Below the pieces are notes generated by a model. It had not been told where the DNA came from and ran no database searches. It saw only the letters and a program-made list of their open reading frames with translations. DNA of 64,000 bases, from positions 1 through 64,000 of the forward strand of contig VGKY01000004.1 in the NCBI GenBank assembly GCA_016866875.1, given 5' to 3'. The position numbers and the translations under genes were made by a program. This stretch comes from Candidatus Peribacteria bacterium. Its GTDB lineage: Bacteria; Patescibacteriota; Gracilibacteria; Peribacterales; Peribacteraceae. Positions 1-64,000 of this stretch are shown one piece after another (the first letter of the stretch is position 1; each line of letters begins with the position of its first letter).

Positions 1-195
1 ATCGTTTCCTTCGTCCGTCGTGCACCATCGGCGGAGATCCTGAATATTGAGCTCCGTGGGCATACCACGTGCATGCTGCATGCCTGTAATGGCTCGGAGC
101 AGTTCCATATCGACTCCTTCGGCCGTCGTGCACCATCGGCGGAGATCCTGAATATTGAGCTCCGTGGGCATACCACGTCCGTTCTGCATGCCTGT
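1..195 (-). repeat. 108-bp-period coding tandem repeat (1-87 aligned with 109-195)
   Basis: 15-70 and 123-178 are identical (56 bp). Over 87 aligned bp there are 6 mismatches, and the period equals 36 codons. Confidence 0.9.
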
Positions 196-504
196 GAACG
201 AAGCACGATCAGGAGATTGCGCAAACTCATCAAGAAATTCTACGCTCAATCCGCCAAAAGCAAGAATATGCTTATTACCTCTTAACGTGGCGGTCACGGC
301 TGCTGTTGTGCCGGAGCGGTAGAGAACTAAAAAAGCGCGAAAAGTAATATCGTCAATGACACTTTTTACTTGAGACTGTGCAAGGACCTCGAGCCTTTTT
401 AGAAAAGGCTCAAAACTCGCTCTTATTTTGATTTGGTTCAAATAGAATGGATCTTGCAATTTTTCGCGGAGACGATGAATCGAATGACTTGCATCTGGAG
501 TCAT
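1..504 (-). CDS. Partial 36-aa tandem-repeat protein; runs off the window start. Reads MTPDASHSIHRLREKLQDPFYLNQIKIRASFEPFLKRLEVLAQ...FTGMQNGRGMPTELNIQDLRRWCTTAEGVDMELLRAITGMQHARGMPTELNIQDLRRWCTTDEGND...
   Basis: Hand translation of the minus strand from ATG at 504-502 gives 168 open codons to base 1. It is absent from the ORF track because no stop lies in the window. Near-consensus promoter upstream (TTGACA 539-534, 17 nt, TAATAT 516-511, 6 nt, ATG). Confidence 0.75.
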   Translation of the reverse strand, partial: MTPDASHSIHRLREKLQDPFYLNQIKIRASFEPFLKRLEVLAQSQVKSVIDDITFRAFLVLYRSGTTAAVTATLRGNKHILAFGGLSVEFLDEFAQSPDRASFTGMQNGRGMPTELNIQDLRRWCTTAEGVDMELLRAITGMQHARGMPTELNIQDLRRWCTTDEGND

Positions 505-510
505 AATACT

Positions 511-539
511 ATATTAAAATACTTATTTATTACTGTCAA
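511..539 (-). promoter_or_regulatory. Sigma-70 promoter of the repeat-protein gene
   Basis: TTGACA-N17-TAATAT on the minus strand, with the -10 box 6 nt from the ATG. Confidence 0.7.
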
Positions 540-540
540 T

Positions 541-626
541 TGGTGGGCCGGGAGGGACTCGAACCCCCGAAGGCGTAAGCCACCTGATTTACAGTCAGGC
601 GCGTTTGACCACTTCGCTACCGACCC
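541..626 (-). tRNA. tRNA-Tyr (GTA), long variable arm, encoded CCA
   Basis: Acceptor GGGTCGG/CCGGCCC, anticodon stem CTGACTGTAAATCAG, T arm GGGGGTTCGAGTCCC, 3' ACCA. Confidence 0.95.
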
Positions 627-886
627 ACGTAGATATCCTAATGACTCCGGAGAAAGAGAACAAAGGTGAGTACTCGCCCGCCGAAGGAGGGCCGACCCAC
701 CAACATATAGTAATGGCTGAGAGAGCAGAGAACAAAGACAAGTGGTCATTTTCTCGATGTATGGATACTCCTGCGACATACAGTTTTACACCAAGAAGAT
801 GCCTATGGCGCTAGGCTGTAGACATAGTGGCAATACCAAGGGAACGAATGGCGATCCACGACATTGAGCGCATTTTCGGCTGGTGT

Positions 887-2101
887 TCACTCGTACCGCA
901 GCGCCTCGATGGGATCGAGCCGTGCCGCCTTTGAAGCCGGGTAGACGCCGAAGAGAAGACCAGTGCCTACGGCCATGCAGATAGCAGCAACGAGGGCAAA
1001 GGGGGAGAGAATGAAGTGAAACTCGCCGAGGATGCGATCGGCGATGCGCGACAGGATCCACCCCGTCCCCGCACCGAGAACCAAGCCTACAAGTGCTCCG
1101 CCGCAGGTGAGCGCGAGAGCCTCGGTGAGGAACTGGATGAGGATGTCTCTGGGTCTCGCCCCGAGAGCCTTACGGAGGCCGATTTCCTGCGTACGCTCAC
1201 TCACCGTGACGAGCATGATGTTCATGATGCCAATACCCCCGACGAGGAGCGAGATGCCGGCAATGAGCGCGAGAAATACGGTAAGCCCAAGCGTGACGCT
1301 ACTGATGATCGACGTCACCTGCTCAGCAGAACGCGCGATGAAGTCGTCGAGATCCGGGTCATCCTGGGAGTTATCGATACGATGTCGTGTACGCAGAAGT
1401 TCTGTGATGTCGCGCTTGGCAATATCAGAGTCCCCGACGGTCTTGAGCGTGATATAACTGACGTGGCGCTGGCCGGTCATGCTGCGGGCCGTTGCAAACG
1501 GGATGAAGACCGGCTTGTCGAGATCGGAAAGGAGAAGCGATCCAGCACTTTTCAGAGTTCCCACGACGGTGAAGCTCTCCTCCCCAATAACGATGCGTTG
1601 ACCGATGGGATCGCGGTTGCCGAAGAGATCGAGCGCTGTCTGGTACGCCGCGACGACGCTACGCTGTGCGCCCCGCTCGTCTGACTCATCGAGAAGGCGG
1701 CCGCTTGCAAGCTTCATTCCGTAATTGCCGAAAATATCACTCGTAGCGCCGAAGACCATCGGGGTCATGTCCTCACGCCCATAGTGCACGGACCTGTTTA
1801 CGATGATAACCGGAACGACGCGCTCCACGCTCGACAGGCGCTTGATGCGTTCGTAGTCCTCGATCGTCAGGCTCTCGAGATTTCCCCCAAATTTCTCGAA
1901 TCCTTTGGGGATGACATCCATGGTGTTGCTCCCAAACGAATTGATCTGATCGAGGATGTAGCCCTGGAAGCTCTTGCCGGTACTTATCATAAGAACGACA
2001 GAAGCCACGCCGATGACAATGCCAAGTATAGTGAGGCTCGTCCGCTTCGCATTGCTGGAGATGCTCTTGGTCGCCGACTGAATAATATCTTTCGTATTCA
2101 C
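887..2101 (-). CDS. MacB-like ABC transporter permease
   Basis: N-terminal TM segment, periplasmic domain and 'GGIGIMNIMLVTVSERTQEIGLRKALGAR' typical of MacB/FtsX permeases. Confidence 0.9.
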   Translation of the reverse strand: MNTKDIIQSATKSISSNAKRTSLTILGIVIGVASVVLMISTGKSFQGYILDQINSFGSNTMDVIPKGFEKFGGNLESLTIEDYERIKRLSSVERVVPVIIVNRSVHYGREDMTPMVFGATSDIFGNYGMKLASGRLLDESDERGAQRSVVAAYQTALDLFGNRDPIGQRIVIGEESFTVVGTLKSAGSLLLSDLDKPVFIPFATARSMTGQRHVSYITLKTVGDSDIAKRDITELLRTRHRIDNSQDDPDLDDFIARSAEQVTSIISSVTLGLTVFLALIAGISLLVGGIGIMNIMLVTVSERTQEIGLRKALGARPRDILIQFLTEALALTCGGALVGLVLGAGTGWILSRIADRILGEFHFILSPFALVAAICMAVGTGLLFGVYPASKAARLDPIEALRYE

Positions 2102-2141
2102 GGTGAGCCGTTCAAGAAAGTAAAATAGTTGATCACTTTAT

Positions 2142-3371
2142 TTACTCATATCGAAGAGATTCAACAGGATCAAGCTGGGCAGCCTTGCATGCAGGGCTCA
2201 TGCCGAATACCACACCGGTGATCAGAGACATGCCTGCGGCCGCCAGGAGTGCGTAAGCGGAGATGGCAAAGGTGTAGGTAGGGAGATACCCAGAGACAAT
2301 CCGGGAGATCAGATACGCGAGAGTCAGTCCCCCCAGAGCACCAATGACCCCCCCGATGAACGTGAGTGCGACGCTCTCTAAGAGGAACTGCAGGAGAATA
2401 TCCGTCGTGCGTGCCCCTAGAGCTTTACGCAGACCAATCTCCCGGGTCCGCTCGCTCACGGTCACGAGCATGATGTTCATGATGCCGATGCCTCCGACGA
2501 TGAGCGAAATCGCGGCAACCGTAGTGATGAAGAGGGTCAGCCCCAGAGACACGGAGCTTAAGATGACATTTGCCTGCTGTGAGGAACGTACGATGAAATC
2601 GTCTTTCTTCGGGTCATCGTCGGGATTATCGATGGAATGCCTCTGACGCAGGAGCGCCTTCACGTCGGTGAATGCGAGATCGAAGGATCCTGTGGAGAGC
2701 ATCGTAATGTAGTTGGCATACTTTTGACCTGTGACTGCCCGCGCATGCGAGAGAGGAACGTAGACACGATCATCAACGTTCTGGAAAAACTGCGATCCAA
2801 GGGGCTTGGTCACGCCTACGACCGTCAGCGAGCGATCGCCGACCGTCACCTCGCGACCGAGTGGCGAAACATCACCGAAAAGATCCGCTGCAGCATCCGG
2901 TCCGAGAACGGCAACGCGCGCTGTGCGGTCTTCGTCCTCGCGATCAATCAATCTTCCCTCCTCTGCAGCAATCTTCTGATTGGAGAAGAAGTTGGGATCC
3001 ACTCCAAGGACCTGGGGGGCAGCCGTTTCTCGTCCAAATTCCACTGATCCTGGAAGAAAAACGATAGGAGCGATCGATGTCACAGTTGTGAGACGTTCCA
3101 GACGCTCGATATCCTCAAAGGTCAGGCTATCGTGGCCGGAGAGGACTTGGCTCACATTCCCCTCTTGTTCGTTGCCGGGAAAGATCACCATGCTTCTGCT
3201 GCCGAGGGAGGAGATCTGACCCAAGATGAGGAGCTCCATACTCTCACCGACGGAACTCATGAGGATCACTGCACCTACGCCAATCGTTATCCCCAGCATC
3301 GTCAGCGCTGATCGAACGATGTTGCGCCAGAGAGAGCGACCCGCCTGCAAGAAAACATCGAATGTTCTCAT
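2142..3371 (-). CDS. MacB-like ABC transporter permease (second copy)
   Basis: Same family motifs as 887-2101. Start moved to MRTFDVFLQAGRSLWRN because the longer ORF overlaps the ATPase gene. Confidence 0.88.
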   Translation of the reverse strand: MRTFDVFLQAGRSLWRNIVRSALTMLGITIGVGAVILMSSVGESMELLILGQISSLGSRSMVIFPGNEQEGNVSQVLSGHDSLTFEDIERLERLTTVTSIAPIVFLPGSVEFGRETAAPQVLGVDPNFFSNQKIAAEEGRLIDREDEDRTARVAVLGPDAAADLFGDVSPLGREVTVGDRSLTVVGVTKPLGSQFFQNVDDRVYVPLSHARAVTGQKYANYITMLSTGSFDLAFTDVKALLRQRHSIDNPDDDPKKDDFIVRSSQQANVILSSVSLGLTLFITTVAAISLIVGGIGIMNIMLVTVSERTREIGLRKALGARTTDILLQFLLESVALTFIGGVIGALGGLTLAYLISRIVSGYLPTYTFAISAYALLAAAGMSLITGVVFGMSPACKAAQLDPVESLRYE

Positions 3372-3375
3372 GGCT

Positions 3376-4146
3376 CTACTTAAGGGAAGTGAGCCCGCTC
3401 GATGATCGTCTGCTGTGGCTGCGGCTGTCGGAAGCGATGCGGCCGTCGAGGATGTGGACGATACGATCGGCAAACTCTGCCGTGGAACGCTCATGAGTCA
3501 CCAGGATAATGGTATGTCCCGAGGCATGCAGCTTCTCGAGAGCGCCCATGACCTGAATTCCGGAAACGGAGTCCAAGTTTCCGGTTGGCTCATCTGCAAA
3601 GATCACCTGCGGCTCCGTCACGAGGGAGCGCGCTATAGCAGTACGCTGCTTCTGGCCACCGGAGAGCTGACTGGTGAGAAAGTTCGTTCGCTCGAAAAGA
3701 CCAACGGCATTAATCGCAGCCTGCGCACGATGCTGTCGCTCCGCAGAGGGAATAGTCGGGTGGTAGAGCAATGGGAGCATAACGTTCTCGAGCACCGTGG
3801 CCCTGGGCAAGAGGTGAAACGCCTGAAAGACGAAGCTGACTTTGGTCGCGCGGATGATCGCAAGCTCGTCGTCCGTTCTGCCCGCTGTATCCTTGCCGAG
3901 AAAACGGTATTTTCCGTGCGTGGGACGGTCGAGAAACCCGAGAATGTGCATGAGCGTGGATTTACCCGATCCGGACGGGCCCATAATCGCCATGAATTCG
4001 CCGGACTGAACCCGAAGATCGATGTCGAAGAGCACGGGCGTCTCCACGGCATCATTTACATACACTTTCGAAAGCTTTGTGACCTCTATGAGCGGAGTAC
4101 GGGATGCAGCGCGCGGTGACTTGGTGTGTGCACTGGGCATGTACAA
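3376..4146 (-). CDS. ABC transporter ATP-binding protein (MacB/LolD type)
   Basis: Walker [10 protein letters not shown], signature LSGGQKQR, Walker [13 protein letters not shown]. Confidence 0.95.
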
Positions 4147-4157
4147 AAAAGGAAGGA

Positions 4158-5957
4158 CTACTCTCGGATGAGCACAACCACGGTATCACCTTCGGCAACC
4201 CCTTCAACCTCAATCTCCCCTTGAGACCCCTCCATACCGGTTGTGACGGGTACTTCATCGATAGCATCGTTGCGCAAAATCCGCAGAAGACGTGATCCAT
4301 CGCTACGGTCGATGACCGCACGACGAGGTACGGAAAGGACATTACCCCGCACGCCCGTGACGATCTCGACATCGCCCGTCATGCCAACGCGCAGATCCTC
4401 GCGTAGGGCAACGAAATCCAATTTCACCCGGTACTTCGGCACACCATCGCGATCGGTGGCTGCTTCATCAATCTCCGAGAGAAGGAGCGGATCAAATTGA
4501 GAGGGAAATGCGTCCAGCTCGATGCTGCCCGACTGCGCAAGGGCGATGAGGGGAACGTCCACTTCAGCAAGGTAGGTCTCGATGCGATAGGGTGCAACCC
4601 CAAGCATCGTGATCGCCGGACCCGTCGGCAGAGCTTCCCCCTGCTTCACGAGAATCTTCGTGACGATACCGTCGACGGGTGCGAGGAGCTGGGTATCGCC
4701 ATACGCCGCGCGTGCGCGCTGCAACCGAGCAGCCTGCTCAGCAACACGTGCGCGACCCGCGGCGATATCCTGAGGACGTGCACCCGCACGCTTGAGGGCG
4801 AGCTGAGCGCTTGCGATCTGAACTGACGCTTCGAAAGTCGTAATGTCGATTCGGGCACGATCAGCATCACCTTGGGATACCGCCAGTGCGGATTCCTCTG
4901 TGCTGAGCTGCGTTCGGTACGAAGCAGAATCGTCCCGCAGCTCATTGATCGCACTATCAAGCGCACTCACCGCTGCCTGCACAGAAGCGCGCTCCGCGGC
5001 GAGTGTGTCGCTTTGGGTATCGCGGACGGATACGGAAAATGTCGTGGTGATGGGCAAGCTCAGGAGGAAGTCACTGGCCTGCTGAAGCACCTTAGCCACT
5101 GCTTCCACGGCAACACGAGCTGTCGAGAGATCGACGAGCGCCTCTTCGAAATCAGCAGAAACCGCTGTGGAGGAAAGTGCACTCGAGAGCGCTGTGGTGA
5201 CATTACGCTGCCGCGTTTTGAGATCGGCGTATTCGGATGGAACGAATTTCTGGATGACATCGGATACCACGATCGATTCAAAGACGTCGTCGATGCTCTT
5301 CAGTGCGGTCCGCGCATCGATGATCTGCTCTGAAGCTGTGCTCCCGACAGCAGCAATGGTACCGCTGAGAGAGATATCCGCTTGGCTTTGAAGCGACTGC
5401 AGTTTACGCTCTGAGGCCTCGAGTTTGCGCTGCGCGGTTTGCAGAGACGTTTGAGCGACCGCAAGGGAAGCGCGCTTTGCCGCAAGCTCCGCCTCGGCAA
5501 TGAGGATGTCCTCCGGTCGCGTACCCTCGATGAGAGCAGACAGATCTGCCTGCGCAGACTGCAGAGCAGCACTAGCCGAAGCAACGTCTGCACTGAGCGT
5601 TCCCCCGCGCAGAGCCGCCAAGCGCTGGCCCGCCTTCACGACATTACCCTCCCGCACGAGAACCTCAGAGACGATGCCGGTCACCGGAAATTGGAGCGAG
5701 AGATCGCGCTCGGAGATCACCGTACCGACCGCCTCAACCGTACGGACGATATCCCCGCGTTGTACCTCCGCCGTCACGTACTCCGGAGCCTGAGGACGCG
5801 TGATTGCAAAGACAATGAAGCTAAGCATTGCAACAAAGAAGAGTATGCCTCCGGTCCAGTAAGGATGCGTACGACAGAAACGTGGCCAGGGAAGCCTTCG
5901 CACGAGCTTCAAGGGGTATCGAAGGAAGTTCAGAAGAGTAGTGAGAGGGTTGCGCAT
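4158..5957 (-). CDS. HlyD/MacA-like periplasmic adaptor subunit
   Basis: TM segment, 'VEAVGTVISERDLSLQFPVTGIVSEVLVREGNVVKAGQRLA', long coiled coil, 'LLAPVDGIVTKILVKQGEA'. First gene of an adaptor-ATPase-permease-permease operon. Confidence 0.9.
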   Translation of the reverse strand: MRNPLTTLLNFLRYPLKLVRRLPWPRFCRTHPYWTGGILFFVAMLSFIVFAITRPQAPEYVTAEVQRGDIVRTVEAVGTVISERDLSLQFPVTGIVSEVLVREGNVVKAGQRLAALRGGTLSADVASASAALQSAQADLSALIEGTRPEDILIAEAELAAKRASLAVAQTSLQTAQRKLEASERKLQSLQSQADISLSGTIAAVGSTASEQIIDARTALKSIDDVFESIVVSDVIQKFVPSEYADLKTRQRNVTTALSSALSSTAVSADFEEALVDLSTARVAVEAVAKVLQQASDFLLSLPITTTFSVSVRDTQSDTLAAERASVQAAVSALDSAINELRDDSASYRTQLSTEESALAVSQGDADRARIDITTFEASVQIASAQLALKRAGARPQDIAAGRARVAEQAARLQRARAAYGDTQLLAPVDGIVTKILVKQGEALPTGPAITMLGVAPYRIETYLAEVDVPLIALAQSGSIELDAFPSQFDPLLLSEIDEAATDRDGVPKYRVKLDFVALREDLRVGMTGDVEIVTGVRGNVLSVPRRAVIDRSDGSRLLRILRNDAIDEVPVTTGMEGSQGEIEVEGVAEGDTVVVLIRE

Positions 5958-5969
5958 GACAATATAGTT

Positions 5970-5997
5970 ATTATACCATATTTGCTAATAAAATCAA
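5970..5997 (-). promoter_or_regulatory. Sigma-70 promoter of the efflux operon
   Basis: TTGATT-N16-TATAAT on the minus strand, -10 box 12 nt from the ATG. Confidence 0.6.
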
Positions 5998-6009
5998 TAT
6001 TACCGCACG

Positions 6010-6873
6010 CTATACGCAATGGGCGTTTTTTTTCGATGCATACCCCTGCAGGCACTCCGCAACTCGCTGCTCGGCTGTCGGTAGGGAGATGCCCACAGAC
6101 GCGAGTTTTGCCGTCGAAAGGGCGCAATTACTTCGGGCGGCCTTGGTGAGCGTGAGAGCCTCTGTCTCCGTCATCGGCGTGCACACATGATCCCTATCAA
6201 CGATATCCATGTACATCTGCATGATCCGATAGAGCGAAATGGGACCCGGGTTTACGACGTTCCAGATTCCCGTCTCCCGAAGTTCGATGAGCTTCTCCGT
6301 AGCTGTGAGGAAATCGGGAATGTAGGTGAGGGAGTTGGGTATATCGATGACCCGGGAGAAGCGTGGAAGCTTGCTGAGGAGATTTTTAGGATTGTTACCG
6401 AGCTCAAATGGCATACGGATCCTCAGCATCAGGATGCCGCCTCGCCCCTCATGCGACGGGGCGAAATCGTTGAGCATCTGTTCCACCCATTGCTTGGTGC
6501 GCGAGTAGTAGCTCCCCTGAAAATTCGGCGCATCTTTCTCGGAGAAACCTGCCCCCCCATTGTCGCCGGTATAGATGCACCCTGATCCAATCTGCACCAT
6601 ATACACCCCTCGCTTGCGGCACTCCTGCGCAAGGATGAGCGGCCCGAGGACATTACTGCGAAAGGTCTCCTCCTTATGATCCTCGCACCAGTCCACATTT
6701 GGCGTTCCTGTTTTTCCCACAGCATTGATGACGACATCGGGCATCGCTGCATCGAGGGCTGAGGCAACCGCAGCGCAGTCAGCGATATCCGCGCTAGACA
6801 CCTGCGCATCGGGAAACTGCCGGAGAAGATGCCCGCCGATATAGCCGCGCGGGCCGAAGAGGAGCACAGACAC
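6010..6873 (-). CDS. RmlD-like NAD-dependent sugar-nucleotide reductase/epimerase
   Basis: Rossmann motif LLFGPRGYIGGHL, 'YSRTKQWVE'. GTG start at 6873 chosen because TATAGT lies 6 nt upstream and the longer ORF overlaps the divergent gene. Confidence 0.75.
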   Translation of the reverse strand: MSVLLFGPRGYIGGHLLRQFPDAQVSSADIADCAAVASALDAAMPDVVINAVGKTGTPNVDWCEDHKEETFRSNVLGPLILAQECRKRGVYMVQIGSGCIYTGDNGGAGFSEKDAPNFQGSYYSRTKQWVEQMLNDFAPSHEGRGGILMLRIRMPFELGNNPKNLLSKLPRFSRVIDIPNSLTYIPDFLTATEKLIELRETGIWNVVNPGPISLYRIMQMYMDIVDRDHVCTPMTETEALTLTKAARSNCALSTAKLASVGISLPTAEQRVAECLQGYASKKNAHCV

Positions 6874-6937
6874 GGACGTACTATAGCCAAATCCCCGACT
6901 GAGAACAGGACATGACCCACATTTTGCTTGCATTGAA

Positions 6938-7450
6938 ATGTTCCATGCATACGCTCTTGCCGTGGCCATCAATGCCGCACACGATCCTCCACCGAGCGAG
7001 AGCGCATTGCCGGAAGCGAAGCGCATATTTGAGGAGCTGTGCATGAGACTCCTCGAGAATCGCCTCATCTTATCCCGCAGGGACTACATGCACGGGGATA
7101 AGCACTACAGGCTTGTGACCAACAAGGAGAACGACCTCAAAGACGCCGTCACCTTAGCCAGTATCTACCCTCTCGAGCAGATCCAGGAAATGCAGATCGC
7201 TGGCAACGAGCTACTCAGGGAATACGGAAAAGCATTGAAGGAGTACCGCACCACCGTGCGCCGCCACCAGCGATGCTGGAAGAGTCTTGTCTGTAGCATC
7301 CTCGCACCATTCATCGTCCAATGTCGCGCGATGGCGGATAGGGAAATGCAGGAAAACCAGATGAAGCAACTCCTCCCCGCTCGGTGCTTCCGGATGCTGG
7401 AAATCCTCGATATAGCGGAGGGCAGGCTGAAGGATGCAGTAGGAGCATGA
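6938..7450 (+). CDS. Hypothetical protein
   Basis: 170-aa ORF between convincing genes; no family recognised. Confidence 0.5.
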   Translation: MFHAYALAVAINAAHDPPPSESALPEAKRIFEELCMRLLENRLILSRRDYMHGDKHYRLVTNKENDLKDAVTLASIYPLEQIQEMQIAGNELLREYGKALKEYRTTVRRHQRCWKSLVCSILAPFIVQCRAMADREMQENQMKQLLPARCFRMLEILDIAEGRLKDAVGA

Positions 7451-7499
7451 GAGATCGGCAGCCCTAGCAGGAGCAACGGACGCGACCTATACTACCCCT

Positions 7500-9812
7500 G
7501 TGGTTAAGCGACGCAGAAAGCTCCGGCAGCCGAGGAAGCGCAAGAGGCTAGCTCCTGCCCTCGACTTAGAGCCATCGACCCGCCGGCATATCAGCGGCGC
7601 TTTGCAGATCGCTGCAGGCATCCTTCTCGTTCTCGTACTGAAAGGCGAGGCAGGGCTCTTCGGAGCTGCTCTCAGCAAAATCCTGACATTCTTCTTCGGA
7701 GCATACGCCGGCATCTTCGCGGGCCTCCTCATTACTTCCGGGCTCCTCCATTGGCTCACCGTCGCAGAGCACTTCTCGGTGAAGCGCTCGGCGGGACTGA
7801 GTCTGTGTCTCGTAGCGTTTCTGGGAGTGGCGCACATGACGGCCCCCATGGAGGAACTTGCCGTACACAGAGATGATTTGGGCGGTGCTATCGGATTCAT
7901 GGCCAGTTTTCCCTTCGTGCTCTTCGCAACACCTGCGGTCGGATTCACCGTGCTCGGCGCTCTCTTCCTCGTCGGAATCTTCGTCGCATTTGAGCCCAAT
8001 ATTTCCGCTCTCGTGCGGCTCGTGTCCGAGCGTAAGCGCAGCACTCGCAGTGCAAAACTCAGTGCCTCGCCCCGTGCAAAAACATCCCGTGAGGTGGACG
8101 AATCCGACGACGACCAGTGGGTAGATGAGGAGGAAGGAAAAGAAGAAACGCCGGAGGATCTCGTAGAAGAGGACCGTGAACCTCCGGAGCTCAACATCGT
8201 GCGGCCGAGCTTTGTGCAAAGCGATATGAAGTCCGCAAAAGCTACGCCGAAGCCGCTCAAAGTGAAGAAAGCCGCAAAGGACACGATCGAGATGACCGAT
8301 AAGCGCTACGAGGAATGGACCTTCCCCGCATTCGACCTGCTCGATGACAAGAGGAGTGAGCTCACCGTCGACGACGAAGAACTCAAAGTTCAGGCACGAC
8401 GCATCGAGGAGAAACTCCGTGAGTTCAAGATCGACGTGACGATGCGCGATGCGCACCCAGGACCAACGGTGACGCAGTTCACCCTCGAGCCGTCGGAGGG
8501 CGTGAAGCTCAGCAGCATCGGCACGCTCAAAGACGACCTCGCGCTCGCGCTCGCAGCCGAGAGCCTGCGCATTGAGGCGCCGATTCCGGGAAAGAGCCTG
8601 GTCGGCATCGAGATGCCCAACCGGATCCGCACGACCGTGCATCTGCGGGAGATCCTCGAAAGCCCCGAGTTCACCCAGAGTGCATCCCCTCTCACCCTCC
8701 CCCTCGGCCGTGACGTCTCGGGAAAAGCCGTCGTCGCCGCGCTCGAGGACATGCCTCACCTGCTCATCGCGGGCGCGACAGGATCGGGAAAATCCGTCTG
8801 CATGAACACGTTCCTCACGGCCCTTCTCTTTCAGAATGCCCCGGATCAGCTGAAGTTCATCCTCGTCGACCCGAAGAGAGTGGAGCTCATGCCCTTCGAC
8901 GGCATTCCCCACCTGCTTACCCCCGTCATCACGGAGTCGGAAAAAGCTCTACAGGCCCTGCGCTGGGCTGTTGCTGAAATGGGCAGAAGACTCCACCGCT
9001 TCTCCGAAGTGGGGGCAAAGAATCTCGCAGAGTTCAACGAGAAGCAGACGGAAGAGGGCGCAACACTCCCCCGCATCATCATCGTCATCGACGAGCTCGC
9101 TGACCTCATGATGCGCCAGTACCGCAGGGACACGGAAACCATGATTGCCCGCATCGCTCAGATGGCACGCGCAACGGGGATGCACCTCGTCATCGCCACG
9201 CAGCGCCCGTCGGTGGATGTCATCACCGGACTCATCAAGGCCAACATCCCGACCCGCATCGCCTTCCGCGTGGTTTCGGCGGTCGACAGTCGCACGATCA
9301 TCGACTCCATCGGGGCCGATGACCTCCTGGGGAAGGGGGACATGCTCTACATGACGGCATCGACGCCGAAGCCCGTGCGCATCCAGGGGATCTTCATCTC
9401 CACGAAGGAGACGGATCGGGTCATCAACGCCGTGAAGATCGCCGGTGGGGGCAAGGTCACGGAGCACATCGGTCTCGGCGACGAAGAGGACGAAGCGGAT
9501 GACGCAGGGGAAGAGGGTGCGGATGGGGTGAATCTCTCGCCAAACGATCCTGCTGCTTTGCTCTCTCAACCCTACGCGCAGATCGATCTCGAAGCCGACG
9601 ATGACGGCGGCGACAGCATGTTCTTCGACGCGGTCGCTGTGGTACAGGAAACCGGCAAGGCCAGTGCTTCCCTGCTCCAGCGCCGCCTGAGTGTGGGGTA
9701 CGCAAGAGCAGCGAAGCTCCTCGACATCATGGAGAAGAAGGGCCTCATCGGCCCCGTGCGCGGAGCAAAAGCCCGAGAGGTTTTCCTTGACCGCACGGGC
9801 ACGCCCGCATAG
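7500..9812 (+). CDS. ftsK: DNA translocase FtsK/SpoIIIE
   Basis: N-terminal TM region, 'LLIAGATGSGKSVCMNTFL', 'IIIVIDELADLMM', C-terminal gamma-like winged helix. TATACT 6 nt before the GTG start. Confidence 0.95.
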   Translation: MVKRRRKLRQPRKRKRLAPALDLEPSTRRHISGALQIAAGILLVLVLKGEAGLFGAALSKILTFFFGAYAGIFAGLLITSGLLHWLTVAEHFSVKRSAGLSLCLVAFLGVAHMTAPMEELAVHRDDLGGAIGFMASFPFVLFATPAVGFTVLGALFLVGIFVAFEPNISALVRLVSERKRSTRSAKLSASPRAKTSREVDESDDDQWVDEEEGKEETPEDLVEEDREPPELNIVRPSFVQSDMKSAKATPKPLKVKKAAKDTIEMTDKRYEEWTFPAFDLLDDKRSELTVDDEELKVQARRIEEKLREFKIDVTMRDAHPGPTVTQFTLEPSEGVKLSSIGTLKDDLALALAAESLRIEAPIPGKSLVGIEMPNRIRTTVHLREILESPEFTQSASPLTLPLGRDVSGKAVVAALEDMPHLLIAGATGSGKSVCMNTFLTALLFQNAPDQLKFILVDPKRVELMPFDGIPHLLTPVITESEKALQALRWAVAEMGRRLHRFSEVGAKNLAEFNEKQTEEGATLPRIIIVIDELADLMMRQYRRDTETMIARIAQMARATGMHLVIATQRPSVDVITGLIKANIPTRIAFRVVSAVDSRTIIDSIGADDLLGKGDMLYMTASTPKPVRIQGIFISTKETDRVINAVKIAGGGKVTEHIGLGDEEDEADDAGEEGADGVNLSPNDPAALLSQPYAQIDLEADDDGGDSMFFDAVAVVQETGKASASLLQRRLSVGYARAAKLLDIMEKKGLIGPVRGAKAREVFLDRTGTPA

Positions 9813-9814
9813 CC

Positions 9815-10429
9815 ATGACGCTGCTGATCGGCACGAAAAATAAGGGCAAGATCATCGAGATAGCGGAAGCGCTTGCAGGACTCTCGATCCGATGCATCGG
9901 TGCGCACGAGGCGGGAATATCGGAAGATCCCGTCGAAGAAGGATCCACCTTCGCGGAAAACGCTTTGCAGAAGGCGAGATTCTATCGTGCGCGTGCGATG
10001 CTCCCCACGCTCGCCGACGACTCGGGGATCATCGTCGAGGCACTGAAGTCCGAGCTTGGGATCCACACGAGGCGATGGGGGGCGGGACCGGACGCAAGCG
10101 ATGAGGAGTGGATTACGTATTTCCTCAGTCGCATGGAAAGGGAACCCAATCGTCGCGCGCAGTTTGTCTGTGTGCTTGCCTACATCGATGCAGACGGCAT
10201 AGAACACCTCTTTGAAGGGACGTGCGACGGAGTGATCACGGAGTCCCTCGAAGCTGACTATCTCCCGGGGTTACCCATCTCCGCATGCTTCAAACCTGAT
10301 GGATATGATTGTGTTTACTCAGCGATGAAAGTTGAACAAAAAAATTGTACAAGCCACCGGGGTCGTGCAGTCAATCAGCTTGCGGAGTTTCTGCGGCATC
10401 GGAAGAAAACGCACGCGGAAGTATCCTAA
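9815..10429 (+). CDS. RdgB/HAM1-like non-canonical purine NTP pyrophosphatase
   Basis: 'LLIGTKNKGKIIEIAEAL', 'EDPVEEGSTFAENALQKARFY', 'LADDSGIIVEAL'. Confidence 0.88.
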   Translation: MTLLIGTKNKGKIIEIAEALAGLSIRCIGAHEAGISEDPVEEGSTFAENALQKARFYRARAMLPTLADDSGIIVEALKSELGIHTRRWGAGPDASDEEWITYFLSRMEREPNRRAQFVCVLAYIDADGIEHLFEGTCDGVITESLEADYLPGLPISACFKPDGYDCVYSAMKVEQKNCTSHRGRAVNQLAEFLRHRKKTHAEVS

Positions 10430-10850
10430 GTGCTGCGTACTCCACTCCCCGGTCACTCATCTGCTGGCGGATCAGGAGGTCTCCAGCCGCAAGATCGGAG
10501 AGATGATCTTCGATGTCGTAACCCATATCACAAATTTCACCCATTACCGCATTGCGTTTACGGACTTTCTCCCAGAGCTCCTCAGCAACTGCCATGCCAC
10601 ATACGCCAGCTGCGATCGCAGGCGACATCCAGTGCTTGTTACAAACCGCGGTCAAGATGGAGAACATTGCGAAGCTGTTAGCGAAAAACAATACCTGCTG
10701 CATACGGATGCGTACCTCCAACGATGCCCGTTTCACAGCTGATACCTTCTGTCCAAGATCGGCACAGAGCTTCTCGGATTGAGAATCGCCGCTATCTGCC
10801 CCGATTGCCGAAAGGATCTGTAGTCGCTTGATCTCCGGAGATTCATCCAT
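10371..10850 (-). CDS. Hypothetical protein with a probable membrane segment
   Basis: 159-aa ORF, 3'-overlapping the convergent RdgB-like gene by 59 bp. Confidence 0.5.
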   Translation of the reverse strand: MDESPEIKRLQILSAIGADSGDSQSEKLCADLGQKVSAVKRASLEVRIRMQQVLFFANSFAMFSILTAVCNKHWMSPAIAAGVCGMAVAEELWEKVRKRNAVMGEICDMGYDIEDHLSDLAAGDLLIRQQMSDRGVEYAALRILPRAFSSDAAETPQAD

Positions 10851-10883
10851 GACTGCGATCCTAAAGAATGCCGGCGGGGAGCG

Positions 10884-13847
10884 CTACGGAGAAAGTGGCG
10901 TGAAATCGAGCGCTATGATCTTGGCCCATACATGGGAAATGAGCTTCCGCAGATCCTCCTTTTCCTGCTCTGTGATGACAAAAGGCCTCTGGATAGGCTC
11001 TTCACCCCGCTCACCGATGAATTCGAGGGCAAAGCTCTGCAAAACGAGCAGTGGTTCGGCCTTTTCCAGGAGCAGTGCGTAGAACACGAGCTGGCGGAAG
11101 TAGTCCCCCTCCTCTGTCCAAGACACCCGTCTGGGCTCGGCGCCCCCACGGATTTCCGCGGGAGTCTTCGGTCGTCCGGTTTTGTAATCGATGACGATGG
11201 CGTCTCCGGATGTCGCAGAGAGCGTATCGATCCGATCGATCTTCCCCTTGAGCGGGATATCACCGCAATGCGCACGCACATCGCGCTCCACGGCATAGAC
11301 GTATGCCGTGGAGCTCTGAAGCCTCTGACCATAAAACGCGGAGAGCGCATCGCGCCCGTGGCTGAGCAAATCCGCCCTCTGCTTCTTGGTGAGCACATTG
11401 CGCTCCTCTAAGTGCCAAGCAAATGCCTCGAGAAATGCCTTCTCCGTCATGGGCATCCCCTGCATCTTCGCCTCACCCCACTTCTTTAGCGCCCAGTGCG
11501 CGGCACTGCCGTAGGCGATGGCTCGAAGGGATTGCTCGGAAAATTCCTCGGGCTGACCGAGCAGATGCACGCGAAGGAATTCCTGGGGATCGCGTAAAAA
11601 CGCGGAAAGCGAACTCGGTGACAGCGCAAAATCCTCGAGGCGTTCCCGGAGGTAGGCCTCCAGCGCTGCATCGCCAGAGATGCACGTAGGATGCAGAAGC
11701 AGAGCTGCCTGCTCGGGATTCTGTAGAGCTGTGTCTTCCTCAGACAGAGGCCCTGCCTCCGAGAAGAATGCCGAAGGGGCAACAGCGCGGGCGCGCTCGC
11801 CGACGGCGAACTCGCGGGGGCAGATCATGAGAAGCTCGCGCTTCGCGCGCGTCATCGCGACATACGCAAGACGACGTTCGTCCTGATGCTTCTCGAAACG
11901 CTTCTGCTCCGACTCCCACCCAAAGAGCAGGTCCTCCGGCACAGCCAACGAGGAGGGGCTTTTGCGCTGATCCCAGTGCCCCTCGCGAAACGCACTTAAG
12001 ATGACCGTGTGAAACTCCAGACCCTTGCTGGCGTGCGCCGTCATCAACTGCACGCCACTTGTTACAAGGTGCGGAAGCTGATACGTGAGGCGCACTTGGG
12101 CAAATGTCTCGTCGGCATAGAGGGAAAGCTCTGCGAGGAAGGCATGGAGGGAGAGATCGGGATGATCGGTGCAGCGCTGCTTCACGTACCGGAAGAACTG
12201 CTCAACAACGGCAAGATCGATGGGATCCATCGCGTGCGCGCCTTCCGTGATCCCCGAAGTACGCAGGGCAGCCTCTACGGTCTGCAGCACCGTGCGCGAA
12301 GCGACTTTCTGGGAGAGATCGAGGAGAACGTCGCGGGCAACGAGCACGGAAGAGAGATCGGCGAAGCGCGCATCTGCCGAGAGGAGATCCAACATCATCG
12401 AGCTTAAGGGGGCCTTTGCATCGCGCGCAGCCCACGACAGCCGGGCAAGATCCGCAGGATGGCAGCCGAAGCACGAGCACGCGAGGGCCTGCAGAAGGCG
12501 ATCTGCACTCGCAGGATCCACGGCATACCGGAGCATCGTGAGGATCTCTGCGACGGTGGGGTGACTGAGCAGATCCGCCTTACCCGACAAGATCACGGGA
12601 ATGGCACGGGCATGCAGAACATCGTAGAGCGGACGGAGCTCATCGTTCTTCTGCACGAGAATCGCAATCTCCTCCGGGGAAATACCTCCGGCAATGCGCT
12701 CCTCAACGAGATCCGCGATGAGCCAGGGCTCGGAGGCGTCCGAAGGTGTGCGCAGGAGCCTCGGCACCATCCCCTGCTCCTGCGTATTGGCCTTGAGATC
12801 TTTGGTGAGGCCTTCGATCTTCCCCACCAAGCGCTCTTCGTTACGGGCGATGAGTCTTCCGGCTGCATCGAGGATCGGCTGCGTGGAACGGTAATTGCTC
12901 GTGAGCACAATGACCGGAGCCTTCGGAAAGCGCTCACGGAAAGCGAGCATGTGCTCCATATTCGCACCCTGGAAACGGTAGATCGCTTGGTCATCGTCGC
13001 CGACGAGGAAGAAGTTCGGCTCATGGGGAAGATGCGCGTAGGTGGTGAGGCGTTCGATCACCTTCCACTGCGCACCGTTGAGATCCTGCGCTTCATCGAC
13101 GAGGATATACTGGTAGCACTCCTGCTGCTTTAAAAGAAGCTCCTGGTCCTCATCGAAAGCACGCAGCACCGTGAGGATCATGTCGTCGTAGTCGTAGGCT
13201 CCGAGAGCAGAAAGCTCCTCTTGGTAGCGCCTGAAAATGCCGACGAAGTCCTGAAACTTCTCCGCCTGCAAGCGGTTTTTCTTATCCGCCTTGGTTCCGG
13301 CCTTGCTCTTAACCGCCATGAGCTCTTCGTACGCCTTGGCGACATCTTCCAGATCCTGAAGCGATTTCCCTTCGCGCTTGCAGTCGCCGATTCGACCGAG
13401 AATGCCGGGAATGCGGTCGTAAGGGTTTTTCGGATTGACCAGAACGGAAGACCCACTCACCTCATCGATGATGCGCTGCAGGAGCCTCATGCGGTCCATG
13501 TCGGAAAGTGGTGTTCCTGCAGACCATTCCTCAAACACTGCGGGGTGGCGCAAGATGAGCTTGTCACAAAATCCGTGGACGGTAGACACCGTGACGCCGT
13601 ACGCATCCGCTCCGATCATGCGGCGCAGTCGCTCGCGCATGGCTACCGCTCCCGCCGTAGAAAATGTCAGGCACAGGATATTGCCAGGATTCGCCTGGGT
13701 CTTTCGGAGGATGTGCGCCGCGCGCACCGCAAGAACCTGCGTCTTGCCGGTACCGGGACCCGCGAGCACCATGATCGGCCCCTCGATGGCATCGACCGCT
13801 CGACGCTGCTCAGCATTCAGCCCTTCGTACGATGTACGGTAATCCAC
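10884..13847 (-). CDS. UvrD/Rep-family helicase with C-terminal PD-(D/E)XK nuclease-like domain
   Basis: 'LNAEQRRAVDAIEGPIMVLAGPGTGKTQVLAVR', 'YILVDEAQDLNGAQWKV', 'LVGDDDQAIYRFQGA', C-terminal 'KGKIDRIDTL...DAIVIDYKTGRPK'. GTG start at 13847 with TACCAT 7 nt upstream. Confidence 0.92.
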   Translation of the reverse strand: MDYRTSYEGLNAEQRRAVDAIEGPIMVLAGPGTGKTQVLAVRAAHILRKTQANPGNILCLTFSTAGAVAMRERLRRMIGADAYGVTVSTVHGFCDKLILRHPAVFEEWSAGTPLSDMDRMRLLQRIIDEVSGSSVLVNPKNPYDRIPGILGRIGDCKREGKSLQDLEDVAKAYEELMAVKSKAGTKADKKNRLQAEKFQDFVGIFRRYQEELSALGAYDYDDMILTVLRAFDEDQELLLKQQECYQYILVDEAQDLNGAQWKVIERLTTYAHLPHEPNFFLVGDDDQAIYRFQGANMEHMLAFRERFPKAPVIVLTSNYRSTQPILDAAGRLIARNEERLVGKIEGLTKDLKANTQEQGMVPRLLRTPSDASEPWLIADLVEERIAGGISPEEIAILVQKNDELRPLYDVLHARAIPVILSGKADLLSHPTVAEILTMLRYAVDPASADRLLQALACSCFGCHPADLARLSWAARDAKAPLSSMMLDLLSADARFADLSSVLVARDVLLDLSQKVASRTVLQTVEAALRTSGITEGAHAMDPIDLAVVEQFFRYVKQRCTDHPDLSLHAFLAELSLYADETFAQVRLTYQLPHLVTSGVQLMTAHASKGLEFHTVILSAFREGHWDQRKSPSSLAVPEDLLFGWESEQKRFEKHQDERRLAYVAMTRAKRELLMICPREFAVGERARAVAPSAFFSEAGPLSEEDTALQNPEQAALLLHPTCISGDAALEAYLRERLEDFALSPSSLSAFLRDPQEFLRVHLLGQPEEFSEQSLRAIAYGSAAHWALKKWGEAKMQGMPMTEKAFLEAFAWHLEERNVLTKKQRADLLSHGRDALSAFYGQRLQSSTAYVYAVERDVRAHCGDIPLKGKIDRIDTLSATSGDAIVIDYKTGRPKTPAEIRGGAEPRRVSWTEEGDYFRQLVFYALLLEKAEPLLVLQSFALEFIGERGEEPIQRPFVITEQEKEDLRKLISHVWAKIIALDFTPLSP

Positions 13848-13980
13848 GACTCCTATGGTAGCAGTGCTTCCCGAAATTTTTATAGAACACAAAAAGTGTT
13901 CTTCTCAAGAGGAATTTGCTTGTGGGGCGGAAGAGACTGTTATCATTACTGTACTTTAGTTCTACCTCTCCTCTTCCATT

Positions 13981-14223
13981 ATGGATTGCTCAACAGGCAC
14001 ATGCGGCACGGGCTACAGCGGACGCAAAGTCGCCCGCATCTTGATCTATATCGGAGCCATCAACTGGGGGCTTATCGGCATCGGCGACTTCGTCGACCGG
14101 GAATTAAACATCGTCCAGATGCTTCTCGGCTCTATGCCGGTCGTCGAGTCGGTGGTCTACGTCCTCGTGGGTCTTGCCGCAGCATTGGAGCTCTGCAAGC
14201 CCTGTCCCTGCAACAAGAAGTAA
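13981..14223 (+). CDS. DUF378-like small membrane protein
   Basis: 'ILIYIGAINWGLIGIGDFVDRELNIVQMLLG' with two TM segments. Confidence 0.75.
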   Translation: MDCSTGTCGTGYSGRKVARILIYIGAINWGLIGIGDFVDRELNIVQMLLGSMPVVESVVYVLVGLAAALELCKPCPCNKK

Positions 14224-14242
14224 CCTTCCTCCGCGTTTGACG

Positions 14243-14275
14243 AAAACGGCCTTCCGAAGAGCGGGGGTCGTTTTT
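14243..14275. terminator. Intrinsic terminator between convergent genes
   Basis: Stem AAAACGGCC / GGTCGTTTT (one G-U pair) followed by T-rich sequence. Confidence 0.5.
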
Positions 14276-14286
14276 CATGGTAGAGA

Positions 14287-15768
14287 TCAATACTTCGCCA
14301 ACTCGTATGCACACCGATCACACTTCCTATAGGGTCGTCCTTCACGGATGAGATCGACGAGCGTTCCCTTCCTGCACTGGGGACAGAGCGTGCCCTTGAG
14401 AAAGGAATCCGCGGCATTAAACCCGACGCGCTTGCCCGTACCCCCGTGCTCACGGATGGAGAGTGACCGGGGATGGTCGCGCATCTTCTGGAGCACCTTG
14501 GCCTCGATCTGGCGAATACGCTCGCGCGTGACGCCGAACTCCTTGCCGACCTCCTCGAGCGTGTGCCCGACGCCGTCTCTGAGACCGAAGCGCATCTCGA
14601 TGATCTTGCGCTCGCGGGGTGTGAGGAATTCAAGCATTGCGTGCACGTTTTCCTTTCTGAGCTGCCTGTTGGTTGCTTCAAACGGGTTCACAGCCTCCTC
14701 GTCCTCGATGAAGTCCCCGAGCTTGCTGTCTTCCTCAGAGCCCACCGGTGACTCGAGCGAGATGATGTCCTGGCTGATCTTCTGGATGTGGCGGACTTTC
14801 TTGATGTCCATGCCCATTTCCACGGAGAGCTCTTCCACGGTTGGCTCGCGACCGAGCTCCTGCACCAACCTGCGCTGCGTGTGCGTAAGCTTGTTGATCG
14901 TCTCGACCATGTGCACGGGAATACGGATCGTGCGGGCCTGATCGGCGATGGCACGGGTGATGGCCTGACGGATCCACCATGTTGCGTACGTGGAGAACTT
15001 AAATCCCCTCTCCGGATCGAACTTTTCCACGGCGCGGAAGAGACCGATGTTTCCTTCCTGGATGAGATCAAGAAACGAGAGTCCACGCCCGATGTACTTC
15101 TTGGCAATGGAAACAACCAAGCGGAGATTGGCTTCCGCAAGCTGCTGCTTGGCTCCGGCATCGCCCTTGCGGATGCGTCGAGCGAGCTCGACTTCCTTAC
15201 GTCCATCGATGAGTGGCACGCGACCGATCTCCGAGAGGTACATGCGTACGGAGTCGTTGCTGATCTCGAGGAGATCCACCTCGCGCTCGCGCTTCTTCTT
15301 CTGACGATCCTCGGGCGTCTCCTCCTTCTCATCCATGGCGATACCCGCGGTGGCAACCATCTGGAGCATGTCGTCGTCATCGTCATCGACTTTGCCGGCA
15401 ACGGACTCTTCGGATTCCGATTCCTCCTCTCCTTCGGGGGCTTCCTCCTCCGCTTCATCCTCTTCTGTGGAATCTGCCGCAACGATCTCCGTGAGATCCT
15501 GCATCGGCTCGTCGGCACGACCTTTCTTCTCCCAGATCAGCGCATCTTGGACGTCGATAACCTGGATGCCGAGATCCGTGAGCAACGTGTAGATCTCATC
15601 GAGGAGCTCGACGCTCTCTTCGGCGTTCGGCACCACAGACATGATCTCCTGATGGGTGACGTACCGCTGCTCACGCCCTTTCTTGATGAGATGTTTGACG
15701 GCTTCTGGAAAACGCTTGAGGTCGTCATCGGAGGGCTGTGCAATGAATTTACGCGGATGGGAGGCCAT
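14287..15768 (-). CDS. rpoD: RNA polymerase primary sigma factor RpoD
   Basis: '[74 protein letters not shown]' and region 4 '[28 protein letters not shown]'. Ends with an extra CxxC/CxxC zinc-like tail. Confidence 0.97.
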
Positions 15769-15885
15769 AGCGTGGAAGACGGGATGAATCCCGGTAGCGA
15801 TAGCCTACAACGCAAAAGCGGGGAACGAAAGTGAAATTCAAGGAGATCCGACCGATTGTCGGGGATACACCGGTAGCCACCCCCC

Positions 15886-17610
15886 TCAGCCTGCCATCTT
15901 GCTCAGCTTCAAGACCTGCTGGAACTGCGTCTCGAGCTGGGCCGCTTCAGCGCTGCGCCCTTGCAATTGCGCTTCGCGAAGCTTCTCGGTGATCTCGCGC
16001 TGCTTACGCGCGATCATGGCGCGGTTTGCACGCTGGCAGTTGCGCCTGATTTCGCGCAAAGCAAGCGACTCGCCCCAATCCTGGAAGCCGTGCTGTTCGC
16101 AGAAAAGCAGAAGCACAGCAAGTCGCTCTTCATACTGCGTCTCGACGGTGACCTTCCCCTCTCCAGCCTGCCGAAGCGCTAAGAAGAGCGCGGCCGCAAA
16201 GGGCTCATCGGGCTCGATGAGCTCCGAGAGGATGCCTCGAGCAGCAGGATAGAGTGCAAAGAGTCCAAGGGTGACCTCCACGGGAGAGAAGAGCGACGTG
16301 CTCATGGGTGACTCCACCGGAGAGGAAATCGGCTGCCTCCGAAGAGTCGGATTGGCTTCTGCCATCTGCAGTCTCCGCGTGAAGCTGTCTCCGAAGATCT
16401 TGCTGAACTTTTCGCGGTACGCATCGCGCTCCACCCCCTCAGGGAGAGCGACGAGGAGTTGCAGTGCACGATCCTCAGCTCTGCGGCGAGACTCCGGGGT
16501 CGTGAGCGGATCACGCTGGAGGTCCCTGTACACCATATCAAGGTAGGGAACGGCATCCTCACGGAGCATCCGGAGGAGCGCATCGGGGGCATCGCGCGCC
16601 ACTTCATCCGGATCCTTTGCAGGAAGGCGGACGACGTAGACCGCCAACCCTTCCTTTGCACACAAACCAAACGCGCGCTCCGCGGCATCCTGCCCTGCGC
16701 GGTCCGCATCAAGGCAGAGTACGACAGAGTCGGCGACCCGCTTGAGCAGTCGGGCATGCTCCTCGGTGAGTGCCGTCCCGCTCACGGCAACAGCGTTTGT
16801 TGCGCCAGCCCTGTGACATGCGACGACGTCGAAGTACCCCTCAACCATAATGACTCTGCGTTCGCTGCGGATACCCTCTCGGGCGAGGTGCAAACCAAAG
16901 AGCACCGAGGCCTTACGGTAGAGCGGCCCCTCGGAGGAATTGATGTACTTGGCGTCATCATCCCCGATGGTGCGTCCTCCAAAAGCAATGATGCGGCCTT
17001 GGGCATCGCTGATCGGAAACGTGATACGGTTGCGGAAGCGATCGTAGATCCTCTCCTCCGAGAGATCTTTCTGAATCCCGAGCCCCGCACTCACGATCTC
17101 CTTGCGGCTGTATCCCTCCTTGAGCAGATGCTGATAGAGCGCACTGAACGAATCCGGCGCGTACCCGATGCCGAAGCGCTCGAGGAGATCTGGAGGAACT
17201 GCGCGCTTGGCCAGGTACTCCTGTGCGGGGGGAGAGGAGCGCAGTGAGGAGAGGAAGAACTTCTGCGCCGCATCCATGCAGCTACGCAGGCGCTCCTTCT
17301 CGTCTTTCTCGATGACGGGTGCGTTGCCGCGCTCGGGAAGTGCGACGCCCGTCCTCTCGGCAAGATCGCGGATGGCCAGGGGAAAGTCGACATTTTCGAT
17401 CTTCTGGTAAAAGGAGAAGATATCGCCGCCGGAGTTGCAGGCGAAGCAGTAGGCAATGCCTTTGTCGGGGGAGACGAGGAAGCTCGGGTGCTTGTCGTTG
17501 TGAAACGGACAGAGCCCGATGAAGCTCCTGCCCTTGGGCTTCAGCTGAACGTATTGCGCCACGAGCTGCTCGATCGGGAGACGTGCCTTGATGTCTGCAA
17601 CAGGATCCAT
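15886..17610 (-). CDS. dnaG: DNA primase DnaG
   Basis: Zinc finger 'GLCPFHNDKHPSFLVSPDKGIAYCFACNSGGD', TOPRIM 'VIMVEGYFDVVACHRAG'. Start MDPVADIKARLP with TATACT 8 nt upstream. Confidence 0.96.
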   Translation of the reverse strand: MDPVADIKARLPIEQLVAQYVQLKPKGRSFIGLCPFHNDKHPSFLVSPDKGIAYCFACNSGGDIFSFYQKIENVDFPLAIRDLAERTGVALPERGNAPVIEKDEKERLRSCMDAAQKFFLSSLRSSPPAQEYLAKRAVPPDLLERFGIGYAPDSFSALYQHLLKEGYSRKEIVSAGLGIQKDLSEERIYDRFRNRITFPISDAQGRIIAFGGRTIGDDDAKYINSSEGPLYRKASVLFGLHLAREGIRSERRVIMVEGYFDVVACHRAGATNAVAVSGTALTEEHARLLKRVADSVVLCLDADRAGQDAAERAFGLCAKEGLAVYVVRLPAKDPDEVARDAPDALLRMLREDAVPYLDMVYRDLQRDPLTTPESRRRAEDRALQLLVALPEGVERDAYREKFSKIFGDSFTRRLQMAEANPTLRRQPISSPVESPMSTSLFSPVEVTLGLFALYPAARGILSELIEPDEPFAAALFLALRQAGEGKVTVETQYEERLAVLLLFCEQHGFQDWGESLALREIRRNCQRANRAMIARKQREITEKLREAQLQGRSAEAAQLETQFQQVLKLSKMAG

Positions 17611-17644
17611 GGAGGATGAGTATAGAGGCAGATCCATCCTGGTT

Positions 17645-19144
17645 CTACGAACCCTTCAACTGGACAATCCACCGCGAAAGCCGGTTTTTCAGATTTCCCC
17701 CTCGCGCAAGCCCCCTTCCTATAGCCATACCGTTCCAGAGGATGATGATATCGCCATCGGCATCTTCTCGGCATTCGATGTTTTGGCCCTCGAGCAGTTC
17801 GTGGAGATCGTTATCGCCGACACTCAATATTCCCCGAGTGGCCATCGTCCCGCGCGCGATAGCGAGCTCATCGGTGATGCGGAATCTCCCGTCTTTCAGT
17901 CCCTTTGCGTACGGAATCCCCATGCTGTAGTCCACAATAGGAAGGTGCAATGAGGCTGCTGCCTCGGTCGTGAGCAACACAAGATCCCCTCGGTGGACAA
18001 GCATCTCTCCCTCGTGCACGAAGTCGGTGCCATAGATATCTGCAATGCGCTTGCGGATCTCCATCTCCATCGTGCGCTGAAATCTCTCCTCGCGCCTGCG
18101 AAGAGATGCACCATGCTCGCGAGCTCTCGTCGGTGCAATTTTGCGAAGAACAGCGCAGAAGAACCCTTCGGTGTCGTAGGTCTGGGGCCAGATCCGCAAT
18201 AACGGGAATGCGGAATGAGGAATGAGGAATGAGGAATTACCAGAAAGATGTTCTTGTACTCTGAGCGAATCCTGTACGGCAATTCCTAATTCATCATTCC
18301 CTGCCCCTCGAAGCCTTGGCGAAGTGGGGTTCATTCCTAATTTTCCTGGCTCTACCACCTCTAGTTGATCACAAAATTTGTTCAGTATTTGGAGCACCAC
18401 GCCTTCGTTTTCCTCGGGTGTGAGCGTACAGGTGGAATAGACGATTGTGCCGCCCACTTTTGCAGCGTGCACTGCGGCTTCGAGCACCTCCATCTGGAGC
18501 CTCGCCATCTTCGCGATGTTTTCGGGGCCGCAGAAATTCAGGGCATCGCTGTCTTTCCGAACTGTGCCTTGTGCACTGCAAGGCGCATCGCAGAGCACGC
18601 GATCAAACTGCTCGGTCATCTGCTTTCCAAACCACTGCCCTACCTTTTTTGTGAGGATGACATTCGTCACGCCCGACCGCTGGCATGCCGTAGAGAGGGT
18701 CCACATCCGTTTCTCCTGGACTTCGTTGGCAACGACCACTCCCCTGCCCTGCATCATGGCAGCAAGCTGCGTCGTCTTACTCCCCGGAGCCGCACACATA
18801 TCGAGCACGGTCTCTCCAGGCTCGGGATCGAGAAGTACGGGAGGCAGCATCGAGGAAGCCTCCTGGAGGTACACATGACCGAGGAGATGCAAAAGATCTT
18901 TGCCGAGCGCCTCGCTCCTATCCTCGCGGTCAATGAAAAACCCTTCAGGACACCACGGTATAGGATCGAGATTCCATCCGTGATCGGCCGCCCACTGCTT
19001 CACGCTCTCCACACTGGTCTTGAGCGTATTCACACGGATGCACTTACGGAGCGGCCGCGCGCTCGCAGCTTTGAGCGCTGCAAGATCGGTAAACGGCGCG
19101 TAGCGATCGAGGGGGGTGAAGAAATCTTTGTGCATCGAAGACAT
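17645..19144 (-). CDS. NOL1/NOP2/Sun-family RNA m5C methyltransferase (RsmF/RsmB-like)
   Basis: 'VLDMCAAPGSKTTQLAAMMQ', 'VLCDAPCSAQGT', 'YSTCTLTPEENEGVV'. Coding region contains a heptamer-array insertion. Confidence 0.92.
   Translation of the reverse strand: MSSMHKDFFTPLDRYAPFTDLAALKAASARPLRKCIRVNTLKTSVESVKQWAADHGWNLDPIPWCPEGFFIDREDRSEALGKDLLHLLGHVYLQEASSMLPPVLLDPEPGETVLDMCAAPGSKTTQLAAMMQGRGVVVANEVQEKRMWTLSTACQRSGVTNVILTKKVGQWFGKQMTEQFDRVLCDAPCSAQGTVRKDSDALNFCGPENIAKMARLQMEVLEAAVHAAKVGGTIVYSTCTLTPEENEGVVLQILNKFCDQLEVVEPGKLGMNPTSPRLRGAGNDELGIAVQDSLRVQEHLSGNSSFLIPHSAFPLLRIWPQTYDTEGFFCAVLRKIAPTRAREHGASLRRREERFQRTMEMEIRKRIADIYGTDFVHEGEMLVHRGDLVLLTTEAAASLHLPIVDYSMGIPYAKGLKDGRFRITDELAIARGTMATRGILSVGDNDLHELLEGQNIECREDADGDIIILWNGMAIGRGLARGGNLKNRLSRWIVQLKGS
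18204..18348. repeat. Degenerate GGAATGA heptamer array with inverted partner arms, inside the NSUN gene
   Basis: gggaatgcggaatgaggaatgaggaatgaggaatta (from 18204), then aattcctaattcatcattcc (18281-18300) and tcattcctaattttcc. Confidence 0.8.
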
Positions 19145-19184
19145 TCCCTAGACTAAGGCATACGCCATCTTTGCACATGGTATT

Positions 19185-19883
19185 TCATGCTGATTCTGCA
19201 CCAGACATCTCACGAATCTTCTGCTGCCTAAACTCCAGAAATCGCACCATTGAACCAACTGTATGCAAATCCGACGCCAAAGCTAAATCGGGGTCTGCGG
19301 CAAACGCATCGACATTGAGGTGGGGCAATCTCTCCTTTAGTTCAGCGAGGCCTGCTTCAGTCACGTAGATCTTATTTTGAGATGGACCCCCAACTCTACG
19401 AAACGCATCATCCTCAAACACCACTCCGTTGATGGAAAACAATTCTCCACGGGGAATTTCGATGCCAAACTCCTTCTCCACGCGGAAGAGGATATCCAAA
19501 TAATCGATAGACTCTGCGCCAAGATCCGCTTCAAGACGAGCACCTTCTGTCAGCTCATCCTCGTCAACACCAAGTGCATCTACTAAAACATCTGTTATGC
19601 CTTTCACCAGCCTCTCACGGGTCCAACTGGAAAACTCTGTCTCAAAGATAGTAGGAGCTCGAGCATAAGGCTGATGAGCGTCAGCATATGATGGAGTTTG
19701 TTCGTCCGTCGTGCCGACCATCACGTCACGTTCCTGAGGAGCGAACAAAGCATGGAATTTTGGCTTGAGCAGCTTCACCAGTTCCGGCACCGAAACACTG
19801 GAGACGCCTGCCTGAAGCAAAGCATCAGCGATTTCGCGCTCGGGGTCAGCCTTGGGAGATGCGATGCTGGAGGGGGCTAGCAT
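19185..19883 (-). CDS. Acyl-carrier-protein-domain protein with long extensions
   Basis: Central 'VLVDALGVDEDELTEGARLEADLGAESIDYLDILFRVEKEFGIEIP' carries the DS-like phosphopantetheine site (ES) typical of ACPs. Confidence 0.75.
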   Translation of the reverse strand: MLAPSSIASPKADPEREIADALLQAGVSSVSVPELVKLLKPKFHALFAPQERDVMVGTTDEQTPSYADAHQPYARAPTIFETEFSSWTRERLVKGITDVLVDALGVDEDELTEGARLEADLGAESIDYLDILFRVEKEFGIEIPRGELFSINGVVFEDDAFRRVGGPSQNKIYVTEAGLAELKERLPHLNVDAFAADPDLALASDLHTVGSMVRFLEFRQQKIREMSGAESA

Positions 19884-19925
19884 GGGAAGCGGATGGTAGC
19901 TTTTCAGGAGAAGTACGCAAGGACA

Positions 19926-20483
19926 TTACTGCTCTTGCGCGGTTGGACTGGTCGCACGAAATTCTTCGAGTGCGCGCTGAGGGTCCCCGCGAGTACAGAT
20001 TTCCTGGATGCGCTTCCACACAAGATCGCGTTGACAATCCCCGTAGCGCAGAGCTTCAAGAACATCGGCAGCATCCTCTCCGAGGTACGAGCGAAAGCGC
20101 TCGAGTCGTTCCTGCTTTTCCCCATCGGGGAGACTCGTATCGGCGGGCCCGAGACCGACGTCGAGCATCCGATTGCGCAGCGAGGGCTTCTTGCGGAATC
20201 CCTCAAGGTTTGCATCTTCGATGAACCGCATAGGAAGACCGCTACTTGCGAAAAGCGCCTGCATCCTGCGTTGCGTCCAGCCCTGCATTTGAAAGGAAAT
20301 CTTTCCCTTCAAGCCAGTGACCCTCGAATGCTCGACGAGTGCCTGAAATCCTTCATCTGTGAAGGGAAGCTTGCCTTTCAGCATTTCCTGGATGCAGCCA
20401 TAGGCCATGACCTCCACCACCGACCTTCCGAGAGCCGTTCGCGTGATCTCTGATTGCCGTTGCGCGCGTGGGGATTCCTCCAT
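19926..20483 (-). CDS. Hypothetical protein
   Basis: 185-aa ORF, compact gene context; weak RecX-like feel only. Confidence 0.5.
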   Translation of the reverse strand: MEESPRAQRQSEITRTALGRSVVEVMAYGCIQEMLKGKLPFTDEGFQALVEHSRVTGLKGKISFQMQGWTQRRMQALFASSGLPMRFIEDANLEGFRKKPSLRNRMLDVGLGPADTSLPDGEKQERLERFRSYLGEDAADVLEALRYGDCQRDLVWKRIQEICTRGDPQRALEEFRATSPTAQEQ

Positions 20484-20525
20484 AGATACTTGATCTCTCA
20501 GGATCCCAGACTATACTGCCATTCA

Positions 20526-21278
20526 ATGTCAAGAACCAGCACTTCATCGAAAATCGGGGACTTTCGCGTGGAGAGCTACGGATCGGGGGAGCCGACGATG
20601 ATGGCCATCGGCGGCCTTGCCTATGCCCCTTCGGATTTCTCACGCATGGCGGATTATGTCGAAGGTACCTTGCACGTTATCGATCAACCAATCCACGTGG
20701 GATCTGTAAAGAGAATGGAAGGATGGCAGCGGTGGCTGCGCACCGAATACGCAAGGATATTCAGGACCCTCGGAGCGGAGTACCTCATCGGCCACTCGTG
20801 CGGCAGCTTTGACGGAGCCCATATCGCAAACAACCTCCCGTCGCTCAAAGGACTCGTCATGCTCACTCCTCCCTACGGAAAGGCGGGGATGTCGGATAGA
20901 AGTCGCTGTGAGGACTTCGGACTCCTTGATCGATGCCTCGCGAGTCTCTGCGACGACATGCCAGACGACCTCTACCGTTCCATGCTCGCAGAGCACGATG
21001 ATGAATACGGCCTGCGGATCAAAGACATCTATCGGCATGAGATCCCCAAAGGAGAATCTGTCGTAAGAGATGTGATACAGCTAATGCGAGAATCACGCTC
21101 CCCGATTCTTGTCCTGCTCGGATCTCAAGATCCGTGGAACAACGGTGCTGAACCGCCAGCTGAGGGCGAACATATATCTGTACAACGCATGACAAGCGGA
21201 CATTACCCCCACGTCACACAACCAGAAGCCACAACGCAATATGTTCATAACTGGTTGCGCTCTCACACCACCCCCTGA
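20526..21278 (+). CDS. Alpha/beta-hydrolase-like protein
   Basis: 'AEYLIGHSCGSFDGAHIAN' nucleophile elbow-like, 'SPILVLLGSQDPWN', terminal His. TATACT 8 nt before ATG 20526. Confidence 0.6.
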   Translation: MSRTSTSSKIGDFRVESYGSGEPTMMAIGGLAYAPSDFSRMADYVEGTLHVIDQPIHVGSVKRMEGWQRWLRTEYARIFRTLGAEYLIGHSCGSFDGAHIANNLPSLKGLVMLTPPYGKAGMSDRSRCEDFGLLDRCLASLCDDMPDDLYRSMLAEHDDEYGLRIKDIYRHEIPKGESVVRDVIQLMRESRSPILVLLGSQDPWNNGAEPPAEGEHISVQRMTSGHYPHVTQPEATTQYVHNWLRSHTTP

Positions 21279-21892
21279 CATCTCCTTCCTACGTCATGCA
21301 ACAAATCGTCCATACGGCTATCGGGCAGAGGTGTGGTGGGGATGGTGGCTCCTCTTGTTGATACTCCCCACAGTTTCCTTCGCGCACGGAGCGTGACGAG
21401 AAGAGCGTGGTCCGTGATCGCTGACATCTCGAGTCGCTCACCTGGGGCCGGGTTTGCCATCACGGAGGTCTCGTTCTTGCGAATGACTCGCCACAGCAAC
21501 GGATCGTGGGGTCGATGAATTTCATACATGACATCCCCATCGAGAGAAGAAGTCACCCACTGTCGATTATTGGGAAAGGAACACGCATCTGCTTGCTTCG
21601 TTCTTTCGTAGCGCTCAAGAAGGACCTCGTACTGTTTATCGTAGTCGGTGGCAACAACGTCATGGACGGGCCTTCCCTTGTGCGCGATTCCCGTCCACTG
21701 AGCACTGCGCAGAAGGCCGCGGAGATGGCCATCCATGAGTACACGATAGCGCTGCAGAAGGGCATCTCGGACTCGGTCAATAGCCTCATCGCAGATAGGA
21801 GCATCCGTGAGGTCATCAACTGCATGGTCGATAGAGCGGTAATACCTTCCCTCGGTCGGAAATGCGTCTCGGAAGCGATGAGAAGGGAACAT
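21263..21892 (-). CDS. Hypothetical protein
   Basis: 209-aa ORF between annotated genes. Confidence 0.5.
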   Translation of the reverse strand: MFPSHRFRDAFPTEGRYYRSIDHAVDDLTDAPICDEAIDRVRDALLQRYRVLMDGHLRGLLRSAQWTGIAHKGRPVHDVVATDYDKQYEVLLERYERTKQADACSFPNNRQWVTSSLDGDVMYEIHRPHDPLLWRVIRKNETSVMANPAPGERLEMSAITDHALLVTLRARRKLWGVSTRGATIPTTPLPDSRMDDLLHDVGRRCQGVV

Positions 21893-21918
21893 GCGATCGA
21901 AGGAGAGTTACAAAAACA

Positions 21919-24423
21919 TTATCCAACGACAAAGCTTACAAGCTTACCCGGGACGTAAATCTGCTTAGCTATGGAAGTACCAGCGATGAACTTCGCGACG
22001 TTCTCCTGCTTGCTTGCAGTAGCAATGATGTCGTCCTTCGAACTATCGGACGGAACCTCGATACTCCCCCGAAGCTTGCCATTGACCTGTACAGCAATCG
22101 TCATCGTGTCTGATGTGAGGAGTGCCGGATCAAAGCTCGGCCAACGCTGATCAACGACGAATCCCTCCCCCCCGCACATCTCCCAGAGTTCGTCTGCCAG
22201 GTGCGGAGCGAGAGGTGCGAGGAGCTTGGCTACGGTCTGTAGAGTCGATCGATCGATTTCCTGCTCGCGCTCGAGGACATTGAGGAGCTCCATGAGCGCG
22301 CTGATTGCGGTGTTGAAGCGGAATGCAGGGATGTCTTCAGTGATTTTCTTGATCGCACGATGGAGTGCAGTCTGCGAAGATCCTTTAGATTGATCAATTT
22401 TTGTACTCGTGTTTTTTGTTTTTTGTGAGGGCTGATCCTGAATTATCTCAAAAAGCTTGAATAAACGAAGAGCAAAGCGATCAATCCCCTTGATCCCCGT
22501 ATCACTCCAGTCCCCTCCTTCGGTGAAGGGTCCCATGAACATCAGGTACATACGAAACACATCGCTGCCGTGTCTGTCGACGAGAGCGTCTGGTGAAACC
22601 ACATTGCCTTTGCTCTTGCTCATCTTCGCCCCCTTGTTGGTAATCACGCCTTGGTGAACTAATTTTTTGAACGGTTCACTATGCGATACGTAGCCAAAAT
22701 CTTTGAGAGCCATCATCACAAAACGTGCATAGATCAGGTGCATACAGGCGTGCTCAGCACCTCCGATGTACATGTCGACGGGCATCCATTGCTTCTCTAC
22801 TTCAGGATGAACCAGAGTCAGAGGTTGATTGTTCTTTTTTTGAGAAGCTGACAGCTGACAGCTTTCAGCTTTCATCGAAGCACCCTGCGTTTGCAGGTAC
22901 ATCAAATAGTAAAAGCTCGAGCATACGAACGTATCCATCGTGTCATACTCCGGCGTCCAGCCCTTACCAAAGAGCTTCTCCGTACGCTCCTTAAATTCGT
23001 TCGAGTGCTTGAGCGGCGACTCCCCCGTCGGGTTGAACTCGACATCTGTAGGCAGTGTCCACGGCAGATGCTCCTCGGGAACGGGATGCGGATTGCCTTT
23101 GGGATCGTAGACGATGGGAATGGGGGCGCCCCAGTAGCGCTGGCGCGATACACACCAGTCGCGAAGACGGTACTGAATCTTCCGCCTTCCCATGCCAGCT
23201 CTCTCAAGCTGATCAATGATCTTCTTGCGACCATCGAGAATCGCAATACCGCTGAACGCTCCAGAATCGATGATCGTTCCCAACACGGCATACTTGTCGA
23301 TGTTATCGTACACGATGGATTCACCCTCAGGATTTTGGATGCTCTGAACAATGTCTAAACCGTATTTTTTTGCGAAATCCATATCACGCTGATCATGTGC
23401 AGGAACACCCATAACTACCCCAGTCCCGTAAGTCATCAGAACGTAATCGGCCACCCATAAGGGGATGCTCATTCCTGTAAAGGGATGCTTGAGGAACGCA
23501 CCTGTGCATACGCCCGTCTTGTCCTTGTCACCAAACTGACGATCGAATTCTGATTTTGTAGAGGACTGAGCGATATAGGCATGCACTGCATCCCTCTGCT
23601 CCGGAGTAACGAGCGTAGGAAGTAAGGGATGATCGGGGGCAATGACCACAAATGTAACGCCGTAGATCGTATCCACGGTCGTGGTAAATGTTTCAAGACT
23701 CATATCGCAGCCGGTAACCGACCAGACCACATCGCATCCCTCACTGCGACCAATCCAATTCCTCTGCATGATCTTCGTCTTCTCGGGCCAGTCGAGGGCA
23801 TCCAAACCATCGAGAAGCTGCTGGGAGTACCGGGTGATATTCCAGTACCACTGCTCCAATGGCTTGTGGATGACTGGAGTCCCACAGCGCTCGCAAGTAC
23901 CGTCCTGCGCCTGCTCGTTTGCGAGAACCGTTTGGCAACTAGGGCACCAGTTCACATTGCCAGCCTTTTTATAGGCCAATCCGTGCTTATGCATCTGCAA
24001 AAAGAGCCACTGGGTGAAGCGGTAGTACTCCGGCGTAGACGTATTGACCATCTTGCTCCAGTCGTACATACAACCGATGCGCTTGAGCTGGGTGATCATG
24101 GTCTCCACGTTCTTGCGCGTCGAGGTATCCGGATGCACGCCTGTCTTTACGGCATAATTTTCGGCAGGAAGTCCGAAGGCATCAAACCCCATGGGGGAAA
24201 AGACCTTCTTTCCCTGCATCCGCATGAAGCGGGCGAAGCTATCGCTGGGGCCGTAGTTGTACCAATGCCCAATGTGAAGCTTGTCACCGCTCGGGTAGGG
24301 AAACATCACATGCGTGTAGTACTTGTCGCTTCCGTCGGAGAGATCTGCTGCATACAGACCGGCTTCCTCCCAGCGTTTCTGCCACTTGGCTTCCAGAGCC
24401 TTCGGATCGTACGTGCGCGACAT
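21919..24423 (-). CDS. leuS: Leucyl-tRNA synthetase
   Basis: 'FPYPSGDKLHIGHWYNY' (HIGH), 'KMSKSKGNVVSPD' (KMSKS), editing domain. Start MSRTYDPKALEAKWQ with TATCAT 7 nt upstream. Confidence 0.96.
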   Translation of the reverse strand: MSRTYDPKALEAKWQKRWEEAGLYAADLSDGSDKYYTHVMFPYPSGDKLHIGHWYNYGPSDSFARFMRMQGKKVFSPMGFDAFGLPAENYAVKTGVHPDTSTRKNVETMITQLKRIGCMYDWSKMVNTSTPEYYRFTQWLFLQMHKHGLAYKKAGNVNWCPSCQTVLANEQAQDGTCERCGTPVIHKPLEQWYWNITRYSQQLLDGLDALDWPEKTKIMQRNWIGRSEGCDVVWSVTGCDMSLETFTTTVDTIYGVTFVVIAPDHPLLPTLVTPEQRDAVHAYIAQSSTKSEFDRQFGDKDKTGVCTGAFLKHPFTGMSIPLWVADYVLMTYGTGVVMGVPAHDQRDMDFAKKYGLDIVQSIQNPEGESIVYDNIDKYAVLGTIIDSGAFSGIAILDGRKKIIDQLERAGMGRRKIQYRLRDWCVSRQRYWGAPIPIVYDPKGNPHPVPEEHLPWTLPTDVEFNPTGESPLKHSNEFKERTEKLFGKGWTPEYDTMDTFVCSSFYYLMYLQTQGASMKAESCQLSASQKKNNQPLTLVHPEVEKQWMPVDMYIGGAEHACMHLIYARFVMMALKDFGYVSHSEPFKKLVHQGVITNKGAKMSKSKGNVVSPDALVDRHGSDVFRMYLMFMGPFTEGGDWSDTGIKGIDRFALRLFKLFEIIQDQPSQKTKNTSTKIDQSKGSSQTALHRAIKKITEDIPAFRFNTAISALMELLNVLEREQEIDRSTLQTVAKLLAPLAPHLADELWEMCGGEGFVVDQRWPSFDPALLTSDTMTIAVQVNGKLRGSIEVPSDSSKDDIIATASKQENVAKFIAGTSIAKQIYVPGKLVSFVVG
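22845..22875. repeat. AGCTGAC/AGCTTTC heptamer array inside leuS
   Basis: aagctgacagctgacagctttcagctttc. Confidence 0.8.
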
Positions 24424-24485
24424 CCCCAGGATGATAGCAATTTCTGTGCATGCGAGGGAGAACTCTGCTACAGTTCCCGTTCGCA

Positions 24486-25850
24486 GTGGCACTCCCCTTA
24501 GTCGCCATCGTCGGCAGACCCAATACGGGCAAGTCCACCATCTTCAACCGCATCCTCGGGAAGCGGATCGCGATCGTGAGCGACATTCCGGGAACGACAC
24601 GCGACCACATCGCGGGAAAAGTCGAGTCTGAAGATGTGGACTACCTCCTCGTCGACACGGGTGGAATGGGCGGGGGCACCGAAGACACGGATTTCGAGGA
24701 CGACGTGGAAGCGCAGTCTACCCTCGCCGTGGAGCATGCCGACGTCATCGTACTGGTGCTCTCCGGCAGAGAAGAGCTGACGAGTTCTGATCACGCCGTC
24801 GCCGAGGTGCTCCGCAGGCGCAAGCGCAAGCATGTTCCGATCATCGTCATCGTCAACAAGATCGATAATCCTGCGAAGATCGAGGAGATCCTCCCGCAGT
24901 ACTACGAGCTGGGGATTGGAGACGTGCTCATTCCCCTCAGTGCGGCGCACGGGTCGGGATTCGGCGCATTGGCAGACGCGATCCGCTCTGGTCTCAAGAA
25001 ATTGCATTTCGCGAAAGCAACGGGATCCGACGAGGCCGCGGACGCTCCCCGCGTCGCCATCGTCGGCAAGCCAAATGTCGGCAAAAGCTCGATCGTCAAC
25101 GCCCTCATGAGCGACCCGCAGCGTGCGGTTTCGCCGCGGATCGTCTCCGACATCCCCGGCACGACCCGAGACGCGGTCGACACCGCGATCCGTCACGATG
25201 GGAAAGACTTCATCTTCGTCGACACGGCGGGAATCAAGCGAAAGAAAGAAGCGAAACCCGGCCTCGAGACCCTCGCGTACTTTCGTTCGGTGCGAGCGAT
25301 CGCCGAGGCCGACGTCGCGGTCCTTGTCCTCGACGGTTCCGGCCCCCTCACGCGCCAGGACAAACGCATCGCGCAGATCGCTCTCGAGGAGGGCAAGGGG
25401 CTGATCATCGCCGTCAATAAGAGCGATGTCATGATTCCCGAACAGCGGAAGAACGCTGCCAACGATGTGCTCACCGATCTCCCCTTCTGCAGATTTGCTC
25501 CCGTCATCGTCTGCTCAAGCAAGACGCGCGACGGTCTTGTGAAGCTCTTCGAGCTCATCGAGATGGTACAGAGGAACCGCAGGCGGAGAATCCCGACGCA
25601 AGAGCTGCATGAATGGTACGAGCAGAACATGCGCAGCCAGCCGATGGCGGAGCTCAAGGGGAGCAAGCACATCACCCAGGCGGACGAACCCGTTCCCACC
25701 TTCGTCATCTTCGTGAAGGAACCCAAGCGCGTGAAAGCGTCGGAGCTGCGCTTCTTGGAAAGCCGCCTGCGTTCGACCTTCGCGTTTGAGGGAACGCCAG
25801 TGCGATGGATAACAAAAGGGCCCAAGGAGAAAGGAGCAGGTAGCAAGTAG
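24486..25850 (+). CDS. der: GTPase Der (EngA)
   Basis: Two G domains: 'VAIVGRPNTGKSTIFNRILGKRIAIVSDIPGTTRD' and 'VAIVGKPNVGKSSIVNALMSD', plus a KH-like C-terminus. Confidence 0.96.
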   Translation: MALPLVAIVGRPNTGKSTIFNRILGKRIAIVSDIPGTTRDHIAGKVESEDVDYLLVDTGGMGGGTEDTDFEDDVEAQSTLAVEHADVIVLVLSGREELTSSDHAVAEVLRRRKRKHVPIIVIVNKIDNPAKIEEILPQYYELGIGDVLIPLSAAHGSGFGALADAIRSGLKKLHFAKATGSDEAADAPRVAIVGKPNVGKSSIVNALMSDPQRAVSPRIVSDIPGTTRDAVDTAIRHDGKDFIFVDTAGIKRKKEAKPGLETLAYFRSVRAIAEADVAVLVLDGSGPLTRQDKRIAQIALEEGKGLIIAVNKSDVMIPEQRKNAANDVLTDLPFCRFAPVIVCSSKTRDGLVKLFELIEMVQRNRRRRIPTQELHEWYEQNMRSQPMAELKGSKHITQADEPVPTFVIFVKEPKRVKASELRFLESRLRSTFAFEGTPVRWITKGPKEKGAGSK

Positions 25851-25865
25851 CAGGTAGCAAGTTTT
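25833..25865. repeat. AGCAGGT/AGCAAGT heptamer array overlapping the der stop codon
   Basis: gagcaggtagcaagtagcaggtagcaagt; the TAG stop of der (25848-25850) is inside the array. Confidence 0.85.
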
Positions 25866-26233
25866 CAAGGAGAGTCTTTCTGCCGTTTTTGTTTGATCGT
25901 TTTTGTTGCCTGGACGAGCATCGCTGCGATTTCATGACAAAGATGAGCAAGATCATCCCATGCAACATCTTTTGTACAGTTCGATGCCTTGATGATCATG
26001 AGCCAATACTGCGTTTCGGATGCCTCTTTGAGTGCGATGTGGAGTTTGGAAAGAAAATCCAAGGTACTTTGAGCATATTTTGCCTCTTCGCGATTGGCAC
26101 CGATACTCGTGGTGGATTTGAGGAGTTGTCCACTCAGTACAAATGCTCTTTCCCTATCCAGTTCGCGACGAGCATGTACTGCAGCTATGGAAAGTTTCAG
26201 TGCCTTCGATCGCAGGGGATGTGCATGGATCAT
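25865..26233 (-). CDS. S23/four-helix-bundle protein (23S rRNA intervening-sequence/Avd-like family)
   Basis: 'RERAFVLSGQLLKSTTSIGANREEAKYAQSTLDFLSKLHIALKEASETQYWLMI' matches the family pattern (SxGANIxEA, KlxIAlKEaxEtxyWL). Confidence 0.88.
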   Translation of the reverse strand: MIHAHPLRSKALKLSIAAVHARRELDRERAFVLSGQLLKSTTSIGANREEAKYAQSTLDFLSKLHIALKEASETQYWLMIIKASNCTKDVAWDDLAHLCHEIAAMLVQATKTIKQKRQKDSP

Positions 26234-26294
26234 ATCTTCTGATCATAGAGATTCTTCACAAAAATACAGGTGTACATTCATACAACCAATCACA

Positions 26295-26332
26295 CTGCTC
26301 CTTGCTCCTTGCTACCTGCTACCTGCTCCTTT
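26295..26332. repeat. CCTTGCT/ACCTGCT heptamer array, inverted relative to 25833-25865
   Basis: ctgctccttgctccttgctacctgctacctgctccttt. Confidence 0.85.
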
Positions 26333-26939
26333 ACCCACGCCCTTGTCGCATATCTTTCACCCTCCCGTCTTCATGAATCAGAAGCGGGAACGCCTTGATC
26401 GCAATTTCGAGCTTATCGAGGAGCTTCACCGGGTCATCGTCAAAGACCATGTTCGGGGGGATTGTGCGCTTGCAGAGGTTCTCAATGATGTGGGGAATCG
26501 CATTGCTGATGCCGCCGGTATTTGTAAGGATGGCGAGCGGCCGGCCTTCATCGTAGGCAATGGTGAACTCATTCAATGTACCAATGCCGCCGCCAACGAT
26601 TATGATGCCATCACTGCTTCGGATATTGATAATGTCGCGCTCCATAAACCCCTGTCCCGTATAGAGAATAATATCGTTGTCATGTGGTGAGAGATATTCA
26701 TTGACGTGCTCATATTCCGAAAAGGCGGGCGATATACCGATGGTAAGTCCCCCTGCCTCCTGAGCACCAAGCAGAGAATCATACGGCAAACCCGGGCAGG
26801 CGCCGTTGATGAATATATGGCCTCTTCGTGCGATTTCCTGGCCAAGCTTGCGTGCAACGCTTCGTGCATGCTGGCCCTCAGTTTGCGGCCCTGATGCCGA
26901 TCCCATGACGCCGATCTTGAGTTTGTGATGGTAGGCCAC
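26331..26939 (-). CDS. LOG-family (TIGR00730-like) protein
   Basis: 'GVMGSASGP', 'IIIVGGGIGTLNEFTIAYDEGRPLAILTNTGG' resembles the PGGxGTxxE motif. TATAAT 9 nt from the GTG start. Confidence 0.75.
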   Translation of the reverse strand: MAYHHKLKIGVMGSASGPQTEGQHARSVARKLGQEIARRGHIFINGACPGLPYDSLLGAQEAGGLTIGISPAFSEYEHVNEYLSPHDNDIILYTGQGFMERDIINIRSSDGIIIVGGGIGTLNEFTIAYDEGRPLAILTNTGGISNAIPHIIENLCKRTIPPNMVFDDDPVKLLDKLEIAIKAFPLLIHEDGRVKDMRQGRG

Positions 26940-26993
26940 GTTCTCTCTATTATAGCAAAAATTCGGGGAAAGTACACATTCGCTCAGAGCGCT

Positions 26994-28037
26994 TTATAAG
27001 GCGGGATGACCCTTTCCAAGATACGTGATCCTATTGAGATTGTGCTCCTCGTTCGTCTGGGCATAGTGAATGTTTCCCGCGCGATCATGTAGATAGTACC
27101 AATACTTGTGGGCTGCAGGCTTGAGGGCAGCAGAAATACTGGGAAGACCAGGACTGGCAATGGGCCCCGGAGGGAGTCCGCGGAATTTACGGGTGTTGTA
27201 GGGCGAATCGACATTGAGATCTCCTGCGGTAATCGTTCCTGTAGGCTTATCCAATATATACCGGACGGTAGCATCGACACCGAGTCCCATCTTCTGATCG
27301 TAGCGTTTCCAAAGTATTCCTGAGATCGCCGGCCGCTCCCCGTCGCCGACAGCCTCCTCTTCTATAAGGGAAGCCATGGTTATGATCTCATGGAGACTCC
27401 TTCCCGATGCTGCGACGGTATCCGCAGAAATATCGATGACCCGCTCGCGAAAGGTCCGAAGCAATCTGCTCAGGAATGCCTCCGTGGAAAATTGTTCCAC
27501 ATTCACGAAATACGTATCGGGAAAAAGATATCCCTCCGTTTTTCCGCCCCGCGTTGCCAATCCCGCACTCGGAGGAAGGAAACCGAACGCGGAAAGATCG
27601 CACGACTGCGAGCAGCGCAGAAAAGCGCCCGTAGCGGAAAGTCCCTTCTTCGTGAGGAGAGCATCGATGTCCCTGACCGTAAATCCCTCTGGGATCGTGA
27701 GCGCAATCTCCTGGGCCTTGCCGTGAAGCATAGCCTCGATCACATCCGCTGCGCTCATCGATCTCGTGAGGATGAATGTGCCCGCCTGAAGCCTGCCTTC
27801 ACTACGTTGCCACTTCGCAAGGATGCGCAATGCCAAAGGAGATCGAATGACGCCTTGGCCATGGAGAACATTGGCTATCTGCCGGGTGCTGCTACCCGCC
27901 TCTATACGCACGGTCACCCGGCTTTCGTCACGAGCACTCACAGGCCTAAGGGACCACTGATACCAGCCAAATGCAGAAGCGAAAAACAATGCAGCCGCAG
28001 CAATACATTTCTTCATGGAGCTATTGTCCATGCTCAA
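26994..28037 (-). CDS. mltG: Endolytic murein transglycosylase MltG (YceG family)
   Basis: 'LTIPEGFTVRDIDALLTKKG', 'TEGYLFPDTYFV', 'ITMASLIEEEAVGDGERPAISGILWKRYDQKMGLGVDATVRYIL', 'SPYNTRKFRGLPPGPIASPGLPSISAAL'. Start could be the internal ATG at 28016. Confidence 0.93.
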   Translation of the reverse strand: MSMDNSSMKKCIAAAALFFASAFGWYQWSLRPVSARDESRVTVRIEAGSSTRQIANVLHGQGVIRSPLALRILAKWQRSEGRLQAGTFILTRSMSAADVIEAMLHGKAQEIALTIPEGFTVRDIDALLTKKGLSATGAFLRCSQSCDLSAFGFLPPSAGLATRGGKTEGYLFPDTYFVNVEQFSTEAFLSRLLRTFRERVIDISADTVAASGRSLHEIITMASLIEEEAVGDGERPAISGILWKRYDQKMGLGVDATVRYILDKPTGTITAGDLNVDSPYNTRKFRGLPPGPIASPGLPSISAALKPAAHKYWYYLHDRAGNIHYAQTNEEHNLNRITYLGKGHPAL

Positions 28038-28061
28038 TTGTTTATTTTCAATTCGTTATGC

Positions 28062-28373
28062 TTAATTTCCCATTCCGCGCATTCCCTGCTCTGTCGGCAG
28101 GCCCATTTCTTTGTACACACCCTGCATCTTCTCCGCGGAAACCACCTGCGCTTTCTTGAGGGCACGATTGAGTGCATCTTTCAGAGCGGCAGGGAGGCGT
28201 GAGCGGTCAGCAGTTTCCGCAATGGTGATGGAGAGAATTTCCTGCTCGCCCGATACAACGACGGAAACCCCCTCCGCCTCGGCTTCGACCTGGATCTTCT
28301 GTAGCTCCTTCTTCACGCGCTTGGCTTCGCGCTGAAGGCGGAACATGTCTCGAGCTTGGGAGAGGGAAACCAT
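28062..28373 (-). CDS. YbaB/EbfC nucleoid-associated protein
   Basis: 103 aa, 'KELQKIQVEAEAEGVSVVVSGEQEILSITI...ALKDALNRALKKAQVVSAEKMQGVYKEMGLP'. Confidence 0.88.
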   Translation of the reverse strand: MVSLSQARDMFRLQREAKRVKKELQKIQVEAEAEGVSVVVSGEQEILSITIAETADRSRLPAALKDALNRALKKAQVVSAEKMQGVYKEMGLPTEQGMRGMGN

Positions 28374-28531
28374 AGCAACAGTCTTCCAGAATTCTCACGT
28401 ACGAAAAAGTATTTTTCTGGTTTGTTGGTTTTATCGTTTTGCTCCTTGTTCGAAGAAACGCACAAACGCGCAACCGCACAAGCCAAAAGAATGTACAAAC
28501 CGGGAATGCCCATCTACCATGGAACCCCGAG

Positions 28532-29035
28532 ATGACCTTCTCGGAACTCACGTCATCGGTGAGCCCCCCTCTTATGGGCATGATGCACCTTCCCGAGGAA
28601 TCGGAACGGGCAGTTTCTGCGTCCATCGTGGCTCTCGAAAGAAGCGGCTTTATAATAGGTCTCGATGCCGTGAGCATCATCGTCTCGACGCTCATTGGAT
28701 ACATCGGAGTCTTCATCATGGCCTATGGATGTTTGCGTGCGGTCTACGAATTTGCCATGGGTGGCAGAGGGCACGACCTCAGACTCCCCATGATCCGAGT
28801 GCACCTGGGAAAGCACCTTGCGTTGGGACTCGAGTTTCTCGTCGGTAAAGACATCATTGAAAGCGTTGTGCACCCAACCTGGGACGACCTCGGGAAGCTC
28901 GGCACCATCATCATCCTCCGCACGCTCGTCACGATCTTCCTCTCGAGGGAACTGAAAGAAGTAGAGGAAGAGTTCAAGCTAGAAAGCCGCAAGCTCTCCC
29001 TCGAGCAACGCAGGGCAAGACTGGGAAAGAAGTGA
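28532..29035 (+). CDS. DUF1622-like membrane protein
   Basis: 'IRVHLGKHLALGLEFLVGKDIIESVVHPTWDDLGKLGTIIILRTLVTIFLSREL'. Start uncertain (ORF opens at 28439). Confidence 0.75.
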   Translation: MTFSELTSSVSPPLMGMMHLPEESERAVSASIVALERSGFIIGLDAVSIIVSTLIGYIGVFIMAYGCLRAVYEFAMGGRGHDLRLPMIRVHLGKHLALGLEFLVGKDIIESVVHPTWDDLGKLGTIIILRTLVTIFLSRELKEVEEEFKLESRKLSLEQRRARLGKK

Positions 29036-29080
29036 GCAGCACGCAATAACAAGGACACATTGTTCCCTGCGTGCAACCTC

Positions 29081-31684
29081 TCAATGCACAATACCAATGC
29101 GATCCTCAATTTCCTGATCGACAAACTCCCGCTTGCGCCCGTACTTCATGCGGCTGTACTCCTTGATGAGCGCGGCGAGCTTCTCATTTCTCGCGCTCTC
29201 GTCGTAGATCGTCTGCAGCGAAAATGCGCGTGAGGTCACGTTGTTGATATTGAGCTTGCAGTAGCAGCTGAAGTTCGGGATGCCAATGACGTCTTGATCG
29301 GAGACGACCGGCGCCATTTCCTTCGCCATGTACTCCGCGTCTTCGGCGCCGATTTTGAAGCTCATGATCGTGCCGACGTTACCGAAGACCGCGTCACGCA
29401 TCTTGCTACTGGCCTGCCCGTAGGCTTCGGTCTTTCCCACGAGTTGCCCAATGTACTGGTGCGCCATGATGAGGCCGAGTTCGTACTTGCGCGCCTCCGA
29501 GAGAATCGTGGCAAAGGCGTCGGTGACGAAGTTCTGGAACTCGTCAACGTAGAGGTAGAAGCGTCGGCGCTGCGGACGCGGAATATCTGCGCGACTCATC
29601 GCGGCCATGTTCACCTTGTTGACGAAGATGAGTCCCAGCAGCTGCGCGTTCACATCGCCGATCTTTCCTTTGCTCAAGTTCACGAGGAGCACCTTGCCGG
29701 TATCCATCACCTCGCGAATGTTGAAGGCGCTCTTCGGCTGCCCGATGATATTGCGCATCGTAGTGTTGGTAATGAAGGGGCCGAACTTCGAGGAGAAGTA
29801 CGGGATCATCTCCTCTTTTTCCCGAGCGCCCGTCTTGGCGATTTCATGCTCCCAGAAACTGCGCACGACGGCATTCTTGCATTTGGAAACTTTGTACTTC
29901 TGAAACTCGTCGTCGACGAAGAGGCGTGGGACGTCGATGAGCGTTGCTCCCTCCTCCTCATCGTCCATGAGCGTGAGACAACCGTTTCGGAAGTAGTGCT
30001 GGATCCTAGGACCGAAGATCTCGTTGCCGAAGAGCTTGATGAAAATCTCCATGGCATCGAGCGAGGCGCGATCCTTCTCTTCAGGCGTATTTGCCTCGAG
30101 GAGATTTAGTCCCATGGGACGCGCGTTGTCGGCCGGATCGAAGAGGATGATGTCTTTGGCGCGCTCTTTGGGCGTGTGTGCCAGGGCATCCTCGATGAGG
30201 TCGCCGTGGGGATCGACGATGCAGAGTCCTTCGCCGTTTTTGATGTCCTGACGGCTCATCCAGCTGATGAGCGACGACTTACCACAACCGGATTTTCCGA
30301 TGATGTAGTGATGGCGCGTGCGGTCGCCGCCGCGGAACCGGATCTCTGTGTCTACGGCGCGGTAGCGGTTGATGCCCAGGAGGACCCCTTCGCTCGGCGC
30401 ATCGGGAGGCGGCGGGAGCACCCGGTAGGCGATCCACTGGATGATCGGGATCTTGTTGTAGCGGCTGTCGGGGAAGTGGAAGAGTCCCGCGAGCTCTTTT
30501 TCTACGAGCATGCACTCGCGATGCATGTACGTGCACACTCTGTGCTTCCAGAGCCAGTGGATGATGGGACCGTTGATGATATGTGGGAGAAAGCCGATGA
30601 TCATGCGCTTGTTCATCAGGACGTTACCGTAGAGGTCCTTGAACGCGTTGAACGCAACCTGGATGTTGTTGGTGAGATCGAGCGCGCGCTCCGGCTTTTT
30701 GGAGGAAGCCATGATACGAATCGCTGCATGATAGAAGCTCATGCCTCCCTTCTCGGCCATGCGCTTGTAGAGGTCTTCCTCCGGCTGGACCATACGCACG
30801 AACGAATCGCCGCCGCTCGCTCCGGGGGCATTGGTCTTCTTCCCCGTCGCGAACTCCGAAAATCCACTGAGAAAAAACCCGAGAACGGGAATGCTCGCAA
30901 ACGTGCTATGCTTCTTGCCTTTGAACCCCGAAGAAGCGTTGCGCTTGGCGAGCGTATTGTACTTTTTGCGGATCGCGGGCGTGAGGACGATCTGTACCGC
31001 GGCCACTTCGTCCTTGTCCATTTTGGAGAGCACGTTGGAAATGCCGTTTAAGGGATCGTCCTGCATCAGATCATACGTACGCAGCGGATGCGAAAAGTGC
31101 TTCTGGAACTTGAGGTAGTACCCGACGAGCCTGTAGCCCTTCGGGCAAACTTCCGGCGTCCGCTCGAGCGTAACCTCGGCATCGGGATAGAATGCCGTAA
31201 TCTGCTTCTCGGCGATCGAGACGAGCTTGGGATGCGTGACGACGTAGAACGTGAGCAACCCCTTCTCCACGTACATCTCAAAACTAATGCGGATGTCGCG
31301 GGTGATCCAGAAGTGAAGCATCTGCCAGAAGTCGAGATTGCGCACTTCCCAGAGTGCGCGGTAGAGCTGTTCCATGATCGCGACCTTCTCCTTGAAATCC
31401 TTCTCCGTGCGCTTTTCCTGGTCGAGCTTGGTATCGGAACGTGGCAGAACGACTTTCATCGACACGAGCTTCCGGCTCCGCCAGGTCGCGTAGGTGAACC
31501 GTGCGGAGCGACGCAGAAACGTGAAGGCGAAGTACGCCGAGAGCAGGAAGATACTGCGAGCAACCGGGTCTGCGATGAACCAATCCCCGATGATAAACCA
31601 AATGTCCGATCGCACGAGCGTCGTTGATAAGGCCACCAGCAACCAGAGAACGGGCCAGAAGAGAACACGGAGGAAAACGAGCAT
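29081..31684 (-). CDS. HerA/VirD4/TraG-like membrane-anchored ATPase (type IV secretion-like), paralog 1
   Basis: N-terminal TM helices, Walker A 'IIGKSGCGKSSLISWM', 'GLCIVDPHGDLIEDAL', 'FYLYVDEFQNFVTDAFATILSEARKYELGLIMAHQYIGQL'. Confidence 0.88.
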   Translation of the reverse strand: MLVFLRVLFWPVLWLLVALSTTLVRSDIWFIIGDWFIADPVARSIFLLSAYFAFTFLRRSARFTYATWRSRKLVSMKVVLPRSDTKLDQEKRTEKDFKEKVAIMEQLYRALWEVRNLDFWQMLHFWITRDIRISFEMYVEKGLLTFYVVTHPKLVSIAEKQITAFYPDAEVTLERTPEVCPKGYRLVGYYLKFQKHFSHPLRTYDLMQDDPLNGISNVLSKMDKDEVAAVQIVLTPAIRKKYNTLAKRNASSGFKGKKHSTFASIPVLGFFLSGFSEFATGKKTNAPGASGGDSFVRMVQPEEDLYKRMAEKGGMSFYHAAIRIMASSKKPERALDLTNNIQVAFNAFKDLYGNVLMNKRMIIGFLPHIINGPIIHWLWKHRVCTYMHRECMLVEKELAGLFHFPDSRYNKIPIIQWIAYRVLPPPPDAPSEGVLLGINRYRAVDTEIRFRGGDRTRHHYIIGKSGCGKSSLISWMSRQDIKNGEGLCIVDPHGDLIEDALAHTPKERAKDIILFDPADNARPMGLNLLEANTPEEKDRASLDAMEIFIKLFGNEIFGPRIQHYFRNGCLTLMDDEEEGATLIDVPRLFVDDEFQKYKVSKCKNAVVRSFWEHEIAKTGAREKEEMIPYFSSKFGPFITNTTMRNIIGQPKSAFNIREVMDTGKVLLVNLSKGKIGDVNAQLLGLIFVNKVNMAAMSRADIPRPQRRRFYLYVDEFQNFVTDAFATILSEARKYELGLIMAHQYIGQLVGKTEAYGQASSKMRDAVFGNVGTIMSFKIGAEDAEYMAKEMAPVVSDQDVIGIPNFSCYCKLNINNVTSRAFSLQTIYDESARNEKLAALIKEYSRMKYGRKREFVDQEIEDRIGIVH

Positions 31685-31692
31685 TTCTCATG

Positions 31693-31708
31693 AGTATAGC
31701 AGAAAACA
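31693..31708 (-). promoter_or_regulatory. TGTTTTCTGC-TATACT extended -10 element
   Basis: Shares TGTTTTCTG with 35326-35341 and 53781-53796; the -10 box is 8 nt from the ATG. Confidence 0.6.
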
Positions 31709-31752
31709 GCCATCGGCTCCAGTGCCCAAAGAAATGGCTAAGAACTCACGCT

Positions 31753-32832
31753 TCAACTCCCATCTCCGCACTCCACGGCATGCATGCGCATATCGCGGCG
31801 TCGACCCTCCTGTGTCGTGAAGAGGAACGTGTAGCGCCCGGGTACTGATGGCGTAAAGGAAAACGCTTCTTCAGGCGCCACCCAGTCCTGCATCCGCACG
31901 ATCGTACCATCGGGGTATGTAATGCCACGCACGACGAACCAGCGATTGGCTTTGAGGATCATCTGCTTTCCCGTCTTCCACTGATGCGGAATGCCGCGTT
32001 GGAAGCGAGCATCGCGGGTAAGCCGTTGCTGGAAACGCAGCCGGGCTCCGCAGCCCTCCACCAAGCTGACATCACCGAGTCGCTCGAAACGCGCCCGCAG
32101 CAACCCCTGCGACCGCGGAGCAATGGTGACAAACGACGCAACGCTCAAGTCCATGTCTCGACCATCCACGTACGGACCTCGGTCATTGATGCGTACCGTG
32201 ACGCTTTTGCCATTGTCGACATTGGTGACGACCACGAGGGTGTTATGGGGAAAACTGCGATGCGCTGCGGTGAGAGCGTGCATGTCAAAGCTCTCCCCAA
32301 ACGCCGTGCCGTCTCCGTGAAACTCCTCACCGTACATGCTCACCACATGCACCTCTTCTCGTAACTGGCGATCGAGTTTTGTCGCAAGGGAACGAAGATC
32401 CGCCTCAGATTGGACCAGCGATGCAAGATTGGCACCGGTATCGATGAGGGGGTAGCGCTGCATCAGAGCCGGAAGGTGCTCCTGCTGCATATCGGGAAGC
32501 TCAGCAACGTTCCGTGTGCGGTAGAGCCATAGCAGTGCATCCCCGAGCGTGAGCGAGTCATCGGGAGTGAATGTCGGAGCATCATCGATGATTCCCCTGT
32601 TCTTCGCGTAGGTAATCTCCGCAAAGCCGCGATCACCATCGGGCACATCGGCAAACGGCTCCTCGCGGACATCATTCGCCGGGCGACGGATCCCCTCCCA
32701 GAGAAGCAAAAAGCCATCACGGCGCGTAAGAGCATCCGCCGCTAGCGCTTTCGGGGCCATGATCAACAACAAGAGTACTGTACAGAAACCTCTCACAGAA
32801 GCATGTTCCCATTCCGTAGAACAATTTTCCAT
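31753..32832 (-). CDS. SLH-like plus RlpA/DPBB septal-ring-type protein
   Basis: N-terminal 'EPFADVPDGDRGFAEITYAKNRGIIDDAPTFTPDDSLTLGDALLWLYR'; RlpA-like 'VVSMYGEEFHGDGTAFGESFDMHALTAAHRSFPHNTLVVVTNVDNGKSVTVRINDRGPYVDGRDMDLS'. Confidence 0.85.
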   Translation of the reverse strand: MENCSTEWEHASVRGFCTVLLLLIMAPKALAADALTRRDGFLLLWEGIRRPANDVREEPFADVPDGDRGFAEITYAKNRGIIDDAPTFTPDDSLTLGDALLWLYRTRNVAELPDMQQEHLPALMQRYPLIDTGANLASLVQSEADLRSLATKLDRQLREEVHVVSMYGEEFHGDGTAFGESFDMHALTAAHRSFPHNTLVVVTNVDNGKSVTVRINDRGPYVDGRDMDLSVASFVTIAPRSQGLLRARFERLGDVSLVEGCGARLRFQQRLTRDARFQRGIPHQWKTGKQMILKANRWFVVRGITYPDGTIVRMQDWVAPEEAFSFTPSVPGRYTFLFTTQEGRRRDMRMHAVECGDGS

Positions 32833-32855
32833 TTTTCATTTCTCATTTTTCATTT

Positions 32856-34238
32856 CTACAGTGCTTTCCACCCCTGTGCGCGCACGACACGGTATGCCTC
32901 ACTGAGCTCCTCGCGCTGGAGTGTCCTCAGCGTCTCCGGTCCCACCGATCCTGCGCCAACATCCCCTGCGCCTCGCACAATTCCTCGAGCAATCTGATAC
33001 TGCAAGACCGCCTGCTCCGTGAGAGCACCGAAGTTGCCGTTGATCTTCTCACCCGGAAAATATCCGCGCTCCACAAGCAGGTGCTGCAAGAGTCGCACAC
33101 GTGGACCTGCGTGACCGACAGCAAGGAACGTGTCGATCGCGGTGCCGCGCCTGTCCATGACCTTCTCCACCTCACGCACCGCGAGATATTTCTCAGCGCG
33201 CTGTGCGATAAGCGCTCGGTTCCACGATCGCTCAAGGGACGCCCTCGTGAGCGGCCCAATGCGTCCCGCACCGGGATCGAGAGCTGTTCCGACAAGACCG
33301 TGGTCTTGCTGGAAGCGGAGAATGGATTGCAGAAGCGCAAGCGAATAGGCGCCGTCCGTGCGACCATTGTAGTAGCCGAGGAATCGCAAAATTCTCTGCG
33401 CACTGCTCACGGATTGGCCCTCAGAGCCCTGTGCTACATCGCCGCGAATCGGCAAGTCCTCTCCGCGTCGCTTCGTAGCTGCAAGCAAGAATGCCGCGGT
33501 GCGCTCGGTGAGCCTATCGGAGGGCTCATCGATGCTGTAGTCCTGGAGAAATGCCGCAAGTGCCTCGCGCGTTTCTTGACCGAAGTGCCCGGAGGAATTG
33601 CGGGAGAAGTACCCTGCATTGCGCAGGTGATCTTGGAGGATCGAAGCCGAGAGCGTGCGATCACCGAGTGCGGGAGAGAGAGCAAGGAGATTTTCCGTCT
33701 GCACGCCAAAGGGCACGAGCCGCTGCTGCGGGGAAGGAAGGCGCGCGAGATCGAAATCGTTGTGCGGCTGCCTCGAACCAACGGGGTAGACACGACCCGT
33801 GACTCGCTGCACACCGAAGGCAAGGGCGCGCGCAAGTCCCTCTTCTCCCTCCCCTACCCAGATATCCAAACGATGAGCACCGCCATCGAGCTCCTGGATC
33901 GCACCGCCTCGGTCGTGGACCGTGAGTGTGCCGATACCGGGAAGATTGACACGTGTACCGAAACCGTAGGCCGGGGGCGCCGCGAGCATGCCGGGATAAA
34001 CGGCCGTGCCGTCGGCTGCGGTGTGGCCTTCGCCGTTGAGCACTTTGTCTGCAACAAGTCCGCCGCGGACGTAGCAACACTGACCGGGCTTCGGGGAGTA
34101 GTACGCTGTGACGACAAACTCCTGCGTACGCGGAGATGTGGGATCCGTACCGACAACGTTGTACGGTGCAATCAGTGCCACGAGGGCAACGATGACACGG
34201 ATGTGGAGGGGGGTTTTTGTGTGCATGTTTCCCCACAT
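32856..34238 (-). CDS. 3D-domain protein with multiple peptidoglycan-binding (PG_binding_1) repeats
   Basis: 'FVVTAYYSPKPGQ...TAADGTAVYPGMLAAPPAYGFGTRVNLPGIGTLTVHDRGGAI...RLDIWVG'; repeated 'LQ..L...GYF....G.FG..T..A...FQ' modules. Confidence 0.83.
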   Translation of the reverse strand: MWGNMHTKTPLHIRVIVALVALIAPYNVVGTDPTSPRTQEFVVTAYYSPKPGQCCYVRGGLVADKVLNGEGHTAADGTAVYPGMLAAPPAYGFGTRVNLPGIGTLTVHDRGGAIQELDGGAHRLDIWVGEGEEGLARALAFGVQRVTGRVYPVGSRQPHNDFDLARLPSPQQRLVPFGVQTENLLALSPALGDRTLSASILQDHLRNAGYFSRNSSGHFGQETREALAAFLQDYSIDEPSDRLTERTAAFLLAATKRRGEDLPIRGDVAQGSEGQSVSSAQRILRFLGYYNGRTDGAYSLALLQSILRFQQDHGLVGTALDPGAGRIGPLTRASLERSWNRALIAQRAEKYLAVREVEKVMDRRGTAIDTFLAVGHAGPRVRLLQHLLVERGYFPGEKINGNFGALTEQAVLQYQIARGIVRGAGDVGAGSVGPETLRTLQREELSEAYRVVRAQGWKAL

Positions 34239-34297
34239 TGTACCAAAGAGAAGGCATGCAGTCTGTAATGTTTATATGACATTTCACGGTGTTTCCC

Positions 34298-35296
34298 TCA
34301 AGCTCCGACAACGAGCTCTTCTTCGAGGCGCATGCCAAATCTCCCCGGAATATAGACTCCTGGCTCAATGGTGATGATCTCGTTTTTCAGGAGCTCCCGA
34401 TCGGGAGCCTTGGTGGAAAGCGTGACACCCTCGTGGATCTCGAGTCCCACTCCGTGACCGAGTGCATGGCAGAAGTACTGCTCCAAGCCGTACCCCTTGA
34501 GGACGTCACGCGCGATGCGGTCGATGCTTCGCGTGGAGGCTCCGGGCTTGACCGCTCCCATCGCTGCGTCTTTGGCCGCGCACACCGCTTCGTGGACTCT
34601 ACGTTCCAGAGCCGTTGGCTGCGCCGTGAAAAAGACCGCACTCTGATCGGCGCAGTAGCCGCGGTACCGCGCTCCGCAGTCGACCTGGACGATGTGCCCC
34701 TTGCGAAGCATCCGGCTCGTCGGGTGGTGATGGGGAGAGCTGGAATGCGTTCCAAAGGCAACGATCGGGGGAAACGCCATGCCTTCGGCTCCAAGTTCAC
34801 GCGCCCAGACCTCCAGCTGCCAGGCGAGATCGGTCTCGCGGATGGGGCGACGGATCGCCATGGGTACGCGACGCAAGATCTCACAGGTGATGCGCTGCGC
34901 CCGACGGAACGCCCGCAGTTCCTCGTCGTCCTTCGATCGGCGGAACTGCTCGATGATTCCCGAAGTTCGAACAAATTTTGTGTTCTTGAATTTTGTCTTC
35001 CAGATAGCCAAACGCGAGAGCGTGACCGCATCTCCTTCGACTCCGCAGATGCGGACAGAGCGCAGGGCCAAAGCGAGTTCTTCCCCATCGCTCACACGAA
35101 ATCTCCTGCCAGCATGTCTGCGAGCCACCTCCAGATAACGGGCATCGGTGAAGAGTGTCATCCGCTCCTTCGTGAGGAGGACTAGGCCCGAAGATACGCT
35201 CAGTCCCGTCAGGTAACGGATGTTGACAAGATCGCTGATGAGAAGTGCAGAAACATCTGCGCCTCGCAGGATCTTCCCTGGGGAAACTGGTGTCAT
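34298..35296 (-). CDS. M24-family aminopeptidase (Xaa-Pro aminopeptidase-like)
   Basis: 'HIVQVDCGARYRGYCADQSAVFF', 'HALGHGVGLEIHEGVTLS', 'IITIEPGVYIPGRFGMRLEEELVV'. Start ATG 35296 with TATACT 6 nt upstream. Confidence 0.9.
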   Translation of the reverse strand: MTPVSPGKILRGADVSALLISDLVNIRYLTGLSVSSGLVLLTKERMTLFTDARYLEVARRHAGRRFRVSDGEELALALRSVRICGVEGDAVTLSRLAIWKTKFKNTKFVRTSGIIEQFRRSKDDEELRAFRRAQRITCEILRRVPMAIRRPIRETDLAWQLEVWARELGAEGMAFPPIVAFGTHSSSPHHHPTSRMLRKGHIVQVDCGARYRGYCADQSAVFFTAQPTALERRVHEAVCAAKDAAMGAVKPGASTRSIDRIARDVLKGYGLEQYFCHALGHGVGLEIHEGVTLSTKAPDRELLKNEIITIEPGVYIPGRFGMRLEEELVVGA

Positions 35297-35325
35297 GGCG
35301 GCAGTATACCAATTGCCCAAAACCG

Positions 35326-35341
35326 TGTTTTCTGCTATCAT
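35326..35341 (+). promoter_or_regulatory. TGTTTTCTGC-TATCAT extended -10 element
   Basis: Same 9-mer as upstream of both HerA-like genes. Confidence 0.55.
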
Positions 35342-35342
35342 T

Positions 35343-35999
35343 ATGGGAATGCTTTTCCTCCTCCGCTCCATGCGCCGCACCCGCTCGTTCACCCGAAAAT
35401 TTTCGCATATCGCTTCGTCCGCAGCGATCCTCGCAGGTCTCTGTACCCTCACCGTCGCGCACGCATCGTTTTACACCGGTGGCGGCATCGATGCGGGAAT
35501 CACTGCAGCTAAGGACATCCTCGGCATTGGTTTTACTGCGCCGGATGTGACGATCAACATAATTATTAATCAAATGATCCTTTACGTAAATTTGATTGCG
35601 GTCGCCGTCATTGTCATCGCGGGATTTTATCTGATCCTCGGACTTGGAAGCGAACCCTCCAGGGATACGGCCAAGAAGATCATCCTCTACACAGCAATCG
35701 GCATCGCGATCATTGTGCTCGCAAGAGATATTGTGGATTTGATGTATGGGCTGCCCAGGGGTACCGATGCACCGGGCATTCGCACGAGAATCACGGCTAT
35801 CATCAACACAGCAACGACGTACCTCGCGCTCATCTTGGTCGTAGTCGTCGTGATCGCGGGCTTCACCTTGCTCCTCAGCGGCGGAGACGAGGGGCGAAGG
35901 GACACCGCGAAGAAGATCATCCTCTACGCGATAATCGGCACAATCATCATCGCCTTTACCAGGGCCATCGTGGTCTTTATCAATGACATTCTTTCATAA
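35343..35999 (+). CDS. VirB2/TrbC-like membrane protein with two tandem copies of the hydrophobic domain
   Basis: 'NLIAVAVIVIAGFYLILGLGSEPSRDTAKKIILYTAIGIAIIVLARDIVDLM' repeated as 'ALILVVVVVIAGFTLLLSGGDEGRRDTAKKIILYAIIGTIIIAFTRAIVVFI'. Start ATG 35343 or 35349. Confidence 0.75.
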   Translation: MGMLFLLRSMRRTRSFTRKFSHIASSAAILAGLCTLTVAHASFYTGGGIDAGITAAKDILGIGFTAPDVTINIIINQMILYVNLIAVAVIVIAGFYLILGLGSEPSRDTAKKIILYTAIGIAIIVLARDIVDLMYGLPRGTDAPGIRTRITAIINTATTYLALILVVVVVIAGFTLLLSGGDEGRRDTAKKIILYAIIGTIIIAFTRAIVVFINDILS

Positions 36000-36001
36000 T
36001 C

Positions 36002-38098
36002 GTGCACATACGATCTGCCATCCTTCGGCTCTGCGCGGTCGTTGCACTCGTAGCGGGAGTTGCCGCAAGCGAAACCGATGTAACGGCGCAGCAACTCCCT
36101 GCTGAAGACCTCCAGATCCCTCTCGGTGCGGTGCTCGAAATCCTCGCCCAGGCATCCGGAACAGATACGCGGTACGCGTGGACACTTTCCCTGGATGGAA
36201 TCTTCCTCCAGGCCGATCGCAGCCGCAGCTTTCGCACGCGCTTCTCGCAGCCCGGGAAGTACAGGCTCAACACGGAGATTTCCCGTCCAAGCGGAAGCCT
36301 GCGCAAGGCCTTCGTGATCAGCGTACGCGAGGATTCTGGGAGTATCCCTGAGCCCGCCGCCATTGCGACGTTCACTCCTCAAGATACCGAGCCCGCTTCG
36401 CTGACCCTTCCCGAGGGAAAAAGCCTCGTACTCATCACACGCGACGGTGCGTCTGAAACGAGAGCTCTGCTCGATGCAGATACCTCCGTGGATGAAAACG
36501 GTGACGGGCACACAGGCAACGACGACAGTGCCGCCGAGACGTACTTCTCCTCCAATGGACTGCCGCTGTGGCTCTGGATCACCGAGGATCTCCCACGGTC
36601 ATTTTCCGTCCTGGAGATCACCGAAGGCGAAACGCGCGCGAAGCAATTCACCGTGCTTGGCGGAGGATCTGCTGCATCCGCAAGTGCATCCTCGGTGATG
36701 CAGGCTTCCTTCTCTGCCGAAGATCGCGGGAAGGGACTCGTGCGGTTTTCGTACGATCCAGCAAGTGCCGGAGCAGGAACCGTTGCGCTTGCATTGTGGG
36801 ACTTCGGAGACGGAACTCAGAGCATGGAGGATGCTCCGCTCCACCGCTACAGCGCCTCTGGAACGTACTCGGTCCGTCTACAGATCACCGACCTACGCAA
36901 CGGTACCGTGACGCACGATACGCGTCGGGATGTGACAGTGGTCGTGACGACAACGACAGTGACTGCACAGGGAGCATCTGCATCGTCGCAGGCAAGCAGT
37001 GACGCAACCATGAAAACGGAATCTAGGGCGAGAGCAGGAATGCTACAGAGAGCCCTTCCCGTGGTCCTCGGAGGCATCGGCGCGGTGATCGTAGGTATCC
37101 TCATCGTCGTACTCATAGCGTTCCTGCGCAAGAAACACGGTTCCCTTCAGCAAACTCTGGAGAGAGCTGACCGCAAGATGGCGATCGACGCAAACGCAAA
37201 AACGAGTGCTGTTGCCGGAGAGACCGAGCCGCTTAGGATCGCAGACGCGGATGAGCAAGATCCAGCCGAGGAAACATCCGTAGAGAAGGCGACGCCCGAT
37301 ACTCCCGAGGTACTCGGTCCCGCTCCTGCATGGCTGCAACCCGTTTCACAGCCAAGCGTTGCTGCGCCCCCAGCATCCGTGGCTCCTGCAATGACAGAGA
37401 CCGCTCCACAAAAATCCCCTTCCGAAGCTCCCGTAGTTCCCCCTGTTGCGCCGCTGCCACCTTTCCCGGTCGGTCCTGAGCCTCAAGACGCACCGCCACT
37501 TGCTCCCGTAGCAACCGAGACATCTTCTCCAATAGCCCCTCCATCGCAAGCTCTGCCACCAGAGCCCGCTCTGATAAACCCTCCGAAACCGCCGGTGGAA
37601 ATCCAGGGAGCCAAACCCGAAGTGGAAGCTCTACGCAGTGCTTCAGCTCCAGCGAGAGAAACGCCCGCGAATCAAGCGGAAGCAGCGGTGCCAAAACCCA
37701 AGGCCCCTGCGACACAAAGCAGTGCGGAGAATGGAGATCTCCCCGAATGGCTCAAGCCCAAACCCACATCCACTCCTCCGAAGCACCCTGCACCAAGTAT
37801 CGCAACTGCAAGCTCGCCAGGGACGCAGCAGCCTCCGTCTCCCGTAGTGCCAACACCACCCGCACTCAGTGACAAAGAGCGCGAACACAGACGCCTCAAG
37901 CGTCAGCGGTACCGACTAAATCGCAGGCAACGCGAGCAATCCAAGGGAGAAGCCAAGCCACAAGAACCAGCCGCAGCTCAGGTACCTGCACCGGAAGAAG
38001 CGATGCCAGCTGCCGATGCTCCGGTCGCATTCGTCCGCGCCGATGGACTTGCTCCGAAGCCCCAAAGCAATGGTACAGAGCAGCCCGCGGTGCAGTAG
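36002..38098 (+). CDS. Secreted PKD-domain protein with one TM helix and a long Pro-rich cytoplasmic tail
   Basis: Signal peptide; PKD 'ALALWDFGDGTQSMEDAPLHRYSASGTYSVRLQITD'; TM 'VVLGGIGAVIVGILIVVLIAFLRKK'; Pro-rich tail with DLPEWLKP and APAWLQPV. Starts 2 nt after the upstream stop. Confidence 0.82.
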   Translation: MHIRSAILRLCAVVALVAGVAASETDVTAQQLPAEDLQIPLGAVLEILAQASGTDTRYAWTLSLDGIFLQADRSRSFRTRFSQPGKYRLNTEISRPSGSLRKAFVISVREDSGSIPEPAAIATFTPQDTEPASLTLPEGKSLVLITRDGASETRALLDADTSVDENGDGHTGNDDSAAETYFSSNGLPLWLWITEDLPRSFSVLEITEGETRAKQFTVLGGGSAASASASSVMQASFSAEDRGKGLVRFSYDPASAGAGTVALALWDFGDGTQSMEDAPLHRYSASGTYSVRLQITDLRNGTVTHDTRRDVTVVVTTTTVTAQGASASSQASSDATMKTESRARAGMLQRALPVVLGGIGAVIVGILIVVLIAFLRKKHGSLQQTLERADRKMAIDANAKTSAVAGETEPLRIADADEQDPAEETSVEKATPDTPEVLGPAPAWLQPVSQPSVAAPPASVAPAMTETAPQKSPSEAPVVPPVAPLPPFPVGPEPQDAPPLAPVATETSSPIAPPSQALPPEPALINPPKPPVEIQGAKPEVEALRSASAPARETPANQAEAAVPKPKAPATQSSAENGDLPEWLKPKPTSTPPKHPAPSIATASSPGTQQPPSPVVPTPPALSDKEREHRRLKRQRYRLNRRQREQSKGEAKPQEPAAAQVPAPEEAMPAADAPVAFVRADGLAPKPQSNGTEQPAVQ

Positions 38099-38135
38099 GA
38101 TTTACTATGCGACGAAAACATAGTATAAATACGGT

Positions 38136-39781
<1,646 letters not shown>

Positions 39782-39797
39782 TCATATCAAGGAATCC

Positions 39798-40577
39798 TCA
39801 CGTTCGATGAGTCGTCGCATCCACCCCATCGCGCGTTTTCCATCCGATGGGACGCATGGTTTTGAGTGGACTCTCCGTAGCAAGCGAATCTCCACCGTCG
39901 CGAATCCTGCCGATACGACGGAGCCGGTTCAACTTTCGCGGACCTCGTGATCCATCGGCACAGACATGAGACCGTGGATCTGCCAGGAAAGAAATGAAGG
40001 ACGTTGCCGAAGCCTTCATGCGCAGTTGCATGCTTCGCATGCGGGTTTGGGATCGACTACCTTGTCGATCGCCTGCTCCGGCTGCTTCTCTGCGACGTTG
40101 GGCAGATGTGCGCCAGCGAATCCATCGATCGGAAATGCGCTCTCGCAAGCTTGTTACAGTGCCCGTGCTCGAAGAGGAAACAGTCTGAACATTCTTCTTC
40201 AAATGTGATGCCAGCGAACTCTTGCGAGGATCCGACGCGGCATCAGGGTCGTCGATACGGAAAGCTGAAGCATGGTTCGCTGGCTCAATTCCATAAGACT
40301 GCGCATGGGAAGTTCGCTCGCCCTTGCTCTGCGAAGATCCTGAGAGCTGCACGCCGCGCTCAATCCGCTTGAGCGACTGCATGATCCGCGATTCCTCCTT
40401 GGGCGCTGAGGTGTCTTCTCCGCGATCACGCGTAAGAAACCAACGAATGGCGAAGAATACAGCGGTCAGCAGAGCACCAATGAGTGCGATCACAACGAGG
40501 ATCGGCAGCAGCAATACCAGGCCCACGAGGAAAGCGATGACGACGGGTAGAGCGAGCACCGCTCCGAGAAACGTCAT
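39798..40577 (-). CDS. Hypothetical membrane protein
   Basis: Strongly hydrophobic N-terminus 'MTFLGAVLALPVVIAFLVGLVLLLPILVVIALIGALLTAVFFAIRWFL', basic tail. Confidence 0.6.
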   Translation of the reverse strand: MTFLGAVLALPVVIAFLVGLVLLLPILVVIALIGALLTAVFFAIRWFLTRDRGEDTSAPKEESRIMQSLKRIERGVQLSGSSQSKGERTSHAQSYGIEPANHASAFRIDDPDAASDPRKSSLASHLKKNVQTVSSSSTGTVTSLRERISDRWIRWRTSAQRRREAAGAGDRQGSRSQTRMRSMQLRMKASATSFISFLADPRSHVCADGSRGPRKLNRLRRIGRIRDGGDSLATESPLKTMRPIGWKTRDGVDATTHRT

Positions 40578-40785
40578 ATCGATTCCCGCATGTATGTCCT
40601 CAGATCCCGGATCTACGAGGAGAATCTAGATCGTTAAGAGCGCAGCGGATGCGAAAGCGATGGTTGAGAGAATCTGCGCCAATATAGATAATTGTGCTAT
40701 ATAATTACTTTATAGTCAAATAAGCCGCGCTCGGGCTTTATGGTACGTCTTCCACGACAGGAGACAATCAGCTAGGCTGTTTTAC

Positions 40786-42147
40786 ATGGCCGAGCCACAG
40801 TTTCGCACACCCAAAGGCACGCACGATGTCCTCCCCGAGGATCACCAGTACATGACCTACATCAAAAAGGCAGTGCGTCACCGCTGTCGGCAGGCGGGCT
40901 ACCGGCGCATCGATCCGCCGATCTTTGAGAATCGCGCGATCTTCGAGCGCAGCATTGGGGAGCATACGGACATCGTCGAGAAGGAGCTCTTCCTCGTTTC
41001 GGGGAAGGCCGCTGCTGGGCAGGACGCCGAGCAGGGCGTGGAGTACGCGCTAAGACCCGAGCTCACTGCAGGAATCTGCCGCAGCTACATCGAGCATGGC
41101 ATGCAGCAGCTCCCCCAACCCGTTGAGCTCTATGCCATCGGCCAGTGTTTCCGCTACGACCGACCCCAGAAAGGGCGCTACAGGCAGTTTCACCAGGTGG
41201 ATCTCGAGGTGATCGGCCTCAAGGATCCGAGTCTCGATGCCCAGCTCATCCACGTCTGCATGAAGATTCTGAAGGATCTGCAGATTGCTGATCGGCTCAC
41301 GCTGCAACTCAATAACATCGGCTCAGCAGATAACCGCAGGGCGTTCACTGCGGCACTCAAGGACTACTTCATCGGCAAGGAGCGTCACCTTCCTGAGATC
41401 GATCGTAGACGGCTGCAGAGCAATCCCCTGCGCCTCCTCGATAGCAAGGAACATGACACGCAGATCCTCCTCAAGAGCACCCCGACACTCGACCAGTTCA
41501 TCGACGACGCGTCGAAGCTGTACCACACGACGCTCGTCGAGTACCTCGAGGAGCTCCAGATCCCCTTCACATCCAATGCCGGTCTCGTGCGGGGACTCGA
41601 CTACTACGGGCAGACGGTCTTTGAGATCTGGGATGGATCGTCAGGCGCGCAGAATGCCGTAGGCGGTGGCGGGCGCTACGACGGACTCATCGAGCTTCTT
41701 GGAGGTTCTCCTACGCCGGGAGTCGGAGCCGCACTCGGGATCGAGCGCATGATCTGGCACATGAAACAGGCAGGCATCAAAGCGCCCAACAAGGATCAGG
41801 TCGACGTTTTTGTCGCTCAGCTCGGACCCGACGCGAAGAAAATGTGTCTGCAACTCATCTCGGAGCTCCGCGAGTACGGTGTGCACACGATCGGCGCGCT
41901 CGGCGAAGCGAGTCTCAAGAGCCAGATGCGGCTTGCCGACAAGTTCGGAGCGCGTTTCACGCTGCTCCTTGGCCAGATGGAGGTCAAGGAAGGCAAGATC
42001 ATCCTCCGAGATATGGCTGCCGGAAGGCAGAAGTCCCTGAGCTTCGGTAAAGCCGTACCGGAGATCCTCAAGCTCCTCGGATCAGAACACCTCGACACCT
42101 ATTCCATGACGGATCAGTTAGGGAATGTGGTAGATAGCGGGGATTAG
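40786..42147 (+). CDS. hisS: Histidyl-tRNA synthetase
   Basis: 'TPKGTHDVLPEDHQYM', 'RPELTAGICRSYIEH', 'GLVRGLDYYGQTVFEIW', 'VGGGGRYDGLIELLGG'. TAGGCT 7 nt from the ATG. Confidence 0.96.
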   Translation: MAEPQFRTPKGTHDVLPEDHQYMTYIKKAVRHRCRQAGYRRIDPPIFENRAIFERSIGEHTDIVEKELFLVSGKAAAGQDAEQGVEYALRPELTAGICRSYIEHGMQQLPQPVELYAIGQCFRYDRPQKGRYRQFHQVDLEVIGLKDPSLDAQLIHVCMKILKDLQIADRLTLQLNNIGSADNRRAFTAALKDYFIGKERHLPEIDRRRLQSNPLRLLDSKEHDTQILLKSTPTLDQFIDDASKLYHTTLVEYLEELQIPFTSNAGLVRGLDYYGQTVFEIWDGSSGAQNAVGGGGRYDGLIELLGGSPTPGVGAALGIERMIWHMKQAGIKAPNKDQVDVFVAQLGPDAKKMCLQLISELREYGVHTIGALGEASLKSQMRLADKFGARFTLLLGQMEVKEGKIILRDMAAGRQKSLSFGKAVPEILKLLGSEHLDTYSMTDQLGNVVDSGD

Positions 42148-42192
42148 GTGGGCTTGGTGGGTGTGTTGATGGGGTTGATGGGGTTTCTAGGG
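42143..42192. repeat. 9-mer tandem repeat (GGGTTGATG GGGTTGATG GGGTTTCTA GGGTTTGTA) after hisS
   Basis: Direct reading. Confidence 0.7.
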
Positions 42193-42288
42193 TTTGTAGG
42201 AAGATGACCAAACCCTAAAACACTACGAACATCATGAAGCTCCACCGGCTCACGGCAGTGGTTTCCTGCAAAGGTGGATATACCCAAC

Positions 42289-44447
<2,159 letters not shown>

Positions 44448-44540
44448 TGTAACTTCCACCAGCCAAGCCATGCACCATCTCTACTTTCCTGCATGAGCAC
44501 CTTGCACTACAATCAATTAGTCCCTACGCTACCCCGGCAC

Positions 44541-44756
44541 ATGGCTATCCACGCCCACAAACGCGGCGAAGAGTCTAACGATTCCCTCATGCAACGCTTC
44601 AAGAAGCAGGTGCAGAAAGCGGGCATGGTCAAGGTGCTTAGGGAGCGCTCCGTCCGCACGAAAAAGCCGACGCGCCGGCTCATGCGTCTGCGCGCTCTCA
44701 AGCGCGAAGAGTTCCGCGCTGCCAAGAAGAAAACGCAGTTTTACAGCAACATGTAA
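44541..44756 (+). CDS. rpsU: 30S ribosomal protein S21
   Basis: 'RGEESNDSLMQRFKKQVQKAGMVKVLRERSVRTKKPTRRLMRLRALKREEFRAAKKK'. Confidence 0.85.
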   Translation: MAIHAHKRGEESNDSLMQRFKKQVQKAGMVKVLRERSVRTKKPTRRLMRLRALKREEFRAAKKKTQFYSNM

Positions 44757-44763
44757 CAAACTT

Positions 44764-44854
44764 TCAGCTTGAAGCTGTCAGCTTTGAGCTTTTTGCTGAT
44801 GCTGGAGGAACGGCCTTGTTAGAAGCTGAAAGCTGATAGCTGAACCCTGACAGC
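44764..44854. repeat. Inverted AGCTxxx heptamer arrays between convergent rpsU and the S41 protease gene; possible bidirectional terminator
   Basis: ctttcagcttgaagctgtcagctttgagctttttgctg ... gaagctgaaagctgatagctgaaccctgacagctatc. Confidence 0.75.
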
Positions 44855-44860
44855 TATCTT

Positions 44861-46513
44861 CTATCTCCGCAACAGCTCCATCGCTTTGAGCATTTGCTCA
44901 TCGCGCTCGGTGGAGTATGGCACGGTGACATCCGGCACGATACCAACTCTGTCGATCACTCGACCTTTCGGCGTGAGCCACTGGGCAATGGTGATCTTGA
45001 GACTGCTCTGATCTGCAAACTGAAGCAGGGCCTGCACCGTTCCCTTGCCGAAGGTTTTCTCCCCGACGATTGTCGCGCGGGCGAAATCCTGGAGGGCTCC
45101 CGCTACGATCTCCGAAGCGGAAGCGGACCCTCCGTTCACCAGTACGATAAGCGGCATGGCCGGATCGATGGTGGGCTCGGCTTCGGTGCGGTGCTCTTCC
45201 GTAGAACCGCTGCTCTTGATGATGGAGAAGGGCGTGTTTTTGGGAACGAAGTTGCTTACAACGACCCCTGCGGCATGCTCGAGCCCCCCCGGATTGTTGC
45301 GCAGGTCCAAGACGATGCCGCGCGGCTTCTTTGCGGCCAACGCCTCAAGCTCGGAACGAAGCTTCGTATCGGCCCCGTGACCAAACTGCATGAGTTTCAC
45401 GATGCCCACGCCATCCTGCATCCTCACATCGATCTCGGGTACGGAGACCACGTCGCGCTGGACGGAAACGTCGAACTCCGATCCCCCGCGGCGGATGCGT
45501 AAGCGTACGCTCGTCCCCTTAGGGCCCCGCACGCGCTCCACGGCTTCCAGAAAACCGATGCCCGTGAGGCTCACGCCGTCAGCGGAGAGGATTTCGTCTC
45601 CGGGAAGAAGTCCCGCGTGCTCCGCAGGAGAGCCTGTCAGCGGCGTCACGATGGTGAGGACACCCGATCGATCCTCGACCTGGGCACCAATTCCCGTGAC
45701 CTCCCCCTTGATCTGACTGCGGAAGTTCTGGGCTTTGACCGGGCGCAAGAACGTGGTGTAGGGATCACCGAGGCTCTGCACCATCCCCTCGATCGCGCCG
45801 TATGCCGCCTCCTCCTGCTTCACCTTATCCTGGTAGAGGAACTCATCGTTGATGATCTGCCATACCGACTGAAGGATGTCGTTTTTTGGAACGACAGCCG
45901 TTCCCTTAGACTTGGGAATCGTAATGCGGATCACCTGGCGGGTCTCCTCCGGGAAGTCCTTGCGTACCTGCCCAGCTCGGCCTCTGGCTTTCTTGAGCAT
46001 GCGCTCGGCCTCGGAAGCCGTAATTGGCCTGTCGATCCCAAACTGCGTTGAGCGCAGCGGCACAAGCCATCCCTGCTCTACAGCTACACGAACCGCGCGG
46101 GCAATCGCCGAACCGGCACGCACGTCGCGGAAACTGGTCTTTCCGTCACCCGCACCGCTGAGGTTTGTGAGCTCCACAAGCACCTGAATCGCCTGCCCCC
46201 GCGTCACGGAGGAGGAGACGGCAAAATCCTTTCCGAAGACATCGAGGGCGCCGCGCTCATAGGCCGTGCGGATGTACGGAATGAGATTCTGGGGAACTCG
46301 GGCGTACGGGAGGGCATCGCCCTTGCTGAGTATGGGCAGATCAAGCGCCACCACTGCCGCACGGACGAATACGCCGTTCGTCACGTCCCCGGAATTCGGC
46401 AAACCCCACCCTCGTGCGTCAACCGGCAGAGGAGCGAGAAACAAGGAAAATGCACAAAGTCCCACGGAGATGCGCTGCAGCATAGACATGAAAAATAGGA
46501 AAGCGGAGATCAC
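44861..46513 (-). CDS. S41-family C-terminal processing peptidase with N-terminal SLH-like repeats
   Basis: PDZ 'GLLPGDEILSADGVSLTGIGFLEAVERVRGPKGTSVRLRI', 'GIVLDLRNNPGG', 'VLVNGGSASASEIVAGALQDFARATIVGEKTFGKGTVQ'. Confidence 0.9.
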   Translation of the reverse strand: MISAFLFFMSMLQRISVGLCAFSLFLAPLPVDARGWGLPNSGDVTNGVFVRAAVVALDLPILSKGDALPYARVPQNLIPYIRTAYERGALDVFGKDFAVSSSVTRGQAIQVLVELTNLSGAGDGKTSFRDVRAGSAIARAVRVAVEQGWLVPLRSTQFGIDRPITASEAERMLKKARGRAGQVRKDFPEETRQVIRITIPKSKGTAVVPKNDILQSVWQIINDEFLYQDKVKQEEAAYGAIEGMVQSLGDPYTTFLRPVKAQNFRSQIKGEVTGIGAQVEDRSGVLTIVTPLTGSPAEHAGLLPGDEILSADGVSLTGIGFLEAVERVRGPKGTSVRLRIRRGGSEFDVSVQRDVVSVPEIDVRMQDGVGIVKLMQFGHGADTKLRSELEALAAKKPRGIVLDLRNNPGGLEHAAGVVVSNFVPKNTPFSIIKSSGSTEEHRTEAEPTIDPAMPLIVLVNGGSASASEIVAGALQDFARATIVGEKTFGKGTVQALLQFADQSSLKITIAQWLTPKGRVIDRVGIVPDVTVPYSTERDEQMLKAMELLRR

Positions 46514-46568
46514 TATACCTGATGTCCCTCGAAGTACCTAACGCAGAACGTTGGGAGCAACGACCTTC

Positions 46569-46610
46569 TCCCTACCCCTACCCCCTACTTCCTACTTCCT
46601 ACTTCTCCGG
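46569..46610. repeat. CCTACTT heptamer array downstream of the PrsW-like gene
   Basis: cctacccctaccccctacttcctacttcctacttctcc. Confidence 0.75.
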
Positions 46611-46614
46611 CCCC

Positions 46615-48276
46615 TCACGCCATCGCTTCCTCGCGGACAAAAGCATCGTTCATCACAGGAAGCCCACGTTCCTTTGCACTCTCGCGCCTGGCGAAGAGCG
46701 ACGTGAGCACCCAGAATCCTCCGACTAAATAGAAGAGGGAAGGAATCAGGAGGAAGGAGATGGAGTGCAGGAACGATCCCTCGGACGCAGAGAGCAGGTC
46801 ACCGAGCGTGCGCGGGTGACTGGGAAGGAGGTCTGGGAGCGTCACGGTGAAGTTGAAGAGTCCATGAAGCACCGTCGCCAAGACGAGACCGGTGACTAGC
46901 ATCTGGCCGCGGAAAACCGCTTTTTCCGAGAGGCGGAGCACCCGCGAGAGCGCGAAGGCGACGAGATACTCCCGGCCATCGCGTTCTACGTCGCTCACGA
47001 CAGGACCGGCAAAGATCGCAAGTCCGAGGAAGTACCCCAACACGCCAGTCGAGAGGATATGCACCATGCTCGTGAGAATCGATCGGCCGACGACATTCCC
47101 GAGGAAGTCCCCCCACGCCGGCGATGAGGGGGTCAGCAGATACTGCTGCAGGAAGGCAAGAAAGTAGGTGGGATTGAGAATGTTCTCGGCGAACGCAAAG
47201 CCGATCGCGACAATTACGGAAAGTTGAAGCACGTCGTCAATGCTGCTCACCACCACTCTGGCACTGCGGCTTACCACCCACATCTTGCTCGCCTCCTCCA
47301 TGAGACCGACGATCATGAAGGTAATGAGGGTCGAGAGGAGCGTGGTACGAATATCGGGCATGGGGGAAAGACTTCCCGTCACGAACACGGAGCTGCTGAG
47401 AGAAAAGCTCTCCGGCGTAATGGTAAAGAGGAAGAACTGGAGCTTCGCTCCGCTGCGGACCACAGCGTCATAAAAAAGAATGGGTACCGTGGAAAGCATG
47501 CCCGCGAAGAACATCAAGAGCACTGTGCTCTTCTTCTGCTTATGCTCCTGTAAAAAGAGTGCGCACCATATACCCGCGGGAATGAGGGCTATGAGGATCG
47601 CAAGCAAGTGCGCCTTGAGCTGCTGGGGCTCCTCAGGCCACAGCATGTGCAGGGTCATGAGACCAATGAAGGTCCCAAGCACCGTGACTTTGATGTGCGC
47701 GGTCCAGGGCCCGAAGAGCATACGCCACAGGGCGCACACGCAGACGATACCAAGGGCCACAGCAAAGGGGTCTTTGCCGGCTTGGCCTGCAAAGACCGTG
47801 CGGGAAAATCCGAGGATGGCAAACGTGAGAAGTGAGCCGAGGCCAAACGCAAACGCGTACTCGCGCACCGGGCGCCACCTCCACTCAGCGATGCCGATTG
47901 CGAGTCCTGCAATTCCAAAAAAGATGAGCGCGCGGAGCATGCCTCCTTCTCCGGTAAACGGCGCGATAGCTCCGCCACCATGCGCCACAAAAGCGATGAT
48001 TGCCAGGGTGGAGAGGACCGTGAATAGCACGGCGGAAAAGGGCGGATCACCCTGAGTCTTGCGTTCCTGACCGTGGAATTCGATCCAATGCACAGAGATG
48101 ACACCGAGCCAGACTTTTGTGAGGAAGAGTCCGGCAAGGGCGATGCTCATCACCCCGAAGAGGAAAACCCCCCAATGCGTCGAAGCGCTCGCTGCCCCCA
48201 CCTCCTGCGCGCACACAGCATCTGGCGCGAGCGCCAGCATCATCACCCCGAGGAATCCGATGTGTATATTTTTCAT
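46615..48276 (-). CDS. PrsW-like multi-TM protease family protein
   Basis: 'MIVGLMEEASKMWVV', 'AIGFAFAENILNPTYF', 'HILSTGVLGYFLGLAIF', 'TVLHGLFNFTVTL' (EExxK, FxxxEN, H..H pattern). Confidence 0.75.
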   Translation of the reverse strand: MKNIHIGFLGVMMLALAPDAVCAQEVGAASASTHWGVFLFGVMSIALAGLFLTKVWLGVISVHWIEFHGQERKTQGDPPFSAVLFTVLSTLAIIAFVAHGGGAIAPFTGEGGMLRALIFFGIAGLAIGIAEWRWRPVREYAFAFGLGSLLTFAILGFSRTVFAGQAGKDPFAVALGIVCVCALWRMLFGPWTAHIKVTVLGTFIGLMTLHMLWPEEPQQLKAHLLAILIALIPAGIWCALFLQEHKQKKSTVLLMFFAGMLSTVPILFYDAVVRSGAKLQFFLFTITPESFSLSSSVFVTGSLSPMPDIRTTLLSTLITFMIVGLMEEASKMWVVSRSARVVVSSIDDVLQLSVIVAIGFAFAENILNPTYFLAFLQQYLLTPSSPAWGDFLGNVVGRSILTSMVHILSTGVLGYFLGLAIFAGPVVSDVERDGREYLVAFALSRVLRLSEKAVFRGQMLVTGLVLATVLHGLFNFTVTLPDLLPSHPRTLGDLLSASEGSFLHSISFLLIPSLFYLVGGFWVLTSLFARRESAKERGLPVMNDAFVREEAMA

Positions 48277-48355
48277 TTCTTATTAATATTCTAACATATT
48301 TTATTCTTTTATTAAATAGAGGATTCCCTGCGCAATATTCCATTGTGGCCTCTCC

Positions 48356-48390
48356 GTAATTCTCAATTCTCAATTGTCCATTTTCAATTT
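48356..48390. repeat. ATTCTCA/ATTTTCA heptamer array immediately upstream of glyS
   Basis: taattctcaattctcaattgtccattttcaattt, ending next to the TACTAT -10 box. Confidence 0.75.
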
Positions 48391-48401
48391 ACTATTTGCA
48401 C

Positions 48402-49820
48402 ATGCCCGCCACTTCCCTCGATCAAGTCGTCTCCCTCTGCAAACGTCGTGGATTCATCTTCCCGGGATCCGAGATCTACGGAGGGCTCGCCAATACGTGG
48501 GACTACGGGCCGCTGGGCGTCGAACTCAAAAACCGCATCAAGCAGCTGTGGTGGAAGAACTTTGTGCACCGCAGATCCGATATGGTCGGGCAAGACGCTG
48601 CGATTCTGATGAACCCGAAAACGTGGGAAGCATCCGGACACGTCAGCAATTTCAATGATCCGCTGATCGACTGCAAGAAATGCAAACAGCGGTATCGCGG
48701 AGACAAGCTCCTCGAAGAAAAGCTCGGCGTTGAGGCCGCCGCCGTCTTAAAGCTTGATCAGGTACAACCAATGCTAATGGCCGAAAAGATACACTGTCCG
48801 CACTGCGGAAATCTCGATTGGACGCCCGCAAAGAAGTTCAACCTGATGTTCAAGACGCAGCAAGGCGTCATTGAAGGGGAAGGCCAGGATATCTATCTTC
48901 GACCGGAAACGGCGCAAGGCATCTTCGTGAACTTCAAAAATATCGCACAGACGATGCGCCTGAGGCTTCCGTTCGGCATCGCTCAGGTCGGCAAGGCATT
49001 TCGCAATGAAATCACACCGGGAAACTTCACCTTCCGCACCCGTGAATTCGAGCAGATGGAGATTGAATACTTCTTTGATCCGCAGAAAAAAGACTGGACG
49101 GAGGTCTTTGATGACTGGAAAAATGCAAGCTGGTCGTTCCTTGTCGATACCCTTGGAATCAAGGCTGATAACCTGCGCTTCCGTGATCACGAATCCGATG
49201 AACTGTCGCACTACTCCAAGGGGACCACGGATATCGAGTACAAATTTCCGTGGGGCTGGGGGGAGCTCTGTGCCGCGGCGGCCTACCGCACCGACTTCGA
49301 TCTCGCACAGCACGAGAAGGTCTCCGGCGAAGATCTGCACTATACGGATCCCGATGATCCGACAAACAAAATTCTCCCTCACGTCATGGAACCATCCTTC
49401 GGTTCCGATCGCATTGCACTCGCTGTAATGCTCGATGCATACACGGAGGAATCTGTGAGCGACGATACACGAACCGTCATGAAGTTCGACCGCAGAGTTG
49501 CGCCGATCGACCTCGCTATTCTCCCACTCAGCAAGAAAGAAGCCCTCATTGCAAAGGCACAAGAGTTGTACAAAAAAATTATACAGGAAACCAACCTCGT
49601 CGTGGACTTCGACGTCACGGGGAGTATCGGCAAGCGCTACAGACGGCAAGACGAAATCGGCACGCCGCTCTGCGTCACCGTGGATTTTGGCACGCTCGGA
49701 GAGGACGCGGCACAGGGGGAGATGGATACGGTGACGATCCGCGACCGCGATACCCTCAAGCAAGAACGTGTGGATATCGGGAAATTGCGGGAGAAGATTG
49801 CGGAGACGTGGAGGAGGTGA
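48402..49820 (+). CDS. glyS: Glycyl-tRNA synthetase (single-chain dimeric type)
   Basis: 'KRRGFIFPGSEIYGGLANTWDYGPLGVELKNRIKQLWW', 'LRPETAQGIFVNFKN', 'RNEITPGNFTFRTREFEQMEIEYF', 'PHVMEPSFGSDR'. Confidence 0.96.
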   Translation: MPATSLDQVVSLCKRRGFIFPGSEIYGGLANTWDYGPLGVELKNRIKQLWWKNFVHRRSDMVGQDAAILMNPKTWEASGHVSNFNDPLIDCKKCKQRYRGDKLLEEKLGVEAAAVLKLDQVQPMLMAEKIHCPHCGNLDWTPAKKFNLMFKTQQGVIEGEGQDIYLRPETAQGIFVNFKNIAQTMRLRLPFGIAQVGKAFRNEITPGNFTFRTREFEQMEIEYFFDPQKKDWTEVFDDWKNASWSFLVDTLGIKADNLRFRDHESDELSHYSKGTTDIEYKFPWGWGELCAAAAYRTDFDLAQHEKVSGEDLHYTDPDDPTNKILPHVMEPSFGSDRIALAVMLDAYTEESVSDDTRTVMKFDRRVAPIDLAILPLSKKEALIAKAQELYKKIIQETNLVVDFDVTGSIGKRYRRQDEIGTPLCVTVDFGTLGEDAAQGEMDTVTIRDRDTLKQERVDIGKLREKIAETWRR

Positions 49821-50182
49821 AAGGGTTTGTTGGGTTTGTGAAGTTCATGGAGTTCCTCGCTATCGGTGTAATGACTTAGGCACCCTATAAAGCCCACAAA
49901 CCCCCGAAACCCCAGAAACCCGGAAGAATGTCTCGGTGCACATTGCCAATCGCACGCACCATCCTGTATAACTCCCCTGCACTATCGCTGATCGCTGCGG
50001 TCCTGTCCCTCGACTACGCTCGGGATGACACCCGAGGTTGAGAAGGAATCCTCCGCACTCAGGCGAAATGACGCGATAGATCAAGAACCCAAGGACACTA
50101 TCATCGCATGGACACGCAGCGCTTCCAGAGCGTCCAGCCTGATAACCTCCGCAAACCCCGCAAGCTTTTCTCCCACTCCCCC

Positions 50183-50890
50183 ATGTCCCCCGTCGCTGTT
50201 CCCACTGAAAAAGAGCTTCTCGCTGCCGCGTGCCACATCGGTCACCGCAAGGAGAAGTGGAACCCGAAGATGGCGCCCTACCTCTACGGCGTGCACCGCG
50301 GAATCCACGTGTTTGACCTAACCCAGACGCGCTCGCACCTCGAGCAAGTCTGTGCGGCTCTCCAGAAGCTCCAGGCTGAAGGAAAGACGCTGCTCTTGGT
50401 CTCCACGAAGCAGCAAACGATTCCGTTGATTGAGGAGCTCGGCCAAGTGCTGAAGCAGCCGACAGTGACCAAGAAGTGGATCCCGGGACTTCTCACCAAC
50501 TGGGGCAACATGAAACGCAGACTCAAGTACTACCTCGACCTGCAGCGCTCCTTCCAAACCGGTGAAGTCGAGAAGTACACGAAAAAGGAGCAGATGCAGC
50601 TCCGCAAGAAACTCGCCAAGCTCGATGCGGCCCTCTCAGGGGTGGCGCAGATGACGCAGCTTCCCGACGCCGTGGTCATCGTCGATGCCGTGCGCGATAT
50701 CGTCGCCGTGCGCGAGGCCAAGAAACTTGGGATTCCGCTCTACGGAATATGCGACAGCAACGCTGATCCTTCCGACTTCACGCTCTGCATCCCCAGCAAC
50801 GACGATGCGGTGAAAGCGGTCCTCATCGTGCTCGACACGATCCGCAATGCCCTTGCCGATAGCAAGAAAAAGGAAGTATCGAAAGAATAA
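50183..50890 (+). CDS. rpsB: 30S ribosomal protein S2
   Basis: 'LLAAACHIGHRKEKWNPKMAPYLYGVHRGIHVFDLTQT', 'VTKKWIPGLLTNWGNMKRRLK', 'LPDAVVIVDAVRDIVAVREAKKLGIPLYGICDSNADP'. Confidence 0.95.
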   Translation: MSPVAVPTEKELLAAACHIGHRKEKWNPKMAPYLYGVHRGIHVFDLTQTRSHLEQVCAALQKLQAEGKTLLLVSTKQQTIPLIEELGQVLKQPTVTKKWIPGLLTNWGNMKRRLKYYLDLQRSFQTGEVEKYTKKEQMQLRKKLAKLDAALSGVAQMTQLPDAVVIVDAVRDIVAVREAKKLGIPLYGICDSNADPSDFTLCIPSNDDAVKAVLIVLDTIRNALADSKKKEVSKE

Positions 50891-50913
50891 TGTTTCACTT
50901 TCCATCATCCATT

Positions 50914-51690
50914 ATGACCATCTCCGCAACCGCAGTCATGCAGCTTCGCTCCCGCACGGGAGTATCGATCAACGAGTGCAAGAAAGCCCTCGAGGAAGCG
51001 CAAGGCAACGAAGAGAAAGCCATCGAAATCCTGCGCAAGCGGGGCATCGCGACGGCTGCGAAGAAAGCCGGACGCGACCAGCAGGAAGGCCTCGTCTTCA
51101 TCGAGCAGTCTGGCAACAGGGCTGCCTCAGTCGTCCTGAAATGCGAAACGGACTTCGTTGCCCGTGACAGCAACTTCCAGAGCGTCGGCAAAGCGATCGC
51201 CGTGGCGCTGCTCTCCGACGGCAAGGACGCTGCGCAGAGTGTTGCGGACGAACAGATCCCGGCGGCAGTGCAGAAGCTCGGGGAGAACATTTCACTCGGA
51301 GAACTCAGTCTCGTTGAGGCTCCGGTCGTGGGCGTCTATGTCCACAGCAACAGCAAAATCGGCGTGGTCGTCGGGCTCGAGGGCGGAACAGAGGTGATGG
51401 CTCGTGACGTCGCAATGCACGGCGCAGCCCTCAATCCCCTCTACGTTCGACCGGAAGATGTGGACACGTCCACGCTGGAGAAAGAGCGCGAGATCTGGCG
51501 CGAGCAACTGAAGAAGGAGGGCAAGCCTGAAGCCATCTGGGACAAGATCCTGATGGGCAAGGAGAAGAAGTTTCGGGAAGAAAATGCGTTGCTCACACAG
51601 CCCTTTGTCAAAGATCCGGGAAAGACCGTCCAGACCTTTCTGGGTAAGGCTGTCCTCCAATCCTACCTACGAGCCTCCGCGGGTAAGTGA
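50914..51690 (+). CDS. tsf: Elongation factor Ts
   Basis: 'MQLRSRTGVSINECKKALEEAQGNEEKAIEILRKRG', 'VVLKCETDFVARDSNF'. Downstream of rpsB. Confidence 0.95.
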   Translation: MTISATAVMQLRSRTGVSINECKKALEEAQGNEEKAIEILRKRGIATAAKKAGRDQQEGLVFIEQSGNRAASVVLKCETDFVARDSNFQSVGKAIAVALLSDGKDAAQSVADEQIPAAVQKLGENISLGELSLVEAPVVGVYVHSNSKIGVVVGLEGGTEVMARDVAMHGAALNPLYVRPEDVDTSTLEKEREIWREQLKKEGKPEAIWDKILMGKEKKFREENALLTQPFVKDPGKTVQTFLGKAVLQSYLRASAGK

Positions 51691-51701
51691 TCGTCCGAAG
51701 A

Positions 51702-52069
51702 TCAGTCGAGCAGATCCTGCACTTTCGCGAGGAGCTGCTTTATCGTCTTCTCTCGCTTGACCAGGTATGCGTCGACGCCAAGAGCTTCCTCGCGCGCCGT
51801 GGTGTGTGTCACTGAAGCTTTTCAGCGCGATGACGCTAAACGTACGGCTCTCCTTGGGAAACTGCTTTAACACCTGAAAACCGTCCATCATGGGAATCTG
51901 GAAATCCAGAATCAGTTCTGCGGCGGGGTGCGCACGGATAGCAGCCACTGCCTCCTCATCATTGCACACCGCACGCACAGGAAGGCCAGCGACAGCAAAC
52001 TTCTTCAGATAGACCTGTCTGAGCACCAAGGCATCCTCGGCATCAGGATACCTATGGCATCTATACAGG
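51702..52069 (-). pseudogene. Decayed CheY-like response regulator (receiver domain)
   Basis: 'PDAEDALVLRQVYLKKFAVAG...LDFQIPMMDGFQVLKQFPKESRTFSVIALKSFSDTHHGAR' then +1 frame 'EEALGVDAYLVKREKTIKQLLAKVQDLLD*'. Parallels intact 52083-52469; no start codon at the expected N-terminus. Confidence 0.75.
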
Positions 52070-52082
52070 GCAGTCTAGCACC

Positions 52083-52469
52083 TTACGTGCTCCACATCCT
52101 TTTGGCCTTGAGAAGCGTCTCGACCATAGTGAGGAGTGACTTGATGGTCATTTCACTCTTCACGAAGTAATCGTCTGCACCAAGCTCGTTACCGAGCTTC
52201 TTATTACTCTCTTCGTCATAGTTCGTAAGCATGATCACCGGAAAGGAACGGCTGGCGCGCGGAAACTTCCTGAGTACACCGAATCCGTCGAGCACCGGCA
52301 TGTGCACGTCGAGGATCGCAAAATCGGGGGCTTTCTGCGTGATGAGGGCTACAGCCTCCTCGCCGTTTTGGGCAATGCGAATGTCGTAGCCTGAAAGCGT
52401 GAACTTCTTCTGGTAGACCTCCCGAAGGACGGCGTCATCTTCCGCGATGACGATATTGAACTTGTCCAT
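52083..52469 (-). CDS. CheY-like single-domain response regulator
   Basis: 'NIVIAEDDAVLREVYQKKF', 'FAILDVHMPVLDGFGVL', 'VIMLTNYDEESN', 'GADDYFVKSEMT'. Promoter TTGCAA-N17-TATAAT, -10 box 8 nt from the ATG. Confidence 0.93.
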   Translation of the reverse strand: MDKFNIVIAEDDAVLREVYQKKFTLSGYDIRIAQNGEEAVALITQKAPDFAILDVHMPVLDGFGVLRKFPRASRSFPVIMLTNYDEESNKKLGNELGADDYFVKSEMTIKSLLTMVETLLKAKRMWST

Positions 52470-52519
52470 TAATATACATTATACGCTATTTTCCGAATTT
52501 TTGCAATAGTCGCTTGTGC

Positions 52520-53695
52520 CTAAAGGCCCACGGAAGCGAGTATGCGCGTCAGCCAACGCAAACGCGGGGCACTGAGAATTGGGGTGCTGTGGAGCAAGTC
52601 TTCGCGAACGGTTTCACGGACACTGCGAAGAACTCGAGTATGCCTACCGGAAAGCAGTACATTCACCTCTCCCATACCATCGATAGAAGTAGTCATCAGA
52701 TTTGCCGATCCGATAAACGCCCGCTCGCGGTCGACGAGGATCAGCTTTCCATGAAGCATGACAGGATAACGAAAGATCTGGATGCGTTCCGGGTCGCCAT
52801 GTTTCAGGAGCTCCGCAATGGAAATGGCGTTGGCATTCTGAAACAGATCCGATTCGCCCGGCAGAATGATGCGGACATGCACACCACGTTTGCTCGCGTC
52901 GCAGAGCTGTCGGAGAACCGAAGAATCGGAAAGATATGCCTGTTCTAGAATCAACTCGCGCTTTGCCGATCGCAAAAGCTCCGAAAGAACTGTGCGAATG
53001 GCATGCCCATGGGGACCGTTCACAACGAGACGCACGCGATCACTCGATGCACTATGTCGAGATCCGGAAAGATATTCTTCGATGAATCTCCTTCCGCGAA
53101 GTTCCACGAGAAAATCGTGCCACCGGTAGCGGTATACATCGGCAATATTCATGCCCCCAATGAGTATAGTCTCGTCATCAACGATAAAGACTTTGGCATG
53201 ATTACGCTCTGGTGCGGTATCTACCGTAATGCGAGGGTGTGCCCAAAATCGCCGCCAAATACCGCGGACTTCGCTCTTCGTCGTCACAAAGTCCCTGTCG
53301 AGCTCAAAAAGATCTCCAGCAGTGTCCTTGGTGATACGCACATGCACGCCGCGATCCGCGGCCTCGACGAGGCGCTCGGCGATTGCTCTTCCCGTCACGT
53401 CGTCGACCCAAATGAACATGTGGATAGCGATCGTATGGCGCGCCGATCGCAAGAGTTGTTCGATGCGCGCAAACGCCCGTTCGCCATCCACGTAGAAGCA
53501 CGCCTCGCGCCTGCGCGCGACGGATCCGAACTGCGGACGCGCATGGGTGAGAAGCATCATCCGCAATCCGTAGAAAATCCTCATGCCATGGATGGATTTG
53601 ACCCGTGTGTGGCGGCGTCGGATATAGGCGCCCGCACTGCGAAGGATGGAACGTCGGCCGCGGTAGGAGAGCAGCTTGCGCAGAAACACCCGCAT
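52520..53695 (-). CDS. Phospholipase D/cardiolipin synthase-like protein
   Basis: Two HxK motifs: 'HAKVFIVDDETILIGGMNIAD' and 'HGKLILVDRERAFIGSANLMTTS'. Start placed at MRVFLRKLLSYRG. Confidence 0.9.
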   Translation of the reverse strand: MRVFLRKLLSYRGRRSILRSAGAYIRRRHTRVKSIHGMRIFYGLRMMLLTHARPQFGSVARRREACFYVDGERAFARIEQLLRSARHTIAIHMFIWVDDVTGRAIAERLVEAADRGVHVRITKDTAGDLFELDRDFVTTKSEVRGIWRRFWAHPRITVDTAPERNHAKVFIVDDETILIGGMNIADVYRYRWHDFLVELRGRRFIEEYLSGSRHSASSDRVRLVVNGPHGHAIRTVLSELLRSAKRELILEQAYLSDSSVLRQLCDASKRGVHVRIILPGESDLFQNANAISIAELLKHGDPERIQIFRYPVMLHGKLILVDRERAFIGSANLMTTSIDGMGEVNVLLSGRHTRVLRSVRETVREDLLHSTPILSAPRLRWLTRILASVGL

Positions 53696-53780
53696 ACCGT
53701 ATCGCGGTTCGGCCCCGGAAGCATCGGAAATCGCTCGTTGATCTCCGCAGATCGGCTCCAGATGGACGGGCAGTGAAGCC

Positions 53781-53796
53781 TGTTTTCTGGTATAAT
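53781..53796 (+). promoter_or_regulatory. TGTTTTCTGG-TATAAT extended -10 element
   Basis: Same 9-mer as at 31708-31699 (minus strand) and 35326-35335. Confidence 0.6.
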
Positions 53797-53810
53797 GGTA
53801 CGATACGCCC

Positions 53811-56294
53811 ATGGAGAACCTCCTCCTCGCTCTGACGGCAGTGCTCGGTATCGGCGCGTGCAGTGCCATAGGGGTGCTGTGGCTACGTGCGATCGCCGAT
53901 CGACGCAGGGAGCGCGAACTCGTTTTTCTTCAGGTGGTGATGCCGAAGAAGGAAAGCAAGGAGGACAAGGAACTTGAGTCTGAGCAGTTTTCCTCCGGGA
54001 GGGATTTCCGCGAGGTCATCGGCGTCATGGACCACCTCTTTCAATCCCTCAGCAGCATTTGCAGCACCAAGATCTCCAGTCTGTGGCGAGGACAGGAATT
54101 TTTCGCATTGGAGTACGCCGCGCTCGCAGGGGAAATCCTCTTCTACGTCGTCGTACCGCGGCGCATCGTGCACCTGGTCGAAAAGCAGATTACATCGTTT
54201 TACCCGGATGCCATCATCGACACGGTCGAGGACTACAACATTTTCACCGACGCGTCCGTCGTCGCGGCGCAGCAGCTGATCGCGAATCAGCGCTTTTCCT
54301 CCTCCATCAAAACCTACCAGCAGCTTAAAAGTGACCCGCTCAATACGATCACCAACGCCTTCTCAAAATTCAAGGTCGACGAGGGGGCTGCCGTACAGAT
54401 CGTTCTGCGTCCTGTGAAAACAGGATGGCAAAAGAAGCTGCAGAGGGAAGCGCAACGCATCATCAATCCGAAGAAGGGCGGCGGAGGATCACTCATCAAT
54501 CCCCTCACATGGATCGCCGCCATTCTCGAAATGTTCACCGGAAGCAAATCGGAGGAACTCGAGAAGGAGCATGCGACAGGCGAGCGCGTTTCGCAGATGG
54601 TGGAGGAGTACAGCAAATCCATCGACGAAAAAGCGGGAAACCCGGGTTTCGTTGCCGTCATCCGGATTCTGACATCCGCGGAAAACTCTACGCGCGCGCA
54701 CCAGCTTCTCGACGGAATCACGGCTTCCTTCGGGCAATTCACCCAAATGCAAGGCAATGGATTTCGCACCATGCGCATACCAAACCGACGGCAGATCATC
54801 GCGCGCTTCGTCCGCCGCACCCCTCGTCGCACACTCTCCGCCATGCTCACCAGCCCTAAGATGCTCCTGGGTACCGGTGAGCTCTCCAGCTTGTGGCACT
54901 TCCCAAATATCAAGTACAACAAAGTGGAAACGATCAAGTGGCAGAACTACAAGCTGGCTGCCGCACCAAAAGGCATACCGCAAGACGAAGGTCTCTTCCT
55001 CGGCATGAACGTCTACCGCGGCGAGAAGCGAAAGATTCATATGAAAAACGAGGATCGCTTCCGGCACTTCTACATCATCGGTCAAACCGGTACGGGAAAG
55101 TCATCGATCATCCAGCTAATGGCGCGCCAAGATTTTCACAATGGCAAAGGCGTATGCATCGTCGACCCGCACGGATCGCTTATCGAAGATGTGATGCCCT
55201 ACATCCCAAGAGAGCGCGCCAACGACGTGATCTACTTCAACCCGGCGGACATGGAACGGCCGATGGGCTTAAACCTCCTTGAGGGAAAAACGCCGGAGGA
55301 ACGCGACCTCATCGCTCTCGACGCCATGAACATGATGGTGAAGATGTTCGGCGAGGAGATCTTCGGCCCGCGCATCCAAGACTACTTTAGAAACGGGTGC
55401 CTCACGCTCATGGAAGACGAAGAGGAAGGCGGTGCCATCACGGATCTCGTCAAGCTCTTCACCGATGACGATTGGCAGAAGTACAAAGTGAGCAAGGTGA
55501 AAAATCCCATCGTGCGCTCGTTCTGGGAAAAGCAGATGGCCATGACGGGACAGCGTGAGAAGCAGGAAATGATCCCCTACTTCGCCGCGAAGTTCGGTCA
55601 GTTCTACACCAACACCCTGATCCGCAACATCGTGGGACAAACCAAGAGTGCGTTCGATATCGCCGACTGCATGAATACGGGAAAGATCTTGCTCATGAAT
55701 CTCAGCAAAGGTCTTGTTGGAGACATCAACTCACAGCTCCTCGGTATGATCGTCGTCAATAAGATTCAGGTTGCCGCCATGCGCCGACAGCGCATGGAGA
55801 GCGCAGCGCGCCGCGACTACTTCCTCTACATCGACGAATTCCAGAACTTCGTGACGCCGTCGATCGAATCCATCCTCTCCGAGGCTCGAAAGTACCGACT
55901 CGGTCTCATCCTCGCGCACCAGTACCTCGACCAGCTCGAGAAGGAAAGCAAACTCGCGGGCGCCGTGAGTCTCAAGGGCGCGATTTTCGGAAACGTCGGC
56001 ACCATGATGTTTTACAAGATCGGTCCCCAGGACGCGGAAGTTTGCGCCAAAGAAATGGCGCCAGTGTTCTCCGAGCAAGACCTCGTCAACATGGATGCCT
56101 TCAAGGGCGCCATGAAGCTTTCAGTCGATGGACAACCCAGCCGCCCGTTCAGCATCGATGTCCCCCGCCCCTGGACAGAGACGACCTACCCAAAAGACGC
56201 GCAAGCTGCCGAGGCATTCAAGCAATTGAGTCGCCTGACCTATGGTAGGCAAAGGGATTTCGTGAGCAGGGAGATTTTGAGGAGGATTGGATAG
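53811..56294 (+). CDS. HerA/VirD4/TraG-like membrane-anchored ATPase, paralog 2
   Basis: 'YIIGQTGTGKSSIIQLMARQDFHNGKGVCIVDPHGSLIEDVM', 'YFLYIDEFQNFVTPSIESILSEARKYRLGLILAHQYLDQL'. Collinear with 29081-31684. Confidence 0.88.
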   Translation: MENLLLALTAVLGIGACSAIGVLWLRAIADRRRERELVFLQVVMPKKESKEDKELESEQFSSGRDFREVIGVMDHLFQSLSSICSTKISSLWRGQEFFALEYAALAGEILFYVVVPRRIVHLVEKQITSFYPDAIIDTVEDYNIFTDASVVAAQQLIANQRFSSSIKTYQQLKSDPLNTITNAFSKFKVDEGAAVQIVLRPVKTGWQKKLQREAQRIINPKKGGGGSLINPLTWIAAILEMFTGSKSEELEKEHATGERVSQMVEEYSKSIDEKAGNPGFVAVIRILTSAENSTRAHQLLDGITASFGQFTQMQGNGFRTMRIPNRRQIIARFVRRTPRRTLSAMLTSPKMLLGTGELSSLWHFPNIKYNKVETIKWQNYKLAAAPKGIPQDEGLFLGMNVYRGEKRKIHMKNEDRFRHFYIIGQTGTGKSSIIQLMARQDFHNGKGVCIVDPHGSLIEDVMPYIPRERANDVIYFNPADMERPMGLNLLEGKTPEERDLIALDAMNMMVKMFGEEIFGPRIQDYFRNGCLTLMEDEEEGGAITDLVKLFTDDDWQKYKVSKVKNPIVRSFWEKQMAMTGQREKQEMIPYFAAKFGQFYTNTLIRNIVGQTKSAFDIADCMNTGKILLMNLSKGLVGDINSQLLGMIVVNKIQVAAMRRQRMESAARRDYFLYIDEFQNFVTPSIESILSEARKYRLGLILAHQYLDQLEKESKLAGAVSLKGAIFGNVGTMMFYKIGPQDAEVCAKEMAPVFSEQDLVNMDAFKGAMKLSVDGQPSRPFSIDVPRPWTETTYPKDAQAAEAFKQLSRLTYGRQRDFVSREILRRIG

Positions 56295-56691
56295 ATGGAA
56301 TACGAAGATCTGGTGGGTTATCCGCAGAGACGTGCCGCCGGCACGTCTCTACAGTATCCGTTTCAATGACCGGCAAGATTTCCATAATCATATGGACATG
56401 GTTTGGCATGACAACCCACACATCAACCAAAACATTACCCCGCAACAATGATGTCCTTTGTATCTCGCCCTCCACCATCTTTCCAACAGCATTCAACACC
56501 ATCCTTTCCTCCTGCACTTCCCCAAACCAATGCTTTAGTCCCCTGGTACACACCGTGACGAGGTACATTCCGGCCTCCGCATAATCTTTGCCACATAACC
56601 GCGCCGATGGAATACGGTCCGTCTTACGGAAGAGCCTCATCCCCTTATCATCAATACCTGGACACTCTCTGTCAGCTGTACATACGTACAC
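56218..56691 (-). pseudogene. Truncated REP-associated tyrosine transposase (RAYT, IS200-like Y1 family)
   Basis: 'MRLFRKTDRIPSARLCGKDYAEAGMYLVTVCTRG...VWVVMPNHVHMIMEI' contains the HxH motif; the C-terminal part expected to carry the catalytic Tyr is replaced by sequence antisense to the end of the HerA-like gene. Confidence 0.8.
56327..56351. repeat. REP hairpin agagacgtgcc-gcc-ggcacgtctct
   Basis: 11-bp perfect stem, 3-nt loop. Confidence 0.9.
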
Positions 56692-56714
56692 CTAAAAATC
56701 CACTATGCATCGGT

Positions 56715-56739
56715 AGAGACGCGACGGCGTCGCGTCTCT
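56715..56739. repeat. REP hairpin agagacgcgac-ggc-gtcgcgtctct
   Basis: 11-bp perfect stem, 3-nt loop, same outer AGAGACG/CGTCTCT as 56327-56351. Confidence 0.9.
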
Positions 56740-56768
56740 CCTGGAAATCCAATGGTAGATACGTCCTA

Positions 56769-57947
56769 TCACCGCAAAGCAATTTTCTGTACCGGAACCG
56801 CATGTACGAGGTAGCGCTCAGAGATGCTATCGGGCGGCCAGCAGGTGTAAAGAATGAGCTCCTCGCCTTTACCGTCGTCATTGTAGCGCGAGGTATCTCC
56901 GGCTGGCACGGACTCTCCGTGGGTGACCTCGTACATATGGAGCTTCCCGTCGTAAGTCACGTAGACCTTTTCACCGGTCTTCAGCTCGTTGATCCTACGA
57001 AAGATCTTCGTGTACTGCGACTTGTCCCAAGGATACCCCGAGCTATGCCCATAAATGAGGACCTTGCCCCCACCCCCCGGGAAGCTGAAGAGATGGCCGA
57101 CCCCGTTTTGCAGAGGCTCCAGCACGCCCTGACTCGTGAAAGGATCCGAGGGATGGATGACGGCGAGATCGCTGATGCCGATACTCGGCATGGAGATGGC
57201 GAAGTACTTCTGCGATGCGTATTGCAGAGTCTGTACAGCAGCAACGGCAATCTGCGGGCGTGATGCAACAATCGCGGGAGGTGGGGAAGTCTCTGGTCCT
57301 GAGAATGCTGTCTGGCGTTTTGCTGTGAGGTCGTGCATGCGGTACGCCATGGCGAAAAATGCACCGCGGGTGATGGGAGTGCCGAGCCTAAGGCGCGCTG
57401 CATGCATCACAATATTTTTTTCTATGGAAGCGTTCACGTACGGGGTGAACCACTGGTTGTCACGGTTTTCGATCGAGGGAGAGAGTGTTGCACTCGCCCC
57501 CTGGGCCTTCTCTCCATAGGCTCTCAAAAGCATGGTGACTGCCTCTTCGACTGTCACCGGGTTTGCCGGGCGGAACGTGCCGTCGGGGTACCCCGTGATG
57601 ATCTTGCGCTCGAAGGCAGCCTCGACATACGGCGCGTACCAGCTCTTCTGGTCGACATCGGAGAAGAGGGGCAGCGGAGGCATAGCGATACGAAGACGTT
57701 TGACGAGGGACCTATCTTCGCTGCGCATGCTGAGGATCACCTTGAGGAGCTCTGCCCGGTTGATGCTGGCATAGGGTCGACCGGAGCCGTCTGCATACCC
57801 CGACACGATGCCTTCCTTCGAGAGGTACGCGTAGACCGTGGCGTAGGGGGTAGCCTGGACATCCAAAAACGTTGCAGCCTGCGCACTGATGGCAGTCGGC
57901 AACATCGCGAGAATGGCCGCGAATGCAAGAGCTCTGCGAGAAAGCAT
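56769..57947 (-). CDS. SLH-domain protein with C-terminal sortase domain
   Basis: SLH 'LFSDVDQKSWYAPYVEAAFERKIITGYPDGTFRPANPVTVEEAVTML'; sortase 'KVLIYGHSSGYPWDKSQYTKIFRRINELKTGEKVYVTYDGKLHMYEVT...ELILYTCWPP'. Confidence 0.9.
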   Translation of the reverse strand: MLSRRALAFAAILAMLPTAISAQAATFLDVQATPYATVYAYLSKEGIVSGYADGSGRPYASINRAELLKVILSMRSEDRSLVKRLRIAMPPLPLFSDVDQKSWYAPYVEAAFERKIITGYPDGTFRPANPVTVEEAVTMLLRAYGEKAQGASATLSPSIENRDNQWFTPYVNASIEKNIVMHAARLRLGTPITRGAFFAMAYRMHDLTAKRQTAFSGPETSPPPAIVASRPQIAVAAVQTLQYASQKYFAISMPSIGISDLAVIHPSDPFTSQGVLEPLQNGVGHLFSFPGGGGKVLIYGHSSGYPWDKSQYTKIFRRINELKTGEKVYVTYDGKLHMYEVTHGESVPAGDTSRYNDDGKGEELILYTCWPPDSISERYLVHAVPVQKIALR

Positions 57948-58144
57948 GGAATGCTATTTTAAGTATTTATTGTTTTTATGTCAAATTCTTCGTATTGGCC
58001 AATGGTTTGCATTATTGCTGGAAATAAGGATGGTGTTCTCTTACAGTACCCCGGCATGGCATTCCAGATTGGAATTGTCTCCCTTCGTCCCACAGTAGCG
58101 GGACTACGGAGGGGCAAGTCGGCCTTCCACACCTCCCTATCATC

Positions 58145-59239
58145 ATGGCTTTAACGATTGGTATAGTAGGATTACCCAACGTCGGCAAATCAACGCTTTT
58201 CAATGCGCTCACGCGTACAAAGGCGGCGCAAGCGGCCAACTACCCTTTCTGCACGATTGAACCCAATATCGGCATTGTCGAAGTTCCCGATGAACGACTA
58301 AAAGTGCTCGCCGAAATGGTCAAACCCGAAAAGGTGATCCCCGCCGCCGTGGAATTCGTCGACATCGCGGGACTCGTGAAAGGCGCAAGTACAGGAGAAG
58401 GACTCGGCAATGCTTTTCTCAGTCATATCCGCGAAGTGAACGCCATCTGTCATCTGGTACGCGGTTTTGAAGGAGGCGACGTCATCCACGTCGAGGGATC
58501 GGTGGACCCGAAGCGCGACCGCGAGATCATCGAAGCCGAGCTCGCATTGTCTGACCTTCAAACGGTAATCAAGAGGATCGATAAAGAGCAGGGACCTGCG
58601 CGCACAGGAAACAAGGACGCAAAACTTTCGCTGGCTCTTCTGGAAACAATCAAGCAAGGACTGGAGAAAGGCATTCTCGCTTCGGCAATGGAGCTCAGCG
58701 ATGAAGAAAGGATCCAGCTGAAGAGCTTTCAGCTGCTCACCGGAAAGCCTATGGTCTACGGCGTCAACGTCGCAGAGTCAGAGCTTAGCGATGCAGAGCA
58801 CGATACTTGGAAAGGCAAGCTCGGCCTCAGCGCCGCTACCCCTCTCGTGGTGATCTCCGCCAAAATCGAGGAGGATCTCAGCGATCTCGGCCCCGAGGAG
58901 GCTCGGGAGTACCTCAGCTCGCTTGGCGTAACCTCTTCGGGTCTCGACCGCCTCATCGCCGCCGCCTACGACGCTCTTGGCTACATCACCTACTTCACGG
59001 CAGGCCCCAAAGAGGTGCGCGCGTGGACGATCACCAAGGGAATGACTGCGCCTGAAGCAGCGGGGGTGATCCATAGCGACTTCGAGAAGGGATTCATCCG
59101 CGCTGAGACCATATCGTATAAAGATTTTGTTCAATATGAAGGTGAGCTGGGAGCCAAAAATGCTGGCAAGATGCGCGCGGAGGGAAAAACCTACATCGTC
59201 CAGGATGGCGATGTGATGCATTTCCGGTTCGCCAACTGA
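58145..59239 (+). CDS. ychF: Redox-regulated ATPase/GTPase YchF
   Basis: '[45 protein letters not shown]', C-terminal TGS '[17 protein letters not shown]'. Confidence 0.96.
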
Positions 59240-59242
59240 GCC

Positions 59243-59569
59243 ATGACCTTCATCGCCCGCCAGGAACCGTTTACGTGTGAGCACTGCAAAGCGGCCGTGC
59301 AGGAATTGGACAACGGCTCCTACCGCAACCACTGTCCGCTGTGCCTCTTCTCGAAACATGTCGACGAAGTGGGTCCAGGGGACCGGAATTCCACGTGCCT
59401 TGGTCTTATGGAACCTCTCCGCATAGACCAGCACCCCAAGAAAGGGTGGATGATCGTCCACCAGTGTCTGAAGTGCAGCAAAGAAATGCGTAACCGCACT
59501 GCTCCCGATGACGACGTTATTGGCTTTGCAGAGAGACAGGTGAAGAAATTCTTTGCGAAGAATCCTTAA
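59243..59569 (+). CDS. RNHCP-domain protein
   Basis: 'FTCEHCKAAVQELDNGSYRNHCPLCLFSKHVD...GWMIVHQCLKC'. Confidence 0.85.
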   Translation: MTFIARQEPFTCEHCKAAVQELDNGSYRNHCPLCLFSKHVDEVGPGDRNSTCLGLMEPLRIDQHPKKGWMIVHQCLKCSKEMRNRTAPDDDVIGFAERQVKKFFAKNP

Positions 59570-59790
59570 GGATGAAATAAAATTTTGTTCACATTCCAGC
59601 GCTCCTGCAAGGGCTAATTGTCTATGAACACTTGCGAATGAACTTCTCGATAACATAGGATTGCGTTCTCATGCGCGTGCTGCTTCTCATCAGTATGTTC
59701 GGCTTGTTGTTCATTTCGGTGTGACTTTCGAGGGATCTCACCTTGCTCCATTGTATTTTTGCATAGGCGGAGGGATCCGCCGCCACGGGG

Positions 59791-59810
59791 CCTGCCTGCC
59801 GGCAGGCAGG
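59791..59810. repeat. Perfect 20-bp palindrome CCTGCCTGCCGGCAGGCAGG
   Basis: Direct reading; resembles a dispersed palindrome known to me from CPR genomes. Confidence 0.85.
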
Positions 59811-59927
59811 GGTGAAGGGGGAGGCTCTGCTACGTCATCGAGACGCAAATGCCGAAGCCTTGGTGGCATTTTCGGCGAGATACAGAGCCAAGTGGAGGGG
59901 CTTTGGCGGCGGTGCGCTTTTCTTTCC

Positions 59928-59960
59928 TCCTTTCTTTTGTCGGGTAGACAAAAGAAAGGA
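59928..59960. repeat. 14-bp inverted repeat TCCTTTCTTTTGTC-gggta-GACAAAAGAAAGGA
   Basis: Direct reading; perfect stem. Confidence 0.9.
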
Positions 59961-60039
59961 GAATGTTCACATCCAATCGATGCCACACGCATATAGATGC
60001 AGCTTTCTCCCAGCGCTGCTGGGATAAATTGTCATGACG

Positions 60040-60062
60040 GAGACGTACCAACGCTACGTCTC
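60040..60062. repeat. REP-like hairpin GAGACGTA-ccaacgc-TACGTCTC
   Basis: 8-bp stem, same GAGACG/CGTCTC family as the RAYT-flanking REPs. Confidence 0.7.
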
Positions 60063-60499
60063 TACACGGACAATAATGATTGAATGTAGTGTTCGGATTG
60101 TGAGGGCTTCACCGGCATCCGATCCTGTACATTGCCTTCCGGAATCACGACCAGTGCATCTTCCTGCGTTTGAGGATGTGCTTCAACGTTTACCGTAAAA
60201 TTGCCATTCTCCAATGCTCGTGTGGCATCTCCGGAGATATCCCCTTCCAAAACCGCTTGCAATCCCCTCTGGTCGAGATCTTCCATTATGCGATGGTGCA
60301 GGCGTTCTGTAAACTCCGGTTCCGTCTCCATACGAAACTTCACCTCCGCCATCTGCTCGGATTTTTTCATCTCGCGCTCCAGATCCTCCGGCCCTTTGAC
60401 TTTGTCACGCAAGCGCTCGTATTCCTCGGGACTGCGAATTCGCTTACGGATCTTTTCGCGTTCGTGACTCGGGAGATGGTCGAGGAAGGAATCGGACAA
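60062..60499 (-). CDS. Hypothetical protein
   Basis: 145-aa highly charged ORF upstream of the noncoding repeat patch. Confidence 0.55.
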   Translation of the reverse strand: MSDSFLDHLPSHEREKIRKRIRSPEEYERLRDKVKGPEDLEREMKKSEQMAEVKFRMETEPEFTERLHHRIMEDLDQRGLQAVLEGDISGDATRALENGNFTVNVEAHPQTQEDALVVIPEGNVQDRMPVKPSQSEHYIQSLLSV

Positions 60500-60500
60500 A

Positions 60501-60551
60501 GGTAGAAAGTAGCAAGTAGAAGGGAGTAAATACTACTCCTACCTGCTACTG
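60501..60551. repeat. Inverted AAGTAGC/GCTACTT-type heptamer arms with a 2-nt gap, abutting the nrdJ stop
   Basis: ggtagaaagtagcaagtagaagggagta-aa-tactactcctacctgctactg. Confidence 0.75.
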
Positions 60552-63500
60552 TTAACTACACCCACTCGTCGCCCCGCAGTCGAGACAGACCTCACACGAA
60601 CCATTGCGCTTCATCTTGAAACTCCCGCAGCCCGAGCACATTGATCCGGTGAACCCCTGCTGCTTGGCAAGGGCGATCTTCGTCGGGGCAATGGCCACAT
60701 CGGCGACGGCTTTCTCCGTCTCCACGGCTGTCTTTTCCTGAACCTTCGCTGCTAACTGCTCGCTGCACGCTACTCCCTTCTCTGCATCAAACGGCAGCCG
60801 AACAGATGAAGCACCTTCATCCACAACCGGGAGTCGCATGGCAAAGGCTTCTTTGCTCTTCGTTCCAGTTTCATACGCCATGTCGACGAGATCTGCGTTG
60901 TGGAAGCGCTTAGCCTTGTCTTTTGGCAGGAACTTGAGGGCCATCCAGCGCCCCATGTAGTCCATGAGACTCCGGACCATCGGGATCTCTTTGTTCATGG
61001 TCATGCCCGCTGGATCGAACTTCGCCCCCACGAGCTTCTCGCAGAGCACTTCAAGCGGGACTCCGTACTGCAGGTTCATGGAGAGGCTGAGTGCGAGCGT
61101 GTCCATGACGCCCGAGAGGGTGGACCCTTCCTTGCTCATCTTGATGAAAATCTCCCCCGGAGCGCCGTCCTCGTAGAGACCCACGTGGATGTAGCCTTCG
61201 TGGCCCGCAACGGAGAACTTGTGCGTGAGACTGAGCCTTTCATCGGGAAGCTTCCTGCGTCGAGGCACTTCTTGAATGACGATCTTTTCGACGATGACTT
61301 CCTTGACATCCTTTTCGTCTTTTTCGTCTTTCGCCTTCGTATCAGACTTGTTACTGAGCGCCTGGCTCATCTTGCAGCCATCGCGATACAGCGCGTTGGC
61401 CTTCAGGCCGAGCTTCCAGCTGAGGAAGTACGCGTCTTTGATGTCCTCCACAGTCGCATCGCTCGGCAGGTTGATGGTCTTAGAGATCGCACCGGAAATG
61501 AAGGGCTGCGAAGCCGCCATCATGCGAATGTGCCCCTCGGCAGCGATATAGCGCTCCCCAATCTTGCCGCACTTGTTAGCACAGTCGAAAACCGGCAGAT
61601 GCTCAGGCTTGAGGTGAGGAGCCCCCTCGACCGTCATGTGCCCACAGATCCACAGGTTGGCCTCGTCGATCTGCTGCTGGGTGAACCCCAGCGCCGGCAG
61701 AACAGCGAAGTGGAAGTCCTGCATTTGGGTTTCCGAGAAGCCGAGACCCTTCATGGTGTCCTCCCCAAGCACCCAGCGATTGAAGGCAAATCCGATCTCG
61801 AAGACTTGGGGCAGGTTCTTCTCGATCTTGGCGATGTCCGCGTCCTCGAAACCCTTCTTTCGCAGTGTTTGGCGGTTGATGTGCGGGGCGCCCTCGAGTG
61901 TGAGACTACCCATGACGTACTGCATGATCTCCCGCACTTCACGGTCGCTGTAATGCAGCGCGTGGAGCGCGGGCTTCACCGACTGGTTGGCGATCTTCAT
62001 GTAGCCTCCGCCAGCGAGCTTTTTAAACTTCACCAATGCGAAATCCGGCTCGACTCCGGTTGTATCACAATCCATGAGAAGACCGATCGTTCCCGTTGGG
62101 GCGATGACGGTCGTCTGTGCATTACGATACCCATGCTTCTCGCCCATGGAGATCGCCCTGTCCCAACACTCCTTGGAGGCCTCAAGGAGATCCGGCGGAC
62201 ACACACCTTGATCGATGCCGACAGGAGTCACGTGCAGGCCTTCGTACTCGCGTGCAGGGGCATCGTACGCAGCACGACGGTGATTGCGAATGACTCTGAG
62301 CATGTGTTCGGCATTGGCGCTGTACTCCGGAAATGCGCCTAGCGCCTTGGCCATCTCTGCGGATGCGGCGTAGGACTCTCCTGTGAGGATCGCGGTGAGC
62401 GCTGCACAGATCGAACGCGCCTTTGGGGAATCGTAGGGAATGCCCATGCGCATGAGCATCGCGCCGAGGTTGGCGTAGCCAAGGCCGAGGGTGCGGTACT
62501 TGTAGCTTAAGTCCGCAATCTCTCGACTCGGAAACTGCGCCATGAGGACGGAAATCTCGAGAACGATGGTCCAGAGGCGCGCGGCGTGCCGATACTTTAC
62601 GGTGTCGATGCATCCGCGGGATTCGTCGACGAACTTCAGAAGGTTCAGGGATGCGAGATTGCAGGCGGTGTTGTCGAGAAACATATACTCGCTGCAGGGA
62701 TTACTTGCATTGATCCGCCCTCCGACCGGGCACGTGTGCCAATCATTGATTGTGGTGTCGTACTGCACACCGGGATCCGCGCACGCCCACGCGGCGTAGC
62801 CGATCTTGTCCCAGAGATCGCGAGCCTTGAGAGTCTTGCAGGGCTTCGCTGTCCTGCCTTCGGCAATCGCCTTCTTGCGCTCGGTGCGCCAGACCAGATC
62901 CCAAGAGCTGTCGCACTCCACAGCCTCGAAGAAGGCATGGGGTACACGAACGGAGTTATTGGAGTTCTGGCCAGAAACGGTCTGGTAGGCCTCGCCATTG
63001 AAATCCGTGTCGTAACCAGCCTCGGCAAGCGCCGCCACTTTCTTCTCCTCATTCACCTTCCAATCAATGAATGTCTCGATATCGGGGTGATCGAGATCCA
63101 GACAGACCATCTTTGCCGCTCTGCGTGTAGTCCCGCCAGACTTGATCGCGGCGGCCGCGCGGTCGCCGATCTTGAGGAAGCTCATGAGGCCCGAGCTCCG
63201 GCCTCCACCCGAGAGGGGCTCCCCGTCACCGCGGAGATTGCTGAAGTTGGTACCAGTACCCGACCCGAACTTAAACAGGCGCGCCTCACGAACCCACAGA
63301 TCCATGATTCCCCCCTCATTGACCATATCGTCATCCACAGACTGGATGAAGCAGGCGTGAGGCTGCGGGTGGGTATAGGCATCGGTGCTCCGCTTCACCT
63401 CTCCTGTTGCCGGCTCGCAGTAGTAGTGCCCTTGTGCCGGTCCCGTGATGTTGTAGGCATAATGCAGACCCGTATTGAACCATTGGGGGCTGTTGGGCGC

Positions 63501-63980
63501 AGCCATCTGGTGCACGAGCATGTAGGAAAGCTCGTCTTCAAACGCCTGGGCATCCTGTGTGGTATCGAAGTATCCATGCTGCTGACCCCAGTGACGCCAG
63601 CAACCGGCGAGACGGCGCACAACCTGCTTCACCGAACGCTCGGGACCCGTCACGACATTGCCCTGAGCGTCGTGGATGACACTGCCAGCGTCATCCACCT
63701 GCGGCACGCCCGCCTTGCGATAGTACTTGCTCACGACGATGTCCGTGGCAACCTGCGACCAGCCTGCGGGTACCTCGGCCCCCTCCATCTCAAAGACCAC
63801 CGATCCGTCCGTGTTTTTGATCCTGCTCACGCGCTTTTCGTAGACCACGTCCTCAAGCGGATCCCTCCCGGCACTCGTGAACACCCGATCAATCGTCAAT
63901 GCCCCGTGACGCGCAGACGCGTTCTCTTGGGGAATGTCACGGACCCGGGGAATAGCGGAAGAGGAGGTGGCGGGATTCAT
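60552..63980 (-). CDS. nrdJ: Adenosylcobalamin-dependent (class II) ribonucleotide reductase
   Basis: 'MLVHQMAAPNSPQWFNTGLHYAY', 'GSGTGTNFSNLRGDGEPLSGGGRSSGLMSFLKIGDRAAAAIKSGGTTRRAAKMVCLDLDHPDIETFIDWK', 'NPCSEYMFLDNTACNLASLNL', C-terminal Cys-rich 'CSGCGSFKMKRNGSCEVCLDCG'. Confidence 0.96.
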   Translation of the reverse strand: MNPATSSSAIPRVRDIPQENASARHGALTIDRVFTSAGRDPLEDVVYEKRVSRIKNTDGSVVFEMEGAEVPAGWSQVATDIVVSKYYRKAGVPQVDDAGSVIHDAQGNVVTGPERSVKQVVRRLAGCWRHWGQQHGYFDTTQDAQAFEDELSYMLVHQMAAPNSPQWFNTGLHYAYNITGPAQGHYYCEPATGEVKRSTDAYTHPQPHACFIQSVDDDMVNEGGIMDLWVREARLFKFGSGTGTNFSNLRGDGEPLSGGGRSSGLMSFLKIGDRAAAAIKSGGTTRRAAKMVCLDLDHPDIETFIDWKVNEEKKVAALAEAGYDTDFNGEAYQTVSGQNSNNSVRVPHAFFEAVECDSSWDLVWRTERKKAIAEGRTAKPCKTLKARDLWDKIGYAAWACADPGVQYDTTINDWHTCPVGGRINASNPCSEYMFLDNTACNLASLNLLKFVDESRGCIDTVKYRHAARLWTIVLEISVLMAQFPSREIADLSYKYRTLGLGYANLGAMLMRMGIPYDSPKARSICAALTAILTGESYAASAEMAKALGAFPEYSANAEHMLRVIRNHRRAAYDAPAREYEGLHVTPVGIDQGVCPPDLLEASKECWDRAISMGEKHGYRNAQTTVIAPTGTIGLLMDCDTTGVEPDFALVKFKKLAGGGYMKIANQSVKPALHALHYSDREVREIMQYVMGSLTLEGAPHINRQTLRKKGFEDADIAKIEKNLPQVFEIGFAFNRWVLGEDTMKGLGFSETQMQDFHFAVLPALGFTQQQIDEANLWICGHMTVEGAPHLKPEHLPVFDCANKCGKIGERYIAAEGHIRMMAASQPFISGAISKTINLPSDATVEDIKDAYFLSWKLGLKANALYRDGCKMSQALSNKSDTKAKDEKDEKDVKEVIVEKIVIQEVPRRRKLPDERLSLTHKFSVAGHEGYIHVGLYEDGAPGEIFIKMSKEGSTLSGVMDTLALSLSMNLQYGVPLEVLCEKLVGAKFDPAGMTMNKEIPMVRSLMDYMGRWMALKFLPKDKAKRFHNADLVDMAYETGTKSKEAFAMRLPVVDEGASSVRLPFDAEKGVACSEQLAAKVQEKTAVETEKAVADVAIAPTKIALAKQQGFTGSMCSGCGSFKMKRNGSCEVCLDCGATSGCS

Positions 63981-64000
63981 AGGAGAGAAAATGTTAAGAA

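What the first reader, a model, noticed from the sequence alone, without database searches (positions are those of the whole stretch)
1..504. Unlisted edge-truncated gene encoding 36-aa tandem repeats
The minus strand is open from ATG 504 to base 1. After an ~100-aa N-terminal region come repeats reading MPTELNIQDLRRWCTTxEGxD(MELLRAI)TGMQxxRG with a period of exactly 108 bp (36 codons). Each unit looks like two helices separated by a loop. I do not recognise the family. The array may continue outside the window, so this is the best candidate here for an undescribed repeat protein.
Basis: partly seen in the sequence, partly recalled or inferred. Interest (0 to 1): 0.8.

Follow-up and report, generated by a model that had tools for sequence, protein, structure and literature searches.

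The report
TALE-like repeat protein in tiny bacteria
A gene cut off at the window's edge encodes an array of near-identical two-helix repeats that differ mainly at one amino acid in the loop between the helices, a layout seen in TALE proteins that read DNA one base per repeat; it belongs to a rare family, with no match in the databases searched, in tiny uncultured bacteria (candidate phyla radiation), and probably reads nucleic acid, though no binding has been tested.

Summary
In detail: the minus strand is open from ATG 504 to base 1, with a 102-aa N-terminal part and about 1.8 copies of a 36-aa unit (83/92 identical bases at a 108-bp offset). Window base 1 is a contig end. The array continues in frame at the end of contig C2 (three more units, period 120 bp, then a stop); synteny in relatives puts C2 and C4 side by side. 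Homologues occur patchily in Peregrinibacteria, Absconditabacteria, Uhrbacteria, Magasanikbacteria and a few other MAGs, with a basic N-terminal domain and 32-40-aa units [SA][IVF]TGMQ-X-G-[LR]-G-[MV]-P. X varies: in one array five 96-bp units are identical except for that codon (3/3 sites vary, 0/93 elsewhere); in a 9-unit protein X reads H,N,N,N,S,V,M,T,V. AlphaFold places X in the loop between two helices. Foldseek ranks TALE and mTERF structures highest among natural proteins, below formal significance. No Pfam, NCBIfam or PHROGs family explains it. Best reading: a TALE-like, sequence-reading nucleic-acid-binding protein with one specificity residue per repeat. DNA binding, the code and the biological role are inferred, not shown.

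The parts
1..504 (-). 5' part of the repeat-protein gene (168 codons; runs off the contig end; continues on contig C2 at 108234-107848, minus strand, to a stop)
   Evidence: synteny of the C2-C4 join
307..504 (-). basic N-terminal domain (residues 1-66)
   Evidence: aligned with G024, G029, G095; homologous by profile to the N-terminus of the Uhrbacteria-type proteins, E 1.3e-6; the 102-aa part before the array has net charge +2, pI 9.2
199..303 (-). degenerate repeat 0 (AAVTATLRGNKHILAFGGLSVEFLDEFAQSPDRAS), immediately before the first canonical unit
   Evidence: aligned with PVTSMY../SPITAMY.. of the homologues; inference from position and pattern
91..198 (-). repeat unit 1, 36 aa: FTGMQ-N-GRGMPTELNIQDLRRWCTTAEGVDMELLRA
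181..183 (-). codon of variable residue X of unit 1 (AAC, Asn)
1..90 (-). repeat unit 2, cut by the contig end: ITGMQ-H-ARGMPTELNIQDLRRWCTTDEGN.
73..75 (-). codon of variable residue X of unit 2 (CAT, His)
511..539 (-). promoter-like site TTGACA-17-TAATAT just upstream of ATG 504 (would give an almost leaderless mRNA); one such site is expected by chance in this stretch
541..626 (-). tRNA-Tyr, conserved in position next to the MacB-like pair in relatives; the repeat gene starts 37 bp downstream of its 3' end

Best explanation
The gene encodes a TALE-like modular nucleic-acid-binding protein, most likely binding double-stranded DNA. A basic N-terminal domain ending in a degenerate repeat 0 would provide general affinity and start the superhelix. 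Each following 32-40-aa unit is a helix-loop-helix; the units stack into an alpha-solenoid that wraps the nucleic acid, and the loop X-G-(L/R)-G points to it, so that residue X of each unit reads one base or base pair. Changing X changes the sequence read, and duplicating or deleting units changes its length. The protein has no other domain after the last half-repeat, so it would act by binding alone (repressor, roadblock or competitor), most simply in the cell that makes it. Shown: the gene family, the array, the single hypervariable residue, purifying selection on the N-terminal domain. Supported by prediction: the two-helix fold, X in the loop, resemblance to TALE and mTERF structures. Inferred: DNA binding, one residue per base, biological role.
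For: Codon 6 of the unit is the outlier in separate arrays: G437, 5 units, 3/3 sites vary there and 0/93 elsewhere (CAT, GCC, AAT); also G095 3/3 vs 2/72, G024 2/3 vs 2/105, G719 2/3 vs 4/69, G000 2/3 vs 4/57, Uhrbacteria L040 3/3 vs 29/93 (per-array p from 7e-6 to 0.31, pooled 8e-11; the site was chosen after looking at the first arrays). X is N 15, H 9, A 4, S 3, V 3, M 2, T 2, Y 1; the next residue is almost always G. Two paralogues in one Uhrbacteria genome share the scaffold (87% identical N-terminus) but carry different X strings, T,N,V and H,N,N,N,S,V,M,T,V. The hypothesis was written down before any fold search. AlphaFold of repeat 0 + 5 units: pLDDT 75.5, pTM 0.64, X within 4 residues after the end of helix 1 and before helix 2 in every unit. 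Foldseek: first model, top three hits all TALE structures (4hpz E 2.3e-3, 3ugm 4.2e-3, 9jo8 2.6e-2, each prob 1.00); second model, TALE 4hpz prob 0.98 TMq 0.55, 3ugm 0.98/0.59, 9jo8 0.89/0.57, BurrH 4cj9 0.44/0.53. The part before the array is basic in every homologue where it is held, arrays mostly near neutral. Cryptic repeats before the array that matter for affinity are a feature of TALEs (PMC4066763); a 9-repeat TALE-like protein binds DNA at nanomolar Kd (PMC11417379).
Against: No Foldseek match reaches E <= 1e-3; the top hit of the better model is a designed nanocage (8v2d), and mTERFs score about as well as TALEs, so the fold result supports 'two-helix solenoid' more firmly than 'TALE'. 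No sequence-level link to the TALE Pfam family or to PDB chains. Several members have only about two units (L041, L042, G029), few for sequence reading, although short-read assembly may have collapsed arrays. Base-reading needs a repertoire that distinguishes four bases; X is mostly N or H, and no acidic X was seen. If X is equivalent to TALE position 12 and the following Gly to 13, the known TALE code cannot apply as it stands. Positions in helix 2 also vary between units in L040. No conserved gene neighbour points to a role.
Confidence: 0.6

Rival explanations
1. A helical-repeat RNA-binding or general nucleic-acid-binding protein of the mTERF / PPR / PORR kind, in which X reads RNA bases or only tunes affinity.
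For: mTERF3 and mTERF4 are among the best natural-protein fold matches of the better model (prob 0.92 and 0.94). Weak but similarly placed Pfam matches to PORR (plant organelle RNA recognition) in four proteins (E 1.8e-5 in L040, 0.002 in L063, 0.025 in L042, 0.16 in L039). One variable residue per unit also fits one-repeat-one-nucleotide RNA readers.
Against: PPR units vary at two separated positions, and mTERF motifs are three-helix and not tandem near-identical copies (general knowledge; PMC11417379 for mTERF). A variable residue in the loop between helix 1 and helix 2 is the TALE arrangement. PORR scores are in part inflated by the repeats, and only one passes its cut-off.
Confidence: 0.2
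2. A protein-binding alpha-solenoid (as TPR, HEAT or ankyrin arrays are), X being one contact residue for a partner protein.
For: Designed helical-repeat proteins score among the Foldseek hits; short two-unit members are easier to understand as protein binders; CPR bacteria are thought to live on host cells (general knowledge).
Against: Protein-binding repeats usually vary at several surface positions per unit; here one array is identical at DNA level except for one codon. TPR, ankyrin and HEAT models are in Pfam and did not match.
Confidence: 0.14
3. A neutral minisatellite inside a dispensable gene: the repeats expand and contract by slippage, and the X differences are chance.
For: Near-perfect DNA repeats, variable unit lengths (96, 108, 111, 114, 120 bp) and a truncated 14-aa unit in G024; patchy distribution.
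Against: dN/dS about 0.15-0.16 in the N-terminal domain between homologues; the same codon is the variable one in unrelated arrays, with all three bases changed (CAT/GCC) where no other base differs; family kept across CPR classes and across a change of genetic code.
Confidence: 0.06

Closest known systems
TALE / TALE-like proteins (Xanthomonas TALEs, RipTALs, Bat/BurrH, MOrTLs, STARs)
   Same: Tandem two-helix units of about 33-35 aa (32-40 here), near-identical except at the loop between the helices; Gly-rich loop; degenerate repeat before the array; basic N-terminal region; TALE and BurrH structures among the best fold matches.
   Different: One variable residue (X) rather than a di-residue, followed by a conserved G-[LR]-G-[MV]-P; no match to TALE Pfam or PDB sequences; no room for an activation domain after the array; found in CPR bacteria. 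DNA binding untested.
TAL-like repeats MhoF/MhoH of Mycoplasma hominis ICEs (PMC6813540)
   Same: 32-residue two-helix repeats in a small, host-dependent bacterium, with putative variable pairs KG, NG, HG, QG: a variable residue followed by Gly, as here; no effector features; DNA binding unproven.
   Different: Lie on an integrative conjugative element and are highly polymorphic outside the variable pair; here repeats are near identical and no mobile-element genes were seen nearby. Their sequences were not held, so no direct comparison was made.
mTERF / pTERF proteins (PMC11417379)
   Same: Nucleic-acid-binding alpha-solenoids; mTERF3/mTERF4 among the best fold matches; pTERFs are tandem-repeat proteins of uncultured bacteria.
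   Different: mTERF and pTERF units have three helices; this model has two per unit. pTERF sequences not available for comparison.
Cousin family in G723
   Same: 34-aa units SISSIF-[K/N/S]-GQGIP..., same place of the variable residue, contig also breaks in the array.
   Different: SSIF instead of TGMQ, plus a C-terminal domain of about 250 aa of unknown family.

Membership tests
TALE-like DNA-binding repeat proteins | Tandem units of about 30-42 aa, each two helices joined by a loop | tested here: met
   Units of 32-40 aa; AlphaFold model with two helices per unit, pLDDT 75.5
TALE-like DNA-binding repeat proteins | Hypervariable residue(s) at the interhelical loop, rest of the unit conserved | tested here: met
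   Codon 6 of the unit, 7 arrays examined; one residue, not two, is hypervariable; it lies in the loop
TALE-like DNA-binding repeat proteins | Superhelical fold matching TALE structures | tested here: inconclusive
   TALEs top of first search (prob 1.00, E 2.3e-3) and TMq 0.53-0.59 in second, but no E <= 1e-3, and mTERF and designed repeats score alike
TALE-like DNA-binding repeat proteins | Recognisable TALE-like repeat sequence (Pfam TAL_effector or PDB TALE chains) | tested here: not met
   No match at E <= 10, so it is not filed as a member by sequence
TALE-like DNA-binding repeat proteins | Degenerate repeats flanking the array | tested here: met
   Repeat 0 and a terminal half-unit in the homologues; based on alignment
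TALE-like DNA-binding repeat proteins | Sequence-specific DNA binding with a residue-to-base code | not testable with these tools
   Needs binding assays
TAL effectors in the strict sense | Type III secretion signal, nuclear localisation signal, acidic activation domain | tested here: inconclusive
   The complete proteins end shortly after the last half-unit, leaving no room for an activation domain; secretion and nuclear signals were not predicted with a tool
mTERF | Three-helix units with conserved Pro and Leu heptads | tested here: not met
   Two helices per unit in the model; no mTERF Pfam hit
Known curated families (Pfam, NCBIfam, PHROGs) | Match above the curated cut-off with individually significant stretches | tested here: not met
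   hits above cut-off in the 9-unit protein (ZNF512, DUF6216) are sums of tiny sub-threshold stretches; PORR passes narrowly in one protein only

The most novel reading that the evidence does not exclude
A previously undescribed family of programmable DNA-binding proteins native to CPR bacteria, in which a single loop residue per 32-40-aa repeat specifies one base pair with a code different from that of TALEs, and which arose independently of, or split very early from, known TALE-likes.
Probability: 0.4. Interest if true: 0.9.

Novelty: new variant of a known kind. Interest (0 to 1): 0.74.

Why it matters
Modular one-repeat-one-base DNA readers are few, and most were found in bacteria that deliver them into eukaryotes. 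A scaffold-conserved family in reduced-genome CPR bacteria would raise the question what such proteins do for bacteria themselves, would offer a compact scaffold (32-aa unit, one residue to change), and would let the origin of TALE-like repeats be tested. Because these arrays break short-read assemblies (contigs end inside them in five of the genomes seen here), such genes are under-counted.

Tried and rejected
Curated families: weak Pfam hits (AAA_lid_7, DIL, ZNF512, DUF6216, PORR) judged repeat inflation or chance; PORR kept as a weak lead. Viral or mobile origin: no relative in IMG/VR, phages (60) or plasmids; viral fold library nothing. Two low-scoring genome hits (G529, G516) are unrelated proteins. 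Sigma-factor-like C-terminus of the cousin L063: suspected by eye, not supported by Pfam or NCBIfam. Gene neighbourhood: no conserved partner among the loci; a DUF4143-like ATPase next to two arrays judged coincidence. A first AlphaFold model of the whole 419-aa protein was poor (pLDDT 57); trimming to repeat 0 + 5 units with 13 sequences improved it. Predicting target sites from the TALE code was not attempted because the register of X (position 12 or 13) is unknown.

Full report
Observation. The window is the first 64 kb of contig C4 of a 1.12-Mb, 98%-complete MAG in 36 contigs. The minus strand is open from ATG 504 to base 1, and window 1-92 and 109-200 match at 83 of 92 bases, against at most 43 in 20,000 random pairs. 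Base 1 is the contig end, so the truncation is an assembly break inside the array.

The rest of the gene. The only other copies in the genome are at the right end of contig C2. There the same frame, minus strand, gives three further units with a 40-aa (120-bp) period, ending ...NIQDLRHRRCLA-stop. In relatives G056, G037 and G073, in which the family search found no repeat gene, homologues of C2-side genes lie within a few kb of the tRNA-Tyr and MacB-like pair of the C4 side. So C2 and C4 are very probably neighbours, and the gene runs C4:504-1, an unassembled stretch, then C2:108234-107848. At least five units are present. In this genome the repeat gene, a 324-aa protein, an aquaporin-like channel and a TPR protein fill a variable segment next to tRNA-Tyr (names by eye).

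Coding. Several frames of the array are open, so openness proves little. Homologues are conserved in this frame, their other frames carry stops, and dN/dS is 0.063/0.384 between the Uhrbacteria paralogues and 0.174/1.19 between G024 and G029 (N-terminal domain).

Family. Profile and tblastn searches found G024 (45% identical), G029, G095 (Absconditabacterales; reads with TGA = Gly, contig ends in the array), G437 (both contigs break in the array), two paralogues in Candidatus Uhrbacteria (L039, L040), one in Candidatus Magasanikbacteria (L042), one in an unnamed MAG (L041) and broken copies in a MAG labelled Deltaproteobacteria (L037, G719). The family is rare: 4 of 353 genomes of the class, 8 loci in 85,462 species genomes at the sensitivity used. 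The N-terminal domains of the Peregrinibacteria and Uhrbacteria types are homologous (hhalign E 1.3e-6).

The variable residue. In register, each unit is [SA][IVF]TGMQ-X-G-[LR]-G-[MV]-P, a helix of about 13 aa, and a linker. In G437 five 96-bp units are identical apart from codon 6, where all three bases vary (CAT, GCC, AAT). In the nine units of L040, X is H,N,N,N,S,V,M,T,V. Codon 6 is over-represented among variable sites in the arrays examined (pooled p 8e-11, the site having been chosen after the first arrays were read); it is not significant on its own in L039. Within proteins, X differs in 80% of unit pairs, more than any other of the first 24 positions; positions of the second helix also vary (up to 68%), partly because diverged terminal half-units are included.

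Structure. The TALE-like hypothesis was noted, before any model. A full-length model of L040 was weak (pLDDT 57), yet its three best PDB matches were all TALE structures with probability 1.00 and E 2e-3 to 3e-2. A trimmed model with 13 sequences reached pLDDT 75.5 and pTM 0.64, showed two helices per unit and X in the loop between them in each unit. Its matches were a designed nanocage first, then TALEs (TMq 0.53-0.59), mTERFs (0.43-0.56) and designed toroids; none at E <= 1e-3. The fold evidence thus supports a two-helix solenoid of the kind that binds nucleic acid but does not single out TALE.

Known families. No curated family in Pfam, NCBIfam or PHROGs, and no PDB sequence, matches convincingly. 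The held literature on TALE-like screens (PMC5472282), newly found DNA-binding repeat proteins (PMC11417379), Bats (PMC4066763) and M. hominis TAL-like repeats (PMC6813540) does not mention this family in the passages and terms searched.

Mechanism. Shown: gene, array, homologues, single hypervariable residue, purifying selection. Predicted: helix-loop-helix solenoid with X in the loop. Inferred: binding of duplex DNA with one unit per base, and action by binding alone, since nothing follows the last half-unit. The two-unit members are the main difficulty; they may be collapsed assemblies or may bind chiefly through the N-terminal domain.

Verdict. It works, most probably, like a TALE-like protein; by sequence it cannot be filed as one.

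Noticed in passing
L063:3-1037 (G723:C13, contig start): Divergent cousin: 34-aa units SISSIF-[K/N/S]-GQGIP...EIPFR with the variable residue in the same place, joined to a C-terminal domain of about 250 aa with no Pfam or NCBIfam match; contig breaks in the array.
   Followed up: partly
G000 C2/C4, G095 C43, G437 C3/C10, G719 C138, G723 C13: Contigs repeatedly end inside these arrays, so short-read assemblies truncate the family.
   Followed up: partly
L017:1429-1956 (G095): Homologue in an Absconditabacterales MAG reads only with TGA = Gly; the Gly after X in unit 2 is itself TGA.
   Followed up: partly
L039 and L040 (same Uhrbacteria genome): Two paralogues with 87% identical N-termini but arrays of 3 and 9 units with different X strings.
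   Followed up: partly
L031:646-1680 and L052:70-1323: DUF4143-like AAA ATPase (by eye) beside the array gene in two unrelated genomes; probably chance, these ATPases being common.
   Followed up: no
window 541-626: The repeat gene starts 37 bp past a tRNA-Tyr; the segment between tRNA-Tyr and the holA-like region differs among relatives, as at an integration hot spot.
   Followed up: partly
L006:3849-4235: The array on C2 is open in several other frames on both strands, a trap for gene callers.
   Followed up: yes
L008:1477-2127 (G024): Third unit is a 14-aa remnant (ITGMQNGRGELLRS), a deletion or an assembly collapse.
   Followed up: no
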